From contig CASEMQ010000011.1 of NCBI GenBank assembly GCA_949289005.1, forward strand, positions 1 to 64,000: a DNA stretch of 64,000 nucleotides. The letters run 5' to 3'. Below the pieces are notes generated by a model that worked only from the letters and a program-made list of their open reading frames with translations, made no database searches and was not told where the DNA came from. Made by a program: the position numbers and the translations under genes. Below are positions 1 through 64,000 of the stretch, one piece after another (positions within the stretch are counted from its first letter, which is position 1; each line of letters begins with the position of its first letter). The DNA comes from an uncultured Lentisphaeraceae bacterium (lineage in GTDB: Bacteria > Verrucomicrobiota > Kiritimatiellia > RFP12 > DVOR01).

Positions 1-116
1 CACCCCGGGCCGGCGGCCTTCCGCGTGTCGCGGCGCCCCGAACGGGGCGCCCAGTTAGCGGTTCACAGTCTTATTCTCACACATTTTCTATACAGTTGGG
101 GAAGAAAGGGACAAGG

Positions 117-1523
117 ATGGTTTTGCGTTTTTACAATTCGATGACGCGATGCGTGGAGCCGTTTGAGACGTTGGTGCCGGGGAAAGTGGGGATGTACACG
201 TGCGGGCCGACGGTGTACAACTTTGCGCATATCGGCAACTTCCGGGCGTATCTGTTCGAGGATTTGTTGCGGCGGACGTTGGAGTTCGCGGGGTATGCGG
301 TGCGGCAAGTGATGAACCTGACGGACGTGGACGACAAGACGATTCGCGGATCGCGGGAGACGGGCGTGCCGCTGAAAGCGTACACGAAGCCTTACATCGA
401 GGCGTTTTTCGAGGATTTACGGACGTTGAACGTGGAGCCGGCGGCGGTCTACCCGGCGGCGACGGATCACATCGCGGAGATGGAGGCGCTGATCCAGGCA
501 TTGTTCGACAGGGGCATCGCGTACAAGAGCGAGGATGGGTCGGTCTATTTCAGCGTGGATCGGTTCCCGGGCTATGGGAAGCTGGCGCACCTGGACCGCT
601 CGGCATTGCGCAGCGGGGTGCGAATCGACGCCGATGAGTACGACAAGGAGGGCGTGGGGGACTTCGCGCTCTGGAAGGCGTGGGACGAGCGCGACGGCGA
701 CGTGGCGTGGGACGCGCCGTGGGGTCGCGGCCGCCCGGGTTGGCACTTGGAGTGCTCGGCCATGAGCATGAAGTATCTGGGCGAAAGTTTCGATCTGCAC
801 ACCGGCGGCATCGACAACCTGTTCCCGCACCACGAGAACGAAATCGCCCAAGCCGAGGCGGTGACGGGCAAGCCTTTCGTGCGGACGTGGATGCATTGCG
901 CGCACCTGCGGGTGGACGGCCAGAAGATGTCCAAGAGCCTCGGCAACTTCTACACGTTGCGCGATTTGCGGGCCAAGGGCTGGACGGGGCGCGAGATCCG
1001 CTACGTCCTGCTCGGCGCGCATTACCGCCAACCGCTGAACTTTACCTTCGAGGCGCTCGCGGCCGCGCGCACGGCGCTCGGGCGCGTGGACGAGTGCGTG
1101 GACGCGCTGACGGCGCGGGCGGCGCAGGGCGGCGCGGACACGGGGGGGCGCGCGCCTTCGCATATGCAGGCTTTCGCGGCGGCGTTGGGCGACGACCTGA
1201 ACGCGCCGGAGGCCTACGCTGCGCTCTTCGCGGCCATCCGCGACGCGAACAAGGCACTTGAGGCGGGATTGCCCGCGGCGGGCGCGCAGGCGGCGCTCGA
1301 CGAGTTGCGCGCGATGGATCGCGTCCTCGGATTCATCTTCTTCGGCCGCGCCGCGCGCTCCGAGGCGCCCGCCGACGTCCAAGCCCTCGCCGACGCCCGT
1401 GCCAAGGCCCGCGCCGCCAAGGATTGGGCCGAGAGCGACCGTCTGCGCGATGCCATCGCCGCCAAGGGATGGCAGGTGCGCGACGGGAAGGACGGCCAAA
1501 CCCTCAAACCCCTGGCGCAGTGA
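117..1523 (+). CDS. cysS: Cysteinyl-tRNA synthetase
   Basis: Charges tRNA-Cys with cysteine in the cytoplasm (class I synthetase). The 468-residue product matches the usual family length. Visible signatures are the zinc/cysteine-binding Cys29 in CGPTVY, the HIGH-type motif HIGN at 38-41, ECSAMS with Cys213, the HHENE metal-site segment at about 238-242, and KMSKS at 270-274. I chose ATG 117 over the in-frame TTG at 96 because an AAAGGG/AAGG ribosome site lies just before it and the encoded protein then starts at the family's normal N terminus. It opens an operon with tmk, fhs, panB and a SNF2 gene; the stop codon overlaps the tmk start (TGATG). Confidence 0.97.
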   Translation: MVLRFYNSMTRCVEPFETLVPGKVGMYTCGPTVYNFAHIGNFRAYLFEDLLRRTLEFAGYAVRQVMNLTDVDDKTIRGSRETGVPLKAYTKPYIEAFFEDLRTLNVEPAAVYPAATDHIAEMEALIQALFDRGIAYKSEDGSVYFSVDRFPGYGKLAHLDRSALRSGVRIDADEYDKEGVGDFALWKAWDERDGDVAWDAPWGRGRPGWHLECSAMSMKYLGESFDLHTGGIDNLFPHHENEIAQAEAVTGKPFVRTWMHCAHLRVDGQKMSKSLGNFYTLRDLRAKGWTGREIRYVLLGAHYRQPLNFTFEALAAARTALGRVDECVDALTARAAQGGADTGGRAPSHMQAFAAALGDDLNAPEAYAALFAAIRDANKALEAGLPAAGAQAALDELRAMDRVLGFIFFGRAARSEAPADVQALADARAKARAAKDWAESDRLRDAIAAKGWQVRDGKDGQTLKPLAQ

Positions 1524-2170
1524 TGAAACGGAGAGGCCTTTTTATCTCATTCGAGGGGCCCGAGGGCTCAGGCAAAAGCACGCACCTTCGTTTGATTTCA
1601 GAACGCTTGCAACAGCAAGGGCATAAGGTGCTCACCACGCGTGAGCCAGGTGGCACGCGCATCGGCGAGCTTATCCGGAAAATCCTTCAACGTGGCATAC
1701 GTGGCGAATCGCCGACGCCAACGACGGAACTCCTGCTTTTCCTGGCATGTCGTGCGCAATTGGTGAATAGAGAAATCCTTCCTGCCCTGGAGGCGGGATA
1801 CTGGGTGTTGAGCGACCGTTTTTGCGATTCGACTTTTGCTTACCAAGGTGCCGGACGTGGCATGGACGTTGACGTGTTACGCGGTCTCAACGATTTTGCC
1901 ACTGCCGGTACCTATCCGGACTTGACGCTAATCTTGGACATCCCGGAGGCTGAAAGCCGTCTTCGTGTTGTGGAGCGCGGAACGCTTGACCGCTTCGAAA
2001 GCGAACGGTCCGACTTCCATCACCGTGTGTCCGTCGCCTTTCGCAAGTTGGCGACCGGCCCGGAGAAACGCTTTCGCTACATCAACAGTTCCGGAACGAT
2101 TGACGACACCCAAGAAGCAATCTGGAATGTGATAACAGACTTTCTGAAGGAGAGAGACCATGACGCTTGA
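1523..2170 (+). CDS. tmk: Thymidylate kinase
   Basis: Phosphorylates dTMP to dTDP for DNA synthesis. The 215-residue protein has the P-loop GPEGSGKS at residues 12-19, the TREPGGT segment that binds the nucleotide, the SDRF motif and the YQGAGRG segment. The ATG shares a base with the cysS stop, and the gene's end overlaps the fhs start by 11 bases, so the three are probably translationally coupled. Its base composition is visibly less GC-rich than cysS and fhs on either side, which may reflect separate acquisition. Confidence 0.96.
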   Translation: MKRRGLFISFEGPEGSGKSTHLRLISERLQQQGHKVLTTREPGGTRIGELIRKILQRGIRGESPTPTTELLLFLACRAQLVNREILPALEAGYWVLSDRFCDSTFAYQGAGRGMDVDVLRGLNDFATAGTYPDLTLILDIPEAESRLRVVERGTLDRFESERSDFHHRVSVAFRKLATGPEKRFRYINSSGTIDDTQEAIWNVITDFLKERDHDA

Positions 2171-3932
2171 CCCCACCAAGATGAAGGATTGGCAGATTGC
2201 CGAGGCCGCCGAGGCGACCATGCGGCCGATCGCGGACGTGGCCGCGGAACTGGGCGCGTCGCCCGCCGAGACCATCCCCTACGGCAACGCTTACGCGAAG
2301 CTGGACGCGCGCGCCATTCTGGCCCGCACGGGGGGGAAGCAACGCGCGAAGTATATCGACGTGACGGCCATCACGCCCACGCCGCTCGGCGAGGGCAAGA
2401 CCACGACGACCGTCGGCCTGCTGGAGGGGCTCGGGCGGTTGGGCAAGCGGTGCTGCGGCGCGCTCCGCCAGCCTTCGGGCGGGCCCACCTTCAACATCAA
2501 GGGCGGCGCGGCGGGCGGCGGCCTGGCGCAGGTCATCCCCCTCACCCCGCTCTCGCTGGGGCTGACGGGCGACTTCGATGCCGTGGAGAAGGCCAACAAC
2601 CTCTGCATGGTGGCCCTCAACGCCCGTATGCAGCACGAGCGCAACCATGACGACGCCTGGCTGGCCACCAAGGGCCTCACGCGCCTGGACATCGACCCGG
2701 CGCAGGTGCAGATGAGGTGGGCGATGGACTTCTGCGCGCAGGGGCTCCGCCAGATCCGCATGGGGCTGGGCGCCGGCACGCTCAACGGTTTCGAGATGGA
2801 CAGCGGCTTCTATATCACCGTCGCCTCCGAGGTCATGGCCATCCTGGCGGTGGCGAGCGATTTGGCGGACCTGCGCCGCCGCATCGGCAAAATCGTCGTC
2901 GCCCGCGACAGGCAGGGCAAGGCCGTCACCGCCGAGGACCTGGAAGTGGCCGGCGCGATGACCGCCTGGCTAGTGCGCGCGCTCGACCCCACGCTCATGC
3001 AGACCATCGAGGGGCAGCCGGTGCTCGTGCACGCCGGGCCCTTCGCCAACATCGCCATCGGGCAGAACTCCGTCATCGCCGACCGCGTGGCCTGCGCCCT
3101 CACCGACTACGCGGTGACAGAGAGCGGCTTCGCGGCGGACATGGGCTTCGAGAAGTTTTGGAACATCAAGTGCCGCTGCTCCGGCCTCCGCCCGGACGCC
3201 GTGGTGCTCGTGGCCACCGTCCGCGCGCTCAAACGCCACGGCGGCGGCCCGGACGTCAAGCCCGGCACGCCGCTCGACCCGGCCTACACGCAAGAAAACC
3301 TCGCCTTGCTCGAGGCCGGCTGCCGCAGCAATCTGCTCGCGCACATCGCCATCATCCGCCGCGCCGGCATCCGCCCCGTCGTCTGCCTCAACCACTTCCA
3401 CACCGACACCGACGCCGAGGTGGCCCTGGTGCGCAAGGTGGCCGAGGAGGCCGGTTGCCGCTTCGCCCTCTCCAAACATTGGGAAAAGGGCGGCGCCGGC
3501 GCCGAGGAACTCGCCCGCCAAGTGATCGCCGCCTGTGAGGAACCCAACGCCTTCGACTACCTCTGCGACCCGGAGACCGAGCCCCTCACCGCCCGACTCG
3601 ACAAGCAGGTGCGCGAGGTCTACGGCGGCGACGGCGTGGACTACGCGCCCGAGGCGCTCGCGAAGATGCGGGCCTTCGAGGCCGACCCGGCCACCGCCAC
3701 GTTGCCTCTCTGCGTGGCCAAGACGCAATACTCGCTCTCCGACGACGCCACGCGCATCGGCCGCCCCACCGGTTGGCGCCTCAAGGTGCAGGACGTGCTC
3801 CTCTACCAAGGCGCCGGCTTTGTCGTGCCCGTCTCCGGCAAAATCATGCTCATGCCCGGGACCTCCGCCAACCCGGCCTACCGCCGCATCGACGTGGACG
3901 TGGACACCGGCAAGGTCCGCGGACTCTTCTGA
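2160..3932 (+). CDS. fhs: Formate-tetrahydrofolate ligase
   Basis: ATP-dependent ligase that makes 10-formyl-tetrahydrofolate from formate, feeding one-carbon metabolism. The 590-residue product carries the family P-loop TPLGEGKTTTT near residue 75, followed by the conserved segment PSGGPTFNIKGGAAGGG. The C-terminal part contains LMPG near the end as in other family members. It is slightly longer than the common ~555 residues. The start ATG lies inside the end of tmk with GGAGAGAG upstream. A lone fhs in a fermenter can serve purine synthesis or formate assimilation; the window has no folD beside it. Confidence 0.96.
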   Translation: MTLDPTKMKDWQIAEAAEATMRPIADVAAELGASPAETIPYGNAYAKLDARAILARTGGKQRAKYIDVTAITPTPLGEGKTTTTVGLLEGLGRLGKRCCGALRQPSGGPTFNIKGGAAGGGLAQVIPLTPLSLGLTGDFDAVEKANNLCMVALNARMQHERNHDDAWLATKGLTRLDIDPAQVQMRWAMDFCAQGLRQIRMGLGAGTLNGFEMDSGFYITVASEVMAILAVASDLADLRRRIGKIVVARDRQGKAVTAEDLEVAGAMTAWLVRALDPTLMQTIEGQPVLVHAGPFANIAIGQNSVIADRVACALTDYAVTESGFAADMGFEKFWNIKCRCSGLRPDAVVLVATVRALKRHGGGPDVKPGTPLDPAYTQENLALLEAGCRSNLLAHIAIIRRAGIRPVVCLNHFHTDTDAEVALVRKVAEEAGCRFALSKHWEKGGAGAEELARQVIAACEEPNAFDYLCDPETEPLTARLDKQVREVYGGDGVDYAPEALAKMRAFEADPATATLPLCVAKTQYSLSDDATRIGRPTGWRLKVQDVLLYQGAGFVVPVSGKIMLMPGTSANPAYRRIDVDVDTGKVRGLF

Positions 3933-3952
3933 CCCAAGGAGCACCCCCCGCC

Positions 3953-4759
3953 ATGCGCACCTGGACCCCGCAGAAGATCCGCGCGCTCAAGGGCGCGCGC
4001 CGTTTCGCCACCGTCACCTGCTACGACGCCACCTCCGCGGCGCTCATCGAGGCGCTCGGCCCCGAGGCGCTCCCGCTCGTGCTGGTGGGCGACTCGCTGG
4101 GCATGACCATGCAGGGGCGCGCCGACACCCTCGCCGTCACCCTCGACGAGATGGTCTACCACACCCGCTGCGTCGCCCGCGCCCTCCGCACGCCCTTCCT
4201 CTTGGCCGACCTGCCCTTCGGCAGTTACCAAACCGGCGATGACGATGGCTTCCGCGCCGCGCTCCGCCTCGTTAAGGAAGGTGGCGCCGACGGCGTGAAG
4301 ATCGAGGGCGGCGCACGTGTCGTGCCCCTCACCCGCCGCCTCGTCGAGGCCGGCATCCCCGTCTGCGGGCACCTCGGGCTCACCCCGCAAAGTTGCCTGG
4401 CGATGGGCGGCTTCAAGGTGCAAGGGCGCGACCCCGCCGCCGCCGAGCGCCTCTTGGCCGACGCGCGCCACCTCGAGGCCGCCGGCTGCTTCGCGCTCGT
4501 GGCCGAGGGCATCCCCGCCGCGCTCGGCGCCGCGATGGCCAAAGCCCTCGCCATCCCCGTCATCGGCATCGGCGCGGGCGCGGGCACCGACGGCCAAATC
4601 CTCGTCTGGCAAGACCTGCTCGGCCTCACCCCGGGCCGCGTGCCCAAGTTCGTCCGCCGCTTCGCCACGCTCGGCGACGCCGCGGCCGAAGCCCTGCGCG
4701 CCTACGACGCCGCCGTCCGCGACGCCTCCTTCCCCGCGCCCGAGGAATCCTACACCTGA
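3953..4759 (+). CDS. panB: 3-methyl-2-oxobutanoate hydroxymethyltransferase
   Basis: First committed step of pantothenate synthesis: transfers a hydroxymethyl group from 5,10-methylene-THF to 2-oxoisovalerate. The 268-residue protein is the normal family size and shows the VGDSLGM metal/substrate-binding motif, DLPFGSY, KIEGG, HLGLTPQS and IGIGAGAGTDGQILVWQDLLG. ATG 3953 was preferred over the long upstream in-frame extension because an AAGGAG site lies about 11 bases before it and the fhs gene occupies the upstream sequence. Both fhs and panB act in folate one-carbon chemistry, a plausible reason for their adjacency. Confidence 0.95.
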   Translation: MRTWTPQKIRALKGARRFATVTCYDATSAALIEALGPEALPLVLVGDSLGMTMQGRADTLAVTLDEMVYHTRCVARALRTPFLLADLPFGSYQTGDDDGFRAALRLVKEGGADGVKIEGGARVVPLTRRLVEAGIPVCGHLGLTPQSCLAMGGFKVQGRDPAAAERLLADARHLEAAGCFALVAEGIPAALGAAMAKALAIPVIGIGAGAGTDGQILVWQDLLGLTPGRVPKFVRRFATLGDAAAEALRAYDAAVRDASFPAPEESYT

Positions 4760-4781
4760 CGACCCAACCCCTGAAGCCCGA

Positions 4782-7304
4782 ATGATCCTGCGCCTGCGCC
4801 GAAACGGCCACGCCTTGCGCCTGTGGGGGGAGGAGCGCGGCCACCCGGTGGACGACCGCGACCTCCGCGTCGCGGTCGCCTTTCTCTTCCCCGGCTGGCG
4901 CGCCCCGACACTCGATGGGCGCGGCGTGCTCCAGGCGCTCCAGGCCGCCACCGCAGGCCTCGCCTCCGTGCGCGTGGCCTGGGGGGAGGACTTCCGGGCC
5001 GCGCTCGACGCCTGGCCCTGCGTGTTGCGTCTGGTGGCCGCCGGGCGCGTGGCCCCGCTGGGCGGGCAACCGCCGGGCGAGGCGCGTTGGCGGCCAACGC
5101 TCCTGCCCGCAGGGCACGACCCCGCCCTCGTCGAGGCGCTCGTGGATCTCTGGATGCGCACGGCCGCCGGCACCGCGGGCTCCCGCGCGCAAGCCGCCAA
5201 GGGACGCTTCCTCACCGCCGACGATGCCTGGCTCGCCGCGCTCCGCGCCCCCAACACCGCCTGCCGACCTGCCGACCCGGCCTTGGACGAGGCGTTGGGC
5301 CACTGGGCCGAGCCCCTCTTCGAGGGCGGCCGCGAGGCTCTCCCCATCCGCCCCCGCCGCGACGCCGAAGAGTGGCGCCTCGACCTGCCGATGGCCGCGG
5401 CCGGCGCGGAGGCCGCCGGCCCGCCCCCGCTCGGTACCCTCCGCCTTCTGGGCCAAGCCATCGCCGTGGCCCCCCTTCTGGCCCTGCCGCAACCGTGGGA
5501 CGACGCGACCTTCGTGCGCTTCCTGCGCGAGGCCGTCCCCGCCCTCCGCGCCGCTGCCTTCGTCGTGCCGCTTCCTCCCGAACTCGATCGCCATGTCCCC
5601 GAAATCCGCGAGACGGCCATAGCGTTGGTGGGCGACACCCTCAGCGTGGCGCGCACCGTCCGCCTGGGCACCGTCGAAATCCCCGAGGCCGAGGCTCGCG
5701 CCATCCTCGATGCCGGCGAGGCCCTTGCCTTCATCCAAGGCGCCTGGCGCTATGTGGACCTCGAAGCCCTCCGCCTCGCCCTCGACACCCTAGGGCCGGA
5801 GACGATCGACCGCCGCCGCGCCATTCCCCTCCTCCTCTCCGGCGCGCTCCGCGTCGGCCCCGGCGCACAGGCGGTGCAAGACTTCCTGCGCGGCCTCTCC
5901 GCCCCGCCCGAGGCGCCCCTGCCCTTGGCCGAGACCCTCCGCCCCTACCAGGCGCAGGGCGTCCTCTGGCTCATGCGCGCCGCGCGCAACGGCCTCGGCG
6001 TCTGCCTGGCCGACGACATGGGCCTGGGCAAGACGCTCCAGACCATCGCCTTCCTCCTCTCCCGCCCCGGCCCCGCCCTCGTCGTCGCCCCCCTCACCGT
6101 CCTCCCCGTCTGGGAGCGCGAGTTCGCGCGTTGGGCGCCCGGCCTGCGCATCCTCCGCCACGGCGGCCCCGACCGCGTCCTCCACGAGGGTTTCGTCAAA
6201 CTCGCCTCCGCCCACGACGTTGTCCTCACCGCCTATGGCTACCTCTGGCGCGACTTTCCCACCCTCCGCCGCGTGCCTTGGCAAACCCTCGTCCTCGACG
6301 AGGCCCAGCTCATCAAAAACCCCACCACCCGCCAATCCCAAGCCGCCCGCGCCCTCAACGCCCGCGCCCGCCTCGCCCTCACCGGCACGCCCATCGAAAA
6401 CCGCCTCGACGACCTCTGGTCCATCCTCGACTTCCTCAACCCCGGCCTCTTCGGCCCCCGCCGCGACTTCGCCGAACGCTACGCCGACCCCGCCCGCCTC
6501 CGCCGCGCCGCCTCACACTTCCTCCTCCGCCGCCTCAAGACCGACCCCGCCATCCTCCCCGACCTCCCCCCACGCATCACCCAAGACCACTACGCCCCCC
6601 TCACCCCAGCCCAAGCCGCCGCCTACGACCTCGCCCTCGCCCACTTCGCGCACACCGCCCCCGCCGACGGCCGCGACGCCCCCCGCCGCGGTGCCGTCCT
6701 CGCCCTCCTCACCCGCCTCAAACTCATCTGCGACGGTTCCGGCGACGGCCTCGACGACGCCCCCTCCGGCAAACTCCTCACGCTCCTTCCCCTCCTCGAG
6801 ACCATCCTCGCCGGCGGCGAATCCGCCCTCCTCTTCACTCAATACGCCCGCGTCGGCCAGGCCCTCCAAACCACCCTTGCCGAACGCCTTGGCCGCCCCG
6901 TCCCCTTCCTCCACGGCGCCCTCACCCCCGCCCAACGCGCCGCCGAGGTCGCCGCCTTCTCCAACCCCCCCCGCCCCGGCCTCCTCATCCTCTCCCTCCG
7001 CGCCGGCGCCTTCGGCCTCACCCTCACCAAAGCCAACCACGTCATCCACTACGACCGCTGGTGGAACCCCGCCGTCGAAAACCAAGCCACCGACCGCGCC
7101 CACCGCATCGGCCAAACCAAAACCGTCATCGCCCACCGCCTCATCTGCCGCGGCACCCTCGAAGAACGCATCGACCGCCTCCTCCGCGACAAACAGCTCC
7201 TCGCCGACCGAATCGTCGCCCCCACCCCCGCCGCCCTCCTCGCACGCCTCCCCACCCCGCAACTCCTCGCCACCCTCGCCCGCGACACCACCCCCACAAC
7301 CTGA
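4782..7304 (+). CDS. SNF2-family DEAD/H-type helicase (DNA translocase)
   Basis: An 840-residue Swi2/Snf2-type ATPase expected to translocate on DNA and remodel DNA-protein complexes, like bacterial HepA/RapA relatives. The first ~390 residues form an accessory region. Core motifs follow: LRPYQAQGVLWL, Walker A DDMGLGKT at 411-418, Walker B DEAQ at 506-509, LTGTPIENRLDDLWS, then the C-terminal helicase lobe with SLRAGAFGLTLTKAN and the arginine-finger motif QATDRAHRIGQ. The start ATG 4782 lies 22 bases after panB and lacks an obvious strong ribosome site. No methylase or nuclease partner lies beside it, so a restriction or defence role is not supported here. Confidence 0.9.
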   Translation: MILRLRRNGHALRLWGEERGHPVDDRDLRVAVAFLFPGWRAPTLDGRGVLQALQAATAGLASVRVAWGEDFRAALDAWPCVLRLVAAGRVAPLGGQPPGEARWRPTLLPAGHDPALVEALVDLWMRTAAGTAGSRAQAAKGRFLTADDAWLAALRAPNTACRPADPALDEALGHWAEPLFEGGREALPIRPRRDAEEWRLDLPMAAAGAEAAGPPPLGTLRLLGQAIAVAPLLALPQPWDDATFVRFLREAVPALRAAAFVVPLPPELDRHVPEIRETAIALVGDTLSVARTVRLGTVEIPEAEARAILDAGEALAFIQGAWRYVDLEALRLALDTLGPETIDRRRAIPLLLSGALRVGPGAQAVQDFLRGLSAPPEAPLPLAETLRPYQAQGVLWLMRAARNGLGVCLADDMGLGKTLQTIAFLLSRPGPALVVAPLTVLPVWEREFARWAPGLRILRHGGPDRVLHEGFVKLASAHDVVLTAYGYLWRDFPTLRRVPWQTLVLDEAQLIKNPTTRQSQAARALNARARLALTGTPIENRLDDLWSILDFLNPGLFGPRRDFAERYADPARLRRAASHFLLRRLKTDPAILPDLPPRITQDHYAPLTPAQAAAYDLALAHFAHTAPADGRDAPRRGAVLALLTRLKLICDGSGDGLDDAPSGKLLTLLPLLETILAGGESALLFTQYARVGQALQTTLAERLGRPVPFLHGALTPAQRAAEVAAFSNPPRPGLLILSLRAGAFGLTLTKANHVIHYDRWWNPAVENQATDRAHRIGQTKTVIAHRLICRGTLEERIDRLLRDKQLLADRIVAPTPAALLARLPTPQLLATLARDTTPTT

Positions 7305-7320
7305 CACCACCGAAAATATC

Positions 7321-7349
7321 TTGCAAGACACGTATGTCTGACGTATAAT
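7321..7349 (+). promoter_or_regulatory. Promoter and palindromic operator of the toxin-antitoxin pair
   Basis: TTGCAA (7321-7326), a 17-base spacer and a perfect TATAAT (7344-7349). The spacer holds the inverted repeat AGACA-CGTA-TGTCT (7326-7339), and ACGTAT recurs as a direct repeat over the -10. Ribbon-helix-helix antitoxins such as RelB/DinJ usually bind palindromes placed like this, so autoregulation is a reasonable inference. Confidence 0.8.
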
Positions 7350-7372
7350 AGGGTGCAAAAGGAGAAACCGTC

Positions 7373-7645
7373 ATGGCAACCGCAACAAACTATACCATCC
7401 GCTTGGATGCCGACCTGCGCCGCGAATCCGAGACCCTCTTCTCCGAACTGGGCCTCAACCTCTCCACCGCCATCAACATCTTCCTGCGCAAAGCCCTCGA
7501 AGACGGCGGCATCCCCTTCGAAGTCCGCCGCCGCCCCAACGCCACCACCCGCGCCGCCCTACGCGAAGCCGACCGGCTCCTCAACGACCCGAACACGAAG
7601 TGGTACGACTCCTCGGAAGAAATGTTCGCGGAGTTGGACAAATGA
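7373..7645 (+). CDS. RelB/DinJ-family antitoxin
   Basis: A 90-residue antitoxin. The N-terminal half (NYTIRLDADLRRESETLF, then a helix with LNLSTAINIFLRKAL) is a typical ribbon-helix-helix DNA-binding fold of the RelB/DinJ family. The C-terminal half (about 60-90) would be the toxin-wrapping tail. AAAGGAG lies before ATG 7373. Its stop overlaps the toxin ATG in an ATGA arrangement, which is normal for these pairs. Known family members repress their own promoter alone or with toxin, and the palindrome in the promoter fits that. Confidence 0.9.
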   Translation: MATATNYTIRLDADLRRESETLFSELGLNLSTAINIFLRKALEDGGIPFEVRRRPNATTRAALREADRLLNDPNTKWYDSSEEMFAELDK

Positions 7646-7938
7646 AGTTCAAGGTAACAAGCACGCGCAAGTTCGAGAAGGACTACAAGCGAATCAAAAA
7701 GCGTGGATATGAGCTTACCCGTCTGAAATGGGTGGTCCGACAATTAGAGTACGGCAAGACGCTTCCCGAATCCTACCACGTCCACAAACTATCGGGCGAC
7801 TACAAGGATTGTTGGGAGCGCCACATCCAGCCGGACTGGTTGCGCATCCACAAAATCCAAGACGACCGTCCCTGCGCCCCGCATTTAAGGCAAACACTTC
7901 CCATAATCCCTCCGAACTTTTACGCTTCGCGATTTTGA
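7642..7938 (+). pseudogene. YafQ-type mRNA interferase toxin, C terminus probably frameshifted
   Basis: The reading frame encodes 98 residues starting MKFKVTSTRKFEKDYK. Up to residue ~76 it follows the YafQ/RelE plan, including the KLSGDYKDCWERHIQPDWLRI core. Family members then continue with a strand carrying R-T/A-x-T-H-S-x-L-F, which supplies a catalytic His. Here the frame instead ends in a proline-rich tail. The +2 frame just after 7870 encodes KANTSHNPSELLRF, which resembles the missing end. I read this as a small indel near 7865-7880 and expect an inactive or altered RNase. A genuinely divergent toxin is the alternative. Confidence 0.65.
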
Positions 7939-7957
7939 CGCCCGAACGAAGACCGAA

Positions 7958-8311
7958 TCAGAAGCCGGGCCAGTCGGGTGAGTCAAGGTCCAAGCGAGGA
8001 CTTGGGAATGACGATGGCGGTTGACGCACAGGGTTACTTTCCGAACCGGACGACAGCAAAAAACAAAGCAACGCGATTGCCATCCCCGTAACGGCGTAGA
8101 GCACCACCGCAATGCCCAATGCCGTGAGCGCGCGCCCGCCAATGAACGCCTTGACGGGTTGTTGCTCGAAGGTCGTGGTGCGCCCATACCCACCGCCACG
8201 GCTGTGGATCACGGACCGTGCGTTGCTTTGCAAAACCAATCCCTCCGTCCACCTCCACGCCAGGCGGAATGGGAAAAAGGGCAACAGAAACACCTCTTTG
8301 ATCAGGCTCAT
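7958..8311 (-). CDS. Small single-pass membrane protein of unknown function
   Basis: 117 residues starting MSLIKEVFLLPFFP. One confident membrane segment lies at about 61-86 (ALTALGIAVVLYAVTGM and onward); the N-terminal 20 residues are hydrophobic and aromatic and may lie in the membrane surface. The C-terminal 30 residues are polar and proline-rich. The ATG overlaps the stop of the upstream secreted TPR-like gene (ATGA), which is the main evidence that it is real and the last gene of the lipoprotein operon. It converges with the toxin gene. I do not recognise the family. Confidence 0.65.
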   Translation of the reverse strand: MSLIKEVFLLPFFPFRLAWRWTEGLVLQSNARSVIHSRGGGYGRTTTFEQQPVKAFIGGRALTALGIAVVLYAVTGMAIALLCFLLSSGSESNPVRQPPSSFPSPRLDLDSPDWPGF

Positions 8312-9393
8312 GGATGGGCCTCCTCCTGTTCGGCCTTCGCCTCCCGCGATGGCGCCTCCTGCGTCGGGGCGGGCGGGGCGAGCGTCTTTCGCACGGCCGC
8401 GACCTGCTCGCGCACCCAGGCATCGCCCGCGCCAAGCGCCTCCGCCTTGGCGCAGCAACGCCCCGCCAACGCAAGGTCGCCCTCGCGCGACGCCACAAAC
8501 GCCAAATGCACCCACGGATAGGGCGACGACGGCTTCAGATAGGCCGCGTGAAGCAGAAGCGCGACGGCCTCAGCCTCGTGCCCCGGCAGACGCCGCGCCA
8601 CGTTGCCGGCCATGTTCAGCGCGTCGAAAGTCCACGCCCGCCCCGCGCTCGCCAAAAACGCCGCGTACGCCGCCTCCAAATCCCCTTTGCCAAAGGCATC
8701 GTTGCCCTTGGCGAAGTCCGCGTCCGTCGGCATCTCCGCCGAACCTAGCGGATACCGCCCCGCCAACCGCGGCAAGGCAGCCAGACGCGGAGCCCCGAAC
8801 GTCGCCGCCGCCAACGCCCCCTCCCACGGCCCCCGATCCACCGCCGCCGGCATATCCCCCAACGTCCCCCGCAACGCGATCAGCGCATCGAGCGCCTTCC
8901 CCTCCGCCCGCGACACCACCCCTTCCTGCAATAACATTTGCCGCGCCTCCTCAAAACTTACGCGCGGCACCTTCCCCGCCTCCCCCTCCGGCAACGCCAT
9001 CACACACACCCACACATCCCCCTCCCGTTCGCTATACACCGTCGTCAGCCCGGAAATCGTCGTCTTTACGTCTAAAACCTGTGCCAACAAATCTTGTAAT
9101 ACAACGCGAGTCGCCGTCCCCAATGCTTTAGGCCACGCCAAATCTTGTATCCGTATACCAATCAACAATTGTGCAGTCGCTTGCAGCTCTGTCCCTCCTT
9201 TCACGATTTCTTCTTCGATCGTGCTTTCATCCTCAAAAACCCCTCGGCAAACAGAATAGACAATCCCCCCATGGACGGAAACACGTGTCGCGAGAATTTG
9301 TGCGCGATTGGCGGAAAAAACCTCGCTTGGGTGCGCCGCATAGACGCAACCAAGCGAGGCAAACAGACAAACAATAGCGAGTTCAATACGCAT
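8308..9393 (-). CDS. Secreted protein with C-terminal TPR-like repeats
   Basis: 361 residues from ATG 9393. The N terminus is a Sec signal peptide (MRIELAIVCLFASLGCVYA). Residues 20-200 look like the secreted domain shared in style with its operon neighbours. Residues ~240-340 contain helix pairs such as DAFGKGDLEAAYAAFLAS and CCAKAEALGAGDAWVREQ that read as TPR-like repeats. An acidic, proline-containing tail follows. The start was chosen for the signal peptide; it overlaps the upstream gene's stop by 11 bases. The longer in-frame extension to 9567 lies within the upstream gene. Role unknown; probably periplasmic. Confidence 0.75.
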   Translation of the reverse strand: MRIELAIVCLFASLGCVYAAHPSEVFSANRAQILATRVSVHGGIVYSVCRGVFEDESTIEEEIVKGGTELQATAQLLIGIRIQDLAWPKALGTATRVVLQDLLAQVLDVKTTISGLTTVYSEREGDVWVCVMALPEGEAGKVPRVSFEEARQMLLQEGVVSRAEGKALDALIALRGTLGDMPAAVDRGPWEGALAAATFGAPRLAALPRLAGRYPLGSAEMPTDADFAKGNDAFGKGDLEAAYAAFLASAGRAWTFDALNMAGNVARRLPGHEAEAVALLLHAAYLKPSSPYPWVHLAFVASREGDLALAGRCCAKAEALGAGDAWVREQVAAVRKTLAPPAPTQEAPSREAKAEQEEAHP

Positions 9394-10786
9394 CCGGATC
9401 CGCAATCGCACCGGCATTGTTAAAGTGGGCATTTGGAGCGGTACGCCCCCGCGAACCGGATGTGCCGCTTCCCGACGGTGTGCCCCGCAGACCATTTTGC
9501 CCCGAGATTGTGCGCTGCCCGACTGCGCCATCTCTGGCCGACTTCTCCATTTGCGTTTTGACATCACGTGCCATTTCCGCGACTGCGGGGCTCCACGCTC
9601 TGATTACACCAAAGACCATACGTCCCGTCAGGGGGTGGACAGCCTCCCATTCATAGATGGTGTAAATACCATTGATGGCCATTGCCTCGGAAACAGTCTT
9701 CTGATAATTCGCGTAAGTGCTTTGGTTGGAAAAATCTGGGGCTCGACCATCGCGAAACGACAATTTGACATACGCATTGTCCAATTCGCGACCAGTCGTT
9801 ACCGCCTCCCCCGCGAATTGACGAATATATGTGGTACCCATCGTCTCCGCGGTGTCATAAGCGATTTCGACATCCAACGAGTCCTCTTCGTCTTCGGCTT
9901 CGCCCTGCGCAAACGAAACCAAGACCAAGTTTCCATTTTCGTCGATTTTCTGTTGCACGCCGAAGGTCGACAACAATTTCATCGGGTCTTTGTCAATTTG
10001 ATCGACAATCCGCGTCTTCCCTTTGCTTGTCAGCATTTTCGTGCCATGCACAAGCGAATCCGCCACGGCAGACAGCTTGGGGCTCCAAACTGTAACCACC
10101 GCGATTGTTTTTTCGGTTTCAACCGTATATAACGCCTGAATGCCAGAGACCATGGACGCGGCCATCTGTTTGACCGTCTGCTTAAACTCATCAGAGTTCT
10201 TTAGGTTATTCAAGATTTCTTGCGCACGTGTTCTGGCTGCGTCCGTCGCACTGTTGGTTGCGTTCGGATTTACGCCATTGGCTCTCAAGGCAGCATCTAT
10301 CTTCGCCTCGACCAAGGCGACGCCTTTGCCGATCAAACTCGTCTTTGGCGCTTCCACGGCCGCCTGTGTAGCCAATTCCGCCGGCGTTGTTCCTTGCTTT
10401 TTCGAAGACTTAAACACTTTACGTTCTGCGGCGACACTGATAGTCGTTTCCAAGAAAGACGCCGTTGAAGCCTTAGCATCAAGCATTGCTTTCTCGAACG
10501 CATAGAGACGTTGCACCATAAAATCCGAGCTGTCCGACGAAACGGAAATGTCCCCATACCCTACAGCGACGAAGGCACCCTTTGTCAAATTGTAACCCTG
10601 CTGAGGTCTTCCTGGTGCAGCAAAAAACTCACGAATCATCGAGCGTGCGGTTTTCTTCCCCGCGTACTCTGCGATAGGCTTGTTTTCGTCAAGAAACTGG
10701 GTTAAATCCTTTACGCCAGGCTCTGCTTGCGCTGTAAGGATGCCACATGACAATACTGCCGCGACTAAGAGAAATGCGCTTTTCAT
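9383..10786 (-). CDS. Secreted protein of unknown function
   Basis: 467 residues with a clear signal peptide (MKSAFLLVAAVLSCGILTAQA). The mature part contains two related segments, each with a hydrophobic strand run ending near VVTVWSP (about 230) and GVIRAWSP (about 400), which suggests an internal duplication. The C-terminal ~45 residues are rich in Gly, Ser and Arg and probably disordered. AAGGAG lies before the start, 17 bases after the upstream gene. Less GC-rich than the housekeeping genes. I do not recognise the family; envelope location is inferred from the signal peptide and lipoprotein neighbours. Confidence 0.8.
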   Translation of the reverse strand: MKSAFLLVAAVLSCGILTAQAEPGVKDLTQFLDENKPIAEYAGKKTARSMIREFFAAPGRPQQGYNLTKGAFVAVGYGDISVSSDSSDFMVQRLYAFEKAMLDAKASTASFLETTISVAAERKVFKSSKKQGTTPAELATQAAVEAPKTSLIGKGVALVEAKIDAALRANGVNPNATNSATDAARTRAQEILNNLKNSDEFKQTVKQMAASMVSGIQALYTVETEKTIAVVTVWSPKLSAVADSLVHGTKMLTSKGKTRIVDQIDKDPMKLLSTFGVQQKIDENGNLVLVSFAQGEAEDEEDSLDVEIAYDTAETMGTTYIRQFAGEAVTTGRELDNAYVKLSFRDGRAPDFSNQSTYANYQKTVSEAMAINGIYTIYEWEAVHPLTGRMVFGVIRAWSPAVAEMARDVKTQMEKSARDGAVGQRTISGQNGLRGTPSGSGTSGSRGRTAPNAHFNNAGAIADPDAY

Positions 10787-10803
10787 GGTTATTCTCCTTG
10801 TGG

Positions 10804-12189
10804 TTAGAAGTTGAAGAGAATGAGGTTAGTGGAGACCTCAATGGCCGTGGGGCATTCGGGGACTTTCGTACGCAGGAGGGAAAGAAAGTCTTGCGGATTA
10901 CCGCGCAAAGTCAGGCGGATGATGGCCGTGTTCGGGTTTTGCGGATCCCAAGAGAAGGTTGCGGCGGAGGCACTAGGAATGAAGTCGTTGATGACGTCCG
11001 TCATGCGTTCGATGAGGCGCGCTTGGCCGTGCAGTTTCGTATCTGGGAAAACAAGCCGTACGCTTCGTCCATTGTTAGTCATGTCGGTGATGGCGCGGTT
11101 AAGGCGGTCGTAGAGTTTGTATTGGACTTGCCTGAAAGCGCGCTCCACCAAGATAGGACTCTCTGCTGTCTCGGAGTAATCCGTCGTCCGTCTCGGGTCG
11201 TTTTGGAGTGTGAAGAGTTGCACGCCGGCAGAATCCCAACATACGATCGAAAGTGTGACTTGCGTCCCTGTTTTCTTCGTAATAGGGTGCGTGACGGTGC
11301 GATAACGTGGAGTAGCATCCACCCTATAATCGGCCGTTCCCTGTACGAGACTGGTCTTCAACCCTTTTCCTGTGAGAAAATCCGAAACCAAGATACCCGC
11401 GTCATCGCTTGACGAGGTAATCCAGAAGATGGGATCGCCCGCACTCTTCAAATCCGCGCCATAACTAGCCTTCGGCCCTTGTTTGATGACGGCAAAAATC
11501 GTCACGCGCACACCACCAGTCGCGGTCTTTTCTTGCGATACAACACGATATTCGGAAACCGCACCCTGCAGGTCAGAATATGTTCTAGACTGAAAGGTCG
11601 CACCGTTCGTCAAATCCGCTCCCACCATTGTGACGCCACCCATTTGCGCGATGGCATTACGACACGCAGCTTGAACGGCGCTCTCCAATGTCTTCCCCTC
11701 GCCGGTTGCTTGAACAGCCCCAGGCTTCTCCGTGGATTTTGTCTGCCTAAGTGCATTCATGACATCCGCGGTACGTTCGCTAAACATTGCCACGGCAAAT
11801 GCGCGATCCCCACGAATTGCCTCTTTGACAATGGCCACACCTCGCAATGTCTCGTCGATATTATTCGCGGCGTTACGCATAAAACGGTTATATTTACCAG
11901 CATCCGTCTTGCCTCGTTCCGAAACGGTGAGCGATTCTATATTGGAAGTCAAAGTCGCGGCGACCGCACGACGTGCTTCCAGTCGTGCCGCGGCTAAGGC
12001 ATCCTCACGATCCATTTCCCCTGTCAACACACTACCAACTGCCATGAACCAATGCCCGGACTCTTCATCCTCGCCCTGCGCGCTTTTAATTCCTTCGCGC
12101 AGTAAACGTTCAGCCTGCGCCGCGGGATCAAACGCGGCGTACGCACAGACAGCAACGAAACAAGTGGCCAACAGGAAGATGCGTTTCAT
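10804..12189 (-). CDS. Secreted LPP20/FlgT-N-like protein
   Basis: 461 residues from ATG 12189; signal peptide MKRIFLLATCFVAVCAYA. Residues ~140-240 contain AVQAACRNAIAQMGGV followed by SDLQGAVSEYRVVSQEKT, the spacing seen in FlgT N-terminal/LPP20-type domains of outer-membrane-associated proteins. The ATG overlaps the stop of the upstream lipoprotein gene (ATGA). In known systems such domains sit near LpoB/CsgG-like lipoproteins, which this operon also appears to encode. Assignment to a domain superfamily is by eye; no specific function can be given. Confidence 0.75.
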   Translation of the reverse strand: MKRIFLLATCFVAVCAYAAFDPAAQAERLLREGIKSAQGEDEESGHWFMAVGSVLTGEMDREDALAAARLEARRAVAATLTSNIESLTVSERGKTDAGKYNRFMRNAANNIDETLRGVAIVKEAIRGDRAFAVAMFSERTADVMNALRQTKSTEKPGAVQATGEGKTLESAVQAACRNAIAQMGGVTMVGADLTNGATFQSRTYSDLQGAVSEYRVVSQEKTATGGVRVTIFAVIKQGPKASYGADLKSAGDPIFWITSSSDDAGILVSDFLTGKGLKTSLVQGTADYRVDATPRYRTVTHPITKKTGTQVTLSIVCWDSAGVQLFTLQNDPRRTTDYSETAESPILVERAFRQVQYKLYDRLNRAITDMTNNGRSVRLVFPDTKLHGQARLIERMTDVINDFIPSASAATFSWDPQNPNTAIIRLTLRGNPQDFLSLLRTKVPECPTAIEVSTNLILFNF

Positions 12190-13157
12190 TGCGCTCCCCT
12201 CAGTTGTTTGGTCTTGTAGCGCCAAACGGGCGGGAGCGGGTCGCCCACCGCGATGACATTCAGGCCGTATTTCGCGTGATTGTCCGCGTCGTCGCGGAGC
12301 GCATCGAGCACCGCCTTGGCGAGCGGCTCGGCGTCGTTGAACTTCCAGAGCGTGAGGTTCGTGCGCGTGGTGCCGGGCTTCGCGTCGGCGTAGGCGAGCG
12401 GCAACGCCACGCCGTCCACGACGGCATAGACGAGCATTTGCTGGCCTTCGTAGATGCCCTGGAGGAACCCACCCTCCATCGTCATCGTCTCCGCGTCCTC
12501 GCAGGCAAGGATTTTCCCGCCGCAGGGCGCCATCGCGGCCAACGTCTGCGCCAGGCGCACGGCCACCAGGGCGCCCACGCGCTTGATGGCCGCAGAGAGA
12601 TCCTTGGGGTCCTTGGCCACGGTGCGCACGGCGAAGGTCTGCTCCTCCACGGCCAACCGCGTCTTCGCGTTGGTCAGGCGGAAGTCCACCGTGCCGTTCA
12701 GCGTGAGCGCGCCCTTGGCGCCGGGCTCCAGCGCGAGCGACGTGCGCCAGACGGCCGTGTGCGTGCAGGTACCTGTGTCGTCGCCCGTGTACTCCCGCAG
12801 GTCAAAACGCTTGAGTTTGGCCAGCTCGGCGCGGATGGTGTCGTCCAGCAACCGCAATTGCGCGAGCGTCGCGTCCTTGGAGGCGGTCGTCACGCGATAG
12901 GGATTCACGCCCACGACCATCCGCTCCCAGTCGCCCAACGCGAAGGTCTCGGGCAAGGCGAAGGGGCGGTTTTCGATGGCCTTGCGCTCGGCCTCGACAA
13001 TCGGCGGAATGAGCGACTCCGCGTCCTCCGGCGCCACCTCCGGCACGCCCATCGGGTTCAACACCGGATTCGGCGCCGCCTCAGGCGCCGTCGATGCGCA
13101 CCCCATAAGCATGGCCAACGTCACGCCAACGCACAACATTATGCTTACACGCTTCAT
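12186..13157 (-). CDS. Lipoprotein, LpoB/CsgG-like, paralogue of the upstream gene
   Basis: 323 residues with a lipobox (LAMLMGCAS, Cys at 19). The body resembles the 339-residue lipoprotein two genes upstream: both have a stretch on adjoining RAELAKLKRFDL versus QDELAKVKRFSL, then a TVDFRLTNAKTR versus TVGMKLTDLHTR strand, then a C-terminal AETMTMEGG...QQMLVYAV versus DSMTINRG...MQMAVYTL segment. I take them as tandem paralogues with a CsgG/LpoB-type fold. AAGGAGG precedes ATG 13157. Likely anchored in the outer membrane facing the periplasm. Confidence 0.75.
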   Translation of the reverse strand: MKRVSIMLCVGVTLAMLMGCASTAPEAAPNPVLNPMGVPEVAPEDAESLIPPIVEAERKAIENRPFALPETFALGDWERMVVGVNPYRVTTASKDATLAQLRLLDDTIRAELAKLKRFDLREYTGDDTGTCTHTAVWRTSLALEPGAKGALTLNGTVDFRLTNAKTRLAVEEQTFAVRTVAKDPKDLSAAIKRVGALVAVRLAQTLAAMAPCGGKILACEDAETMTMEGGFLQGIYEGQQMLVYAVVDGVALPLAYADAKPGTTRTNLTLWKFNDAEPLAKAVLDALRDDADNHAKYGLNVIAVGDPLPPVWRYKTKQLRGAQ

Positions 13158-13173
13158 CCTGACCTCCTTGGCC

Positions 13174-13290
13174 TCACTGCCAATATGACACATTCTCCGC
13201 ATTTCCTGGCAACGAAGAGCACCCGGCAACACCAAAGGACAGCAACGTGGCCGCGAATACGACAAAAAAGATTGCGAAAAGACGTTTCAC
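13174..13290 (-). CDS. 38-residue lipoprotein
   Basis: A short gene between two lipoprotein genes, starting at GTG 13290 only 8 bases after the upstream stop, with GAGGGAC as ribosome site. It encodes a Lys-Arg start, a hydrophobic stretch and the lipobox FGVAGCSS with Cys at 24, then only 14 further residues ending SYWQ. Size and layout match small entericidin- or Lpp-like structural lipoproteins, but no homology is claimed. Evidence is the complete signal-lipobox architecture in frame and the tight operon fit. Confidence 0.7.
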   Translation of the reverse strand: MKRLFAIFFVVFAATLLSFGVAGCSSLPGNAENVSYWQ

Positions 13291-13298
13291 GAAGTCCC

Positions 13299-14318
13299 TC
13301 ACTCAGGTAAATAAAAGTCCTTGGTCTGCCATTCCGGCGGGACCGCCATGCCATAACCCACGGCGTACAATTTGTGCGTCTTCAGCCAGTTGAAGGGGTC
13401 GGCCTCGATTTCCTCGATGATGCGCGCGGCATACTTGTTATCCGCGTTCACCTCCCACATCTCCAAAAGAGCAAAATCCGTGGAAGGCGTGGCCTCCGCG
13501 TGTCCAAGCACAACCGGGACGCCTTCGCCATCGCCAAGCAGGGTGTAAACGGCCATTTGCATGTTATTGGCAATACCTTGTTCTGTACCGCGATTGATTG
13601 TCATCGAATCCAAGCCAAGCATACTGACGACCTGTCCTCCTGCGGGATAGGCGTTGCCCAACGCATTAGCCATACGAATAGACGTCTGAATAGCCACATC
13701 TTGGGCAAGCCCTTGAATATCTTTCAAGTCATCGAAACGGAACCCCTCGACAACGCGTCCAAACCGATTCAGCTTTTGCTCACGCACAACGGTAAAGTCC
13801 ACGTTGTCCGCGTAGGCGATTTTGCGCGTGTGCAGATCCGTCAGCTTCATACCCACCGTACACCGAAAAGTCAGCGTCTGGTCGCGCCCATCGCGTGCAC
13901 GTTCCGGGCGAATGCTCACGTTCCAGTTCGCCACGACATCCACATTCACCGGTGCCATATCCTCCGGCAAAGCGATGTCCCCAACCTGCTGAAACTGATA
14001 GAGCGCTGTCAAATCCACGCCTTCCGTCGGAATCAGCGAGAACCGCTTTACTTTTGCCAGCTCGTCCTGAAGCCGATCGGTCATCACACGCTTGGTTTGT
14101 TCATCAAAGAGATTTGTCGTGATTGTCCCGGGTAGAACCATCAAACCCAACTTCGCGTAATTCCGCGTACTAAAGTTTCCAGGCAGGGAGAAGCCCATGT
14201 CTTCCACTTTGTCACGGTCGTAAACCGTGATGTTGGGATTCAGTTGTTGGCCGGCGCAACCGGCCAACAACGCAATGCCCCCGAGAGAAATCAAGACGTG
14301 TAGCACAAAAGGTTTCAT
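13299..14318 (-). CDS. Lipoprotein, LpoB/CsgG-like
   Basis: 339 residues; signal peptide ending LLAGCAG with the lipid-modified Cys at about 21. Residues ~55-100 (AKLGLMVLPGTITTNLFDEQ, then RLQDELAKVKRFSLI) fit the opening strand-helix pattern of CsgG/LpoB-type domains. The protein is a diverged relative of the 323-residue lipoprotein encoded downstream. AAAGGA lies about six bases before ATG 14318; the upstream in-frame ATG at 14336 is less well placed. LpoB-type proteins activate penicillin-binding proteins and CsgG forms an export channel; either role is speculation here. Confidence 0.75.
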   Translation of the reverse strand: MKPFVLHVLISLGGIALLAGCAGQQLNPNITVYDRDKVEDMGFSLPGNFSTRNYAKLGLMVLPGTITTNLFDEQTKRVMTDRLQDELAKVKRFSLIPTEGVDLTALYQFQQVGDIALPEDMAPVNVDVVANWNVSIRPERARDGRDQTLTFRCTVGMKLTDLHTRKIAYADNVDFTVVREQKLNRFGRVVEGFRFDDLKDIQGLAQDVAIQTSIRMANALGNAYPAGGQVVSMLGLDSMTINRGTEQGIANNMQMAVYTLLGDGEGVPVVLGHAEATPSTDFALLEMWEVNADNKYAARIIEEIEADPFNWLKTHKLYAVGYGMAVPPEWQTKDFYLPE

Positions 14319-14352
14319 CGCATTATCCTTTCCCATCGGGGGTTCTCGTCAA

Positions 14353-15219
14353 TCAAATACCACCTTCACGACCGGTGATATCGTCGATCAGCCACGGCAA
14401 CAATTTGCCCGTGATAGTGATTTGCTTGCGCAACCGATTGACGGCCGCCACCGTCTCCTTGCCGCTGATGCCGTCAACCACGCTCTTGCCGAAAGAAGCA
14501 GCGGCCAGTACTTTGGCGGTATCGGAATTGCTCGTGATCGCAGTGATACGCGCGGCGGCGGTGGAGATGTCCGTCACCCACTTCTGCAACTTCGGCAACG
14601 CCTTGGAATAATCTCCGGCCTTTACGTTGATGGCCTTGAAAAAGGCATCCGGCTTCTCTGCAACCCAATTGTCCACCAACGCCTTCGCCCACATGTCAAC
14701 CTCGGCCGAGCCATTCTTGGCAAAGAAGTCATCCCATGCAGCCTCATTGGTCGATTTCCCGTTCTCCGGGTTTTGAAGCTTGTCATACGCCAAATACTTC
14801 AGCACGTTGTCATTCAGAGTCTCTTCCGTCGAGCTCAGCGCCAAGCCGATCTCAAAGCAATAACGCTTGGCCATACGCAGACGTGTCGCGGCATCCGCTT
14901 TCGGATTGCTTCCAAGCCAAGCGGAATAGTCCGCATAAGCGTTTTCCGCCATCGTCAGGCGCAATTTATTGGCAATCAGCAGACTCACGCTACGTGCAAT
15001 CGGGGTGACCGTGTTGGCCAATGCATCAACCTCCTCAATGCCGCTTTTGCACTCGGCAGAGAGGTCTGGATCAGAAGTCTCGATCAAAAGTTGAGTGTTG
15101 TCGCGCCAATCTTTGACAATAGCCTCGTCTGCCGGCGAAAGTTCCGGCGTGCTGGCGCAGCCGACGAGAAGGGCACCGCCGAGAACGGCCAAGGCGCCGA
15201 ACATCATCATCTTTTTCAT
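14353..15219 (-). CDS. Lipoprotein of unknown function, first gene of the envelope operon
   Basis: 288 residues beginning MKKMMMFGALAVLGGALLVGCAS, a textbook lipoprotein signal with Cys at 21. The mature part is mostly helical and polar, with no motif I recognise. It contains only two further Cys. GGAGAAA precedes ATG 15219; the long in-frame extension to 15669 has no signal or ribosome site and crosses a terminator, so I reject it. The gene heads seven downstream secreted, lipoprotein or membrane genes with gaps of at most 35 bases. Confidence 0.8.
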   Translation of the reverse strand: MKKMMMFGALAVLGGALLVGCASTPELSPADEAIVKDWRDNTQLLIETSDPDLSAECKSGIEEVDALANTVTPIARSVSLLIANKLRLTMAENAYADYSAWLGSNPKADAATRLRMAKRYCFEIGLALSSTEETLNDNVLKYLAYDKLQNPENGKSTNEAAWDDFFAKNGSAEVDMWAKALVDNWVAEKPDAFFKAINVKAGDYSKALPKLQKWVTDISTAAARITAITSNSDTAKVLAAASFGKSVVDGISGKETVAAVNRLRKQITITGKLLPWLIDDITGREGGI

Positions 15220-15318
15220 GGAATGTTTCTCCAGATCCCCTTGTCTGTGGCCCGGGGCGTGCGGGGAAAACGCGGCGGGGGCGGCGGGGAGATCCGCCGG
15301 CCGAGAAATGGAAGCGAC

Positions 15319-15350
15319 AAAAAAACCCACGCCCCGGGCGGGGGCATGGG
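15319..15350 (-). terminator. Intrinsic terminator inside the leader of the lipoprotein operon
   Basis: On the minus strand a 10-bp GC-rich stem (arms at 15341-15350 and 15326-15335, one G-U wobble) with a five-base loop is followed by seven Us (15325-15319). It lies between the promoter at 15593-15621 and the first start codon at 15219, so it either attenuates the operon or blocks read-through. Confidence 0.75.
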
Positions 15351-15592
15351 CAAGCATAAAGGATTGAGGGGCGAAGGCGGCGGCGCGGGCGGGCGCCGTC
15401 AGGCTACGAAGATATACCCCCCCCCCGTGCACTTGCGCGGGAGAGAGGCACCGTCGCGTCTTGAACGTGTCCAGCCATGCGCACTCCGTACATCCCCGCC
15501 GGGCAGGCCGCGCGGGAAGGGGCGGGGTTGCCTTCCCGACCGCGCCCCCGCCTCGATGTGACGGGGTAAAGCCTGTCAAACAAACTGGGTAC

Positions 15593-15621
15593 AGTATAGC
15601 ACAAGGCATGGGGCAATACAA
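15593..15621 (-). promoter_or_regulatory. Promoter for the lipoprotein operon
   Basis: Minus-strand TTGTAT (15621-15616), 17-base spacer and TATACT (15598-15593). Transcription would start near 15586 and give a leader of about 365 bases before the first lipoprotein gene. The -10 matches the TATACT of two other promoters in the window. Confidence 0.65.
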
Positions 15622-15713
15622 CCCCCAAAAAAACGAAACCGGAGAACGGGGAACGTGCGGGCGGCGCATAAGCGTGCCGGCCTTGTTGAAAAGTCCGCGG
15701 GCAGCCCTTGGGG

Positions 15714-15875
15714 GACGCGGCGCAACCGATGGGGAGACGCGGCGTGTCTCGGGGGGAGATGCGGCGTATCTCGAAAAACGACCCCGCGTATAGATTGAAA
15801 AGTCGGTTTTTGGGTGCCTTCGGGGCGGGAGGCATTCAACAGGTTTTCAACAGATTTTCGGAAGTTATCGACAGG
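15714..15875 (+). repeat. Dispersed intergenic repeat, family 1, copy A
   Basis: Three 22-base units of the type GGGGAGACGCGGCGTGTCTC (the first degenerate), then CGAAAAACGACCCCGCG and TATAGATTGAAAAGT, a variable GC-rich middle, and a tail of TTCAACAGG repeats (15835-15853) ending GTTATCGACAGG (15864-15875). The same order of blocks occurs reversed at 26687-26900 and 51541-51720. GTTATCGACA differs at one base from the DnaA-box core TTATCCACA. Confidence 0.8.
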
Positions 15876-15931
15876 CTTGCGGGGCTTGCGGCCCCCGTCC
15901 CACACGCTTGCGGCGAAAGCGCGCCCGGAAT

Positions 15932-16345
15932 GTGTCAATTGAAAAGTGCACCGACCCTCTCTTCGGGAAGCTCCTCCTCCTCACGCGCAGGGTCTACGAG
16001 ACGATGGGGGAGGCCGGTAAGAAGAACCGCCTCACCGTCGAGAGTGTGAAGACCTTCCCCTTGCGCTTTACTTTCGCCTGTACGCCACCTACGCCACCGA
16101 GGTCCCCGGCGTCAGCCGCGACGACTTGGTCAAAGAACTTGGCCTTGGTTGCTCCAAGGAGTCCGCCGAAACGTTACGGAACAAGGCATTCGCGAAAATG
16201 CGCCAAGTCACTTACAACGGCCGCGCCTACCTCTGCGAGGATCACCTGAAGATGCAAAAAGGCGTACACCTTCGTCTCTACTTCGCCTTCATGGAGGACG
16301 AGCGGCGCTTCATCGTCGGCCACCCACAAACTCGGCCTGCCCAAC
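15932..16345 (+). pseudogene. Frameshifted remnant of an unknown gene
   Basis: Two adjoining frames read as one protein. From GTG 15932 the frame encodes a sensible stretch including LFGKLLLLTRRVYETMGEAG and ending ...VESVKTF near 16057. The neighbouring frame then continues LALYFRLYATYATEVPGVSR and on through VKELGLGCSKESAETLRNKA to FAFMEDERRFIVGH near 16322. The join falls at a run of four Cs around 16057-16060. No stop closes the second frame until far inside the TPR gene on the other strand, so the 3' end is also lost. Family not recognised. Confidence 0.6.
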
Positions 16346-16386
16346 AATCAATGCCCCCACCCCCGCGCCGCGGCGCGGGCAACGGC

Positions 16387-16419
16387 AAAAAAAAACGGCC
16401 CCGCACAAGGCAGGGCCGC
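16387..16419 (-). terminator. Intrinsic terminator of the TPR gene
   Basis: Minus strand: hairpin with CGGCCC/GGGCCG arms around a GCC-rich loop, followed by nine Us (plus-strand A run 16387-16395). It lies 28 bases past the TPR stop codon. Confidence 0.8.
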
Positions 16420-16446
16420 TCACGTGCTCGCTCAAAAGCGGCAAAA

Positions 16447-17847
16447 TCAGTTTTTGACGGCGGCGTGGAGGCGCTGCATCCGCTCGCCGATGTCCTCGAA
16501 GCCGATGTCGGCGGCGTAAACATCCTTGTAGTAGTCGAATGCCTTGGCCTTGTCGCCGGCCTCCTCGGCGATGACGCCCAGGGTATAGACCACGTGTTTC
16601 TTGAGGTCGTCCATCGTGTGGAGCTGGCTGTTGGCCGCCTCGAGCTGCATGACGGCCATGTCGGGCTGGCCTTTGGCCTTGAAGCAACAGGCGAGGTAGT
16701 AGAGCGCCTCCAAACGGTGCTTCGGGCTCTTTTGGGCGAGCTGGAACTGCTGGATGGCGTCGTCGAAAGCATCGTTCTGATAGTACATGACGCCCAGTTC
16801 GTAACGCAGGCCGAGGTCGTTGGGGTAGTTCTCCACACGGCGGAGGAGGTCGTCGAAGGCGAATTGGGCCTTCTCCACCTCGACATTGTAGGCTTCGTCT
16901 TCCTTGCCCTCGGCGCGGAGCTGGTCGGCCTTGGCCTCGAAGGCTTTGATTTTGGTGTCGGCCCAGTTGCGGTCGAGTTCGGGGTCTGCGGGGTTGACCT
17001 TGCGGGCGGCCTCGAAGGTCGCGAGGGCCTCGTCGAAACGCTTGTTCTGGATGTAGATACGCGCGAGGCCGCGGTAGTAGTTGACGTTCTTGGGTTCTTT
17101 CTCGATTTTGGCCTTGGCCTCGGCGATGAGGGCCTCGGCATCGTCGCCGGTGACCTGGGCCTTGGCCTGGCGATCGAGCTGGGCGGCGAGTTCCTTGTCG
17201 CGGATGAGGGCCTGGAAGCCGCCGCGCTTGCCGGCGTTGGCCTCCCAGCCGCCGGCGTCCATCGTGTCGCGCGCCATGGCGTCCTTCAGCAATTTCTGGA
17301 TGCCGAGATCGGAGGGGTTGGCGGCGGCGGCTTTCTGGAAACAGTCGCGCGCACGGCCGTAGGCGCCGTTCTGCATATAGGTCTTGCCCATACGCAACAT
17401 CAGCTCCATGTCGTCGGGGCAGGCCTCGGAGAGGCTCTCCATGGCCGAAAGGAGGGCCTCGGGGTGGTTGGTGCGTTGGGCGACGTCGAAGTAGAACTCG
17501 TTGAACTTGGGCGAGACGGGGTTCACGTCCAGGATTTCCTCGGCCAAGGCCAATGCCTCGTCGAACTTGTTTTGCTTGATAAGCCCCTGCACCTTGCCCA
17601 TCTTCAGCTGCGCGCCCATCTCGGCCATGGCGAGCCCAAGCCCGCCGCGCTTCTGCGACTTGAAGAGGCGGATCCGCGTCTCATGGAATTGCCGGCGCGC
17701 GTTCTCGTCGTTCGGCGCCAACGCCAAGGCCTGGCGGCACAACGACAGCGCCACGTCCAACGTGCCACGCTCCGCCGCTTGCGTCGCCTTCGCCAAAAAA
17801 CTTTGCGCCTTCATCTTGCGCTGCAGCTCAGCCATGCTTTCTGCCAT
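16447..17847 (-). CDS. Cytoplasmic tetratricopeptide-repeat protein
   Basis: 466 residues without signal peptide. Repeated helix pairs are visible along the whole chain, for example ALSLCRQALALAPNDENA, ARDCFQKAAAANPSD, YYRGLARIYIQNKRFDEALA and LRYELGVMYYQNDAFDDAIQ, so it is a scaffold or adaptor. AAGGAAAGG lies before ATG 17847; MAELQRK four codons in is an alternative start. The long in-frame extension to 18291 lies antisense over the neighbouring DedA gene and is rejected. Its own promoter and terminator make it a single-gene unit. Partners unknown. Confidence 0.85.
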   Translation of the reverse strand: MAESMAELQRKMKAQSFLAKATQAAERGTLDVALSLCRQALALAPNDENARRQFHETRIRLFKSQKRGGLGLAMAEMGAQLKMGKVQGLIKQNKFDEALALAEEILDVNPVSPKFNEFYFDVAQRTNHPEALLSAMESLSEACPDDMELMLRMGKTYMQNGAYGRARDCFQKAAAANPSDLGIQKLLKDAMARDTMDAGGWEANAGKRGGFQALIRDKELAAQLDRQAKAQVTGDDAEALIAEAKAKIEKEPKNVNYYRGLARIYIQNKRFDEALATFEAARKVNPADPELDRNWADTKIKAFEAKADQLRAEGKEDEAYNVEVEKAQFAFDDLLRRVENYPNDLGLRYELGVMYYQNDAFDDAIQQFQLAQKSPKHRLEALYYLACCFKAKGQPDMAVMQLEAANSQLHTMDDLKKHVVYTLGVIAEEAGDKAKAFDYYKDVYAADIGFEDIGERMQRLHAAVKN

Positions 17848-17889
17848 AGTCCAAAAACCTTTCCTTAAAGCGAAACCGCTTCCTTGCAA

Positions 17890-17919
17890 TATATACCAAA
17901 CCTCCGACAAAATGTCGAA
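17890..17919 (-). promoter_or_regulatory. Promoter of the TPR gene with overlapping inverted repeat
   Basis: Minus-strand TTCGAC (17919-17914), 18-base spacer, TATATA (17895-17890). A perfect inverted repeat CGACA-3-TGTCG (17905-17917) overlaps the -35, a plausible operator. Confidence 0.5.
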
Positions 17920-17948
17920 CACAAAAAACGGCACGTGCGCAAAACGGG

Positions 17949-18605
17949 CTATCGGCGCGGCTTTTCGGTAAGGCGGCGCACCACCGCGCGCGCGATAAAG
18001 CCCTGCGCCACCACGAAGGCCAGGAAGAAGGCCGTGACGATGGCAATCACGAGGCCGGGGTGGTGCCCCCAGAGATTTTTGAGCCACGCCAGCACGGGCG
18101 CGTAGAGCGTGGGCATGAACCAGACGACGATGGCGCTCTGGAGCAGGCTGGAGAGCACGGAATAAAGCGTGTAGAGACCGAAATGGACGCGCAACATGCC
18201 CGCGGCCAACAGGGCCGGCGTGCGAATGCCCGGCGTAAAACGCACAATGAACATCGTCTTGCCGATGTGATTGTCGAAGAAGCGTCCGCATGCCTCGATG
18301 AGGCTTTGGTGGCGTTGCACCCAGCGCAATTTGACCACGTAACGCATGGCGAAGCGCACGGGCAGGTACATCAGCAAATCACCGATGAAGACGCCCCAAA
18401 AGGTGCTCTGGAAGGCCACCATCTGGCTCATGACGCCGCCGGAGAGCATGGGCGGCACAATCGTCCAGCAAATCACGTTCTCGAAGAAGAGCGTGGCGAT
18501 GGCCGTAAGCACCCCCTGCGTCCACGGATAATCCACCGAGGCGCGGATGGCCTCCACCAACGCATCAAGATCCCACCACGCGACCGCCGCGAGCAGACCA
18601 ATCAT
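17949..18605 (-). CDS. DedA-family (VTT domain) membrane protein
   Basis: 218 residues, about five hydrophobic segments, with the family hallmarks FGVFIGD-like (FWGVFIGDLLMYLPVRF at ~70-86) and the central VRFTPGIRTPALLAAGMLR motif (~120-139), corresponding to the R-F-x-P-x-R-[TS]-x-x-x-x-x-A-G signature. DedA/VTT proteins move lipid carriers across the inner membrane and support envelope homeostasis; a C55-P recycling role would fit its position right after ftsI, with ATGA overlap. GAAGGAGAAG precedes the start. Confidence 0.88.
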   Translation of the reverse strand: MIGLLAAVAWWDLDALVEAIRASVDYPWTQGVLTAIATLFFENVICWTIVPPMLSGGVMSQMVAFQSTFWGVFIGDLLMYLPVRFAMRYVVKLRWVQRHQSLIEACGRFFDNHIGKTMFIVRFTPGIRTPALLAAGMLRVHFGLYTLYSVLSSLLQSAIVVWFMPTLYAPVLAWLKNLWGHHPGLVIAIVTAFFLAFVVAQGFIARAVVRRLTEKPRR

Positions 18606-20425
18606 GGCACCTTCTCCTTCAACGGTTTGTCTGCGGGGAGGCCAAGGTAGTGGCCAATCTCCTCGGCGACCTCGGCGAAGACGGGCGCGGCCACGTTGCC
18701 GCCGGCGTGGAAAGCGCCCTTGGGGCGAAACACGGAGACCAGGATGGCCAGCCGGGGCGCGGTGGCGGGATAGATGCCCACAAACGACGCGGTAAAGTCG
18801 TGGTTGTTGTAACGGCCGTTGACGGGGATCTGACCGGTGCCCGTCTTGCCGGCCACGGTGTAACTGCGCAGGGCCGCGCGCCGGGCCGTGCCGCCTTGCG
18901 CGGGGTCGGTCACCGCCTGCATCAGGCTCAGCATCGTGTCGCACACCCGCTTGGAGAGGGGGCGGCCGACCGGCTCCGGGGCGTTGGCGCGCACCAGGTC
19001 ACCCGCATGCGTGCGGACCTCCTTGAGGATGGTGGGGCGCATGCGCGTGCCGCCATTGCCGATGGTGGCGTAGGCGTTGCACAGCTGCACGGCGGTGACG
19101 GCGATGCCTTGGCCGATGGGCATGCGCGTGGCCGAAAGTTTGCTCCAGCGGGCATAGGGGTGGACAATGCCGGCCTCCTCGCCCACCAATTCGATGCCCG
19201 TGCGCTCGCCAAAGCCCATTGCGCGAAAGGCGCGCCAGAGGCGCTCGTTCGCGTCGGGCATGCCTTGCTCGGGGGCAGGCTCGGCCATGCGCAGGCCGAT
19301 TTGCGCCGTGGCGATGTTGGAGGAGCGCGCCAACACGTCCCGGAGCGTCAGCGTGCCATAGGCATGGTCGCGCAGGGGGCGCCCGGCGTAAAACCACACG
19401 CCCGCACGCCCAACGTCGAAGGTGCTGCTCTCGGCAATCACGCCATACTGCAACGCCGTGGCCACCGTGATGGCCTTCATCACGGACCCGGGCTCGTAAT
19501 TGTGCGAGATGGCGATATTCTTCCATCGCTCCGCGCCCACGTCGTTGAACGCCTGCGGATCGAAACTCGGCAACGTCGCCATGCCCAGCAATTCTCCGGT
19601 ATGCACGTCTTGCACCAAGATAATTCCCGAATCTGCCTGAAAACGGCGAAGCGCCGCACCCAAAGCATCCTCGACAATATACTGAATGTTGTTGTCGATG
19701 GTCAAGTAAATATCGTTGCCATGGACGGGCGGTGTGTCCTCCAGTCGCCGCCCGCGCAGCTCCCTGCGTCGCGCGTCCACCATCGTGCGGATGTGGCCGT
19801 CCTGCCCGCGCAACTCCTTGTCGAAGCGCTGCTCCACGCCGTAGGTGCCCACACCCTCCTGGTTGATGAAACCGAGCACCTGCGCCAGGCGCGTGCCATT
19901 GGGGTGGGCTCGCACGGCGCGCGCCTCGCTGAAGTCGATGCCCGCGATGCGGTTGGTACGCACGGAAGGACTGCTGCGGCGTTGCAACTCGCGCAAAATA
20001 CCCTCGTCGGCGATTTCGGCCACGCGAATGCTCGTGCGCCGCTTGCCCAGCGAAGTCGTGTGATAACCATTGAACGCGTCCAACATCCGCTCCTCAGGCA
20101 CGCCCAAGAGCCGCGCCAGATCCAGCGGCAACGCCGCCCGATCCACCCCCGGCGCCTCCAACCGCGGATCGCGCTGATCCACATACACCACGCGCCCCGG
20201 CAGACTCTCCGCCAACACCACGCCATTGCGGTCAAGGATACGCCCGCGCAGCCCCAGCAATGTCCGCGAGGAATAGTAATTCGGCGCCCCCTCCAGCTCA
20301 TCCTCACCCAAGTGCAGATGGACCAGCCGCACCATCACCCCCACAATCAAAAGCCCGACCAACACCGCGAACGTGAGCACCCACCCCCGCGCCACGCGCC
20401 GCTCACGCTCCGTCGTCTCCATCAT
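18602..20425 (-). CDS. ftsI: Division-specific transpeptidase (penicillin-binding protein 3)
   Basis: 607-residue class B penicillin-binding protein that crosslinks septal peptidoglycan. It has one N-terminal membrane anchor (~15-36), the pedestal motif RGRILDRNG, then the transpeptidase domain with catalytic Ser in SVMK (S314), the SSN triad element near 370 and KTGTGQ at 527. It is last of mraZ-rsmH-ftsL-ftsI and is followed by DedA instead of murE/murF. The ATG-ATG start (20425 or 20422) has only a weak ribosome site. Confidence 0.93.
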   Translation of the reverse strand: MMETTERERRVARGWVLTFAVLVGLLIVGVMVRLVHLHLGEDELEGAPNYYSSRTLLGLRGRILDRNGVVLAESLPGRVVYVDQRDPRLEAPGVDRAALPLDLARLLGVPEERMLDAFNGYHTTSLGKRRTSIRVAEIADEGILRELQRRSSPSVRTNRIAGIDFSEARAVRAHPNGTRLAQVLGFINQEGVGTYGVEQRFDKELRGQDGHIRTMVDARRRELRGRRLEDTPPVHGNDIYLTIDNNIQYIVEDALGAALRRFQADSGIILVQDVHTGELLGMATLPSFDPQAFNDVGAERWKNIAISHNYEPGSVMKAITVATALQYGVIAESSTFDVGRAGVWFYAGRPLRDHAYGTLTLRDVLARSSNIATAQIGLRMAEPAPEQGMPDANERLWRAFRAMGFGERTGIELVGEEAGIVHPYARWSKLSATRMPIGQGIAVTAVQLCNAYATIGNGGTRMRPTILKEVRTHAGDLVRANAPEPVGRPLSKRVCDTMLSLMQAVTDPAQGGTARRAALRSYTVAGKTGTGQIPVNGRYNNHDFTASFVGIYPATAPRLAILVSVFRPKGAFHAGGNVAAPVFAEVAEEIGHYLGLPADKPLKEKVP

Positions 20426-20460
20426 GCCCGCCCCTCAACGGCAATCCGCGGTGGGCTGTC

Positions 20461-20862
20461 TCAACGCGTGGCCCGCGCCACGGCCTCGCCGCTCGCGCGC
20501 GACTTGCGCTCCTCCGCCAACATCCGCGTCAGCGCGCGCGGCATCCACACCCGCCCGTCGCCACGCACCTTCGCCACGCGTTCGGGCAAGGCATAGCCCA
20601 AACGCAGGCCGTTCCGCGCAATGGCCTCGTCCAACCGCACAGGGTCCTTCAATTGGTTCCACTCAGCCTCGCACCGCCGCAACGATTCCCGCTGCGAGCG
20701 CAACTCCTGCTCCAGCGACCGAATCTGCGTGTTGGCCTGATCCACGTGCATCCCCACAACGCAATAGAGCAACCACGGCGCCAACGCAAGAAACCCGATC
20801 GCCGCCATCCCAATCGTCGCTGGGCGCACCTGCGCCCGCCGCCTTCTGTTCCGCCTTGCCAT
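20461..20862 (-). CDS. ftsL: Cell-division protein FtsL-like
   Basis: 133 residues with the FtsL plan: an Arg-rich cytoplasmic start (ARRNRRRRAQVR), one membrane helix at ~18-38 and a coiled-coil segment (IRSLEQELRSQRESLRRCEA) at ~47-66 for pairing with FtsB. Sequence similarity in this family is always low, so position between rsmH and ftsI (3 and 35 base gaps) carries much of the evidence. Confidence 0.8.
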   Translation of the reverse strand: MARRNRRRRAQVRPATIGMAAIGFLALAPWLLYCVVGMHVDQANTQIRSLEQELRSQRESLRRCEAEWNQLKDPVRLDEAIARNGLRLGYALPERVAKVRGDGRVWMPRALTRMLAEERKSRASGEAVARATR

Positions 20863-20865
20863 CGC

Positions 20866-21807
20866 TCAGCCCTCCGCAAACGCCAATCGCTCAACCGCCC
20901 GCAACTTGGCGCTCCGCGCACGCGGGTTGCGCGCCAATTCCCCGGGTTGCGCCGTCACGGCGCGCCGCAAAACCAACCGCGTCCGCGGCTCCTCGCCGCG
21001 CCACGCGCTCCCACCCTGAAGCAACGCCTCCTCCCGCCCGCAATGGGCGCGGAAAACCGTCTTCACGATGCGATCCGTCAAACTCTCGAAGGTGATGACC
21101 GCCATGCGCCCACCCGGGCGCAACAGCCGCAACCCGCCCTCCAACGCACGCTCCAGCTGCCCCACCTCATCGTTCACGGCCATCCGCAACGCCTGAAAGA
21201 CCCGTGTGGCGGGATTGCGTCCGGGCGTATGCGCCCCGCCCACCGCCCGCGCCACAATCTCGGCCAAGCGCAACGTCCGCACAATCGGCTCCCGACGACG
21301 CTCCCGATCGATTGCCCGCGCGATGCGCAACGCCTGCCGCTCCTCCCCCAGCTCGCGAAAGAGGCGTGCCATCTCCGCCACGTCCAGCCGCGCCAAGAGT
21401 TCCGCCGCGGTCTCCCCCGCATCGTTGCGCATTCGCATGTCCAGCGGGCCATCCGCACGGAAACTGAAGCCTCGCCCCGGCGTGTCCAGCTGGTCGCTGC
21501 TCACCCCCAGATCCAGCAAAATCGCGTCCACCGCCTCAAAGCCATGTGCCCGCGCCAGCGCCTCGATGTCGCCATGCCCGCCCTGCGCCAAGACGTGCTC
21601 CCCCGGCACCCCCTCGCGCAAGGCCGCCGCCGCGCGCGCAAGCGCCTCGCCGTCTCGGTCAATCCCGAGCAAACGCCCCGTGGGCCCGGCCAGGCGCATC
21701 ACGGCCGAGGCATGGCCCGCGCGCCCCAGCGTGCCGTCGATGTAGACGTACCCCGGCCGCGGCGCGAGCGCCGCGACGGTTTCGTCCAACAACACCGGGA
21801 TATGCAT
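20866..21807 (-). CDS. rsmH: 16S rRNA (cytosine-1402-N4)-methyltransferase
   Basis: 313 residues, typical length. Recognisable by MHIPVLLDETVAAL, the SAM-binding YIDGTLGRAGHA and LGIDRDGEALA, LLDLGVSSDQLD, GFSFRADGPLDMRM and the C-terminal GGRMAVITFESLTDRIVK. It methylates C1402 in the ribosomal P site. Second gene of the mraZ operon, 16 bases downstream of mraZ. Confidence 0.96.
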   Translation of the reverse strand: MHIPVLLDETVAALAPRPGYVYIDGTLGRAGHASAVMRLAGPTGRLLGIDRDGEALARAAAALREGVPGEHVLAQGGHGDIEALARAHGFEAVDAILLDLGVSSDQLDTPGRGFSFRADGPLDMRMRNDAGETAAELLARLDVAEMARLFRELGEERQALRIARAIDRERRREPIVRTLRLAEIVARAVGGAHTPGRNPATRVFQALRMAVNDEVGQLERALEGGLRLLRPGGRMAVITFESLTDRIVKTVFRAHCGREEALLQGGSAWRGEEPRTRLVLRRAVTAQPGELARNPRARSAKLRAVERLAFAEG

Positions 21808-21823
21808 TTGCCAGCCCTCGCCC

Positions 21824-22300
21824 TTAAAAGTCCAACGCCGTCAAGGCCTCGCTCAAGGCCGCCTGATCCACGGGCGTCTCCGCCCCCCGCGCCTCCGCCG
21901 CCCAAATCTCGCCATAGGTCACCGCCCCCACAAAGGCAATCTTCCCCTTGATGCCCGCGAAGGCCAGCAAGCGGTCGCTGATGCGGATACGCCCCTGCAC
22001 GTCCAGCGGCAACTGCTCCGTGTTCTGGCCGATCACGCGCAACTTTGCCGCCACCGCCGGATCCGCGAAACGTTTCGCCCGCAACTTCGCCTGAATGGCT
22101 TGCATCCGCGCCTCCGAAAGCAACCGCAGACACGGCTCGTGCGGATCCGCCATCACAAAGACATACTTCGGCCCGCCCATCGCGTCGCGCCACCCCGAAG
22201 GGATTGTCACGCGCCGCTTGGAATCCAACGCATACGTGGCGAAACCCGTGAAAACGGCCTCGCCGCGCAGTGTCCCCGCCTCTGTCGCCTCGCTGTCCAT
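21824..22300 (-). CDS. mraZ: Transcriptional regulator MraZ
   Basis: 158 residues with two AbrB-like MraZ repeats: FTGFATYALDSKRRVTIPSGWR and, about 65 residues later, LPLDVQGRIRISDRLLAFAG. Each contains the D-x-K/Q-x-R-[VI]-x-I-[PS] signature. MraZ binds upstream of its own operon in other bacteria and tunes division gene expression. The start is ATG 22300, about 14 bases after the predicted transcription start, so the leader is very short. Confidence 0.95.
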   Translation of the reverse strand: MDSEATEAGTLRGEAVFTGFATYALDSKRRVTIPSGWRDAMGGPKYVFVMADPHEPCLRLLSEARMQAIQAKLRAKRFADPAVAAKLRVIGQNTEQLPLDVQGRIRISDRLLAFAGIKGKIAFVGAVTYGEIWAAEARGAETPVDQAALSEALTALDF

Positions 22301-22320
22301 TCTTGACCTTTTGTGACACT

Positions 22321-22350
22321 ATTAAACACTTTCCCCCACGCCGCCGTCAA
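22321..22350 (-). promoter_or_regulatory. Promoter of the mraZ-rsmH-ftsL-ftsI operon
   Basis: Minus-strand TTGACG (22350-22345), 18-base spacer and TTTAAT (22326-22321). The spacer contains a GTGGGGGAAAGTG stretch reminiscent of the TGGGN repeats bound by MraZ, but I cannot count the usual three repeats, so the operator is uncertain. Confidence 0.65.
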
Positions 22351-22512
22351 GGATACTTTTCACAACCCGCTCCACAATTGACTTCGCGCCACTCCGCCCC
22401 CCGTTTGCGCCCACATTTTCGCGCACTCCGCCCCAACGCCACGCCACACGCCCGGGGCGACACCCCCACCCGACCGCCCTTTCGCCGGACACGCGCCCCA
22501 GTGCGATGGCAC

Positions 22513-22547
22513 AAAAAAAGCCCCCGGCGCTTGCCGGGGGCTTTTTT
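22513..22547 (-). terminator. Terminator after oadB (symmetrical)
   Basis: A perfect GC stem (AGCCCCCGGC/GCCGGGGGCT) flanked by A7 on one side and T6 on the other, 25 bases past the oadB stop. The symmetry allows function in both directions, insulating oadB from mraZ. Confidence 0.9.
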
Positions 22548-22571
22548 GTCGGGTCGTTCTCCCGCGCCGGA

Positions 22572-24395
22572 TCAGCGGCAACAGAAGTAGAGGACGCCGG
22601 CGACGACGGCGGAGCCGATGACGCCGGAGACGTTCGGGCCCATCGCGTGCATGAGGAGGTAGTTGGAGGGGTCGTACTCCAGGCCGACCTTGTTGGAGAC
22701 GCGCGCGGCCATCGGCACGGCAGAGACGCCGGCGGAGCCGATGAGCGGGTTGATCTTGTCCTTGACGAAGAGGTTCATCAACTTGGCCATCCAGACGCCG
22801 CCCGCGGTGCCGACGCCGAAGGCGATGACGCCGAGGACGAGGATGCCGAGGGTCTCAAAGGTGAGGAACTTCTCGGCGGCAAGCTTGGAGCCCACGGAAA
22901 GGCCGAGGAGGATCGTCACGATGTTGATGAGGCTGTTGGCCATCGTGTCGGAGATACGGTCGACGACGCCGCATTCCTTGGCGAGGTTGCCCAGCATGAC
23001 CGCGCCGATGAGCGGGGCGGCGGAGGGCAGGAAGGCCGCGCAGAGCAGGAGCACCGTGATCGGGAAGAGCACCTTCTCCATCTTGGAGACGGGGCGGAGC
23101 TGCTTCATCTTGATGAGGCGATCCTTCTGGTTGGTGCAGAGTTTCATGATCGGCGGCTGGATGACGGGGACGAGCGCCATGTAGGAGTAGGCGGCCACGG
23201 CAATCGCGCCGAGCAGGTCGGGCGAGAGTTTGGTCGTCAGCCAGATGGCCGTCGGGCCGTCGGCGCCACCGATGATGCCGATGGAGGCGGCGTCGGTGAT
23301 GAAGAAGTTGATACTGTCGAAGCAGAGCGTCAGGGCGAGCGCGCCGAGGAGGGCGGTGAAGATGCCCAGCTGGGCGGCGGCGCCGAGGAGGGCCGTGCGG
23401 GGGTTGGCGATCAACGGGCCGAAGTCGGTCATCGCGCCCACGCCCATGAAGATGAGGATGGGGAAGAGGCCGCTATTGACGCCGAAGTCGAAGGTGTAGT
23501 AGAGGAAGCCACCCGGCTCGACGACGTTGCCCATCGTGTCCAGGAGCGGCGCGGCGGTGATGCCGGCGTAAGGGATGTTCGCGAGCAGGCCGCCGAAGCC
23601 GATGGGCAGGAGCAGCAAGGGCTCGAACTCCTTGACGATGGCCAGGTAGATCAGCAACAGGCAGATGCCGATCATGATCAGCTGGCTGAGGCCGAAGGGC
23701 AACACCGTGGCGGGATGGGCGCTCGGCAAAGGCTCGGGCGCCGGGCGCGGCGGCTCGGGATCCTTGAGCGTGAAGCCCATGATGCCCGTGGTGCTCCACA
23801 TGCTGGCGATGCGGCTGGCGGTGAGGCGCCAATCGCCCACCTGGTGCGAGTGGATGACGCCGGTAACCTGCGGCAGGTCAATCTGCTTGCCCTCCAAGTC
23901 CGGGAAGCAGAGCTGGTACTGGCCGCCCTTCTTCGGGTTCTTGTAGTAGTTGTAGGGCTCGTAGTCTTCCTTCGTCACGTTGGCGAGGTCCTGCTCGGTC
24001 TGCGCGATGCGCGCCCCGAGGGTGGCCTTCTCCTTCTCCAGCTCGCGGACGGCCTTCTTGTCCTTGGCGGCGGGGATGGCCTTCTCGATGGCGGCGACGC
24101 GCGCCTTGTCGGCGACGTTGCGCTTGGCGAGGGTGTCGAGCCACTTGGGCGTGGTCATGTAACCCTGCGTAACGTGGATGTAGGAGCCGTGCAGACGCTT
24201 GTCGGAATCGTTGCTCTGGTCCTCGACCGCCGCGTCGTTCTCCTGGAGCAACTGCTTGCGGAGTTTGACGAGCTGGACGGTGGAGTCGATGCCGGCGAAC
24301 TTGTCGGCCCGGTTCGCGTCCTGCCCCGCGGGCGCCTGCGCGAAGGCGCAGACACCCATGAGCAGGGCAAGACCCAATGCGATGTGCTTGAACAT
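22572..24395 (-). CDS. oadB: Na+-pumping decarboxylase, beta subunit, with periplasmic N-terminal extension
   Basis: Integral membrane subunit that couples decarboxylation of carboxybiotin to Na+ export. From about residue 215 it follows the OadB/GcdB family: [58 protein letters not shown] and [16 protein letters not shown] at the end. Family proteins are near 380-430 residues; this one has 607 because a signal peptide (AFAQA) and ~190 extra residues with a coiled-coil ([20 protein letters not shown]) precede the pump. Last gene after oadG and oadA. Confidence 0.92.
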
Positions 24396-24414
24396 GGAGT
24401 CTCTCTCCTTTGGC

Positions 24415-26208
24415 TTACATCGTGGCGAGGGTGTCGCCGGTGTTCACCTTGTCGCCGGTGGAGACGGCGATGGAGGCGACGACGCCATCCTTGGGGGCCT
24501 TGATGGGCATTTCCATCTTCATGGCCTCCATGACGAGGATCTCGTCATCCTTCTTGACGGCGGTGCCGGGTTGGGCAGTGATGCGCAGGATCAGGCCGGG
24601 CACGGGCGCGGCGATGGGCGTGTCGCCCGCGGAACCGGAGGCCGCCGCGGGGGCCGCCGCCGCGGCGATGCCGTCGGCCACGGTGAAGGCGTAGGGCTTG
24701 CCGTTGACGATGGCCTGGTCGCCCTTGATCTCCACGCCGTAAGGCTTGCCGTTGAGGGTGACGGTGCAGGCGCCGGAGGTGGCCTTGGCCACGGGCTTCT
24801 CGTTCAGGCGGATGCCGAGGGGCGCCTTGGCGGGGTCCTTCAGGTAGGCGATGCCCTTCTCAAGGCAGGAGGCGGCGATGAAGACATTCTCATCGGTCAC
24901 GGGGAGCCCGGCGTCAGTGAGCATCTTCTCGGCGGCGGCGCGGCCCTTCTTGGGGTCGGCGTCGTTCAGCTCGATCACCGTCTTGTCGGTGGGCTGGAGG
25001 CCGAGCTGCTCGGAGGCGATCTTCACGACCTCGGGGTCGGGCGCCACGGGGGTCTTGCCGAAGTAGCCCAGCACCATCTTGCCATAGCCGGGGGCAATCT
25101 TCTTCCACTTGCCGAACATGACGTTATTGAACGCCTGCTGGAAGTAGAACTGGGAGACGGGGGTGACCGAGGTGCCGAAGCCGCCGCAACGGACGGAGTC
25201 GTACATCTCGTCGATCATCTGGTCGTACTTGTCCATCAGCCCGTTGTCGCGGAGCATCTGGGTGTTGGCCGTGAGGGCGCCGCCGGGCATGGGCGACCAG
25301 ATGATGACGGGGCTGGAGTGGACGGCCTCGGGCGGGAGGAAATAATCCTTCATGCACTCCTTGAAGGTCTCCTCGGCGGCGCGGATCTTCTCGATGTCGA
25401 CGTCCAGGTCGAAGTTGGAACCGCGGAGCGCGTGCCACATGGTGATGATGTCAGGCTGGCAAGTGCCGCCGGAAACGGGCGCCATCGAGAGGTCGATGCC
25501 GTCGGCGCCGCCCTCGAGAGCCGCCAAGTAGCAGGTCAGGCCGTTGCCGGCGGTCTCGTGCGAGTGGAATTGAATGTGCACCTTGTCGCCCAACAGCTTG
25601 CGGGCGGCCTTGATCGTCTCGAAGACCACGCGCGGCGGCGTGGTGCCGGAGGCATCCTTGAAGCAGACGCGGTCAAAGGGAATCTTGGCCTTCTGGATCT
25701 GCTTGATACGCTCGGCGTAAAACTCGGGGGTGTGCGCGCCCTTGTTGTCCACGCCGGGGGGCAGCCCCATCATGGTGACGGTGATCTCGTGCTTGAGGCC
25801 CGCGTCGTGGATGCACTGGCCGGACCACTTGAGGTTGTTCACGTCGTTGAGCGCGTCGAAGTTGCGGATGGTCGTCATCCCATGCTTCTTGAACATCTGC
25901 GCGTGCAACTTGATGATGTCCGAAGGCTGGCTGTCCAGCCCCACCACGTTCACGCCGCGCGACAGCGTCTGCAAATCCGCATCCGGGCACGTCTTGCGGA
26001 AGGTGTCCATCACGTCAAAGGCATCTTCCCGGCAGTAGAAGTAGCAGCTCTGGAAACGGGCGCCGCCGCCCGCCTCGAACCAACGGATGCCGGCATCGTA
26101 CGCCGCCTTCACCGCAGGCATGAAATCCTTGGAGAGAACGCGCGCGCCGTAGACGGACTGGAACCCGTCGCGGAACGCGGTGCACATGAACTTGATTTTC
26201 TTGCTCAT
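24415..26208 (-). CDS. oadA: Biotin-dependent carboxyltransferase, oxaloacetate decarboxylase alpha / pyruvate carboxylase B type
   Basis: 597 residues. The N-terminal TIM-barrel carboxyltransferase shows [11 protein letters not shown] (the family RDxxQS motif), FKDASG with the Lys that takes CO2 and the metal ligands in [10 protein letters not shown] conserved linker domain follows. The C-terminal biotinyl domain has EAMKMEM with biotinyl Lys at 564, 34 residues from the end. With the beta and gamma genes beside it, oxaloacetate decarboxylation to pyruvate driving Na+ export is the likely reaction. ATG 26208 was chosen over 26250, which adds a poor N terminus. Confidence 0.93.
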
Positions 26209-26246
26209 CGTAGGCCTTGACTTTCTTGGGGATGGGGAAAGGGTTC

Positions 26247-26465
26247 TCAACGGCGATTCGACGCGATCGCGATCGCCGCCGCGATCGCCGCGTCATCGTT
26301 GCCCGCGGCAACCTTCGGCGCGGGTTTCTTCGGCTCCGGGTCCGGCAACACGTTGATGTACGGCACCAACTTGCTCATCAACGTCGTGACGACAGACAAA
26401 ACAAACAGGAAGAGGATCGCGATCCCCATGCCTGCCACGAGAAGAACCAGACCTTGCTGAATCAT
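26247..26465 (-). CDS. oadG: Na+-pumping decarboxylase, gamma subunit (OadG-like)
   Basis: 72 residues: one N-terminal membrane helix (GLVLLVAGMGIAILFLFVLS) followed by a short Pro/Ala/Lys-rich tail, the standard OadG layout. Gamma subunits hold the alpha and beta subunits together and bind zinc with C-terminal residues; no clear His cluster is visible here. GAGG precedes ATG 26465. It opens the operon oadG-oadA-oadB. Confidence 0.85.
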   Translation of the reverse strand: MIQQGLVLLVAGMGIAILFLFVLSVVTTLMSKLVPYINVLPDPEPKKPAPKVAAGNDDAAIAAAIAIASNRR

Positions 26466-26525
26466 AATGGACCTCGGCTTTGCTGTGACTTGGTGGGCGC
26501 ACGCCAACACCAAATAATCACGTCC

Positions 26526-26554
26526 ATGATAACAAACCTTCAGGACTTTATCAA
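26526..26554 (-). promoter_or_regulatory. Promoter of the oad operon
   Basis: Minus-strand TTGATA (26554-26549), 17-base spacer, TATCAT (26531-26526), about 60 bases upstream of oadG. Confidence 0.7.
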
Positions 26555-26686
26555 ACCATTTCCGCGACTCTGACAAAAAAATAACGTGCGCGATTAGCCC
26601 CTCCGAAGGAAAACCTTGCGTGCGCGCCCCACCCCATCCCGCCGCCCCGCCGAACACCATGCTTGAAACCGGCCGAAGCGCGCCTC

Positions 26687-26900
26687 GACCTGTCGAAAAC
26701 TTTCAGACATCCTGTTGAAAACCTGTTGAAAGCGAGGCGGGGCCGAAGGGGGCCAAACACCCATTTTTCAATCAGGGAGCGGGGTCGTTTTTCGAGACGC
26801 GCCGTATCCCGGATTGGGACGCGCCGTGTCTCGGGGTGAGGTGCGCCGTGTCTCGGGGTGAGGTGCGCCGTGTCTCGGGGTGAGGCGCGCCGCATCCCAA
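26687..26900 (-). repeat. Dispersed intergenic repeat, family 1, copy B
   Basis: Reverse orientation relative to copy A. Plus-strand order: CCTGTCGAAAAC (26689-26700), CCTGTTGAAAACCTGTTGAA (26711-26730), a GC-rich middle, TTTTTCAAT with GCGGGGTCGTTTTTCGAGAC, then tandem 22-base units. Two exact copies of GTGCGCCGTGTCTCGGGGTG+AG lie at 26841-26862 and 26863-26884, flanked by degenerate copies. Confidence 0.85.
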
Positions 26901-27081
26901 AAAGGTGCGCCCGGGACACATTGCCGGCACGGAAGCGGAAAAGAGCCGGAAAACCGTCTCATCTTCCCGGTCAATCGGCGCGCGGGATATGTGCTCATGG
27001 GGCAACGACATCCAACGCGGCACCCGGCGCGAAGGCCGGCGGGAAGGAGCGTGCGGTTGAGCGTGAGGATGGGGCGGCCAT

Positions 27082-27825
27082 TCACGCGAGGCAGGTCGGC
27101 GCCGTCCGTCGGTGCGGGGCGACGCAGGAGGATGCGGCCATAGGCGGGGCGTTCGGCGCGAGGCGGATCGCGTCGCCCTCTTGGCGGCAAAACGGCGCGG
27201 GGCACAGGTGGGTGAACCAGGGCGCATCGCGGACGGCGAGGAGACCGGAGAGCGCGGCAAGCGTGGGGTTGGTGCCGCCCCAATCGCGGCCTTTGCGACA
27301 TTGGAGCAAGGTTTGCGCGGCGCGGGCGGCCTCGGCGTGGCGTTCGGCGCGGGCGAGGAGCTCCAGGGCAAGGGCGTGAACATCGAAGGGGCCTTGGCCG
27401 CGCTCCCACCAACGCGCCTCGCGTGGCCAGCGGAGCCCGCCGCCGGGGTCTGGCTCGGCAGCGGCGAGCACATCGGCAAGGGCGGAGGAAAAGGCCCAAT
27501 GGGACAGACTGTCGGTGTGGACGAAGGCGCGGAAGTGTTCGGCAGAGGTGTGGGCGAAGGTGACGTGGTGCGGCGCGAGCACCCGGAGACGATGGAGCAG
27601 GAGCGGCCAGCCTGGCTCGGCAGGCGGGGCGTCCGACACCGCGGGTAAATGGCGCGGGGGAATCAACCCTGAGCGATTGGCGCCAAGCGCGGTGGCCGTG
27701 GCGAGGACAAGCGCGAGGGTGGCGAAGGGTGCGATCGGGGTGGCCGAGGCATCGGCGGCGAAGAGCTCGGCGAAGGAGCGGCCGGGGCGGAGCCAGGCTT
27801 TCCAGTCATTCGCGGGGATGGGCAT
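27082..27825 (-). CDS. Hypothetical protein with one N-terminal membrane segment
   Basis: 247 residues from ATG 27823-27825, eight bases after the stop of the GtrA-like gene. A hydrophobic stretch (PIAPFATLALVLATATALGA) at 30-49 could be a membrane anchor. The remainder is rich in Ala, His, Trp and Arg, with a helical LALELLARAERHAEAARAAQ at ~152-171. There is no ribosome site of note and no recognised motif. The evidence is an uninterrupted frame in operon position; the far C terminus runs toward repeat sequence and may be altered. Confidence 0.5.
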   Translation of the reverse strand: MPIPANDWKAWLRPGRSFAELFAADASATPIAPFATLALVLATATALGANRSGLIPPRHLPAVSDAPPAEPGWPLLLHRLRVLAPHHVTFAHTSAEHFRAFVHTDSLSHWAFSSALADVLAAAEPDPGGGLRWPREARWWERGQGPFDVHALALELLARAERHAEAARAAQTLLQCRKGRDWGGTNPTLAALSGLLAVRDAPWFTHLCPAPFCRQEGDAIRLAPNAPPMAASSCVAPHRRTAPTCLA

Positions 27826-27833
27826 CGGGGGGT

Positions 27834-28292
27834 TCAGAAGACGATGAACTTGGCAATGAAGTAGTTGAGGATGATTTCGAGGATGGTGACGATAAGGTTG
27901 ATGATTTCAGGCCACCAACCGTATTGGGTCTTGACGCGGGTTTTGTCGCGGAGGTCCCAGCGGAGGGCTCGGTCGATGACCAGCCACATAATCCAGACGG
28001 TGAGGGCGGCGGTGGCGACGCGGGTGGCGTAGAAGACCCAGGCGGACTGCCAGAAGCCGGTCTCGGTGCCCGAGAAGGCCAACCAGCGCATGAGGAGGAA
28101 GGCGGTGGTGGCGGCGGCAAACCAGGAGACGATTTTGCTCCAGACGTTGCCAAGGGCACATTTGCGGAAGAGGAAGGAGTAACCAACGAAGCTGACGGCG
28201 GTGGAGCAGAGGCCGGCGAAGAGGTACCAGAAGAGTTCCCAGAAGAGCGCGGGGGGCATGAAGGTGGCGATCAGTTCGTTGAGTGTGTCCAT
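27834..28292 (-). CDS. GtrA-like four-helix membrane protein
   Basis: 152 residues with four hydrophobic segments (about 15-40, 50-72, 83-107 and 130-150). The first contains FAGLCSTAVSFVGYSFLFRK, which fits the GtrA/DPMS family in which small proteins help flip polyprenyl-linked sugars for wall or surface glycan synthesis. GGGAAAG precedes the start. Annotation is at family level and tentative because GtrA proteins share little exact sequence. Confidence 0.65.
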   Translation of the reverse strand: MDTLNELIATFMPPALFWELFWYLFAGLCSTAVSFVGYSFLFRKCALGNVWSKIVSWFAAATTAFLLMRWLAFSGTETGFWQSAWVFYATRVATAALTVWIMWLVIDRALRWDLRDKTRVKTQYGWWPEIINLIVTILEIILNYFIAKFIVF

Positions 28293-28612
28293 GTCTTTCC
28301 CGATGGTTTAGGTTTGAGGTCGCCATTCGCACGGGGCGCCGTTGTGGGGTGGCACGTGGGGAACCGCCGATGCCGCCGATTGGAGCCGATTGGGGGCGGG
28401 CTCCCGCCCGCGGGACGACGCAATCGGAACCGCGGATTGCGCGGATTTTTAGCGGATTGAGGGGTCGGCTACCGCCGACGGGACTGCCAGTGTGTTTTCA
28501 TCGGCGTGCGCGTGCGCGCCCGAAATCCGCGTTTGACCTTCCTTTCCGGCAGGGGCGGATGGGATTCGGCGGGGCGCCCGGGGATTGGCCGGGGCGTCCC
28601 GCCGGTGGTTGC
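28293..28612. other. 320-base spacer with family-2 repeat
   Basis: Lies between the epimerase stop and the GtrA-like gene. It contains repeat-family-2 copy A (28426-28492). No gene, hairpin-T terminator or convincing promoter is seen. Confidence 0.6.
28426..28492 (+). repeat. Dispersed intergenic repeat, family 2, copy A
   Basis: GGAACCGCGGATTGCGCGGA plus TTTTTAGCGGATT (28426-28459), then GGTCGGCTACCGCCGACGGG and ACTGCCAGTG (28463-28492). Both blocks recur near 52 kb, the first inverted at 51952-51983 and the second at 51786-51815, each with only a few mismatches. Confidence 0.7.
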
Positions 28613-29809
28613 TCAGTCGCGGTCGATGAGGTGGAGGGGACCGTCCTTGAGGAGTTCGCGGCAGAGTTGCCAGCATTCGTATTGCATGCGGGGGACGTGG
28701 AAGAGGCCCTTCCAGAGGTTGCCTTTGATGTCGGAGCAGACGCGGCCGTCGCGGGAGAGGTAGCCGAACCAGTCGCCGTATTCCTTGTCGGGGAAGTGGG
28801 CGTGGGTCCAGTCGTGGGCGAGGGTGTGCATGCGGGCGTAGCGTTCGGCGCCGGTGAGCTGGTAGGCGAGGAGGGTGGCGATGCAGACTTCGTTGTGGGG
28901 CCACCAGAACTTCATGTCCTGCCAGTATTCGCTGACGGGGTGATTGTAGACGTCGCGATAGTAGAGGATGCCGCCGTATTCCTTGTCCCAACCGCGTTCC
29001 CAGGACCAATCGAGCATATCGAGGCCGATGCGCATATAGTCGGTGCGGCCGCGGAGTTTGCCCTCCTTCATGATAAACCAGGCGCCTTCGATGGCGTGGC
29101 CGGGGTTGAGGGTGCGCTCGTCGATATGGTCGATGATCTGCCCCTCGGGGGAGACGGTCTCCATGACGCAGCGGATGTCGGGCTTGAGGTGATACGTGAC
29201 GATGTCGGCGATGGCTCGGTCGATGCGCGCCTCTGCCTCCTCATAGCCGATGCTCTCGCGCAGGCGCTGGCAGGTGGAGATGTTGATCATGGGGTGGCCG
29301 AGGCCGCGGGTGGGTCGCACACCGGTGAACTTCGGCGGGTAGTCCACGTGGTCGCCGTAGAGTTTGTAGGTCTGGCGGGCCAGGTCGGCATACTCGGCGG
29401 AACCGGTGAGGCGGGCGTATTCGCCGTAGGCGATGCAGGCGAAGGATTCGGAGAAGGCGTAGCGGCGCTTGCGGATGGGCTCGCCGCGGCGCGTCACGTG
29501 GAAGTACATACGGCCATCCGCGGGGTCGTAGCAATACTTGCGCAGGAACTCGAGGGTGCCCTTGGCGGCCGCCTCCCACTCGGGGCGACGCTCCACGTGG
29601 TTGCAGAGGAAGCCCAGCGTCCAGGCGAAGCGGCCTTGCTGCCAGACGCCCTTGTCGTCGTCAATGCGGTTACCCTTGCGATCCACGCCGGTCATGATGC
29701 CGCCGTATTCCTTGTCCAGCCCGTGCTCCATCCAGAAGGGCACGGTGTCGCAGAGGAGACCGTCGTGGTAGACGGCCTCGAGCTGTTGCAAACGATCGGT
29801 GCTCAGCAT
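28613..29809 (-). CDS. AGE-family N-acylglucosamine 2-epimerase
   Basis: 398 residues, the usual length for the (alpha/alpha)6-barrel AGE family. It has the catalytic-site signatures NPGHAIEGAWF (~233-243) and WWPHNEVCIATLL (~303-315) containing the two family His residues, as well as SFACIAYGEYARLTG. It should interconvert N-acetylmannosamine and N-acetylglucosamine, following NanA in sialic-acid catabolism; cellobiose or mannose epimerases share this fold. The start is 11 bases after the nanA stop. ATG 29809 is chosen because the upstream frame lies inside nanA. Confidence 0.9.
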   Translation of the reverse strand: MLSTDRLQQLEAVYHDGLLCDTVPFWMEHGLDKEYGGIMTGVDRKGNRIDDDKGVWQQGRFAWTLGFLCNHVERRPEWEAAAKGTLEFLRKYCYDPADGRMYFHVTRRGEPIRKRRYAFSESFACIAYGEYARLTGSAEYADLARQTYKLYGDHVDYPPKFTGVRPTRGLGHPMINISTCQRLRESIGYEEAEARIDRAIADIVTYHLKPDIRCVMETVSPEGQIIDHIDERTLNPGHAIEGAWFIMKEGKLRGRTDYMRIGLDMLDWSWERGWDKEYGGILYYRDVYNHPVSEYWQDMKFWWPHNEVCIATLLAYQLTGAERYARMHTLAHDWTHAHFPDKEYGDWFGYLSRDGRVCSDIKGNLWKGLFHVPRMQYECWQLCRELLKDGPLHLIDRD

Positions 29810-29820
29810 GGCACGCCCCC

Positions 29821-30711
29821 TTACTCGGCCAGGATGGCGGCCACCGTGTCGGCGCATTCCTTGCGCTGTTCGGGGGTGAGGTTGGTGAGCGGCGGGCGGA
29901 CGGTCGGCATGTCGAGCCCGTGGATGGCCATCATCGCCTTGCCGGCCACGACGCCGCCGTACTTGACGAGCAGGTCGACGATGCGGCAGACCTTGGCCAT
30001 GCCGCGGTCGATGGCCGCCTGGTCGCCCTGGCGATACGCCTCCCAAATGCCGTAATAGAGCGGCGCGGCGTAGTTGTAGGTGGAGCCGATGGCGGACTTC
30101 GCGCCGCAGGCGAGCGCGCCGGCGAACCACTCGTCGATGCCCCAGGTGATGTCATACTTCCCGCCGCACGCGCGCAGGCACCGCTGGAACATGTAAAGGT
30201 CGGGATAGTTGAACTTGATGCCCGCCAGCTGCGGGATCCGCCCGTCGGCCTTGACCAGGAATTGCTCCATGTCGAAGTTCACGCCGCTCATGCTCGTGTG
30301 GTAGTAGTAGAACGGCAAATCCGGCGCGGCCACGAGCACCGCGTTGATGTCGTCGATCAGCGCGTCGATGGAGCCGGGGCGGAAGAAGTTCGGCGGGACG
30401 ATGGAGGTGGCGCTCACGCCGACCTCCTGCGCGTAGGCCGCCAATTCCCGCGCGTCCGTCACCGAGAGCGCGCCTACGTGCGCGATGAGAAAAAGCCGCC
30501 CTTGTGCGGCCTCCACCCACGCCTTCATCACCTGCTTGCGCTCCTCCACCGAGCAACAGATGCCCTCGCCCGTGGTGCCGCAGACATAGGCCCCGATGAC
30601 CTTTTGCTTCAGCAACGTTTCCACCTGCTTGGGGATGAGATCCAGGTTCACGCTGCCATCGGCGTTAAACGGCGTGTGCGGCGCGGCAATCAGCCCTTCC
30701 AACTTCTTCAT
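29821..30711 (-). CDS. nanA: N-acetylneuraminate lyase
   Basis: 296-residue class I aldolase that splits sialic acid to pyruvate and N-acetylmannosamine. It shows GTTGEG (~45-50), catalytic Tyr137 in YYYHTSMSG and the Schiff-base Lys166 in IKFNYPD, matching E. coli NanA positions closely. The T-S pair after HT and the GIDEW segment favour NanA over dihydrodipicolinate synthase. It heads a two-gene operon with the epimerase behind a perfect -10. Confidence 0.95.
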   Translation of the reverse strand: MKKLEGLIAAPHTPFNADGSVNLDLIPKQVETLLKQKVIGAYVCGTTGEGICCSVEERKQVMKAWVEAAQGRLFLIAHVGALSVTDARELAAYAQEVGVSATSIVPPNFFRPGSIDALIDDINAVLVAAPDLPFYYYHTSMSGVNFDMEQFLVKADGRIPQLAGIKFNYPDLYMFQRCLRACGGKYDITWGIDEWFAGALACGAKSAIGSTYNYAAPLYYGIWEAYRQGDQAAIDRGMAKVCRIVDLLVKYGGVVAGKAMMAIHGLDMPTVRPPLTNLTPEQRKECADTVAAILAE

Positions 30712-30751
30712 GACGGTTCCCTTTCGCTGGGTTCAATCAAAAAACGTCCCC

Positions 30752-30781
30752 ATTATAACCCCAACCCTTCCCCCGCCGCAA
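30752..30781 (-). promoter_or_regulatory. Promoter of nanA-epimerase operon
   Basis: Minus-strand TTGCGG (30781-30776), 18-base spacer and consensus TATAAT (30757-30752), about 40 bases upstream of nanA, ending right at the 3' end of the DUF805 gene. Confidence 0.75.
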
Positions 30782-30785
30782 CCGC

Positions 30786-31211
30786 TCACGGCCCGACGTT
30801 GGGCACCGGCCCAAAGCGATTCGGCGCCGGCTGGCTCGGCAAGACAAAGAAGACAAGGAGGGCAATCATCCCCACCACCGGCACCACGCCAATCAGCAGC
30901 CACCATCCCGAAAGCCCCACATCATGCAACCGCCGCACCATCAACGTCCACCCCGGCACCGCCACCGCCAGGGAAAACAAAACATCGACGACGCCCATCG
31001 CGATCACGCCGCCCTCATCCGCCATCGGCGCCAACGCCAACGGCAACACCGTCCCCATCGCAAAGGAGACCAACCAAATCGCAAACGACGCCCACCAATA
31101 CTCCGAGCGCGACGCCCGCCCCCGGAACGTCCATCGTGTCCAAAAATACCGCCAAGCCTCACCCATCGAGACCTGCCGCTGCCGAAACATCGCCGTCGCG
31201 CCCTCGTCCAT
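30786..31211 (-). CDS. DUF805 membrane protein
   Basis: 141 residues with four membrane segments. DUF805 hallmarks: WRYFWTRWTFRGRASRSEYWW at ~19-39, then RRLHDVGLSGWWLLI at ~93-107. AAGGAG lies six bases before ATG 31211. Function of the family is unknown; it is common in many bacteria. Monocistronic by its own promoter. Confidence 0.9.
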   Translation of the reverse strand: MDEGATAMFRQRQVSMGEAWRYFWTRWTFRGRASRSEYWWASFAIWLVSFAMGTVLPLALAPMADEGGVIAMGVVDVLFSLAVAVPGWTLMVRRLHDVGLSGWWLLIGVVPVVGMIALLVFFVLPSQPAPNRFGPVPNVGP

Positions 31212-31270
31212 GTCGCACTCCTTCGCGTCCGCGCCCCGCACGCCGCGGAGCGCCATCGAACACTGCGCAC

Positions 31271-31299
31271 AGTATAGCCCAAATCCCCATCCGCCGCAA
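31271..31299 (-). promoter_or_regulatory. Promoter of the DUF805 gene
   Basis: Minus-strand TTGCGG (31299-31294), 17-base spacer and TATACT (31276-31271), about 55 bases before the start codon. Confidence 0.7.
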
Positions 31300-31369
31300 C
31301 GCTCCCCGGCGTCTCTCCCGGAGAAGGGCAAAAGCGGAGCGCCCGGGCAAGCGGACGCGCGCCGCGCGC

Positions 31370-32290
31370 TCAGCGCCGGGCAAGCGCCTCGTGGACAGTC
31401 TTGAAGTGGCACTTGGCGAAGTCAGGGAGGCACGCCGGCCCCTTCTTGGCGATGAGCGCGTCCAGCGTCTGCGGCACCTTGGGGCCGGCGCCCTTGGGCA
31501 ATTCCATGCCAGCCTGCTCGGAGAGTTTGCGCATCTCCGTCACGAAAAGGTCGCGGGCGAGCACCGAGGCCGCGGCGACGGCGATGTCGCGCTCGGCCTT
31601 ATGCATCTGCTCGATTTTCAACGTCTTTCCGCGCGCCATGAGGGCGCGGTTGATGGTGGCCTCGGTCTTGGCGAATTGGTCGACCACGGCGCGCGTGCAA
31701 TCGGGGCGCTTCTCGGCCAAGTCCTCGATGGCGCGGGCATGGCACCACGCAAGCAGACGATTGACGTTCGGGATTTTGTCGTAAAGGCGATTGTAGGTGG
31801 GCGGCCGCAGAAGGATGAAGGCACAGTTGCCGCGCCCGAGCGTCTTTCGGATCTCGGCCGCGAGTTTCTGGATCTGCCCATCGGCGATGGTCTTGGAATC
31901 GCGCACGCCGAGGTCGGCCAACTTTTTGCCGGAGGTTTCGTCGATGAAGGCGGCCACGGTGACGAGCGGGCCGAAGATGTCGCCCTTGCCACTCTCGTCC
32001 GTGCCCATGTGGGGCGCGTAGAGCGTCGGGTCCAACGCCTCCTCGTAGCCCAAGGTCGCGGCCTTGAGCACCAACGGCTCCAACGTGAAGAGCACGAAGT
32101 CCTGCGCCTCTTTCCCCTGCACCACCAGCTTGCCCGAGGTGTAGAGCATGACGGTGAGTTTCGGCCCACGCAACGCCAATTGGGTGTAGGGCGCCTCGAC
32201 GCGCCGGAGCGCGCTCATGCCGGCGGTGACGGCCTCGAGCGTCGCGGCCTGCCCGGCGGTGAGCGTGTAGGTGAACAGCGTCTTCTCCAT
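31370..32290 (-). CDS. rnhC: Ribonuclease HIII
   Basis: 306 residues. An N-terminal TBP-like substrate-binding domain (about 1-90) precedes the RNase H domain with GTDESGKGD at 96-104 (Asp98, Glu99), RDSKTI, and VVDQFAK with a further acidic residue. It cuts RNA in RNA-DNA hybrids. Its ATG shares a base with the pyrB stop (TGATG), so it is the last gene of argF-Sel1-pyrB-rnhC. Confidence 0.93.
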   Translation of the reverse strand: MEKTLFTYTLTAGQAATLEAVTAGMSALRRVEAPYTQLALRGPKLTVMLYTSGKLVVQGKEAQDFVLFTLEPLVLKAATLGYEEALDPTLYAPHMGTDESGKGDIFGPLVTVAAFIDETSGKKLADLGVRDSKTIADGQIQKLAAEIRKTLGRGNCAFILLRPPTYNRLYDKIPNVNRLLAWCHARAIEDLAEKRPDCTRAVVDQFAKTEATINRALMARGKTLKIEQMHKAERDIAVAAASVLARDLFVTEMRKLSEQAGMELPKGAGPKVPQTLDALIAKKGPACLPDFAKCHFKTVHEALARR

Positions 32291-33387
32291 CACTGCGCCG
32301 CGGGCTTGGGATGGGCGATGTAGTAATCGTCGATCGCGGCGGCCTGGCCGAAGGTGGCCGCGATGAGCGCGGCCCGGACCCACATGCCGTTGCGCATCTG
32401 CCGCCAATACTTGGCGCGCGGGTCGCGATCCAACGCGGTGGCAATCTCGTCACGGCGCGGCAGGGGGTGGAGAATGGCGGCGGTGGGGCGCATAAGCGCC
32501 GCCTCCTCGACCCCCAGCTTGAAAGCGGAGGTGTCGATCCGCGCGCTCTCGCCACTTGCGGTGTCCCACTCGTCCTGGATGCGCGTCATGTAGACGGCAT
32601 CGGCCTCCGGGAGCCACCGGCGCATGTCGTGCGAGACCTCGTAGGAGACGCCGCGGCGGCGCAACATCTCCAAGATGTCATCCTTGATCTGCAACTCCTG
32701 CGGCGCCACGAAAACTTGGCGAACGTCCCGGAAGCGCGTGAGCAGATAAGAGAGCGAGCGCACGGTGCGGCCGCGCAACAAATCGCCCACGAAGACCACC
32801 GTCTTGCCGTCGATGCCCCCCTGCGTCTCGAAAGAACGCACCAGCGTGTAGATGTCCAACAGCGCCTGGGTGGGGTGCTGATCCTTGCCGGAGCCCGCGT
32901 TGATAATCGGGATGTTCCGCTCGGAATTGCCCAACACCCACGCCATCCGCTCGGCCAGCCCGCGCGCGGGCGAACGCATGATCACCAGGTCGAAATACGA
33001 GGAAAAGGTGCGCACCGAATCCTCCTGACTCTCCCCCTTCAGTTCACTGCTGGTGGAGGCGTCGCGCACCGACCCCGTGCGCATCCCCAAAATCTCGCAC
33101 GCCGAGAGGTGCGAAAGGAAGGTCCGGCTGCTGGGCTGCGAAAAGTAGAGCATCGCCCGCTTGTGGCTCAGCAACGACGCCAGGAAAAGCGCCCCCTCCC
33201 GACGCTTCGCCACACGCCGGATGCGCGTGGCCAGCTCGCACAGCCGCTCCAAAAGCGCACGGTCAAACTGTTGGGCAAAGAGCGTGTGAAAGGGCATCCC
33301 GTCGTCCTGCATCAGATACGGGGCCTTCTCGCGGAGCGGGAGTGCCTCGAATGCCTCCCAGGAAAGCGTGGTAATGTCTTGTTGCAT
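32290..33387 (-). CDS. pyrB: Aspartate carbamoyltransferase, catalytic chain
   Basis: 365 residues; commits carbamoyl phosphate to pyrimidines. Carbamoyl-phosphate motif PSSRT at 85-89, HPTQALLDIYT, the domain-linking GDLLRGRTVRSL and the late HPLPRRDEI. About 50 residues longer than the classic 310-residue chain, mainly at the N terminus and in internal loops. No pyrI regulatory gene is next to it. It lies 28 bases after the Sel1-repeat gene, with argF upstream, so both carbamoyltransferases share an operon. Confidence 0.93.
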   Translation of the reverse strand: MQQDITTLSWEAFEALPLREKAPYLMQDDGMPFHTLFAQQFDRALLERLCELATRIRRVAKRREGALFLASLLSHKRAMLYFSQPSSRTFLSHLSACEILGMRTGSVRDASTSSELKGESQEDSVRTFSSYFDLVIMRSPARGLAERMAWVLGNSERNIPIINAGSGKDQHPTQALLDIYTLVRSFETQGGIDGKTVVFVGDLLRGRTVRSLSYLLTRFRDVRQVFVAPQELQIKDDILEMLRRRGVSYEVSHDMRRWLPEADAVYMTRIQDEWDTASGESARIDTSAFKLGVEEAALMRPTAAILHPLPRRDEIATALDRDPRAKYWRQMRNGMWVRAALIAATFGQAAAIDDYYIAHPKPAAQ

Positions 33388-33415
33388 AAGCTGTGGCTCC
33401 CTCCGAAAGAGTGGT

Positions 33416-34324
33416 TTAATGGATTTCGGCGACCATGTCGCGGTTCTCCATGATCATTCGGGTCTGCGTGTGGACGCGTCGCGGCGTCTCGGGGTCTTCG
33501 CGCAGACGGTCGATGTGGGCGAGGAGCGCTTGGGCTCGCTGTTTCGAGGGCGCGTCCTCATCCACGTCGTCCACGGCCAAGAAGTCTTCCTCGTAGGCGG
33601 GAAAACCTTGATTGAATGCCTGCGCGACGAGTTTGGCGCCGCGCACGCGATCCTCCGCGACACCCAGCCCGCAATCCACGAGCGCGGAAAGCCAAAGACT
33701 GGCCACGCCGAGGGTTTCGGAGGCCCGTTGCAGATGCTTGGCGGCGTAGGTCACGTCGCGGGGCATGCCATAGCCGAAAAGCGCGCAAAAAGCCAACGCG
33801 AAGTCGATTCGGCCGGATTGCTCGAAGTCGACGCCTTCGACGCACCGCCACACCTCGCACGCCGCATCGTAATCCGGCTCGCAGCCATCGCCCAGCATAA
33901 GGCACCAGCCAAGGGTGAGAGAAGCGATGGGCTCGTTTTGCGCAGCGGCCTTGCGGAGCCACACAAGCGCCTCCTTCTGGTTCATCGGGAAGCCGGAGGA
34001 ACCATCGGCAAGGCTGCAGCCGAGAAATGCCTGCGCGTAGGCAACGCCATCCTCCGCGCACCGGATCAGACACTGCCGGCAGACGTAGACATCAAGCGCG
34101 GGCAACACGCGCATCAAGGTCACCAGATTGCGAAGCGCTTGTCGGTCGCCCACCCGGATTGCGCGCTCGGACCAATCGAGACCTTTGAGCGTATCGCGCT
34201 TGGCCCCGCCACGGCCCAGGAAAAACCGAAGGCCGAGTTCGGCCATGGCCTCGGCGTCCCCCGCCTTGGCCTGACGGTTCAACGCGGCAATCGAGCGTTT
34301 GTCGCTGTCGAAATGCTGTGCCAT
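33416..34324 (-). CDS. Sel1-like repeat protein
   Basis: 302 residues, no signal peptide. Sel1/TPR-type units are visible: AMAELGLRFFLGRGGAKRDT, AYAQAFLGCSLADGSSGFPM, ASLTLGWCLMLGDGCEPDYD and LAFCALFGYGMPRDVTYAAK, each with the A-x-x-x-L-G spacing. Such proteins scaffold other proteins. GGAGGAG precedes ATG 34324. It lies between argF and pyrB; whether it binds them is unknown. Confidence 0.85.
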   Translation of the reverse strand: MAQHFDSDKRSIAALNRQAKAGDAEAMAELGLRFFLGRGGAKRDTLKGLDWSERAIRVGDRQALRNLVTLMRVLPALDVYVCRQCLIRCAEDGVAYAQAFLGCSLADGSSGFPMNQKEALVWLRKAAAQNEPIASLTLGWCLMLGDGCEPDYDAACEVWRCVEGVDFEQSGRIDFALAFCALFGYGMPRDVTYAAKHLQRASETLGVASLWLSALVDCGLGVAEDRVRGAKLVAQAFNQGFPAYEEDFLAVDDVDEDAPSKQRAQALLAHIDRLREDPETPRRVHTQTRMIMENRDMVAEIH

Positions 34325-34356
34325 ACGCGACTCCTCCGAAAACGAACGCGCGCCGC

Positions 34357-35361
34357 TCAAAACCCGGGCTCGCGGCAAAGCGCCGAGACGTAGAGCGCCT
34401 TGATGGTGTGCATCCGGTTCTCCGCCTCGTCGAAGACGCGCGAGAACGGCGCCTCGAAGACCTCGTCCGTCACCTCCAACGCACCCGTCTCGCGCGAGAC
34501 CTCGGTGTTCGCGTCATGGAAAGCCGGCAGGCAGTGAAGGAAAATCAGCGCGCCGCCCAGGTTGCCCGTGGCCTCGCACAGCGCCGCGTTCACCTGATAA
34601 GGCCGCAAGAGCGCCAGGCGCTCCGCCTTCTTGTCCTCCTCGCCCATGCTCACCCACACGTCGGTGTACAGCACGTTCGCGCCCTTCACGCCCGCCTTCG
34701 GATCCGTCTCCACGCGCACCGAGCAGCCGTTTCGCGCCGCGATGGCCCGCGCCTCGCCCACCAGCGCCTCGGAGGGGAAGAGTTCGCGCGGCGTCACGTT
34801 CACAAAGTTGATGCCCGCCTTGGCGCACCCCATCATCAGGCTGTTGGCCACGTTGTTGCGGCCATCGCCCACATAGGCCATCGTCTTGCCGCGCACGTCC
34901 CCGAAAGCCTCGCGCATCGTCATCATGTCCGCCAAAAACTGCGTGGGGTGGCTCTCGTCCGTCAGCCCGTTCCAGACCGGCACGCCGCTACGCGCCGCCA
35001 ACGTCTCCACCGTGCCCTGCTTGAACCCGCGGAACAAAATGCCATCGAACAAGCGCCCCAACACCCGCGCCGAATCCGCCACCGACTCCTTCACGCCGAA
35101 ATGCGTGTCGTGCCCCGTGAGAAACTCCGCGTTGCCCCCTTCGTCACGCACCGCCACGGCCGCCGAATTGCGCGTCCGCGTGGAACTCTTCTCGAAAATC
35201 AACGCAATGTTCATCCGCCGCAGCAAATCCCCACGGATCCCTGCCTTCCGCCGCGCCTTCAACGCGATCGCCAGCTCCACCATGTAGGCCAGCTCCGCGT
35301 CCGACAACGACCGGATATTCAGCAACGACCGCCCCAGCAACGCATGATCCAACTCAAACAT
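34357..35361 (-). CDS. argF: Ornithine carbamoyltransferase
   Basis: 334 residues. STRTR carbamoyl-phosphate motif at 60-64, HPTQFLADMMT, DVWVSMG (ornithine side) and HCLP in FLHCLPAFHD, all diagnostic of OTC. It makes citrulline for arginine synthesis or runs in reverse in arginine catabolism; no arcA or arcC neighbours are present, so biosynthesis is more likely. ATG 35361 gives the family N terminus; the longer open frame upstream crosses a terminator. Confidence 0.95.
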   Translation of the reverse strand: MFELDHALLGRSLLNIRSLSDAELAYMVELAIALKARRKAGIRGDLLRRMNIALIFEKSSTRTRNSAAVAVRDEGGNAEFLTGHDTHFGVKESVADSARVLGRLFDGILFRGFKQGTVETLAARSGVPVWNGLTDESHPTQFLADMMTMREAFGDVRGKTMAYVGDGRNNVANSLMMGCAKAGINFVNVTPRELFPSEALVGEARAIAARNGCSVRVETDPKAGVKGANVLYTDVWVSMGEEDKKAERLALLRPYQVNAALCEATGNLGGALIFLHCLPAFHDANTEVSRETGALEVTDEVFEAPFSRVFDEAENRMHTIKALYVSALCREPGF

Positions 35362-35389
35362 CGTCTCAAAGTCCTTTCTACGAGCCCCC

Positions 35390-35395
35390 ATTCTA
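35390..35395 (-). promoter_or_regulatory. Possible extended -10 promoter for argF operon
   Basis: Minus-strand TGGTAGAAT, an extended -10 about 30 bases before argF; no good -35 is visible. Confidence 0.35.
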
Positions 35396-35491
35396 CCAAA
35401 AGCCCACAAATCCGGCACACCACCCCGCAGAACGCCAATGCCACCGGGACTGCCAGGAACCTGGGAAGCATGAAGAGCACAGCGGGACGGG

Positions 35492-35526
35492 AAAAAAGAA
35501 ACCCCCGCCGAGGCGGGGGCTCTTTT
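35492..35526 (-). terminator. Terminator of the first FGE/cytochrome gene
   Basis: Minus-strand hairpin AGCCCCCGCC-TCGG-CGGGGGTTTC followed by a U-rich tract, 17 bases past the stop codon at 35543. Confidence 0.85.
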
Positions 35527-35542
35527 GTGGTTGTGGGGAAGG

Positions 35543-38500
35543 TCACTCCTCGACGACGACGCGGAAACCGACGTTGTAAGGGTGCTGCCACGGGCTGTAG
35601 CCCCAGCGGTTGGCGGAGGAGGCGCGAATGGGGCGCTGGTACCAGGAACCGCCGCGGATGACCTTGAGGGCGGGGTCGGCGCCCTCGAAGCCGGGGCCGC
35701 CTTCGTAGGAGACGAAGGGCGAGGAGGTCCACTCGGCGACGTTGCCGTGCATGTCGTGGAGGCCGAAGGCGTTGGGCGCGTAGGAGCCGACGTTGGCGAG
35801 GTGGAGGACGCCGTCGTTGTAGCGGGCATCTTTCTTCTCGTAGTCCATCCACCGGTTGGGGTTGCGGATGGGCTTGGGGTCGACGCCGTGAACGGCGAGT
35901 TCCTTCATGGTGACGTCGGCGAGGTTGGCCTTCTTGCCGAAGTCGGCGTTGAAGTCACCGTAGTTCATGGGCGTGTCCGTGCCGGCGCGGCAAGCGTATT
36001 CCCATTCGATCTCGGTGGGGAGGCGGACTTTCTTGCCGGTCTTCTTGGAGAGCCAGGCGCAGAAGGCCTGGGCCTGGTCGTAGGAGACGCGCATGGCGGG
36101 GAAGTTCGGCTCGTTCATGAAGTAGCCGCGATTGACCTGATCCTTGTAATGTTTGTCGAGGACACCGTTCTCGAAGGTGGGGTCGAACTGCTGCATCATG
36201 GCCATGGTGACCTCGGTGGTGCCCATGTAGAAGGGCTTGTCGACGGAGGCGACGTGGGCGGGGGCCTCGGCGTTGGTCTCGTCGTTGGAGCCCATGACGA
36301 ACTTGCCGGCGGGGATTTTGACGAGGGTGATGGTCTGGTCGCCGCCGACGTCGAGGGTGATGGTCTCGCGCTTGCCCTGCTTGGCGGCGCCGTCGAAGGG
36401 CCAGCCGGCGAGTTTGGGCGCGGGGCCCTTGGCGACGGTTTTGCCGGTGGGAGCCTGGTACTTGGTGGCGCCGGGCTTGTAGGGGTTGATGACGCGCTCG
36501 GGGTCGAAGTCGAGGTTGGAGGTCTCCTTCTCGTAGCGGCGGCGCTGGTCGATCATGTTTTTGCGAACGCCGTGCTCGGTCCAAGTGCCCCAGTAGGGAA
36601 CGTTGAGGTCGACCCAGGTGATGAGGCGATCCCACTCCTCGGGGGTGAGGACAACGCCGTGGTGACCCTTCTTGAGGATCTGGTAGAGATCGGAGGTGGA
36701 GACGTGGAACTCGAGGGGATTGAGGATGTGGTAGTCGCCTTCGGGGCCGTTGCGGCGGACGTAGGGGTGGAGGGCGAGGTAGGACTCGGAGAACTTGCTC
36801 CAGCCTGGCTTCGGGTTATACGCGAAGTTGGGGATTTTCTCGCCCATGGCGTTGGTGGCGGTGGTTTCGCCGTTGTGGCACCCCACGCACTTGGCATCGA
36901 GGACAGGTTGGAACTCGCGCTCGAAGGCCCAGCCGCGCGCGGGGCCATACCACGGTTTGATGGTTTGAGGCGGCTTGCGGGAGGCAACGGTGACCTGGCC
37001 GGAGGGCGCGGCGGCGTTCTGGTTCTCGTGGCAGCCGATGCAGGAGATGGTCTCGCCGGGCTGGCCGACAAGCCAAGAGCGCATCACCTGGAGGGCGCGG
37101 CCCTCGCTGTCGAGGGGCTGGACGCTGAGGGGCGTCTGCGCGGGGAACTTGAACATGCAGGAGCCGTCGTCCTCGACATCCACGGTGCCGTGGAGCACAC
37201 GGGGATCCCACGGGCCTTCCATGCCGATGGCGTAGTGGCCGCCGGTGTAGCGCGGGGCATACTCATAGTGGAAGACGCGGAGTTTCTTGACGGTGCCCTT
37301 GGGGACGTCCTTGAGCGTGTTCTGCCCGCGGTAGACGTTGGCCATGTAGACGTTGCAGGTCTTGGAGTCAGGCACGATGTTGTCGGTGCGCGTGGCGGGC
37401 ATCGCGGGCTTTTTGAGCGGGATGGGCTCGTAAAGGTTCTCGTTGGGCAGCTCCCAGAGGGTGAGGCAGTTGTCGTAGATGTCCTGGAGGACGATGCGGA
37501 AGTTGTCCGAGGGCTGGTCTTGGCGGGCGGCAAGGACAATCTCGTCGTTCAGCGGGCGGGGGTGGAGGAAGTAGGGCCGGGCGGAATTGACGAGCTGGTC
37601 TTTGGTGATATTCTCGATGGGCTTGCCGGCGTGGGCGAACTTGACGACGGCGCCCTGGGTCTCGATACGGCCCTTGGTGACGTCGAACATCACCATCTCG
37701 CCCTTGCGGGCAACGCCGTGGTGGCCGGAGACGATGCCGACGAACTTGGTGTTGCTGCCGGGGATGTTCTGGTGATAGAAGAGGGAGTTGGGCCAATAGG
37801 ATCCGGAGCCGTAGAACTCCTGCTGGTCGGTGCCGTCGGGGTTCATCGTCATCAGCACGCGGGAGAAGTAGTGCGCGGAATCGGTGTATTCCCAACGGAG
37901 GAAGACGACGCGGCCATTGGGGTAGACCTCCGGGTTCCAGTTGCCGTCTTGGTCGAAGGTGAGGCGGCGGACGGACTTGCGATCTTTGGAGATGCGGCAG
38001 AGGTTGGCGACAATGTCGTTGCCGCCCACGCAGGGGACACCCTGGAAACCGACGGTGGCGGCGGCGATGATGTCGCCGTTGGGCAGGTAGCAGGCATCGT
38101 AGAAGTCGACGGTCTTGTCGTCGGATTTATAGGCGACGCGCCAATCCTTGCCGTCCACGCCGATTTCGTAGAGCCCCCAGTTGCCGTCCTTTTCGTTCTC
38201 CTCGCCGGAGGACATGAGGAGGGTCTTGCCGTCCCAGTTCAGGCACAGTTCGCCCATGTAGGCGGAGGAACTGCGCAGGACGGTGGGTTCGCGGTTGGCG
38301 GCGGTGTCCTGGTCAAGCGGGCCGCGGAGGAGTTTGCCCTTGTAGCCGCGCAGGGAGCCGTTGTTGTTGCCGACCCAGCCGGTGTTGCCCTGCCAGTTGG
38401 CGAAAAGCCCCTGCTTGGAGCCGCGCTCGCGGGAGAGGAAGATGATTTCGTCGAAGTCCACCGCCGGGTGCTGCAGGAGCACCTGCTTCTGCAGCTTGCG

Positions 38501-39214
38501 ATAGTCGCTGAGGAGTTTGGCCGGGTCGTTCTCGCCGGCCTCGATACGCTTGCGCAGGGCATCGATGCCCGCGGCGATTTCCTTGGCGTTCGGGTAGGCC
38601 TCGGGATATTTCTCGGAATAAGCCTTGAAGCCATCGCGCAGGGCATTGATATTGATTTGCTTGGTGAGGGCGGCGATGCGGGCGCGCTCGGCGCGCTCGG
38701 GGATGGTCTCGCAACGTTGCCCCACACGCGGGCCCTTGCCGGGGACCTCGGTCACGAAGAAGTTCTGGCGACCGGTCTGCGGGCGGTCTTCTTCCCAAAG
38801 GATTTTGCGGTTGGCGTCGGAAAGCGCCACGCGCACGCCGTTCAGGCGCGACTCGTAGCCGTTGCGGTTCCACAGGACCACGCGGTCAATGGGCATGTCC
38901 TTGCCGAGATCCAGCTCCCAGGTGGGCGTGTCGACGCCCTCTTCCGAGTGCGTGATGGAGTTTTTGCCCCAATCGCCGGAATTGTTCCCGTCGATGGCAC
39001 GTTTGGCATCGCCGCCGTGCGCGGTGCTGCTCTGCGTCGCCTTGCCCATGGGCGCGACATTCTTGCCGTTGACGATGACCTCCACCTCGGCCAGCGAGAG
39101 GGTGGCGGTTTCCTTGGGGATGTCAATCGTCACGTAGCGAGCCTCGACCGCACCGTAACCGTGGGCGGCCCATGTCGCCAACAGGGCGACCAACGCAAAA
39201 CTAACGCATTTCAT
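35543..39214 (-). CDS. Secreted multidomain protein: discoidin-like + propeller-like + two haem-c motifs + FGE-sulfatase domain (copy 1)
   Basis: 1,223 residues. Signal peptide (CVSFALVALLATWAAHGYG); a discoidin/F5-8C-like domain at ~25-150 (KRAIDGN, TWELDLGKDMPIDRVVLWNR); a long region with WD/PD-type strands such as LCLNWDGKTLLMSSG; CIGCH at 725-729 and CVGCH at 776-780, both haem c attachment motifs; then from ~965 a formylglycine-generating-enzyme-like domain (PAGKFVMGS, RLPTEIEWEYACRAG, NAFGLHDMHGNVAEW, VIRGGSW). The middle resembles hydrazine-synthase-alpha-type proteins of planctomycetes in layout. The RGGSW segment lacks FGE catalytic Cys. ATG 39214 is chosen for signal peptide and AAGGAGAAGG. 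Confidence 0.9.
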   Translation of the reverse strand: MKCVSFALVALLATWAAHGYGAVEARYVTIDIPKETATLSLAEVEVIVNGKNVAPMGKATQSSTAHGGDAKRAIDGNNSGDWGKNSITHSEEGVDTPTWELDLGKDMPIDRVVLWNRNGYESRLNGVRVALSDANRKILWEEDRPQTGRQNFFVTEVPGKGPRVGQRCETIPERAERARIAALTKQININALRDGFKAYSEKYPEAYPNAKEIAAGIDALRKRIEAGENDPAKLLSDYRKLQKQVLLQHPAVDFDEIIFLSRERGSKQGLFANWQGNTGWVGNNNGSLRGYKGKLLRGPLDQDTAANREPTVLRSSSAYMGELCLNWDGKTLLMSSGEENEKDGNWGLYEIGVDGKDWRVAYKSDDKTVDFYDACYLPNGDIIAAATVGFQGVPCVGGNDIVANLCRISKDRKSVRRLTFDQDGNWNPEVYPNGRVVFLRWEYTDSAHYFSRVLMTMNPDGTDQQEFYGSGSYWPNSLFYHQNIPGSNTKFVGIVSGHHGVARKGEMVMFDVTKGRIETQGAVVKFAHAGKPIENITKDQLVNSARPYFLHPRPLNDEIVLAARQDQPSDNFRIVLQDIYDNCLTLWELPNENLYEPIPLKKPAMPATRTDNIVPDSKTCNVYMANVYRGQNTLKDVPKGTVKKLRVFHYEYAPRYTGGHYAIGMEGPWDPRVLHGTVDVEDDGSCMFKFPAQTPLSVQPLDSEGRALQVMRSWLVGQPGETISCIGCHENQNAAAPSGQVTVASRKPPQTIKPWYGPARGWAFEREFQPVLDAKCVGCHNGETTATNAMGEKIPNFAYNPKPGWSKFSESYLALHPYVRRNGPEGDYHILNPLEFHVSTSDLYQILKKGHHGVVLTPEEWDRLITWVDLNVPYWGTWTEHGVRKNMIDQRRRYEKETSNLDFDPERVINPYKPGATKYQAPTGKTVAKGPAPKLAGWPFDGAAKQGKRETITLDVGGDQTITLVKIPAGKFVMGSNDETNAEAPAHVASVDKPFYMGTTEVTMAMMQQFDPTFENGVLDKHYKDQVNRGYFMNEPNFPAMRVSYDQAQAFCAWLSKKTGKKVRLPTEIEWEYACRAGTDTPMNYGDFNADFGKKANLADVTMKELAVHGVDPKPIRNPNRWMDYEKKDARYNDGVLHLANVGSYAPNAFGLHDMHGNVAEWTSSPFVSYEGGPGFEGADPALKVIRGGSWYQRPIRASSANRWGYSPWQHPYNVGFRVVVEE

Positions 39215-39332
39215 GTCCTTCTCCTTTACTGTGTCGCCAACTGTAGCACGTTTCGCGACGTTTTGCACGCCCAAAAAACACACGACTTTTTTCACCTGCG
39301 TTCTTCATGACGCAGACATGGACGACGGAGAC

Positions 39333-39365
39333 AAAAAAGCCCCGCCGGGATGGCGGGGCTTTTTG
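39333..39365 (-). terminator. Terminator of the second FGE/cytochrome gene
   Basis: Minus-strand stem AGCCCCGCC-ATC-CCGGCGGGGCTT flanked by A/T runs (AAAAAAGCCCCGCCGGGATG then GGCGGGGCTTTTT on plus), 18 bases past the stop at 39383. It separates the tandem copies. Confidence 0.88.
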
Positions 39366-39382
39366 GGGTTGCGTGAGGTCGC

Positions 39383-42300
39383 TCACTCCTCGACGACGAC
39401 GCGGAAGCCGCCGTTGTAGGGGTGCTGCCACGGGCTGTAACCCCAGCGGTTGGCGGAGGAGGCGCGAATGGGGCGCTGGTACCAGGAGCCGCCGCGGATG
39501 ACCTTGAGGGCGGGGTCGGCGCCCTCGAAGCCGGGGCCGCCTTCGTAGGAGACAAAGGGCGAGGAGGTCCATTCGGCGACGTTGCCATGCATGTCGTGGA
39601 GGCCGAAGGCATTGGGCGCGTAGGAGCCGACCTTGGCGAGGTGGAGGACGCCGTCGTTGAAACGGGCATCCTTCTTCTCGAAGTCCATCCACTTGTTGGG
39701 ATTGCGGATGGGTTTGGGGTCGACGCCATGGACGGCGAGTTGCTTCATGGTGACGTCGGCGAGGTTGGCGTGCTTGCCGAAGTCGGCATTGAAGTCGCCG
39801 TAGTTCATGGGCGTGGCGGTGCCGGCGCGGCAGGCATATTCCCATTCGGTCTCGGTGGGGAGGCGGACTTTCTTGCCGGTCTTCTTGGAGAGCCAGTCGC
39901 AGAAGGCCTGGGCTTGGTCGTAGGAGACGCGGATGGCAGGGAAGTCGGGGTTGTTCACGAAGTAGCCGCGGCGAACCTGGTCTTTGTAGTGCATGTCGTA
40001 GACGCCATTCTCGAAGGTGGGGTCGAACTGCTGCATCATGCCCATGGTGACCTCGGTGGTGCCCATGTAGAAGGGCTTGGCCACGGTGGCGACGTGGGCG
40101 GGGGCCTCGGCGTTGGTCTCGGTGTCGGAGCCCATGATGAAGCGCCCGGCGGGGATTTTGACGAGGGTGATGGTCTGGTTGCCGCCGACGTCGAGGGTGA
40201 TGGTCTCGCGCTTGCCCTGCTTGGCGGCGCCGTCGAAGGGCCAGCCGGCGATCGAGATGCCGGTGGGCTCGACGGTCTTGCCGGTGGGCGCCTGGAACTT
40301 GGTGGCGCCGGGCTTGTAGGGGTTGATGACGCGCTCGGGGTCGAAGTCGAGGTTGGTGGTGGCCTTCTCGTACTTGCGGCGCTGGTCGATGATGCCCTTC
40401 TGGGCGCCGTATTCGGTCCAGGTGCCATAGAATGGCACGTTGAGGTCCATCCACGTGATGAGGCGATCCCATTCCTCGGGGGAGAGGACGACGCCGTGAT
40501 GGCCCTTCTTCAGGATTTGGTAGAGGTCGGACGAGGAAACGTGGAACTCGAGCGGGTTGAGCACGTGGTAGTCGCCCTCGGGGCCGTTGCGTCGGACGTA
40601 GGGATGGAGGGCGAGGTAGGATTCGGAAAACTTGCCCCAGCCCAACTTGGGATTGTACTCAAAGTTGGGGATGGTCTCGCCCATCGCGTTCTTGGCGGTG
40701 GTCTTGCCGTTGTGGCACCCCACGCACTTGGCGTCGAGAACGGGCTGGAGTTCGCGCTCGAAGGCCCAACCGCGCGGCGGGCCGTACCACGGCTTGATGG
40801 TCTGCGGCGGCTTGCGCGCGGCCTCGGTGACCTGGCCGGAGGGCGCGGCGGCGTTCTGGTTCTCGTGGCAGCCGATGCAGGAGATGGTCTCGCCGGGCTG
40901 ACCCACAAGCCAGGAACGCATAAGCTGGAGCGCGCGCCCCTGGCTGTCGAGCGGCTGGACGCTGAGCGGCGTCTGCGCGGGGAACTTGAACATGCAGGAG
41001 CCATCGTCCTCGACATCCACGGTGCCGTGGAGCACGCGCGGATCCCAAGGGCCCTCCATGCCGATGGCGTAATGGCCGCCCACGTAGCGCGGGGCGTATT
41101 CGTAATGGAAGACGCGGAGTTGCTTGACGGTGCCCTTGGGGACGTCCTTGAGGGTGTCCTGCCCGCGGTAGACGTTGGCCATGTAGACGTTGCAGGTCTT
41201 CTTGGTGAGATCCACGCGGTCGGGTTGGATGGGCGGGCGCTTGGTGGCCTTGAGGGGGATGGGCTCGTAGAAGTTCGCGTCGGGCGACTCCCAGAGCGTC
41301 AGGCAGTTGTCGTAGATGTCGATGAGAACGATCTTGAAGTTCTTGGAACCATCCTCTTGGCGGGCGACGAGGACAAGCTCGTCGTTCAGCGGGCGGGGAT
41401 GGATGAAGTAGGGCTTGATGTTGTCCACCAGGCGATCGAGCGTGATATTCTCGATGGGCTTGCCGGCGAAGCCGAACTTGTGGATGGCGCCCTGGGTCTC
41501 GATGCGGCCTTTGGCGACGTCGAACATCACGAGTTCGCCCTTGCGGGCGACGCCATGGTGGCCGGAGACGATGCCGACGAACTTGGTGGAGCTGCCGGGG
41601 ATGTTCTGGTTGCCGAAGATGCTGTTGGGCCAATAGGAGTTGGAGCCGTAGAACTCCTGCTGGTCGGTGCCGTCTTGGTTCATCGTCATCAGCACACGCG
41701 AAAAGTAGTGCGCGGAATCGGTGTATTCCCAGCGCAGGTAGACGACGCGGCCGTTGGGGTAGACCTCCGGGTTCCAGTTGCAGTCCTGGTCGAAGGTAAG
41801 GCGGCGCATGCCATCGCGCGCCTTGTTGATGAGCACGAGGTTGGAGACGATGTCGCCGCCGCTCACGCAGGGCACGCCCTGGAAGCCGACTGAGGCGGTG
41901 GTGACGATGCGGCCGTCGGGCAGGTAGCAGGCGTCGTAGTAGTCCACGGCCTTGTCATCGTTCTTGTAGGCCGGGCGCCAATTCTTGCCGTCCACGTCGA
42001 TCTCGTAGATGCCCCACGGCGTGCCCTTCTCCTCCTCGCCGGAGGACATCAGGATGGTCTTGCCGTCCCAGTCCAGGCACAGGTCGCCCATGTAGACGCT
42101 GGAATCGCGCAGCACCGTCGCCTTGCCATCCTTGGCCTTGTCTTGGTCGAGGGGGCCGCGCAGAAGCTGGTTCTTGTAGCCGCGGAGGACGCCCTCGTTG
42201 TTGCCGAGCCAGCCGGTGTTGCCCTGATAGTTCTGGAAGAGCCCCTGGCGGGAGCCGCGCGCGCGAGAGACGAAGATGATCTCGTCGAAGTCCACCGCCG

Positions 42301-43051
42301 GGTGCTGCAGCAACACCTGCTTCTGCAGCTTGCGGTAATCCGCCACCAGCAGGTCGGCATCCTTCTCGCCGCCCTCGATGCGCTTCTGGAGTGCGTCGAT
42401 GCCCGCGGCAATCTCCTTGGCGTTCGGATAAGCCTCGGGATACTTCTCGGAATAGACCTTGAGGCCGTCGCGCAACGCGTTGAGGTTGATGGCCTTGGCG
42501 AGCGCGGCGACGCGGGCGCGCTCGGCGCGCTCGGGGAGCGTCTCGGCGCGTTGCCCCACGCGCGGCCCTTTGCCGGGCTTGTCGGTGACAAAGAAGTTCT
42601 GGCGGCCGGTCTGCGGCTTGTTGTCCTCCCAGACGACCTTGCGCGCCGCGTCCAGGAGCGTCACGCGCACGCCGTTCAGGCGGCCGCCGAGCCCCTCGCC
42701 GCGGTTCCACACCACCACGCGGTCGATGGGGAACGCCTTGCCCAGGTCAAGTTCCCACGCCGGGAAGGGGACGTTCTCCTCGGAGTGCGTGATCGTGCCG
42801 CTGTTCCAATTGTCGGCGGTGTTGCCGTCGATGGCGCGCTTGGCCACGCCGTCGTTGGCGGTGCTGCTCTGCGTGGCCGTGCCCGTGGGCGCGACGTTCT
42901 TGTCGCCCACGAAGACCTCCACCTCCGCGAGCGAGAGCGTCGCGGACTCCCGCGGCAGATCCACCATCACGTAACGCGCCTCCACCGCGCCAAAACCCTG
43001 TGCGGCGGCCGCCGCCAACAAGGCGGCGAAAACCGGTCGAAATCGCTTCAT
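39383..43051 (-). CDS. Secreted multidomain protein: discoidin-like + propeller-like + two haem-c motifs + FGE-sulfatase domain (copy 2)
   Basis: 1,222 residues, collinear with the gene downstream along its whole length. Signal peptide (FRPVFAALLAAAAAQGFGA), discoidin-like domain with KRAIDGNTADNW and WELDLGKAFPIDRVVVWNRG, CIGCH at 725-729 and CVGCH at 776-780 in identical positions, and a C-terminal FGE-like domain ending FRVVVEE as in copy 1. AAGGAGAAGG precedes ATG 43051. Starts 43 bases after purM with no terminator between, so it is probably co-transcribed with purM. Likely periplasmic; substrate and electron partners unknown. Confidence 0.9.
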   Translation of the reverse strand: MKRFRPVFAALLAAAAAQGFGAVEARYVMVDLPRESATLSLAEVEVFVGDKNVAPTGTATQSSTANDGVAKRAIDGNTADNWNSGTITHSEENVPFPAWELDLGKAFPIDRVVVWNRGEGLGGRLNGVRVTLLDAARKVVWEDNKPQTGRQNFFVTDKPGKGPRVGQRAETLPERAERARVAALAKAINLNALRDGLKVYSEKYPEAYPNAKEIAAGIDALQKRIEGGEKDADLLVADYRKLQKQVLLQHPAVDFDEIIFVSRARGSRQGLFQNYQGNTGWLGNNEGVLRGYKNQLLRGPLDQDKAKDGKATVLRDSSVYMGDLCLDWDGKTILMSSGEEEKGTPWGIYEIDVDGKNWRPAYKNDDKAVDYYDACYLPDGRIVTTASVGFQGVPCVSGGDIVSNLVLINKARDGMRRLTFDQDCNWNPEVYPNGRVVYLRWEYTDSAHYFSRVLMTMNQDGTDQQEFYGSNSYWPNSIFGNQNIPGSSTKFVGIVSGHHGVARKGELVMFDVAKGRIETQGAIHKFGFAGKPIENITLDRLVDNIKPYFIHPRPLNDELVLVARQEDGSKNFKIVLIDIYDNCLTLWESPDANFYEPIPLKATKRPPIQPDRVDLTKKTCNVYMANVYRGQDTLKDVPKGTVKQLRVFHYEYAPRYVGGHYAIGMEGPWDPRVLHGTVDVEDDGSCMFKFPAQTPLSVQPLDSQGRALQLMRSWLVGQPGETISCIGCHENQNAAAPSGQVTEAARKPPQTIKPWYGPPRGWAFERELQPVLDAKCVGCHNGKTTAKNAMGETIPNFEYNPKLGWGKFSESYLALHPYVRRNGPEGDYHVLNPLEFHVSSSDLYQILKKGHHGVVLSPEEWDRLITWMDLNVPFYGTWTEYGAQKGIIDQRRKYEKATTNLDFDPERVINPYKPGATKFQAPTGKTVEPTGISIAGWPFDGAAKQGKRETITLDVGGNQTITLVKIPAGRFIMGSDTETNAEAPAHVATVAKPFYMGTTEVTMGMMQQFDPTFENGVYDMHYKDQVRRGYFVNNPDFPAIRVSYDQAQAFCDWLSKKTGKKVRLPTETEWEYACRAGTATPMNYGDFNADFGKHANLADVTMKQLAVHGVDPKPIRNPNKWMDFEKKDARFNDGVLHLAKVGSYAPNAFGLHDMHGNVAEWTSSPFVSYEGGPGFEGADPALKVIRGGSWYQRPIRASSANRWGYSPWQHPYNGGFRVVVEE

Positions 43052-43094
43052 GCTTCCTTCTCCTTTTCCTTCCTATCCCGAAACGCCCGCGTCC

Positions 43095-44129
43095 TCAGAA
43101 GAGGACGTGGACGGTCTTGTGGCCGGGGTTGACCCCGCCGATGACGACAGGCGTCTCGCCCGCCGCCTCCAGCGCCGTGAGCGTGGGGCCGACGGCGCCC
43201 GAGGGCACGATCAGGACGAACCCGATGCCCATGTTGAAGACGCGGTACATCTCCTCGCGCGCCACCCCACCCTTCTCGCCGATGAAGCGGAAGACCTGCG
43301 GCACCTCCCACGCGGCGGCGTCGATGGTGACGTCCACATGCTTCGGGAGCACGCGCGGGATGTTGTCGTAGAAACCGCCGCCGGTGATGTGCGCCATGCC
43401 GTGGATGTCGATGCCCGCGGCCATCACGTTGCTCACCGGCTTGAGGAAACTCTTGTGGATGGCCAGCAAGGCATCCGCGCAGGTCGTCTCCGTACCGGGC
43501 AGCAAATCACCGGGCTTCAGCCCCTCCTGCTCGAAGATCACCTTGCGCGCCAACGAGAAGCCGTTGGTCTGCAACCCGCCCGAGGGCAGGCCGACGAGCA
43601 CGTCGCCCACGCCGATCCGCTCGCCGGTGATGATTTGGTTCTTCTTCACCTGGCCGACGATCGTGCCCACCAGGTCATACTCGCCCACCGGGTAGAGCCC
43701 CGGCATCTCGGCCGTCTCGCCGCCCAGCAGGGCGCAACCGTTTTCCGCGCACGCCTTGCACAGGCCCGAGACCACCTGGTTGAAGATGGCGCCGTCGAAG
43801 ACCGAGGCCCCGATGTAGTCCAGGAAAAAGAGCGGCGTGGCGCCCTGCACCAAGATGTCGTTCACGCAATGGTTCACGATGTCCTGCCCCACCGTGTCGT
43901 GGCGCCCGGCCATCGCGGCCACCTTCAGCTTCGTGCCCACGCCATCGGTCGAGGCCACCAAAATCGTGTCCGCGCCCGGGCTCTGGAACAACCCGCCGAA
44001 ACTCCCGATGCCGCCGATCACCCCCGGCGTCACCGTCTTCTTCACCATCTGCTTGATCGTCTCGATCCCGCCCATCTTCTTGTCGATGTCCACGCCGGCG
44101 GCGGCGTAAGCGCTCTGCTTTGCTTCCAT
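43095..44129 (-). CDS. purM: Phosphoribosylformylglycinamidine cyclo-ligase (AIR synthetase)
   Basis: 344 residues, typical length; closes the imidazole ring in purine synthesis using ATP. Motifs: ASTDGVGTKLKVA, HCVNDILVQGA, GGETAEMPGLY, LPSGGLQTNGFSLAR and ITGGGFYDNIPR. ATG 44129 (SAYAAAGVDI start) matches known PurM N termini; ATG 44153 would add eight residues. It lies 20 bases after a secreted-protein gene and 43 before the cytochrome gene, an odd place for a purine gene. Confidence 0.96.
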   Translation of the reverse strand: MEAKQSAYAAAGVDIDKKMGGIETIKQMVKKTVTPGVIGGIGSFGGLFQSPGADTILVASTDGVGTKLKVAAMAGRHDTVGQDIVNHCVNDILVQGATPLFFLDYIGASVFDGAIFNQVVSGLCKACAENGCALLGGETAEMPGLYPVGEYDLVGTIVGQVKKNQIITGERIGVGDVLVGLPSGGLQTNGFSLARKVIFEQEGLKPGDLLPGTETTCADALLAIHKSFLKPVSNVMAAGIDIHGMAHITGGGFYDNIPRVLPKHVDVTIDAAAWEVPQVFRFIGEKGGVAREEMYRVFNMGIGFVLIVPSGAVGPTLTALEAAGETPVVIGGVNPGHKTVHVLF

Positions 44130-44149
44130 GTCTGTCCTAACCTTTTCTC

Positions 44150-45157
44150 TCAAAGTTTCTTCTCGGGCTCGTCAAAGCCCACGACCACCTTCGCGAACCG
44201 CGCCCCCTCGGCCGTGTCGAACTCAAAACGGGGGAGTTCGGGGAAGGCGCCACCGACCGTGTCGCTGACCCACATCGACACCTCGCCCCCCAACTCGGCG
44301 GCGGAGAGGACGTAGCAACGGCCGTTGATTTGCTGCCAATCCGCGTCGTGCTCCTGCCCCGCCGCGTCCACGTAGGAGGCGCGCACCGTCAAGGTCAACC
44401 CCTGCTCCCCCGCCGGCGAGACGCGCTCGACCGTCAGCTTCGGCGTGCCGCCCACGTTCATCGCGAAGGCATCCGAGATCGCCGCGTCGCTCGCGCCCGC
44501 GGGCATCGCGCCGCCCTTGGCCGCGTCGTTCAGCCACGTCGCGTACTTGGCCACCAGCTCGGGGCTCTGCGCGCCGCCCTCGGCCATCGGCGGCAAAATG
44601 CTCTGGCGCACGGCCGCCACGGCCAGCCCCGTCGCCTCGCCCTCGCCCTCCAGCGCCACCTCGCCAAAGGCCACCGCGTCCATCGGCGCCGCGTAGGCCA
44701 CGCGCGCCCGCCCCGCCTCTTCCGCCCCCGGCTTCCATGCCGAGACGCGATAGTTCGCCCGGCTCCCCTCCGCGTCCCGCTCGTGCGAGACGGCCACCTC
44801 CACGTCCAGCACCTCCCCCTCGGCCACCGTGAAGCCCTCGGACAACGCCCGCCACTGCCACGCCGGCGACTCGTCCGCGACGTACGTGTATGCCAGCACC
44901 GTGCCGTCGCTGTCCGCCGTCAGCGCGAACTTCCCGTCCAGCGCCTCGTCGCGCGCCACCGCCTCCGTGGGGAGCGTCATCGTCAGGCGCGCGGAGAAGA
45001 CCGCCGTCTCGCCCGCGCCCACCGTCAGCCCCTCGGCGATCGCGACCGTTTGGTCGTTCGCCAACGTCTCCGTGGTGGCCGGCGCGTTCACCGCCAACGT
45101 CTGCGCGCACAGCGGCACCGCCGCGCACAGGCCAAGCATCGTCATCATCCGCTTCAT
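44150..45157 (-). CDS. Secreted hypothetical protein
   Basis: 335 residues with a Sec signal peptide (MKRMMTMLGLCAAVPLCAQT). The mature region is predicted all-beta, with LSARLTMTLP-type alternating strands at ~55-130 and again at ~150-200, and is very acidic. Only one mature Cys is seen, late in the chain. GGAAGGAGCGA precedes ATG 45157. It starts 25 bases after the metalloenzyme gene and precedes purM. No family recognised; an adhesion or carbohydrate-binding role is possible but unsupported. Confidence 0.75.
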   Translation of the reverse strand: MKRMMTMLGLCAAVPLCAQTLAVNAPATTETLANDQTVAIAEGLTVGAGETAVFSARLTMTLPTEAVARDEALDGKFALTADSDGTVLAYTYVADESPAWQWRALSEGFTVAEGEVLDVEVAVSHERDAEGSRANYRVSAWKPGAEEAGRARVAYAAPMDAVAFGEVALEGEGEATGLAVAAVRQSILPPMAEGGAQSPELVAKYATWLNDAAKGGAMPAGASDAAISDAFAMNVGGTPKLTVERVSPAGEQGLTLTVRASYVDAAGQEHDADWQQINGRCYVLSAAELGGEVSMWVSDTVGGAFPELPRFEFDTAEGARFAKVVVGFDEPEKKL

Positions 45158-45182
45158 CGTTCGCTCCTTCCTGAACCAAAAG

Positions 45183-46028
45183 TCATCCCAACACGCGCAA
45201 CACGCGCGGCATCACATCCGTCAGCGACTTCGCGCCCGCGCAAAACGCCTCCGCCCCCGGCCCCACCGCGATCAGCGGCACCTGGTTGAACGTGTGCCCG
45301 CGCGTGCCCAAATCCTCGATGTTCCCGTGGTCCGACGTCACCACCAGCAACGTATCCTCCGGCCTCCCCTCCAGCACCACCCGCAAAAACACGTCCAGCG
45401 CCCCCAACGTCTGCGCCGCCCGCGCGTAATCCTGCGAATGGCCTGCGATGTCCGTCAGGAAAAACTCGAAGAGCGTCAGGTCATTCTCCCCCGCCACCGC
45501 CAGCAAATGTTCCCCCGCCGTCTCCGGCGCGATCGTCGGCCCCGTGTACCCCTTCGGCACCAGCGCCGCCCGCGTCAGGTCGTGCACCACCGCCCGCCCC
45601 GCCAGCATATCCTTCTGGAAACGCAACGTCTCCGGCACCGTCAGCGCCATGATTGTCGTCACGCTCTTGAATCGACGCGCCGCCAGCTCCCCCGGCGCGT
45701 CCGCGAAATACGCATCCGCGAAACACACGCGCAGCCCCTTGCGCCGCGCCGCCAAAAACAGATTGTCCCCCTGCAACAGCCTGCACAGCGTCGGCCCCGG
45801 GAACCCTTCCTTGTGCCGCCCCATCACCTGCGCCGCGTTCACCCCCGTGTAAAGCGTCGCCTGCCCCGTCGCCGACTGCGGCAGCCCCGGCACCCCCAGA
45901 CACGCGTCCAGCCGCGTCGCTCCCTCCATCAACGCGCACAACGTCGGGCACACCCCCGGGCAGACGGGATTGTTCGCTCCCGCCGCACCGTACCCAACCC
46001 CGTCAATGAAAACATAAAGCACGCGCAT
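45183..46028 (-). CDS. Alkaline-phosphatase-superfamily metalloenzyme (PGM/phosphopentomutase-like)
   Basis: 281 residues. FIDGVGYG at 7-14 supplies the first metal Asp. SATGQATLYTGVNA around 52-66 has the Thr/Ser nucleophile-type segment. TSDHGNIEDLGTRGHTFNQVP around 231-251 has the Asp-His pair and the later metal His of the metalloenzyme domain found in iPGM and phosphopentomutase. It is shorter than either enzyme and lacks their inserted cap domain, so the substrate is unknown; a phosphatase or phosphomutase is likely. Probably cytoplasmic. Confidence 0.8.
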   Translation of the reverse strand: MRVLYVFIDGVGYGAAGANNPVCPGVCPTLCALMEGATRLDACLGVPGLPQSATGQATLYTGVNAAQVMGRHKEGFPGPTLCRLLQGDNLFLAARRKGLRVCFADAYFADAPGELAARRFKSVTTIMALTVPETLRFQKDMLAGRAVVHDLTRAALVPKGYTGPTIAPETAGEHLLAVAGENDLTLFEFFLTDIAGHSQDYARAAQTLGALDVFLRVVLEGRPEDTLLVVTSDHGNIEDLGTRGHTFNQVPLIAVGPGAEAFCAGAKSLTDVMPRVLRVLG

Positions 46029-46036
46029 ACAGACAC

Positions 46037-46042
46037 ATCATA
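46037..46042 (-). promoter_or_regulatory. Possible extended -10 promoter of the metalloenzyme-purM-cytochrome operon
   Basis: Minus-strand TTTGGTATGAT (TATGAT at 46042-46037), an extended -10 only about nine bases before the ATG; no clear -35. Confidence 0.35.
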
Positions 46043-46141
46043 CCAAAGCCCGCCGCACCAGAAAAGCAAAAAATCGTCCCTCGCCAAGAACCTCATCCGC
46101 CCAAAGCGGTTATGCGCCAAAAAATCCGCCCCCGCCTCGCG

Positions 46142-47401
46142 TCATTCTTCCCCCCTCAGCACCGTCTTCCACGAAACGCGAAGCGTGTGGGCGCCCTCCC
46201 CGAAAAACATCATGGGCGTGTCGAGAAGTTCGCCGACGTACGCGATGAGCCAGCACGCCACCTCTCCACCCGCAGGGGAGATTTCAATGCCTTCGCTTTT
46301 GGCGAATTCCTCGAATTGCCCAAAGGTCACATCGCCCGAAAGATCGAGCGCCCAGCTTGTTGTCTCGCCCGACCAACCGGGGTGCTCCCCCCAAGTCGGG
46401 AATGGCGTGTAATGCCCCGCATAGGAACTCTCGGCATCTTCCGGGGCAAAGAAGGGATTGCGCCCAAAACAAAGCTGGACATGAACAAGCTCATTCGCTT
46501 TGGTAAACCGCAACGCCAAATCCCTGGCCCTGGTAACCTCCGTCCATTTGACCACCGCCCGACAACAAAGCGCACGGTTGATCCAAGCCGTCGATTCGGA
46601 CACGCCCTCCAACCCCCGTTTTTGCCACAGTGTCTTGCACGCGCCAAGCGTTGTCTCGTCGTATGGGAACGGCCCCAGCAATTCCGGCGCGTAGCGCGTC
46701 ATGAGCGCATCCGCTTGCGCCGGGTCCAACGGAAGTTGCCCCATGACCTCGGGTAACCCAAAATAGGGCGGCATGGCGGTGACCTCACGAATCACCAAAT
46801 CGAAGGTCGTCTTCTCCTCTATCGTAAGGTACAGCGCCAACCTTCGCCAAACCAACTGCTCCGCGACAAGCCCCGCCGAGGTCGTGCGCACATAGAGCGT
46901 CGGTGTTCCGCCTCCGGAACCTTTCTTGCAAAGCAACATCCGCCGATAACGTGTCTGTGCAATCGTAAGAACATGCTGCGTCCGCAGCGGGTTCCCCCAA
47001 GGATCCACGCCCCCGGAAATCACAAGCGCCGCCTCTTTCCCTTCCGCCAATGGCCGCAAGGGATGTCCTGGCGGCGGGATGCCGAAGGTCTTGAACAGAT
47101 ACTCCCAAATCGCCTTCGGCTCCGCATAGGGAGCCCCGCCAAAATAGACGCCTTGGTGCCCCTCCCCGTCCCCTCTTGAACCATCCCACCCCCATAGCGG
47201 CATCCCGGGATTCGCATCCGGCAAATCCAACAACTCCGGCGGATCGTCCAGGATGAACCCCAATTCCGTGTAACGAAAGGTCTCCCCGGCCTTCGACAAA
47301 CGAAGCCCCCACATCCGCCACGGAATGGAGTAATCGGAAAGCGACCCACTCGATGGCCCGGTGGCGGCGGCACCCGCGGGAACGTCGGTCTCGTCTGCCA
47401 T
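46142..47401 (-). CDS. Hypothetical protein, last gene of the unknown six-gene block
   Basis: 419 residues without signal peptide or membrane segment; Trp- and Pro-rich, predicted mostly beta. The first 25 residues (DVPAGAAATGPSSGSLSD) look flexible. A segment WINRALCCRAVVKWTEV at ~268-284 recalls the NGCINSNAF...WKVSTTIEIRH stretch in the 341-residue protein of the same operon, suggesting a shared beta module. GGAGGGCAC precedes the ATG. Family not recognised; a virion-like structural or surface protein is one guess. Confidence 0.75.
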   Translation of the reverse strand: MADETDVPAGAAATGPSSGSLSDYSIPWRMWGLRLSKAGETFRYTELGFILDDPPELLDLPDANPGMPLWGWDGSRGDGEGHQGVYFGGAPYAEPKAIWEYLFKTFGIPPPGHPLRPLAEGKEAALVISGGVDPWGNPLRTQHVLTIAQTRYRRMLLCKKGSGGGTPTLYVRTTSAGLVAEQLVWRRLALYLTIEEKTTFDLVIREVTAMPPYFGLPEVMGQLPLDPAQADALMTRYAPELLGPFPYDETTLGACKTLWQKRGLEGVSESTAWINRALCCRAVVKWTEVTRARDLALRFTKANELVHVQLCFGRNPFFAPEDAESSYAGHYTPFPTWGEHPGWSGETTSWALDLSGDVTFGQFEEFAKSEGIEISPAGGEVACWLIAYVGELLDTPMMFFGEGAHTLRVSWKTVLRGEE

Positions 47402-47416
47402 GAATGTGCCCTCCCG

Positions 47417-48247
47417 TCAAATCGTGGCATCGCTCGTCGCAAGGCCGCTCAAATCCCCCTCGTAAGGCGTGCTCTCGTCCGCCTCGTGCGGCGCGGTCGC
47501 GAAAATCGCCTCCGCCGCACCGCCCGACTCCGCCGGCGCCTCAAACAACCGCAACGAAACCGTATTGTCCATGCGCGTCAGCACGTTCCCCGACCACAGC
47601 AACGTCGATTTCGTCACGGAATAAGCGCTCAGCACAAGTCCCGGCCCGTCGTGCGGCACACCCAAAGTCTGCCCGTTCCACGTCCGCACCAGACAAACCA
47701 ACTTGTGCGACGAGGCATCGTAACGCAACCCTGAGACAATGTCATACGAACCGCTGCTGCTCCCCGAATAAAGGTTTTCCACAATCGCCCCGATGTGCAA
47801 TTGGTTGAAGGGGCGGCGGTCGTCCTCGGGGGAGAGGGAGGTGTCCACCTCCGGGAACGACCCAATGCGCACCGCAAGCCAACGCACCCCGGGCTCTGCC
47901 GAGGAACCCTCCCCCGTGGGGACACTGTTCACAAGCCCATCCAACGTATTCTTCAGCGTCATCTCCTTCGGGTTCCAGGTAATGTTCCCATAACCATCCT
48001 TCGTCCCGCGCAGCTCCACCACGGCATAAAGCGTCCCGCTCGCCACCTCGTCGGGAATGTCGTTCCACCCCTCCTGCATCCCCGACACAAGCAATTCAAG
48101 CCCCTTCCCCCACGTCCAAATCGGCGAATACACCTGCCAAGCCGTCTTCTTGGGCGTCTCAGATTCCGTTTCATCCGCTTTACCGTCATTCATCTCGGAA
48201 TCCGTATCATCCGTCGTCGACTTTTCCTCCGGCTTACGCCTAACCAA
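47417..48247 (-). CDS. Hypothetical protein
   Basis: 276 residues. The N-terminal ~32 residues are acidic and polar (STTDDTDSEMNDGKADETES), then an apparently folded beta-rich domain starting AWQVYSPIWTWGKGLELL. No signal peptide, membrane helix or known motif. No strong ribosome site is visible at 48247; the start is set by the upstream stop 15 bases away. Belongs to the block transcribed from 51.3 kb. Confidence 0.65.
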   Translation of the reverse strand: MVRRKPEEKSTTDDTDSEMNDGKADETESETPKKTAWQVYSPIWTWGKGLELLVSGMQEGWNDIPDEVASGTLYAVVELRGTKDGYGNITWNPKEMTLKNTLDGLVNSVPTGEGSSAEPGVRWLAVRIGSFPEVDTSLSPEDDRRPFNQLHIGAIVENLYSGSSSGSYDIVSGLRYDASSHKLVCLVRTWNGQTLGVPHDGPGLVLSAYSVTKSTLLWSGNVLTRMDNTVSLRLFEAPAESGGAAEAIFATAPHEADESTPYEGDLSGLATSDATI

Positions 48248-48262
48248 CCATGCGACAGCTAG

Positions 48263-48814
48263 TTAATCTTTTTCTTCGCGTTTCTCCGGAAGTGTTATCG
48301 CTCCGACCACATACTGTGTGATTGAAGTTGATTCGGATTGAGCATCATATGAGACGGAGGCCAAAATGACTGAAATGGCATTTTCGGGTATTGAAGAAGT
48401 GTCTGTATGAAACGAAACCACGTAAGCGTCGCTTAAAGCAAGCTCTTCGTTGTCCGTACTGGGGGTTTCTTCCTCTTCATCGTCCGTAGTGTCGTCCGGT
48501 GGCTCTTCTGCGTCTCCTTCTTCGCTCGTTTCGTCACCTGGTTCTTCATTTTCTTCCTTGCGGACAAATGCGGCTATGATGTCCCCAGAGTAGGAAAATG
48601 ATGCAGCTTCAATCTGAAACCAATTCGTCAGTTTGGCTGCCTGTTTCGCAACGTTACCGGCACCCGAGTTCGCGTTCGGTGGCAATGCCGACGCAAGCGA
48701 GGAAACATCGCATTTTCCCCCAACGATGGATCCGGATGGGACGTAAACGATAAAGCACTCATTTGCCTCAGAGTAGCGAACGGCCCAAGGCGACAGAAAG
48801 GTTATGTTCCGCAT
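48263..48814 (-). CDS. Hypothetical acidic protein
   Basis: 183 residues from ATG 48814 with AAAGGAG ten bases upstream. Two beta-type regions (ITFLSPWAVRYSEANECFIV near the start; AYVVSFHTD...QYVVGAITL near the end) are split by a long Asp/Glu/Pro/Thr-rich linker at ~92-127 that must be disordered. Not recognised. Its opening FLSPWAVRYS parallels WQVYSPIWTWG of the next gene, hinting at related modules. Confidence 0.65.
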   Translation of the reverse strand: MRNITFLSPWAVRYSEANECFIVYVPSGSIVGGKCDVSSLASALPPNANSGAGNVAKQAAKLTNWFQIEAASFSYSGDIIAAFVRKEENEEPGDETSEEGDAEEPPDDTTDDEEEETPSTDNEELALSDAYVVSFHTDTSSIPENAISVILASVSYDAQSESTSITQYVVGAITLPEKREEKD

Positions 48815-48856
48815 TCTCAAACTCTCCTTTGCGACTCTGAACCCATGTCTAAGTGG

Positions 48857-49882
48857 TCAGTTTTCACCCCCGAACCAAACGGTTTGAAAGGTACATTCGC
48901 GGTAAACGGAGACTTGCTTGTAATAAGCTGACGGTTTTGCCTCCCCAAAGGCGGAGTTTTGTGATTTGGGCACCCGCTTTCCATTCGGAAGAAGCAAGAC
49001 CTTAGCCGCTTTTACACTTTCCGAACGACCATCATCATCCAGAAGCGAGGACACGACAGCCGCCCCGCCACTTTCCGGATAGAAACGCGTACCTGCCAAC
49101 AGAACGACAATGTCGTGCCCGATGTCCGTTGGGCTGGAAGCATCGGGGGAAAGGAAGACGTACGTATGCCGAATCTCGATAGTCGTGCTCACCTTCCATT
49201 GCGTCGTCCCATCCGCCAGATGGATAGGCGTGGCATGAACCTTGATGAGCCCGCAATGCTTGGCGACCGAATAACCGGCGACCGAAAAAGCGTTACTGTT
49301 GATACACCCGTTGGCTTCCAACAAAGCCTCCGGAACCGAGACAAAGTTCTTGACCGCGGTGTACGAGAGGCCGACGGCATTGAAACATGGCAAGTCATCA
49401 AAAGGCTCGCCTGTCGGCAACACCAACGCTTGCCCCTTGTCCAAATCAAACTGGGCGCGCGCCGGATAAACGACTGTGGCCCACCCCGCCCCGGGTGCGC
49501 CATCGCTCGACGCATCCCCCTGTGACGGGCTTTGTGACAAATCGGGCTTCACGTAAGCATAATGCGCGGTATAGGTGGCGGAGCCATTCCCGTTGTCCAC
49601 AATATCGTAAGAAGTCAGCTTGATTGCCTCATCAAGCGGATGGGCGCTCCCGATAAGCGGCAATTCGGCGATTTCCGATGGCGCGGGCGGATTGGCGGCC
49701 GCCTGTGCGCGGGCAGACTCCGTCGCGCCATTGAAGTAGACCAACCATTTTCGCGTTGCCGCGTTCAATCCGATGACGGAAGCCTCCTCAAGCGCCCCAG
49801 TCTCCGTGGCGACAACCGCGTCGTATTGGGCATAGTTGCGCGTCAACCCTTTCAATTCATAGACAGAGTAATCCGTCGGCAT
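48857..49882 (-). CDS. Hypothetical protein
   Basis: 341 residues from ATG 49882 (GGGGAGG upstream). No signal peptide. Begins PTDYSVYELKGLTRNYAQYD; contains a region around 195-250 with GCINSNAFSVAG followed by a long strand (TTQWKVSTTIEIRHTYVFL). That arrangement also appears, more diverged, in the 419-residue protein downstream. Family not recognised; a multi-subunit surface or particle protein would fit the block, but this is speculation. Confidence 0.7.
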   Translation of the reverse strand: MPTDYSVYELKGLTRNYAQYDAVVATETGALEEASVIGLNAATRKWLVYFNGATESARAQAAANPPAPSEIAELPLIGSAHPLDEAIKLTSYDIVDNGNGSATYTAHYAYVKPDLSQSPSQGDASSDGAPGAGWATVVYPARAQFDLDKGQALVLPTGEPFDDLPCFNAVGLSYTAVKNFVSVPEALLEANGCINSNAFSVAGYSVAKHCGLIKVHATPIHLADGTTQWKVSTTIEIRHTYVFLSPDASSPTDIGHDIVVLLAGTRFYPESGGAAVVSSLLDDDGRSESVKAAKVLLLPNGKRVPKSQNSAFGEAKPSAYYKQVSVYRECTFQTVWFGGEN

Positions 49883-49897
49883 GATGCACCTCCCCAT

Positions 49898-50821
49898 TCA
49901 ACGAACGCTGTACTTGACGAAGATAGGCACTTGGACGGAGCGGCGACCTTGGCACTCCGGGCATTGTGGCGAGCCCCAGCGCAACTTTTCCTTGGCCTCG
50001 GCCACGCAGGTCTTGTAACTCTTGCCTTGGTTGTAGTTGCTACGATAGAGTTTCCGAGCCTCGCGCTTGAGTTCGGCCTGGTCGATTTTCCGCCCCGTCC
50101 CCTCGCACGCCAGGCAAGACATGGCCTTGCTTCCACGGGCGACAAAGGTGATTTTCCCGTCGTTGAACGCCGCGTAAACGGTCTTCACGTCGGCAGGGGT
50201 CAGCGTCTCGGTCTCCGCGACCGGCGTCGGCGCCTTGGGTTTCGCCGCCGTGGCCTCCTCCTGAACTTTGCAGTATTTGGCCAAGTTGCGCGTCCCGTAA
50301 CTGTAAATGCCGATACGCTCGAAATGCCCTTTCACCGCGTCGCCATCGGCCAAAAGCGCACCGGGAAGCTCAAGCGCATACTCACGGTATTCCTGCTCGC
50401 CACGCATACGGCTCAGATAGAGCCCGTCGCCGATTTTCCTGACGATAACCATCGTCTGCGAGGAATCGATCCCGAAACTTTCGTCGAACGGTTCGGTTGT
50501 CTCCTCGCGTTTGATGTCATGCAACTTTCCGTCAAAGCCCCACTCGCGGACTTGCTTCAACTCCCCGCCCGACGTCACGGCAAACATCTCCTTCAACCCC
50601 TGCGCCCAGAACCGCGCGAAAACCCTTGACGGAATCGCGCCCTTGCGTTCCTGCGGGTTGATCAGCGTTTGGCGAATGGACTCCTCCGCGCGGGACTGAT
50701 TGGTCTCCGGCGGCGCCTCCTCCTCAGAGATAGAGGCTCCCACGTAGTTTTGCCCCTGCACAACCGTAGGCCAAGCAAAGACCACCACCCCCACAAGCGC
50801 CAAAAACATTACCTTAAACAT
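49898..50821 (-). CDS. Secreted protein with DnaJ-type zinc-finger motifs
   Basis: 307 residues: signal peptide (FKVMFLALVGVVVFAWPTVVQG), a polar middle, and near the C terminus CLACEGTG (~238-245) and CPECQGRR (~287-294), a CxxCxGxG plus CxxCxG pair like the zinc site of DnaJ. AAGGAG precedes the ATG. Secreted proteins with such paired motifs occur in planctomycete-verrucomicrobial genomes; the role is unknown. It is the only member of the six-gene block with an export signal. Confidence 0.75.
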   Translation of the reverse strand: MFKVMFLALVGVVVFAWPTVVQGQNYVGASISEEEAPPETNQSRAEESIRQTLINPQERKGAIPSRVFARFWAQGLKEMFAVTSGGELKQVREWGFDGKLHDIKREETTEPFDESFGIDSSQTMVIVRKIGDGLYLSRMRGEQEYREYALELPGALLADGDAVKGHFERIGIYSYGTRNLAKYCKVQEEATAAKPKAPTPVAETETLTPADVKTVYAAFNDGKITFVARGSKAMSCLACEGTGRKIDQAELKREARKLYRSNYNQGKSYKTCVAEAKEKLRWGSPQCPECQGRRSVQVPIFVKYSVR

Positions 50822-50831
50822 GACAGACTCC

Positions 50832-51221
50832 TTATTCCAAAGGCTGGAGGGTGAGGGCGAGGCCGGCGTGTTCGGCGTCGTCGGCCTTGATGGCGCACTC
50901 GGCGCGCTTGACGACGCGGCAGGACTGGGTCGTGGTCACGCCGTCTCGGGTGAGGGCAAGGGTGAGCGCGCGCCCGACCGAGAGGTCGGTGCCGGCGGGG
51001 ATGTCCCGCGCGAGAATCTTGCAGGCGAGGTCGCCCCGGGCGACGACACACCCCGGGAGGCGCAGGGTTTCCGCCTCGCCCAAGACGTCGACCTTGACGG
51101 GCTCCACGCTTTCGGTGGGATACGCGTCAAAGGCATGAATGGGGATGTCCTGCGGCGAGCCTTGGATGGCCCCGGCAAGCGGCTGCCGGACGGTTGGTGT
51201 TTCAGGTTCCTGTTGTGCCAT
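50832..51221 (-). CDS. Hypothetical protein, first gene of the unknown block
   Basis: 129 residues, cytoplasmic by sequence, with an AAGGAGA ribosome site. Predicted beta-rich from ~45 onward (VKVDVLGEAETLRLPGCVVA, SCRVVKRAECAIKADDAEHA). Three Cys. It follows a consensus promoter by about 50 bases and is separated from the next gene by ten bases. Unrecognised; size and fold type would fit a small structural or regulatory subunit. Confidence 0.7.
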   Translation of the reverse strand: MAQQEPETPTVRQPLAGAIQGSPQDIPIHAFDAYPTESVEPVKVDVLGEAETLRLPGCVVARGDLACKILARDIPAGTDLSVGRALTLALTRDGVTTTQSCRVVKRAECAIKADDAEHAGLALTLQPLE

Positions 51222-51268
51222 CGCGCACGTCTCCTTCTCGATTACCCATTTTCGTAGTTTCTAGGGGT

Positions 51269-51298
51269 AGTATAGCGCACGAAAGCGTGGGTTGTCAA
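51269..51298 (-). promoter_or_regulatory. Strong promoter of the six-gene block
   Basis: Minus-strand TTGACA (51298-51293), 18-base spacer, TATACT (51274-51269). This is the closest match to consensus in the window and directs the whole 51.2 to 46.1 kb block. Confidence 0.85.
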
Positions 51299-51540
51299 TG
51301 CGCATGGCACCCGAGGAACAAGATACCGGCAGATGGCGCGGAGCGGGCGGATTTCGTGCGAGTTGAGGGACGGGCCGACGCCGACGGGCCGGCCGGGATG
51401 GGTACGCGCCAAGACACCGCGACAAACGCGATGCGAAGCGCGCGGCAAACCGAACGCCCGGCAAGCGGGCGACGGGGCGGGCTATGGAAAAGGCCAAGGC
51501 CTTCCGCCCCCTTGACGCCTCTGTGTTTCCCCACCCCAAG

Positions 51541-51720
51541 ACCCTGTCGATAACTTTCGCAAACCTGTTGAAAACCTGTCGAAAGCGACACGCCCCGCAC
51601 AGCCCCCAAATCGATACTTTCAATCTATACGCGGGGTCATTTTCCGGGATGCGCCGTACCTCGCCCCGAGAGACGGCGCATCCCGGGGCGAGACACGCCG
51701 CAGAGGTTATCGACAGGTTA
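51541..51720 (-). repeat. Dispersed intergenic repeat, family 1, copy C, with 12-bp terminal inverted repeats
   Basis: Plus-strand order: CCTGTCGATAAC (51543-51554), CCTGTTGAAAACCTGTCGAA, GC-rich middle, ACTTTCAATCTATACGCGGG with GTCATTTTC, then degenerate 22-base units (GGGATGCGCCGTACCTCG and relatives). Unlike copies A and B it closes with GTTATCGACAGG (51706-51717), the exact inverse of the left end, so the copy is bounded by perfect 12-bp inverted repeats about 150 bases apart. Confidence 0.85.
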
Positions 51721-51785
51721 TGAACACAATGCCACCCGGGGAACGTGTCCGAGAACCGCGGCTTTCACGGAAAGAAATGGATTTT

Positions 51786-51983
51786 GGTCGGTTGTCGCCG
51801 ACGGGATCGCCACTGAGTTCGGAGGGACACAAGACACCCAAAGGTGCACACGGGAGGGACACAAAAAGATTGGGGAATGCCCGGGCTTCCCAAAAACACC
51901 TTTGTGCGCCTTTATGTCCTTCGCGCGCCCCAATTCCGGCTGCCCGCCGCAAATCCGCCAAAATCCGCGCAATCCGAGGTTCC
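51786..51983 (+). repeat. Dispersed intergenic repeat, family 2, copy B (two blocks)
   Basis: GGTCGGTTGTCGCCGACGGG at 51786-51805 and, inverted, AATCCGCCAAAATCCGCGCA with ATCCGAGGTTCC at 51952-51983. Both match blocks in 28426-28492. The 130 bases between them are not shared. Confidence 0.65.
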
Positions 51984-52089
51984 CAAGACACACCGCCCCC
52001 GGACACAATCGGTTATGGACACCCACGCACCCAAACCGCCCGGCGCCCCGCCTCCCCAAACTTCTTTTCCAAAAAAAAAATCACTTTCT

Positions 52090-52120
52090 TTGTCACCATT
52101 CCCCCATCCACCCATATAGC
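52090..52120 (+). promoter_or_regulatory. Promoter of the AAA+ cluster
   Basis: TTGTCA (52090-52095) with CATATA (52113-52118, spacer 17) or TATAGC (52115-52120, spacer 19). A run of ten As just upstream (52069-52080 region) could act as an UP element. The first ribosome site follows after about 20 bases. Confidence 0.6.
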
Positions 52121-52153
52121 ATGACGAAAACCCTTAAAAGGAGGAGCTGTCTT

Positions 52154-52357
52154 ATGGCATACGGTACCTATACCACGCGCGACCGCACCTGCGCCACCTG
52201 CACCTGGTGGTGCGGCCCCCGCCGCGTCGAGTTCATCAACCATCGCCCCTACTACATCAAGGCCGAGGCCGGCTCCTACCCCTGCCAAGCCTACCCCGCC
52301 AAAAACACCCGCGCCGTCGACCGCTGCCCCCGCTGGGATCTCTGGGAAAAGCTGTAA
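52154..52357 (+). CDS. 67-residue Cys-rich protein
   Basis: Strong AAAAGGAGGAG ribosome site before ATG 52154. Five Cys: CATC at 13-16, C20, C44 and C58, spaced with Trp residues as CxxCxWWC...C...C-P-R-W. The pattern fits a small zinc-binding protein of the kind often found in phages and mobile loci. First gene of the cluster. Not recognised as a family. Confidence 0.75.
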   Translation: MAYGTYTTRDRTCATCTWWCGPRRVEFINHRPYYIKAEAGSYPCQAYPAKNTRAVDRCPRWDLWEKL

Positions 52358-52402
52358 GGCGCTTTCTCACACAGTTCTTCTAACCACAACCAAGGAGTGA
52401 TT

Positions 52403-52873
52403 ATGGCAATCCCGCCTAACGTAATCAAGGAAATCGCGTCGTTTCTCAAAAAACACGCGGTGGAAATCGCGATTCTCATCAAAGGAGAGCTGACCAAGCC
52501 AGACAAAGACGGTAAGAGCAAAATCGATCATATCGTCGCGTTCCTTCGTGAAGAAGTCGGGCGGCGCGCCAAGGTGTCCGTCAGTCCCGAGGCAATTAAA
52601 TTGGCGCTTTCCTACGTGGAGAAACATGAACTTTCCATGACGATGGAAGATTTGATTAAATTCGTGAAGGGTACATACAAACTGACCCCGGGCGACCGTG
52701 TTTGCATCTATCGCGCGACAACCGACGTGGAAATTCTTGAAATCATGGCTGTCGATACAGACAACAACCCCATTATTTCCCCGACCAAACCGTGGAGCCG
52801 GATTTACCTCGCCATGATGGATTCCTCTCTGGTTTCCGCTTTTGGCGGCAAAGATTTGTTGGTACTGAAGTAA
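52403..52873 (+). CDS. Small protein with shared C-terminal domain, member 1 (soluble)
   Basis: 156 residues from ATG 52403 (AAGGAG upstream). Helical first half (VIKEIASFLKKHAVEIAILI, DHIVAFLREEVG, MEDLIKFVKGTY), then a ~60-residue beta-rich domain ending SAFGGKDLLVLK. That ending recurs in the next two genes (QFNGKEMVILK, QFGSKEMLVLS), which identifies a paralogous family. No signal or membrane helix. Unknown function; placed directly before a AAA+ gene, so a substrate, adaptor or regulator of the ATPase is a reasonable hypothesis. Confidence 0.75.
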   Translation: MAIPPNVIKEIASFLKKHAVEIAILIKGELTKPDKDGKSKIDHIVAFLREEVGRRAKVSVSPEAIKLALSYVEKHELSMTMEDLIKFVKGTYKLTPGDRVCIYRATTDVEILEIMAVDTDNNPIISPTKPWSRIYLAMMDSSLVSAFGGKDLLVLK

Positions 52874-52886
52874 ACAAGGAGCGACC

Positions 52887-53216
52887 ATGTTAACGTTGAT
52901 TAAAAAGGCTCTGCGCGCCGTTTGGAATTTGCTTAAACGCATTGTCCTTCACATCTGCCGTTTCTTTGCGAACATCGTTAAATTCTTCAGAAATCCCAGC
53001 CGACTTGAAAAACTCCGCCAAGACGAAAACCTCATCGCGGTTGCCATCAAGGAGAATCTTGACAGTGGGAACTATCAGGTTGTCGAATGCCTCTTCAACA
53101 AAGAGACGGGCAATATCGTCAATCCGGAGGAAGACGCTCAGATTATCGAAGCGGAAGACCTCGACACCGACACCGAACGTCAGTTTAACGGAAAAGAGAT
53201 GGTCATTTTGAAGTAA
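52887..53216 (+). CDS. Small protein with shared C-terminal domain, member 2 (amphipathic anchor)
   Basis: 109 residues. The first ~35 (TLIKKALRAVWNLLKRIVLH and onward) form a basic hydrophobic/amphipathic helix likely to lie on or in the membrane. The rest is the family domain: DENLIAVAIKENLDSGNYQ, then ECLFNKETGN and the ending FNGKEMVILK. Closest to member 3, which has SNLIAIAIRENLGNGK at the same place. AAGGAGCGACC precedes the ATG, 13 bases after member 1. Confidence 0.75.
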   Translation: MLTLIKKALRAVWNLLKRIVLHICRFFANIVKFFRNPSRLEKLRQDENLIAVAIKENLDSGNYQVVECLFNKETGNIVNPEEDAQIIEAEDLDTDTERQFNGKEMVILK

Positions 53217-53231
53217 ATGAGAGGTGTTACC

Positions 53232-53645
53232 ATGACCGAAAACAGTTCGACACTTTGGGTTCTTCTCGGAGGCGTGGTAGGGTTGACCGCAATCGCGGCC
53301 GCTTTCCTTGCCATGACGAAAAAGAAGAAAATCTCGCTTCCAAAATCGCTTCCCGGCGTACCCGTTACGCCGAAGGCCACGCTGACTTTCCAAGAGATTG
53401 TCGCCCATTTCAAGGATCCGAAAGTGCTCAACCTGCTCAAATCGGATTCCAATCTTATAGCAATCGCCATAAGAGAGAACTTGGGCAACGGTAAAACGCA
53501 CATCATTCTTTGCGTGTTTGACAAGGAAAAGGGTGAGCTCGTTGGGATGGATGGCCCGGCTTCTCCCATCATTTATGAAGTCGAGATGATGGACGCAGAC
53601 TTGATGGCCCAATTTGGCTCCAAGGAAATGCTTGTCCTGTCATGA
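53232..53645 (+). CDS. Small protein with shared C-terminal domain, member 3 (membrane-anchored)
   Basis: 137 residues from ATG 53232, with GAGAGG upstream; the in-frame ATG 53217 right after the previous stop is an alternative. One membrane helix at ~8-28 (LWVLLGGVVGLTAIAAAFLA), a basic KKKK stop-transfer, then the family domain with FKDPKVLNLLKSDSNLIAIA and ending FGSKEMLVLS. Expected topology: short N terminus, domain on the cytoplasmic side by the positive-inside rule. Confidence 0.75.
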   Translation: MTENSSTLWVLLGGVVGLTAIAAAFLAMTKKKKISLPKSLPGVPVTPKATLTFQEIVAHFKDPKVLNLLKSDSNLIAIAIRENLGNGKTHIILCVFDKEKGELVGMDGPASPIIYEVEMMDADLMAQFGSKEMLVLS

Positions 53646-53654
53646 CGATGATAA

Positions 53655-53693
53655 GGCGGGAGTCTTCGTGCACGACAGTTCCCGCCTATTTTC
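53655..53693 (+). terminator. Terminator or attenuator inside the AAA+ cluster
   Basis: Hairpin GGCGGGA...TCCCGCC (53655-53686) followed by TATTTTCT, ten bases after member 3. It could set different transcript levels for the small proteins and the ATPase. Confidence 0.65.
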
Positions 53694-53738
53694 TCACTGC
53701 CACCATATTCTTGTCGCATTTAACCACTCAAGTTCGCC

Positions 53739-54038
53739 ATGCTACCACTTTTACCATTTCTATTGTTCGGTATCGCCGTTGCTGTGATTGGCGGCATCAT
53801 TGTGTACACGATTGTCAAGAAAATCACAGTGGGAAGGCTTCGGGAAATCCTCGCTGCCCATCAAAAGAAAAAGGGGATCCGAATAGTCGCGGCAAAAATC
53901 AAAAAAACGTACAAAGAAGGCAACTATGCGACAGCAGACGTTGGTTTGATGGATGAACAAGGGAACACCCAAACCATTCGCGTCAGATCCGAAGCGGGGA
54001 AGAGCATTTTCGTTCATAAAGGAAAGACATTAATTTAA
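53739..54038 (+). CDS. Small protein with shared C-terminal domain, member 4 (membrane-anchored)
   Basis: 99 residues: N-terminal membrane helix (LPLLPFLLFGIAVAVIGGII), then KKITVGRLREILAAHQKKKG and a short version of the family domain, IRIVAAKIKKTYKEGNYATA with LMDEQGN, which parallels IAVAIKENLDSGNYQ...NKETGN in member 2. It ends SIFVHKGKTLI rather than FGxKEMxVLK. The ribosome site before ATG 53739 is weak. Directly precedes the AAA+ gene by 32 bases. Confidence 0.7.
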   Translation: MLPLLPFLLFGIAVAVIGGIIVYTIVKKITVGRLREILAAHQKKKGIRIVAAKIKKTYKEGNYATADVGLMDEQGNTQTIRVRSEAGKSIFVHKGKTLI

Positions 54039-54070
54039 GCCAGCTTTGACGAAAGAACAAGGAACACGAA

Positions 54071-55459
54071 ATGGCGCATGTTAAAGTCGCAAACAAGACC
54101 TTTGAGTCGCAACCGCTTTCGGCGTTTCTGTCCGCCTGCGCCGGATTTGCGCGGTCAAACGGTTTGCCGAAAGATTTTGATTTGGTGCTTCACCTCAACC
54201 GTGAAAACGCCACGGAGTTCGAAAATACGGCAACACACCTGAAGGCAGCAATCTGGTGCAAAAACCTGCCCGTTCTGACCTCCGCGCAGTCTCAACGCCT
54301 GAGTACATTTGTCTCAACATTACGCCAATGGTTCAAAACCGCGACACTCGAACCTGTCGATGGTTTAAATCAAGTTGCTTTCATTCTCATGCAGACCACC
54401 GAAACGGACACTCCCCCCGCTTTGCCAGACGCTTCGCAATCCCAACCACCCGTTTCGGAAAAAGCAAAAGATGCCGAGCAATTGGCGACCTTCACGGCAA
54501 TCGACCCTAAATATCGTCTTGACCAGATGATTTTGCCGGAAACGCTGAAAAACGACATCTTGACCTCTCTGGAAATCCTTAAAAACAACAAGTTAATTTA
54601 CGAAGATTGGGGTTTTCAAGAGATTGACCCCGTGGTACGGGCTTCGTTGAACTTCTACGGCCCCCCGGGGACCGGGAAGACGATGGCCGCGCATGCGATT
54701 GCCCATGAACTTGGCTGCAAGATTCTCGTAGCGAATTTGGCGGAAATCGTTTCCAAGTATATGGGCGACTCCCCCAAAAACCTAACCAATCTCTTCGCCA
54801 CGGCAAAAGAGACGGGCGCGTTGCTTTTCTTCGACGAGGCTGATTCGTTTTTGGGCAAGCGTCTCTCCTCGGTTTCGGATGCCGCCGGCCAATCGCTAAA
54901 CTCACTGAGAAGCCACTTGTTGCAACTCTTGGAAAACCACAGCGGCATTGTCATTTTTTGCACGAACCTTGTCGGGAATTATGACAAAGCGTTCGAATCG
55001 CGTATTCTCCGTAGCCTCCATTTCACTTTGCCTGACGAAACCGCCCGAACGGAGATCATTAAGAAAATGATTCCATCCAAAGTGCCATTTGAGAATGGCA
55101 CGCGCCCAACGGACGAGAAATTTCTGGAACTCGCCAAAATTGCCGATGGGTTTTCCGGCCGTGAAATCAAAAATGCGGTCTTACAAGCATTGAGCACCGT
55201 TGTCAGTGAAAAGCGTCGCGCTTTTACATTGGAAGACTTCAAGAAAGCGTTCACGAAACGACATGACGAACTGGAACAACTCCACAGGGCCCAAGGGAAG
55301 CTCACCGGAGACCGCGCCAAAGAACTAAGCAAAAAAATCGCGGACAACCTGCAAAACCAAGACTCAACAACTGCCAACAATATGCTCTCTGAGGACACGG
55401 TAAATGAATCGCCGGCAGAGGCAATCAACACCGATGGAAAGGAGTCTGCAAATGCCTAA
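54071..55459 (+). CDS. AAA+ ATPase
   Basis: 462 residues. N-terminal ~140 residues are an unrecognised domain. The AAA module has Walker A GPPGTGKT at 197-204, Walker B LLFFDEAD at 251-258, the sensor-1 region IVIFCTNL, an arginine-finger-type ESRILRSLHF segment and sensor 2 in DGFSGREIKNAVLQAL. The sequence style is that of classic AAA (FtsH/spastin-like) proteins, but there is no protease domain; the tail (~400-462) is helical then polar. It likely remodels or extracts proteins, plausibly the four small paralogues encoded upstream. AAGGA precedes ATG 54071. Confidence 0.9.
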   Translation: MAHVKVANKTFESQPLSAFLSACAGFARSNGLPKDFDLVLHLNRENATEFENTATHLKAAIWCKNLPVLTSAQSQRLSTFVSTLRQWFKTATLEPVDGLNQVAFILMQTTETDTPPALPDASQSQPPVSEKAKDAEQLATFTAIDPKYRLDQMILPETLKNDILTSLEILKNNKLIYEDWGFQEIDPVVRASLNFYGPPGTGKTMAAHAIAHELGCKILVANLAEIVSKYMGDSPKNLTNLFATAKETGALLFFDEADSFLGKRLSSVSDAAGQSLNSLRSHLLQLLENHSGIVIFCTNLVGNYDKAFESRILRSLHFTLPDETARTEIIKKMIPSKVPFENGTRPTDEKFLELAKIADGFSGREIKNAVLQALSTVVSEKRRAFTLEDFKKAFTKRHDELEQLHRAQGKLTGDRAKELSKKIADNLQNQDSTTANNMLSEDTVNESPAEAINTDGKESANA

Positions 55460-56075
55460 TCCTCCTCCCAACATTCAAGCGAACGCTTGCCAAAGGTCTG
55501 GCGTAAGCAACATTTCGTTCACAGTCGTTCAACTGTTTATCGGGGTTTGCCTGATTAACACCATTGCTGCATTAACACATGCAATCAGATGGGAGTTGCA
55601 AAGCGGAAAAGAGTTTGCCTATATTTTTCTTCTCGTTTTTTTATTCCTTTTCCTTATTAAGTATTTTGTTGACGATCTCATGATCAACCAAAGGGGGAAC
55701 GAGAGTCCTTCATGGGCAAAGTCGTTTTTCTTGATGTTGGCTTGGAGTTCATTTTATTCTGCGACCAAGACAATGTCTAAAATCGAATGTTTTAGCGCTG
55801 TCTCAAGCCAAATACCATTCATTGTTACACCTGCAATATTTTCATTGATCGTTTTTTCTTCTTTGGTTACGTTTGCGGACTCCGGCAAAACCATTCTCTT
55901 TGTAGTCTCTGAGAATATCTGCCTAACTGTCGCCCTTGTATGCTTAGCATGCCCTAGCACATATTCAACTCTTTTTCTCTGTATTACTTTAATTCTCTTC
56001 CTATCAATCACGACCATTGAGGTCGTGTTGAACGCCCATGAAAAGCGGACGAAAGGAGCGTGTCATGGCTGCTAA
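55452..56075 (+). CDS. Polytopic membrane protein
   Basis: 207 residues from ATG 55452, which overlaps the AAA+ stop and has AAAGGAG. Five to six hydrophobic helices (for example VVQLFIGVCLINTIAALTHA, FAYIFLLVFLFLFLIKYFV, IPFIVTPAIFSLIVFSSLVT, TLFLCITLILFLSITTIEVV). Conspicuously AT-rich compared with the window. No family recognised. Its translational overlap with the ATPase suggests the two products work together at the inner membrane. Confidence 0.8.
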   Translation: MPNPPPNIQANACQRSGVSNISFTVVQLFIGVCLINTIAALTHAIRWELQSGKEFAYIFLLVFLFLFLIKYFVDDLMINQRGNESPSWAKSFFLMLAWSSFYSATKTMSKIECFSAVSSQIPFIVTPAIFSLIVFSSLVTFADSGKTILFVVSENICLTVALVCLACPSTYSTLFLCITLILFLSITTIEVVLNAHEKRTKGACHGC

Positions 56076-56466
56076 CACGTTTGACGATGAGGATGTGGGG
56101 CGGGAGTTCCGCGGGTATGCGGGGCGGATGGATGGGCCTGAGAAGGTTCAGGGGGAGGTGATCGACAAGGAGGAGAAGCTGAACGGGCTTTTCACGAAGG
56201 TCGAGAAGCTGAAGCCGTTTTGGGAGGACTTCAAGACGATTTTCGCGATGTTGAAGGATGTGGTGGCGGGGCGGTACACGGAGGTGCCGTGGCGGACGGT
56301 GGCGGGTTTGGCGGGGGTGTTGCTGTATGTGCTGACGCCGATTGATCTCATCCCCGATTTCTTGCCCGGAGGGTTCTTGGATGACGCGGCGATGTTGGCG
56401 CTGGCAATCAAGCTGTGCGGGGGCGACCTCGCGAAGTATCGGGAATGGAAGGGAGAAGCACGATGA
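56065..56466 (+). CDS. YkvA/DUF1232 protein
   Basis: 133 residues. The C-terminal half has the DUF1232 signature: PWRTVAGLAGVLLYVLTPIDLIPDF with LPGGFLDDAAMLALAIK, one or two membrane-associated helices. Function of the family is unknown. GAAAGGAG precedes ATG 56065, inside the end of the membrane-protein gene. GC content returns to the high level of the flanks from here on. Confidence 0.88.
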   Translation: MAANTFDDEDVGREFRGYAGRMDGPEKVQGEVIDKEEKLNGLFTKVEKLKPFWEDFKTIFAMLKDVVAGRYTEVPWRTVAGLAGVLLYVLTPIDLIPDFLPGGFLDDAAMLALAIKLCGGDLAKYREWKGEAR

Positions 56467-56609
56467 ACCGGATTTATATCTCTGAGCAAGAGCGCCAAAG
56501 GAAGGAGCGCTTTTTGCGCTTTTTGCCGAAGTGGCTGCGGGCGCTTGTCATAGTCTTCGATGGCATGATTTGCCGTGCGGATGCCAAGGCGGGGAGCAAG
56601 CGGCCATGA
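56463..56609 (+). CDS. 48-residue protein
   Basis: ATG overlaps the YkvA stop (ATGA). Encodes a basic helical peptide (SEQERQRKERFLRFLPKWLR) followed by ALVIVFDGMICRADAK. No known family. Support is the tight stop/start chain 56466-56463-56609-56606. Confidence 0.55.
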   Translation: MNRIYISEQERQRKERFLRFLPKWLRALVIVFDGMICRADAKAGSKRP

Positions 56610-56701
56610 GTATGTTTGTGGAGCCGAGGCACGGATGGGTGATGCGGTTGTTGCTGTGGCTGTTGCGGCGAGGACGCGGGCAGCCGCCGGTGGTGCATTG
56701 A
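56606..56701 (+). CDS. 31-residue protein
   Basis: Again begins in an ATGA overlap with the previous gene. Basic and hydrophobic (VMRLLLWLLRRGRGQ in the middle), like a small membrane-surface peptide. Too short to judge by composition alone; the coupled start is the evidence. Confidence 0.4.
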   Translation: MSMFVEPRHGWVMRLLLWLLRRGRGQPPVVH

Positions 56702-56721
56702 GGTGTGGGAGGGCGGCGACG

Positions 56722-57213
56722 ATGTGGCCTTTCAATCGCGACCCGGGGAAGTGGCGGCGCATCAGCGGGATGGAAAATCCCGAGAACATGACGCCTTATG
56801 AGCAGGTGCGCGCGGAGAGCGAGGCGGAGGAGGTGTGGGCGCACGGGGGGCGGTGGTTTGAGATTGACCCGGCGGGGCTGATTTACCGCGCGGGGCGGCG
56901 GTCGCGCTGCTTCCCGTGGGAGTTGGTGTCGGCCTTGCGGCCGGGTGTGGTGGAGTTCGGCTGGGGGGTGCGGTGCACGTTCGATTGCCCGATCGTGAAC
57001 CCGAAGGGTTTCGAGCCGCCGTTGCCGGAGCAGTCGGCGAAGGACTATTTCGCGGCGCTGGACGAGGCGTTTCATAGGAACCCGAAGGCGTTGCCTCGGG
57101 AACAGTTGGAACACGGGCTGGCGGTCTTCGAGCGATTTGTGGGGGAGTTGCGGGCGGAGTTCCCGGAGTTGTGCCCGTTTGTCTTCGCGCCGTTCCGGGA
57201 TTGGCTCAGGTAG
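56722..57213 (+). CDS. Hypothetical protein
   Basis: 163 residues from ATG 56722 with GGGAGGG upstream. Soluble, with paired Trp/Phe-rich segments (VWAHGGRWFEIDPAGLIYRA at ~39-58; helical ALDEAFHRNPKALPREQLEH at ~108-127). The first half could be a PH-like small beta domain (RSRCFPWELVSALRPGVVEF), the second a helical tail. Not recognised. Last gene before the cluster's terminator hairpin. Confidence 0.7.
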   Translation: MWPFNRDPGKWRRISGMENPENMTPYEQVRAESEAEEVWAHGGRWFEIDPAGLIYRAGRRSRCFPWELVSALRPGVVEFGWGVRCTFDCPIVNPKGFEPPLPEQSAKDYFAALDEAFHRNPKALPREQLEHGLAVFERFVGELRAEFPELCPFVFAPFRDWLR

Positions 57214-57240
57214 CTTTTCTCACCACAACATAAACCAACC

Positions 57241-57264
57241 GCCCCCGGCCGTGTGGCCGGGGGC
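57241..57264 (+). terminator. Hairpin at the end of the AAA+ cluster
   Basis: Perfect stem GCCCCCGGCC-GTGT-GGCCGGGGGC, 27 bases after the last stop. The T run is short (CTCTCAT), so efficiency is uncertain. Confidence 0.5.
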
Positions 57265-57408
57265 TCTCATGTGCACATGGGATGGAAATCGCGAGGGGCA
57301 AAGGGCACAAAGGCAAGGGGGGAGCCGCCCCTTGACCCCGGCCGGGAGCACGGCTCCCCGCGCCCCGAAACGCCAGATGCGCCCTGTTCTCTGTCCACCG
57401 CTCACTGT

Positions 57409-60400
57409 TCACTTGCTGTGGGGCATGAGGATGACGCGGTCGACGGTGATGTTGGGGCCGGAGGTTTTTTGGAGGCGGAGTTCGAGTTTGTTGTCCAGGA
57501 AGTCCTCCATGTCGACGGGGAGGGTGAGCCAGTAGATGCCCTCGGGGTTGTCGCGGGAGGGGGCGTGCGGGGGGATGGTAAAGGCGCGGTTGCCGTCGAA
57601 GGTGCCTTTGCAGGTGCGGCCGTTGGCGTTGGCGTCACGAAAGCGGACGAGAAGTTGGCCGCGGACGTTGGGGCAGCCGGCGAGGGTGATGGTGAGGTCG
57701 TCTTGGCCGACCCAGTAGGCGCCGTCTTGGTCGCGCCAGGTGAAGACATCGGAGCCGGAAGGCGTGACGGTGCCGGCCCGGGTCTCGGCGCGGTCGCGGT
57801 CGGCCTTCCAGGGGGTGACGGTGCCTTGGCGGCGGAGGAAGGCGGCACATTCGACGTAGGCGACGGCGGATTGGTACTCGGCGGGGCGGGGCGGGAGGTT
57901 GGCGCGGATGTCGTGGAAGAGTGCCCAGAGGTCTTTTTCGGGGATGTGGGGTTTGGGGGCGAAGGCGTCGGATGCGGCGTAGTCGAGGAGGGAGCGGCGG
58001 AGCTGCCGGGCCTCGGGGCGGGGGTCGGCGAGGTTGACGCCGGAGACGAGGAGGCGGCCGGGGCCGACGGCTGTCTCGAAGAGCGCGGCGGCGAGGGCGG
58101 GTTTGTGGAAGTCGACCACGGGCATGGCGAGGGGGGTGAAGGCATCGTCGGCACCGGCGATGCGGAAGGTGGCGGCGTTGTCGATGAGGTGTTTCCATTG
58201 CCAGTCCTGCCAATCCTCGGTGGGGAAGTTGGCGAAGGCAGGGTGTTTGTCTTGCACGACCATGCCGAGGGTGACGCGGCTTTGGCCGGCGAAGAAGGAG
58301 GCGCTCCAGTAGACGGGGACGAAGGAAGAATGGATGGTGGCGGCGGGAGCGGGGCAGTCGTGGGCGTCGAGGATGACACGTTTGCCTTGGGCGAGGGCGA
58401 CCTTGGCCTTGGCGGGGTCGTCGGTCAGGAGGACGTTTTCGGGGACGGAGGCGTCGATCGTGGCGGGATAGACCCAGAGGGGCCAGCGGTTGTTGCCGAA
58501 GCGGAACTCGGTCTTGGCGGGGGCGGGGATGGCGTTGAGGGGGATGGAGACGACGCCGACCTCTTGGACGGCGCCGACGGGGACGTCGACGTGGACGACG
58601 TCGGTGCGGTTGAGGGCGGGGAAGGACCAGGCGACGGGGCCGCGGAGGGGGATGGGGCCGTAGTTGTGGACGACGAGTTTGACGGTGAGCGTCTCGGACT
58701 GCGACCAGGTGTATTTGGCGAAGCGGGCGAGGTAGGCGACGGGGGCGAAGTAATCGGGGACGGGGACGGCGCGTTCGGCGCCGGGTTTCTCGTCGTAGAA
58801 GGAATCGAACCAGCCGATGAGGGCCTCGCCGTGGCCGGTGTAGTCCTGGATGCCGAGCAGTTGGAGGCCGTTGCAGGAGGGGGTGCGCAGGAAGCTCTCG
58901 ATTTCGTCTTTGTACATCAGGCGATTGGTCATGAGGGAAGCGCGCTCGTAGGCGGCGTTGAAACGCAGGACGCCGGCCTTTTCGCTGCGTTCGCGGAATT
59001 GCTCGAAGTTCCAGGGGCGCAGAAGGCCGGCATACTTGGGGATTTCGCGGGCGAAGTTGGGGAAGACGGGCCACTGGCCGATTTCGTGGGCGATGGTGGG
59101 GACTTGGGTCTTGCCGTAGACATCCTCGTAGTCCCAGTCCGTGCCCTCGCGCTTGCGTTCGCGCATCCAGCCGATGCCGGGATAGTAGTGGGTGACGGCG
59201 AGGTCATCGGCCGGCGTGATGGAACGCGCGGAGCTGGCGGCGTAGAGGTGGCGGCTGTCGTGGGCCTTGCACGCGGCCATCCACTTGCCGAGAACGCCGA
59301 AGTCGGAGCCGCCGAGTTCGTTGCCGACGGTGAGGGAGAAGAAGGAGGGCGCGTTGCCGAAGGTGTCGAGCACGCGGAAGAGTTCGGCGCGGACGAAGGC
59401 GTCGGCGTCCGCGTTGCCGCGGCCAAGGCCCTTGAGATAGGGATAAAGTTTGGGCATCCAGGCGCCGTCGAACCAGATAATCTCGGGGGAGATAAAGAGA
59501 CCCAGCTCGTCGGCCGCGTCGAAGGCCGCCTGCGGCACGCACCACGAGTGGCAGCGGACGTGGTTGATGCCCTGCCCCTTGAGGATACCAAGAATGCGCA
59601 ACCATTCGGCCTTGTCCATCGCGGGGTAACCCGTGAGCGGGAAGTGACAGTTGTCGGTGTTGCTGCGCTGGAAGAAGGGGCGACCATTGACGAAGAGACG
59701 ATTGCCGCGGCGCTCGATGGTGCGGAAGCCGAAGCGAACGCTGTGTTCCTGGTCTTTCCATTTCAGGGTGAGCGTGTAGAGTTGCGGGTCGAACTCGCTC
59801 CACGGCTTGGCGTCGGGGACGCGAAGCGCCAGTTTCCGCGCCTCGCCGGGAAGGCGCTCGGCCACCATGCCGGCGATGGATGCCTCGACCTCGGCGGCGG
59901 GCACGCCCTCGGGCAACTCGACGGTCACGGTCTCGCCGCACGGCGCGAAGACGCGCGCTTGGCGCAAGGGGTTGGCGGGGCGCAGGAGCAGTTGGCCGAT
60001 GGCGCCGTTCCAACGCGTCTGCATCAGGTCGCTGTAGCCGTGGCTTTTCTCGCCGATTTGGTGGATGAGGGAATTGTCGATGGTCACGGTGAGTGTGTGC
60101 TCGCCGGGCGTGAGGAGACGCGCGGGGATGGGGTGCACGTGCGGCGCGTAGAGGGAATCCTGGGAACCGAGGGGCTGGCCGTCCCACGACGCCACACTCT
60201 TCCACATCACGCGCTCCAGGAAGAGCTCGTAGTCGCCCGTCACACCCTCAGGCACGGTGACGGTGCGCGTGTAGGCGGCGGGGCCGATGTATTGGCGGCG
60301 CGGCGTGAGGGCACCATCGAGCGGCTCGGTCGCCTCCGGGCCCAACTTCGCGTCGCCCAACGTGCCGGGCAAACGGATGCCCACGGGCGCGGCCTCGCCC

Positions 60401-60501
60401 AAACGCACCTGCCACGCGCCCGACACATCCAACGTGGGCGGCATGGCCCAAGCGACACCCGCGGCGAGCGCACCCGCGACAACAAGCGACAACGTCTTCA
60501 T
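57409..60501 (-). CDS. Secreted glycoside hydrolase family 2-type enzyme (copy 1)
   Basis: 1,030 residues. Signal peptide (TLSLVVAGALAAGVAWA); sugar-binding jelly-roll at ~25-200 (LTPRRQYIGPAAYTRT, TLTVTIDNSLIH), Ig-like domain, then a TIM barrel with acid/base Glu395 in VGNELGG and nucleophile Glu473 in AHEIGQW. About 350 more residues with an Ig-like domain and a C-terminal beta domain follow. Substrate unknown; GH2 members include beta-galactosidases, mannosidases and glucuronidases. An alternative start at ATG 60537 would overlap the upstream stop as ATGA, but ATG 60501 begins the signal peptide. Confidence 0.88.
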   Translation of the reverse strand: MKTLSLVVAGALAAGVAWAMPPTLDVSGAWQVRLGEAAPVGIRLPGTLGDAKLGPEATEPLDGALTPRRQYIGPAAYTRTVTVPEGVTGDYELFLERVMWKSVASWDGQPLGSQDSLYAPHVHPIPARLLTPGEHTLTVTIDNSLIHQIGEKSHGYSDLMQTRWNGAIGQLLLRPANPLRQARVFAPCGETVTVELPEGVPAAEVEASIAGMVAERLPGEARKLALRVPDAKPWSEFDPQLYTLTLKWKDQEHSVRFGFRTIERRGNRLFVNGRPFFQRSNTDNCHFPLTGYPAMDKAEWLRILGILKGQGINHVRCHSWCVPQAAFDAADELGLFISPEIIWFDGAWMPKLYPYLKGLGRGNADADAFVRAELFRVLDTFGNAPSFFSLTVGNELGGSDFGVLGKWMAACKAHDSRHLYAASSARSITPADDLAVTHYYPGIGWMRERKREGTDWDYEDVYGKTQVPTIAHEIGQWPVFPNFAREIPKYAGLLRPWNFEQFRERSEKAGVLRFNAAYERASLMTNRLMYKDEIESFLRTPSCNGLQLLGIQDYTGHGEALIGWFDSFYDEKPGAERAVPVPDYFAPVAYLARFAKYTWSQSETLTVKLVVHNYGPIPLRGPVAWSFPALNRTDVVHVDVPVGAVQEVGVVSIPLNAIPAPAKTEFRFGNNRWPLWVYPATIDASVPENVLLTDDPAKAKVALAQGKRVILDAHDCPAPAATIHSSFVPVYWSASFFAGQSRVTLGMVVQDKHPAFANFPTEDWQDWQWKHLIDNAATFRIAGADDAFTPLAMPVVDFHKPALAAALFETAVGPGRLLVSGVNLADPRPEARQLRRSLLDYAASDAFAPKPHIPEKDLWALFHDIRANLPPRPAEYQSAVAYVECAAFLRRQGTVTPWKADRDRAETRAGTVTPSGSDVFTWRDQDGAYWVGQDDLTITLAGCPNVRGQLLVRFRDANANGRTCKGTFDGNRAFTIPPHAPSRDNPEGIYWLTLPVDMEDFLDNKLELRLQKTSGPNITVDRVILMPHSK

Positions 60502-60533
60502 CTTCAAATCCTCATGTTTGGCAAGAAAAGCGG

Positions 60534-63500
60534 TCATTGACCCGGCATCACGATCAGCCGGTCGATCATCACGTTCGCGCCGGTGGCGCGGCGCACGGAG
60601 AGGGTGAGCACGCCGTCTTTGCAATCCTCGGCGCGAATGGGGAGCCGCGCCCAGTGTTCGCCGGCCTTGTTGTCCGTGCTTTTGGCGTGGGACGGCACCT
60701 TGAAGGCGCGCCCCTCGAAGGTGCCCTCGGCGGTGCGCTTTTGGCCGTTGGGGTCACGGAAGCGGACGAGCAGGGTGCCCGCGCGGGGCGTCACGTCCTT
60801 GAGGGTGACGGTGAGCGTGTCGCCCACCCAATAGGCGCCATCGCGGTCGGCCCAGGTGCGGACATTCTCGCCGGCGAGGGCATAGGAGCCCTTGGCGAGT
60901 TCCGCGTGGTCGTTCGCCGCGGCCCACGGCACGTCCGCGTTGGAGCGGTCGAGGAACTCGGCACACGCGATGTAGACGGTCGCGTCCTTGTACGCCTCGG
61001 GGCGGGGCGCGGGCGTGTCGCGGGTGGGGCGGAAGAGCGCCCAGAGCACGCTTTCCTTCAGGTCAGCCTTGGGGGCGAAGGCCGAGGAGGCCATGTAATC
61101 GAGCAACGAGCGGCGCAACTGGCGCGCCTCGGGCGTGTCGGCGTCCAGGTCGAAGGCGCAGACAAGCAATTTGCCGGGGCCGACGGCGGTCTCGAAGAGC
61201 GCGCCCAGCAGGGCGGGGTGGTGGAAGTCCGGCACCGGCATGGCCAAGGGCACAAAGCCCGGCGCGGCCCCGGCGATCTCGAAGGCCGGGATGCCGTTGG
61301 ACAGGCGGCGCCACTGCCAATCCTGCCAATCCTCGGTGGGGAAGCCGGCGAAAGCGGGGTGGTCGGCCCGGATGGCCATGCCCAGCGTGTCATTGGCCTG
61401 GCCGGCGAACCACGAGGTGCTCCAGAAGACCGGCATGAAGAAGTGCGTCCGCGCCGTCTGCGGGCGGGCCAAGCCGCGAGCCTTGAGTAGCACGCGGCCG
61501 CCCTTGGCGAGCGCGGCGCGCGCCTCGGCCACCTTGTCGGTCACCGTGACGCCGGCCGGCACGTCGGCGGAGACGCGGTCGGGATAGACCCAGAGCGGCC
61601 AGCGGTTCCGCCCGAAGCGCAACTCCATCTGCGCGGGAACCTTGGCGGCGGCGAGCGGCAGGGCGATGCGCCCCACCTCCTTGACGGCGCCGACGGGCAC
61701 CTGGGCGCGGCAGACGCCGGCCGCGCCCAGGGCCGGGACGGACCACGGGATTTCCGCGTTCAGCGGCTCGGCGCCGTTGTTGCGGACGACGAGGGCAGCG
61801 GTGAACGTCTCGCCCGCCGTCCAGATATGCTTGGGGAAACGGGCGAGGTGGGCGACGGGCGCGCAGTAATCGGCCGTGGGCTGGCTGCGCCCCAGACCTG
61901 GCTTGGGGTCGTAGAAGGAGTCGAACCACCCGATGAGCGCCTCGCCCTGCCCCGAATAGTCCTGCACGCTGAGCAACTGAAAGCCCGCGCAGGAGGGGGT
62001 GCGCAGGAAGCTCTCGATCTCGTCTTTGTAGAGCATACGGTTGGTCATGAGCGACGCGCGGGAGAAGGTTTCGTTGAGCGGGAGCACGCCGGCCTCGGCC
62101 GCCGCGTCACGGAGGTTTTCCAGGTTCCACGCGCGGAGGATGCCTTCGTACTTGGGCAACTCATGGGAATAGAGCGGATAAACGGGCCACTGGCCGATTT
62201 CGTGGGCGATGGAGGGGTGCTTGGTGCGGGAGTAGGCATCCTCGTAGTCCCAATCCGTTCCCTCGGGATAACGGTTACGCATCATCCCGATGCCGGGGTA
62301 GTAGATGGCCACGAAGAAGTCGTCTTCCTTGGTGAAGCCGCGCACGGTGGTGCCGGCGTAGAGGCGGCGATTGTCGTGCGCGCGGCAATCCTCCAGCCAT
62401 TTCCCCATCAACTCATAGTCCGCGCCGCCCAGTTCGTTGCCCACCATCATCGAGAAGAAACTTGGCGCGTTGCCATAGGCATCGACCGCGCGGAAGAGTT
62501 CGGCGCGGATAAAGGCGTTGAAGGTCTCGGGCCCGCGCCCCACGCACTTGATGTAGGGATAGATATGCTGCACGCCGTTGTCAATCCATAAAATCTCGGG
62601 CGAGACGAGCATGCCCAGCTCGTCGGCCGCATCGAAGGCCGCCTTCGGGGGCGTCCACGAGTGGAAGCGCGCTTGGTTGATGCCCTCCTTTTGGAGCGCG
62701 CCCAGGATGGCCAACCACGAACCCTTGTCGGTGGGCGGATAGCCCGTGAGCGGGAAGTTGCAACAATCCAGGTTGCCGCGCAGGAAGATTGGCCGGCCGT
62801 TCAGATAGAGCGCGTGCCCCTTGGAGGCCACGGAGCGGAAGCCGAAGCGAATGGCGTGCGACTGCCCCCGCCACCGCAACGTCAGCGTGTAGAGCTGCGG
62901 ATCATGCAGCTCCCAGGGGCGCGCGCCCGGCACACGCAGGCGCAACGACCGCCCCTCGTCCGCCAGACGCTCGGCGGCCAAGCCCTCGATGGTCGCCGAG
63001 ATCTCGGCCGGCGGCACGCCCTCGGGCAACTCCACGGTCGCCACGTCCCCGAGCGGCGCGAAGACGCGCGCCTGTCGCAACGGGTTCACCGGGCGGATTT
63101 CCAGCGTGCCGATGGCGCCGTTCCAACGCGTCTGCATCGAGTCGCCATAGCAGTGCCCATGCTCACCCATGGGGTGGATGAGCGAATTGTCGATGGTCAC
63201 CGTGAGCGTATGCTCGCCCGGCGTCAGCAAGCCGGCGGGGATGGGATGCACGTGCGGCGCCACGAGCGAATCGCACGACCCCAATTCCTTGCCGTCGATC
63301 GTCGCCGTGCTCTTCCACAGCACACGCTCCAGGAAAAGCTCACATTCCCCCGTCATGCCCTCCGGCACCGTGAAGGTGCGCGTGTAGGTGGCCGGGCCGA
63401 CATACTGGTGGCGCGGCGTGAGCACGCCATGGAACGATGCCGTCGGCGCCGGGCCCAACCCCGCGTCGCCCAACGTCCCAGGCAAATGGATGGCCACGGG

Positions 63501-63608
63501 CGCGGCCTCGCCCAGGCGCACCTGCCACGTGCCCGTCAAATCCACCGTCGGCGCGCCCCACCCCGAAGCGGCCAAACAGCACAGCGCAATCGCAAACGTC
63601 GTTTTCAT
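60534..63608 (-). CDS. Secreted glycoside hydrolase family 2-type enzyme (copy 2)
   Basis: 1,024 residues, collinear with the gene downstream. Signal peptide (TTFAIALCCLAASGWGA); jelly-roll with LTPRHQYVGPATYTRT; catalytic Glu392 in VGNELGG and Glu470 in AHEIGQW; shared C-terminal features PTEDWQDWQW and ETAVGPGKLLV. AAAGGA lies before ATG 63608. Immediately upstream the ribosome site plus ATGCGACATGA is duplicated, giving an alternative start at 63656 that lacks a proper signal peptide. Exported, probably periplasmic or outer-membrane; acts on oligosaccharides of unknown type. Confidence 0.88.
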   Translation of the reverse strand: MKTTFAIALCCLAASGWGAPTVDLTGTWQVRLGEAAPVAIHLPGTLGDAGLGPAPTASFHGVLTPRHQYVGPATYTRTFTVPEGMTGECELFLERVLWKSTATIDGKELGSCDSLVAPHVHPIPAGLLTPGEHTLTVTIDNSLIHPMGEHGHCYGDSMQTRWNGAIGTLEIRPVNPLRQARVFAPLGDVATVELPEGVPPAEISATIEGLAAERLADEGRSLRLRVPGARPWELHDPQLYTLTLRWRGQSHAIRFGFRSVASKGHALYLNGRPIFLRGNLDCCNFPLTGYPPTDKGSWLAILGALQKEGINQARFHSWTPPKAAFDAADELGMLVSPEILWIDNGVQHIYPYIKCVGRGPETFNAFIRAELFRAVDAYGNAPSFFSMMVGNELGGADYELMGKWLEDCRAHDNRRLYAGTTVRGFTKEDDFFVAIYYPGIGMMRNRYPEGTDWDYEDAYSRTKHPSIAHEIGQWPVYPLYSHELPKYEGILRAWNLENLRDAAAEAGVLPLNETFSRASLMTNRMLYKDEIESFLRTPSCAGFQLLSVQDYSGQGEALIGWFDSFYDPKPGLGRSQPTADYCAPVAHLARFPKHIWTAGETFTAALVVRNNGAEPLNAEIPWSVPALGAAGVCRAQVPVGAVKEVGRIALPLAAAKVPAQMELRFGRNRWPLWVYPDRVSADVPAGVTVTDKVAEARAALAKGGRVLLKARGLARPQTARTHFFMPVFWSTSWFAGQANDTLGMAIRADHPAFAGFPTEDWQDWQWRRLSNGIPAFEIAGAAPGFVPLAMPVPDFHHPALLGALFETAVGPGKLLVCAFDLDADTPEARQLRRSLLDYMASSAFAPKADLKESVLWALFRPTRDTPAPRPEAYKDATVYIACAEFLDRSNADVPWAAANDHAELAKGSYALAGENVRTWADRDGAYWVGDTLTVTLKDVTPRAGTLLVRFRDPNGQKRTAEGTFEGRAFKVPSHAKSTDNKAGEHWARLPIRAEDCKDGVLTLSVRRATGANVMIDRLIVMPGQ

Positions 63609-63924
63609 GTCGCACATCCTTTCTCTCATGTCGCATTCCCTTTCCGACAGAAGCAAACATCAAGGCCAATTTGCCAAACCGCCACACCGTCCGCAACCCC
63701 TTCCCAAAACTTTTGCGCCCTGTATCCTCCCGAACGCGCCCCACCCCGGCAAGCGGACGGCGGCAAGCAAACGGCAAACGGCACGCCCCCGTCTGTCGCC
63801 CCCTTTCGTGCGGCTTTGCGCGCGCCGAACCCGGCGGCCCATCGCGTCGCGGGACGCAAAAAGGGGCGGCGCGCGGGCGCGGGGCGCGGGGCTGTGGTAT
63901 ACTGGTGGCGACAAGGAGGTTCGC
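63609..63924. other. 316-base divergent spacer
   Basis: Lies between the GH2 pair and the HIT gene. It should hold promoters for both. Only the TATACT before the HIT gene is convincing; the GH2 promoter is not identified. No repeat-family copy is seen. Confidence 0.6.
63898..63903 (+). promoter_or_regulatory. -10 element of the HIT gene
   Basis: TATACT preceded by TGTGG, about 20 bases before the start codon; the -35 region is pure GC and unconvincing. Confidence 0.45.
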
Positions 63925-64000
63925 ATGGACGATTGTTTGTTTTGCAAGATTATCCGGGGGGAGATTCCCTCGTATCGGGTTTTCGAGGATGCGCACGCGT
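63925..64000 (+). CDS. HIT-family protein, 5' end only
   Basis: Only 25 codons are in the window. They begin with CLFCKIIRGEIPSYRVFED after the start, the very characteristic N terminus of histidine-triad nucleotide-binding hydrolases (HinT/Fhit type), including the zinc-ligand CxxC. AAGGAGG lies five bases before ATG 63925. The catalytic H-x-H-x-H lies beyond the window. Confidence 0.85.
   Translation, partial: MDDCLFCKIIRGEIPSYRVFEDAHA

What the first reader, a model, noticed from the sequence alone, without database searches (positions are those of the whole stretch)
52403..55459. AAA+ ATPase preceded by four small proteins sharing one C-terminal domain
Four consecutive genes (156, 109, 137 and 99 residues) have unrelated N termini (soluble helical, amphipathic, and two with a membrane helix) but share a ~60-residue beta-type domain. 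Shared features are IAVAIKENL/IAIAIRENL/VAAKIKKTY, a central NKETGN/DKEKGE/MDEQGN turn and, in three of them, an ending F-x-x-K-x-[ML]-[VL]-[IL]-[LK]. A AAA+ ATPase lacking a protease domain follows. A family of differently anchored modules around one unfoldase is not an arrangement I know. It could be a membrane remodelling, quality-control or phage-defence system.
Basis: partly seen in the sequence, partly recalled or inferred. Interest (0 to 1): 0.78.

Follow-up and report, generated by a model that had tools for sequence, protein, structure and literature searches.

The report
Membrane-anchored protein quartet with AAA ATPase
Bacteria of at least nine phyla carry, rarely and evidently by horizontal transfer, a five-gene cassette in which four small proteins, two or three of them membrane-attached, share one undescribed C-terminal domain beside a Cdc48/IetA-type AAA+ ATPase; it looks like an ATP-driven machine at the inner membrane, perhaps for stress or phage protection, but its function is untested.

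Summary
Genes S1-S4 (52403-54035) and the AAA+ gene (54071-55459) are there as described. S1, S2 and S3 share a C-terminal domain (hhalign 95-99.6%); S4 shares its first half (window S2/S4 shuffle p 0.0005; 82% link in a sister clade). The N termini are unrelated. A profile of the domain finds 136 ORFs around 80 relatives of the ATPase, all on the ATPase strand within 4 kb, none in reversed sequence; 47 loci in nine phyla carry it. Genome-wide S2 hits fall in cassettes 40 times of 41. The anchoring pattern (S1 soluble, S2 amphipathic, S3 and S4 transmembrane) is conserved. No Pfam, NCBIfam, PHROGs, PADLOC or PDB family matches S1-S4. The cassette is rare (about 1% of genomes) and lies in a low-GC island; its site in sister genomes is empty or holds a probable membrane GTPase. 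Dynamin genes lie near it more often than chance allows (P about 7e-5, tested after noticing). Best reading: a hetero-oligomeric membrane scaffold whose shared C-terminal domain is worked on by an ATP-driven threading hexamer, like ESCRT-III/Vps4 in logic but not in homology, protecting membranes or acting against phage. That function is inferred.

The parts
52403..52873 (+). S1: 156-aa soluble helical N-terminus + shared C-terminal domain (about residues 75-156), ends FGGKDLLVLK
   Evidence: hhalign S1-S3 98.0%; 0 of 28 family members have a TM helix
52887..53216 (+). S2: 109-aa amphipathic N-terminal helix + shared domain (residues 37-109), ends FNGKEMVILK
   Evidence: AF2 model helix-helix-b-b-b-a (pLDDT 68.6); E 4e-39 to L011; hydrophobic moment 0.76
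53232..53645 (+). S3: 137-aa, N-terminal TM helix, positive residues after it (domain predicted in the cytosol), shared domain 51-137, ends FGSKEMLVLS
   Evidence: 25 of 27 family members have a TM helix
53646..53690 (+). GC-rich RNA hairpin between S3 and S4, possible attenuator separating S1-S3 from S4-AAA
   Evidence: -22.6 kcal/mol, z -3.6; inverted repeat I3; not listed as a terminator by the scan
53739..54038 (+). S4: 99-aa, N-terminal TM helix + shortened/diverged version of the shared domain
   Evidence: S2/S4 p 0.0005; V4-S4 86.6%, V2-V4 82.1%; 23 of 23 family members have a TM helix
54071..55459 (+). AAA+ ATPase, classical (Cdc48/IetA-like) clade, 462 aa: variable N-domain 1-140, AAA 193-320, lid to ~395; Walker A GPPGTGKT, Walker B FFDEAD, pore loop SKYMG, sensor N299, Arg finger R311; no protease domain
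   Evidence: (invariant columns)
55452..56075 (+). TM6: 207-aa polytopic membrane protein, start overlaps the end of the AAA gene; same low-GC island; no relative found in other cassettes
52000..56072 (.). low-GC island (0.44-0.52 in a 0.60-0.70 background) that carries S1 to TM6; the homologous site is empty in G019
52154..52357 (+). flanking Cys-rich 67-aa gene (C67), left border; in sister genomes it precedes YkvA alone, a probable membrane GTPase + YkvA, or three dynamin-like GTPases
56065..56466 (+). flanking DUF1232/YkvA-like membrane gene, right border; GC of the host, present without the cassette in sister genomes

Best explanation
S1-S4 are subunits of one hetero-oligomeric complex on the cytosolic face of the inner membrane: S3 and S4 anchor it by a transmembrane helix, S2 lies on the membrane by an amphipathic helix, S1 joins from the cytosol. 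Their homologous C-terminal domains pack with each other, and their nearly fixed C-terminal strand (-F-[GN]-x-K-x-[ML]-[VI]-[VI]-L-x-COOH) is the handle by which the AAA+ hexamer recognises the assembly. The ATPase threads subunits through its aromatic pore loop to disassemble, recycle or reshape the scaffold, so the machine works like ESCRT-III/Vps4 without being homologous to it. Its likely job is accessory protection of the membrane (envelope stress or the membrane phase of phage attack), the niche also served by the dynamin-like GTPases found beside it and in its place. Shown: shared domain, conserved predicted anchoring, obligatory gene partnership, intact ATPase motifs, horizontal mobility, link by location to dynamin-like GTPases. 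Inferred: complex formation, tail recognition, threading, membrane remodelling, protective role.
For: One domain shared by S1-S3 and in part S4. All 136 domain ORFs lie next to the ATPase on its strand, 0 in the reversed control; in 22 genomes 40 of 41 S2-profile hits lie in cassettes. Position-specific families S1, S2, S3 arose before the spread: 4 label changes against 39.8 in shuffles; a sister clade keeps the same four positions (V1-S1 93, V2-S2 80, V3-S3 95.7, V4-S4 86.6%). Anchoring pattern conserved with positive-inside charge. ATPase motifs invariant and aromatic pore loop conserved; nearest solved relatives are Cdc48/VCP segregases. Distances of S1-S4 track those of the ATPase (Mantel r 0.66-0.79). 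Dynamin-like GTPases within 10 kb of the cassette in 4 of 40 genomes against 0.21 expected, P 7e-5, next to a C67-like gene in a sister genome, and a probable membrane GTPase in the same slot in another.
Against: No structure of the domain or of a complex; AF2 models weak and blind at the C-terminal tail, no fold match. Tail recognition is inferred from conservation only, and a conserved C-terminal strand may simply be part of the fold. The dynamin link was noticed before it was tested, rests on four loci, and most cassettes have no dynamin nearby. Nothing shows membrane remodelling directly.
Confidence: 0.42

Rival explanations
1. Anti-phage defence module: the ATPase senses or processes an infection signal and releases or rearranges the membrane-anchored small proteins, which then depolarise or block the membrane (abortive infection).
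For: ATPase is closest among defence proteins to IetA (PADLOC E 3e-34); rare and patchy (1 of 145, 3 of 388, 4 of 393 and 3 of 249 genomes); low-GC island with an empty site in a sister genome; present on a plasmid and on a viral-flagged contig; WYL regulators near several cassettes.
Against: No partner protease as in IetAS; the ATPase scores far below the NCBIfam IetA equivalog cut-off (96.6 against 510 bits); enrichment of known defence genes in the flanks was not shown against a control; no phage assay.
Confidence: 0.27
2. Membrane-protein quality control: an Msp1/Cdc48-like dislocase whose small proteins are adaptors that present different substrates (membrane, peripheral, soluble) to one hexamer.
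For: Nearest solved ATPases are Cdc48/VCP, AFG2, Rix7; several differently anchored adaptors with one ATPase-contacting domain fits an adaptor logic; one sister clade adds peptidase-like and large fused proteins.
Against: A housekeeping role is at odds with presence in about 1% of genomes; the window has no adjacent protease; the small proteins co-vary with the ATPase as closely as subunits do.
Confidence: 0.18
3. Assembly or secretion ATPase of a proteinaceous structure (gas-vesicle or contractile-injection style), the small paralogues being structural pieces.
For: AAA plus several small paralogues recalls such clusters; the ATPase of Serratia entomophila plasmids (eCIS-type, from general knowledge) is a distant hit at 36%.
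Against: No tube, sheath, baseplate, shell or spike gene was identified in the window cassette or the sampled flanks; PHROGs match none of S1-S4 above noise.
Confidence: 0.06

Closest known systems
IetAS anti-phage system (IetA ATPase)
   Same: single AAA domain of the classical clade; best defence-library hit for the ATPase
   Different: IetA is paired with a subtilisin-like protease IetS (general knowledge); here the partners are four small anchored proteins and no protease; score far below the IetA equivalog cut-off
ESCRT-III / Vps4 (Cdv in archaea)
   Same: logic: several small membrane-associated paralogues with conserved C-terminal tails and one AAA ATPase
   Different: no Snf7/PspA helical fold (shared domain is beta-rich), no MIT domain detected, ATPase not in the CdvC equivalog (81 of 650 bits)
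Bacterial PspA/Snf7-AAA associations (PMC11237479)
   Same: bacterial operons joining membrane-bound proteins and AAA+ ATPases, proposed for membrane remodelling
   Different: no PspA, Toastrack or band-7 gene was identified among the cassette proteins; that paper's text does not mention dynamin
Cdc48/p97 and AFG2-type segregases
   Same: closest solved AAA domains
   Different: one AAA domain, not two, and a different N-domain
Bacterial dynamin-like GTPase pairs
   Same: occur beside the cassette or behind a related flanking gene
   Different: unrelated proteins; a link by location only

Membership tests
IetAS (Gao_Iet) | IetA ATPase above the curated cut-off | tested here: not met
   NF042959 96.6 bits against cut-off 510; PADLOC IetA E 3e-34
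IetAS (Gao_Iet) | adjacent IetS serine protease | tested here: not met
   none among the eight genes of the cassette and its immediate neighbours that were scanned
ESCRT-III/Vps4 | Snf7/PspA-fold subunits | tested here: not met
   no Pfam or NCBIfam match of S1-S4; S2 model has helices plus a beta domain
ESCRT-III/Vps4 | Vps4/CdvC-type ATPase | tested here: not met
   CdvC equivalog 81.1 bits against 650; no MIT or Vps4_C domain in Pfam
ESCRT-III/Vps4 | ATPase disassembles a membrane polymer by threading | not testable with these tools
   only the pore-loop motif is conserved
AAA+ ATPase, classical clade | Walker A, Walker B, sensor 1, Arg finger, lid | tested here: met
   PF00004 5e-27, AAA_lid_3 5.6e-5; invariant columns in 45 sequences
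AAA protease (FtsH, Lon type) | peptidase domain in the same chain | tested here: not met
   no peptidase match; residues after the lid are a ~60-aa tail
Any known phage-defence system in PADLOC 2.0 | small subunits match a model | tested here: not met
   no hit for S1-S4 at E<=1
Five-gene S1-S4 + AAA cassette (this work) | S-domain genes on the same strand within 4 kb of the ATPase | tested here: met
   136 of 136 ORFs in 47 of 80 loci

The most novel reading that the evidence does not exclude
A horizontally mobile bacterial counterpart of ESCRT, built from unrelated parts: a heteromeric membrane scaffold made of four anchor-swapped versions of one new domain, reshaped by a dedicated AAA+ hexamer, and interchangeable with dynamin-like GTPases.
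Probability: 0.25. Interest if true: 0.9.

Novelty: categorically new. Interest (0 to 1): 0.72.

Why it matters
Four protein families without any described domain, always tied to one ATPase and spread over at least nine bacterial phyla, are a new system by the libraries searched here. If the anchored paralogues are really the substrate of the ATPase, bacteria have built an ESCRT-like machine from unrelated parts, and the link with dynamin-like GTPases would place two classes of membrane-shaping NTPase in one protective programme. The limits are that no function has been shown, and that only an open-access library of papers could be searched for earlier descriptions.

Tried and rejected
Structure models of S2 and S4 were too uncertain for a fold search: PDB Foldseek with S2 gave nothing at E<=0.001, and profile searches of PDB sequences gave nothing credible. 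A link between the ATPase N-domain and the S domain was tested and rejected (hhalign under 1%). A link between S1-S4 and most cyanobacterial companions (C1-C4 of L067 etc.) is not supported, although those have their own shared domain (C2-C4 99.9%); the Trichormus locus L013 and a Planktothrix plasmid do carry the S domain. The small ~72-aa leader gene P0 of Bacteroidales was followed as a possible guide to function; in other genomes it precedes unrelated genes. A general tie of the YkvA gene to the cassette was weakened: it has host GC and is present without the cassette. A defence-island enrichment was looked at but has no control and is not claimed. Paper searches for an earlier description found none.
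Full report
WHAT IS THERE. A sixth gene, TM6 (ATG 55452-56075, 207 aa, several hydrophobic stretches), starts inside the end of the AAA gene. None of S1-S4 has a credible match in Pfam, NCBIfam, PHROGs or PADLOC or among solved structures (S2 and S3 profiles). The ATPase is a single-domain AAA+ of the classical clade (PF00004 5e-27, AAA_lid_3), with no peptidase domain.

IS THE SHARED DOMAIN REAL. In the window alone, shuffled-sequence tests give p about 0.001 or less for the C-termini of S1/S2, S1/S3, S2/S3 and S2/S4, and 0.14-0.88 for all N-termini. S1/S4 and S3/S4 alone are not significant. With families of 23-28 members each, profile-profile probabilities are 95.5% (S1-S2), 98.0% (S1-S3) and 99.6% (S2-S3); S4 reaches 32% with S2. 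A divergent sister clade (L053, L055, L056, L061, L064) has the same four positions, each matching its own counterpart best (V1-S1 93%, V2-S2 80%, V3-S3 95.7%, V4-S4 86.6%), and there V2 and V4 are 82%. I conclude that S1-S3 share the whole domain, and that S4 most likely has a shortened version of it. The domain is about 85 residues: a helix, three strands, a short helix and a final strand that ends the protein (partly, partly read from the alignments). The last residues are nearly fixed: hydrophobic at -5 to -3, Leu at -2 in 71 of 83 S1-S3 proteins, one residue after it. AlphaFold gave helix-b-b-b-a for S2 with low confidence at the tail and a long helix plus hairpin for S4.

IS THE ARRANGEMENT CONSERVED. 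A search with the ATPase gave 80 loci from genomes of many phyla. A profile of the S domain found 136 ORFs in them, all on the strand of the ATPase and within 4 kb, and none in the reversed control; 47 loci have at least one, 40 have three or four. The rest are contig ends, the divergent sister clade, most cyanobacteria, or other members of the ATPase family. The phyla with S domains are Bacteroidota, Kiritimatiellota, Campylobacterota, Spirochaetota, Bacillota, Cyanobacteriota, Pseudomonadota, Thermodesulfobacteriota and Candidatus Parcubacteria (ranks as in the submitters' titles, several of them metagenome bins). Two main orders occur: S1-S2-S3-S4-AAA, and S4-AAA-S1-S2-S3 in Helicobacter and spirochaetes. 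In the window a strong hairpin separates S3 from S4, at the point where the two orders are cut. The reverse test: a profile of S2 run over 24 whole genomes matched in 22 and gave 41 matches, 40 of them in cassettes. New hits in genomes sampled without regard to the ATPase (G155, G207, G1047) again sit beside it. A tree of the domains puts S1, S2 and S3 in separate groups (4 changes of label, shuffles 39.8), so the duplications are older than the spread; in one Bacteroidales group S3 seems to have been overwritten by S2. Distances of S1-S4 follow those of the ATPase (r 0.66-0.79).

ANCHORING. Membrane helices are predicted in 0 of 28 S1, 4 of 28 S2 (strongly amphipathic instead), 25 of 27 S3 and 23 of 23 S4; charge after the helix is positive, which puts the shared domain in the cytosol with the ATPase (simple hydropathy, so a prediction). 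In the sister clade S1 is fused behind a 640-730 residue protein.

THE ATPASE. Walker A, Walker B, sensor 1 and arginine finger are invariant in 45 sequences, and the K-[YW]-[VM]-G pore loop is conserved. The nearest solved proteins are Cdc48/VCP and AFG2, the nearest defence protein IetA. The N-terminal 140 residues are variable and unrelated to the S domain.

MOBILITY AND SETTING. The cassette plus TM6 has GC 0.44-0.52 in a background of 0.60-0.70. It is absent from the 16 other genomes of the genus searched and from 144 of 145 of the order; 3 of 388 genomes of the phylum, 4 of 393 of a Bacteroidota order and 3 of 249 of a Helicobacter-containing order have an S2 hit. In a sister genome (G019) the flanking genes C67 and YkvA lie 172 bases apart: the empty site. 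In G036 the same slot holds one 384-aa gene with a P-loop (VVGFTGSGKTTL) and a hydrophobic C-terminal part, which I read as a membrane GTPase although Pfam only hints at it. In G003 a C67-like gene is followed by three genes with Dynamin_N. Independently, dynamin-like genes follow the ATPase in L025 and L029, and lie near it in L050 and L032. Across 40 genomes with relatives of the ATPase, 12 have any dynamin gene; four have one within 10 kb, 0.21 expected, P 7e-5. This was tested after it was noticed, on a sample that included the loci in which it was noticed, and it does not hold for most cassettes, so I treat it as a real but partial association. One of the four (L025) is on a short contig that begins at the ATPase, so its S genes cannot be seen.

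HOW IT MOST LIKELY WORKS. See Best explanation. The steps shown are the domain, the partnership, the anchoring (predicted), the ATPase motifs and the mobility. Complex formation, recognition of the tail, threading and a protective role at the membrane are inferred. Phage defence is the main rival and is compatible with much of the same evidence.

COMPARISON. It is not a member of IetAS, ESCRT/Cdv or the AAA proteases: a defining feature of each was tested and not met. It may work like ESCRT-III/Vps4. No description of the cassette was found in the open-access library; subscription journals and preprints could not be searched, so priority is not certain.

Noticed in passing
L055, L056, L053, L061, L064, L068, L082, L083 (Bacteroidales and one Brachyspira bin): A second clade of the cassette has S1 fused behind a 640-730 aa protein and is accompanied by a papain/C39-like protein, a HExxH-like protein with a Cys-containing tail, a radical SAM enzyme or small DnaJ-zinc-finger secreted proteins; the AAA of L068 carries a weak TerB-like C-terminus.
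   Followed up: partly
L093 3959-7026 (Planktothrix agardhii plasmid p1, NZ_LR882935.1): Five paralogous S-domain proteins in a row before the ATPase, with a TPR protein upstream and a DUF87 protein downstream, on a plasmid.
   Followed up: partly
L067, L075, L080, L081, L084, L086 (cyanobacteria): The related cyanobacterial ATPase has its own set of four small genes; C2 and C4 share a different C-terminal domain (hhalign 99.9%), an analogous arrangement without detectable homology to S1-S4.
   Followed up: partly
L042, L046, L051, L058 (Helicobacter), upstream of S4: A CxxCxxCC zinc/iron-chelating (PF03692) gene and a ~140-aa helical gene that looks TerB-like precede S4; Pfam confirms only the first.
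   Followed up: partly
L024:676-891, L031:5083-5301, L032:8026-8241, L034:343-561 and six more: A well-conserved ~72-aa leader protein (P0) precedes the cassette in many Bacteroidales, but elsewhere precedes a dynamin, a YkvA-like or an EcsC-like gene, and unrelated genes.
   Followed up: partly
window 49898-50821 (-): Secreted-looking 307-aa protein with DnaJ-type CxxCxG zinc-finger motifs, like the small proteins beside the sister-clade cassettes.
   Followed up: no
G500:C43:80157-80273 and L151:15317-15574: Two S-domain hits not beside the ATPase (a Helicobacter genome and G1047): possible solitary copies.
   Followed up: no
L095 4992-7413 (Moraxella osloensis plasmid p2) and L091 (Moraxella phage Mcat5): The ATPase family occurs on a Moraxella plasmid, followed by three small genes of unknown kind, and at the end of a Moraxella phage record.
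   Followed up: no
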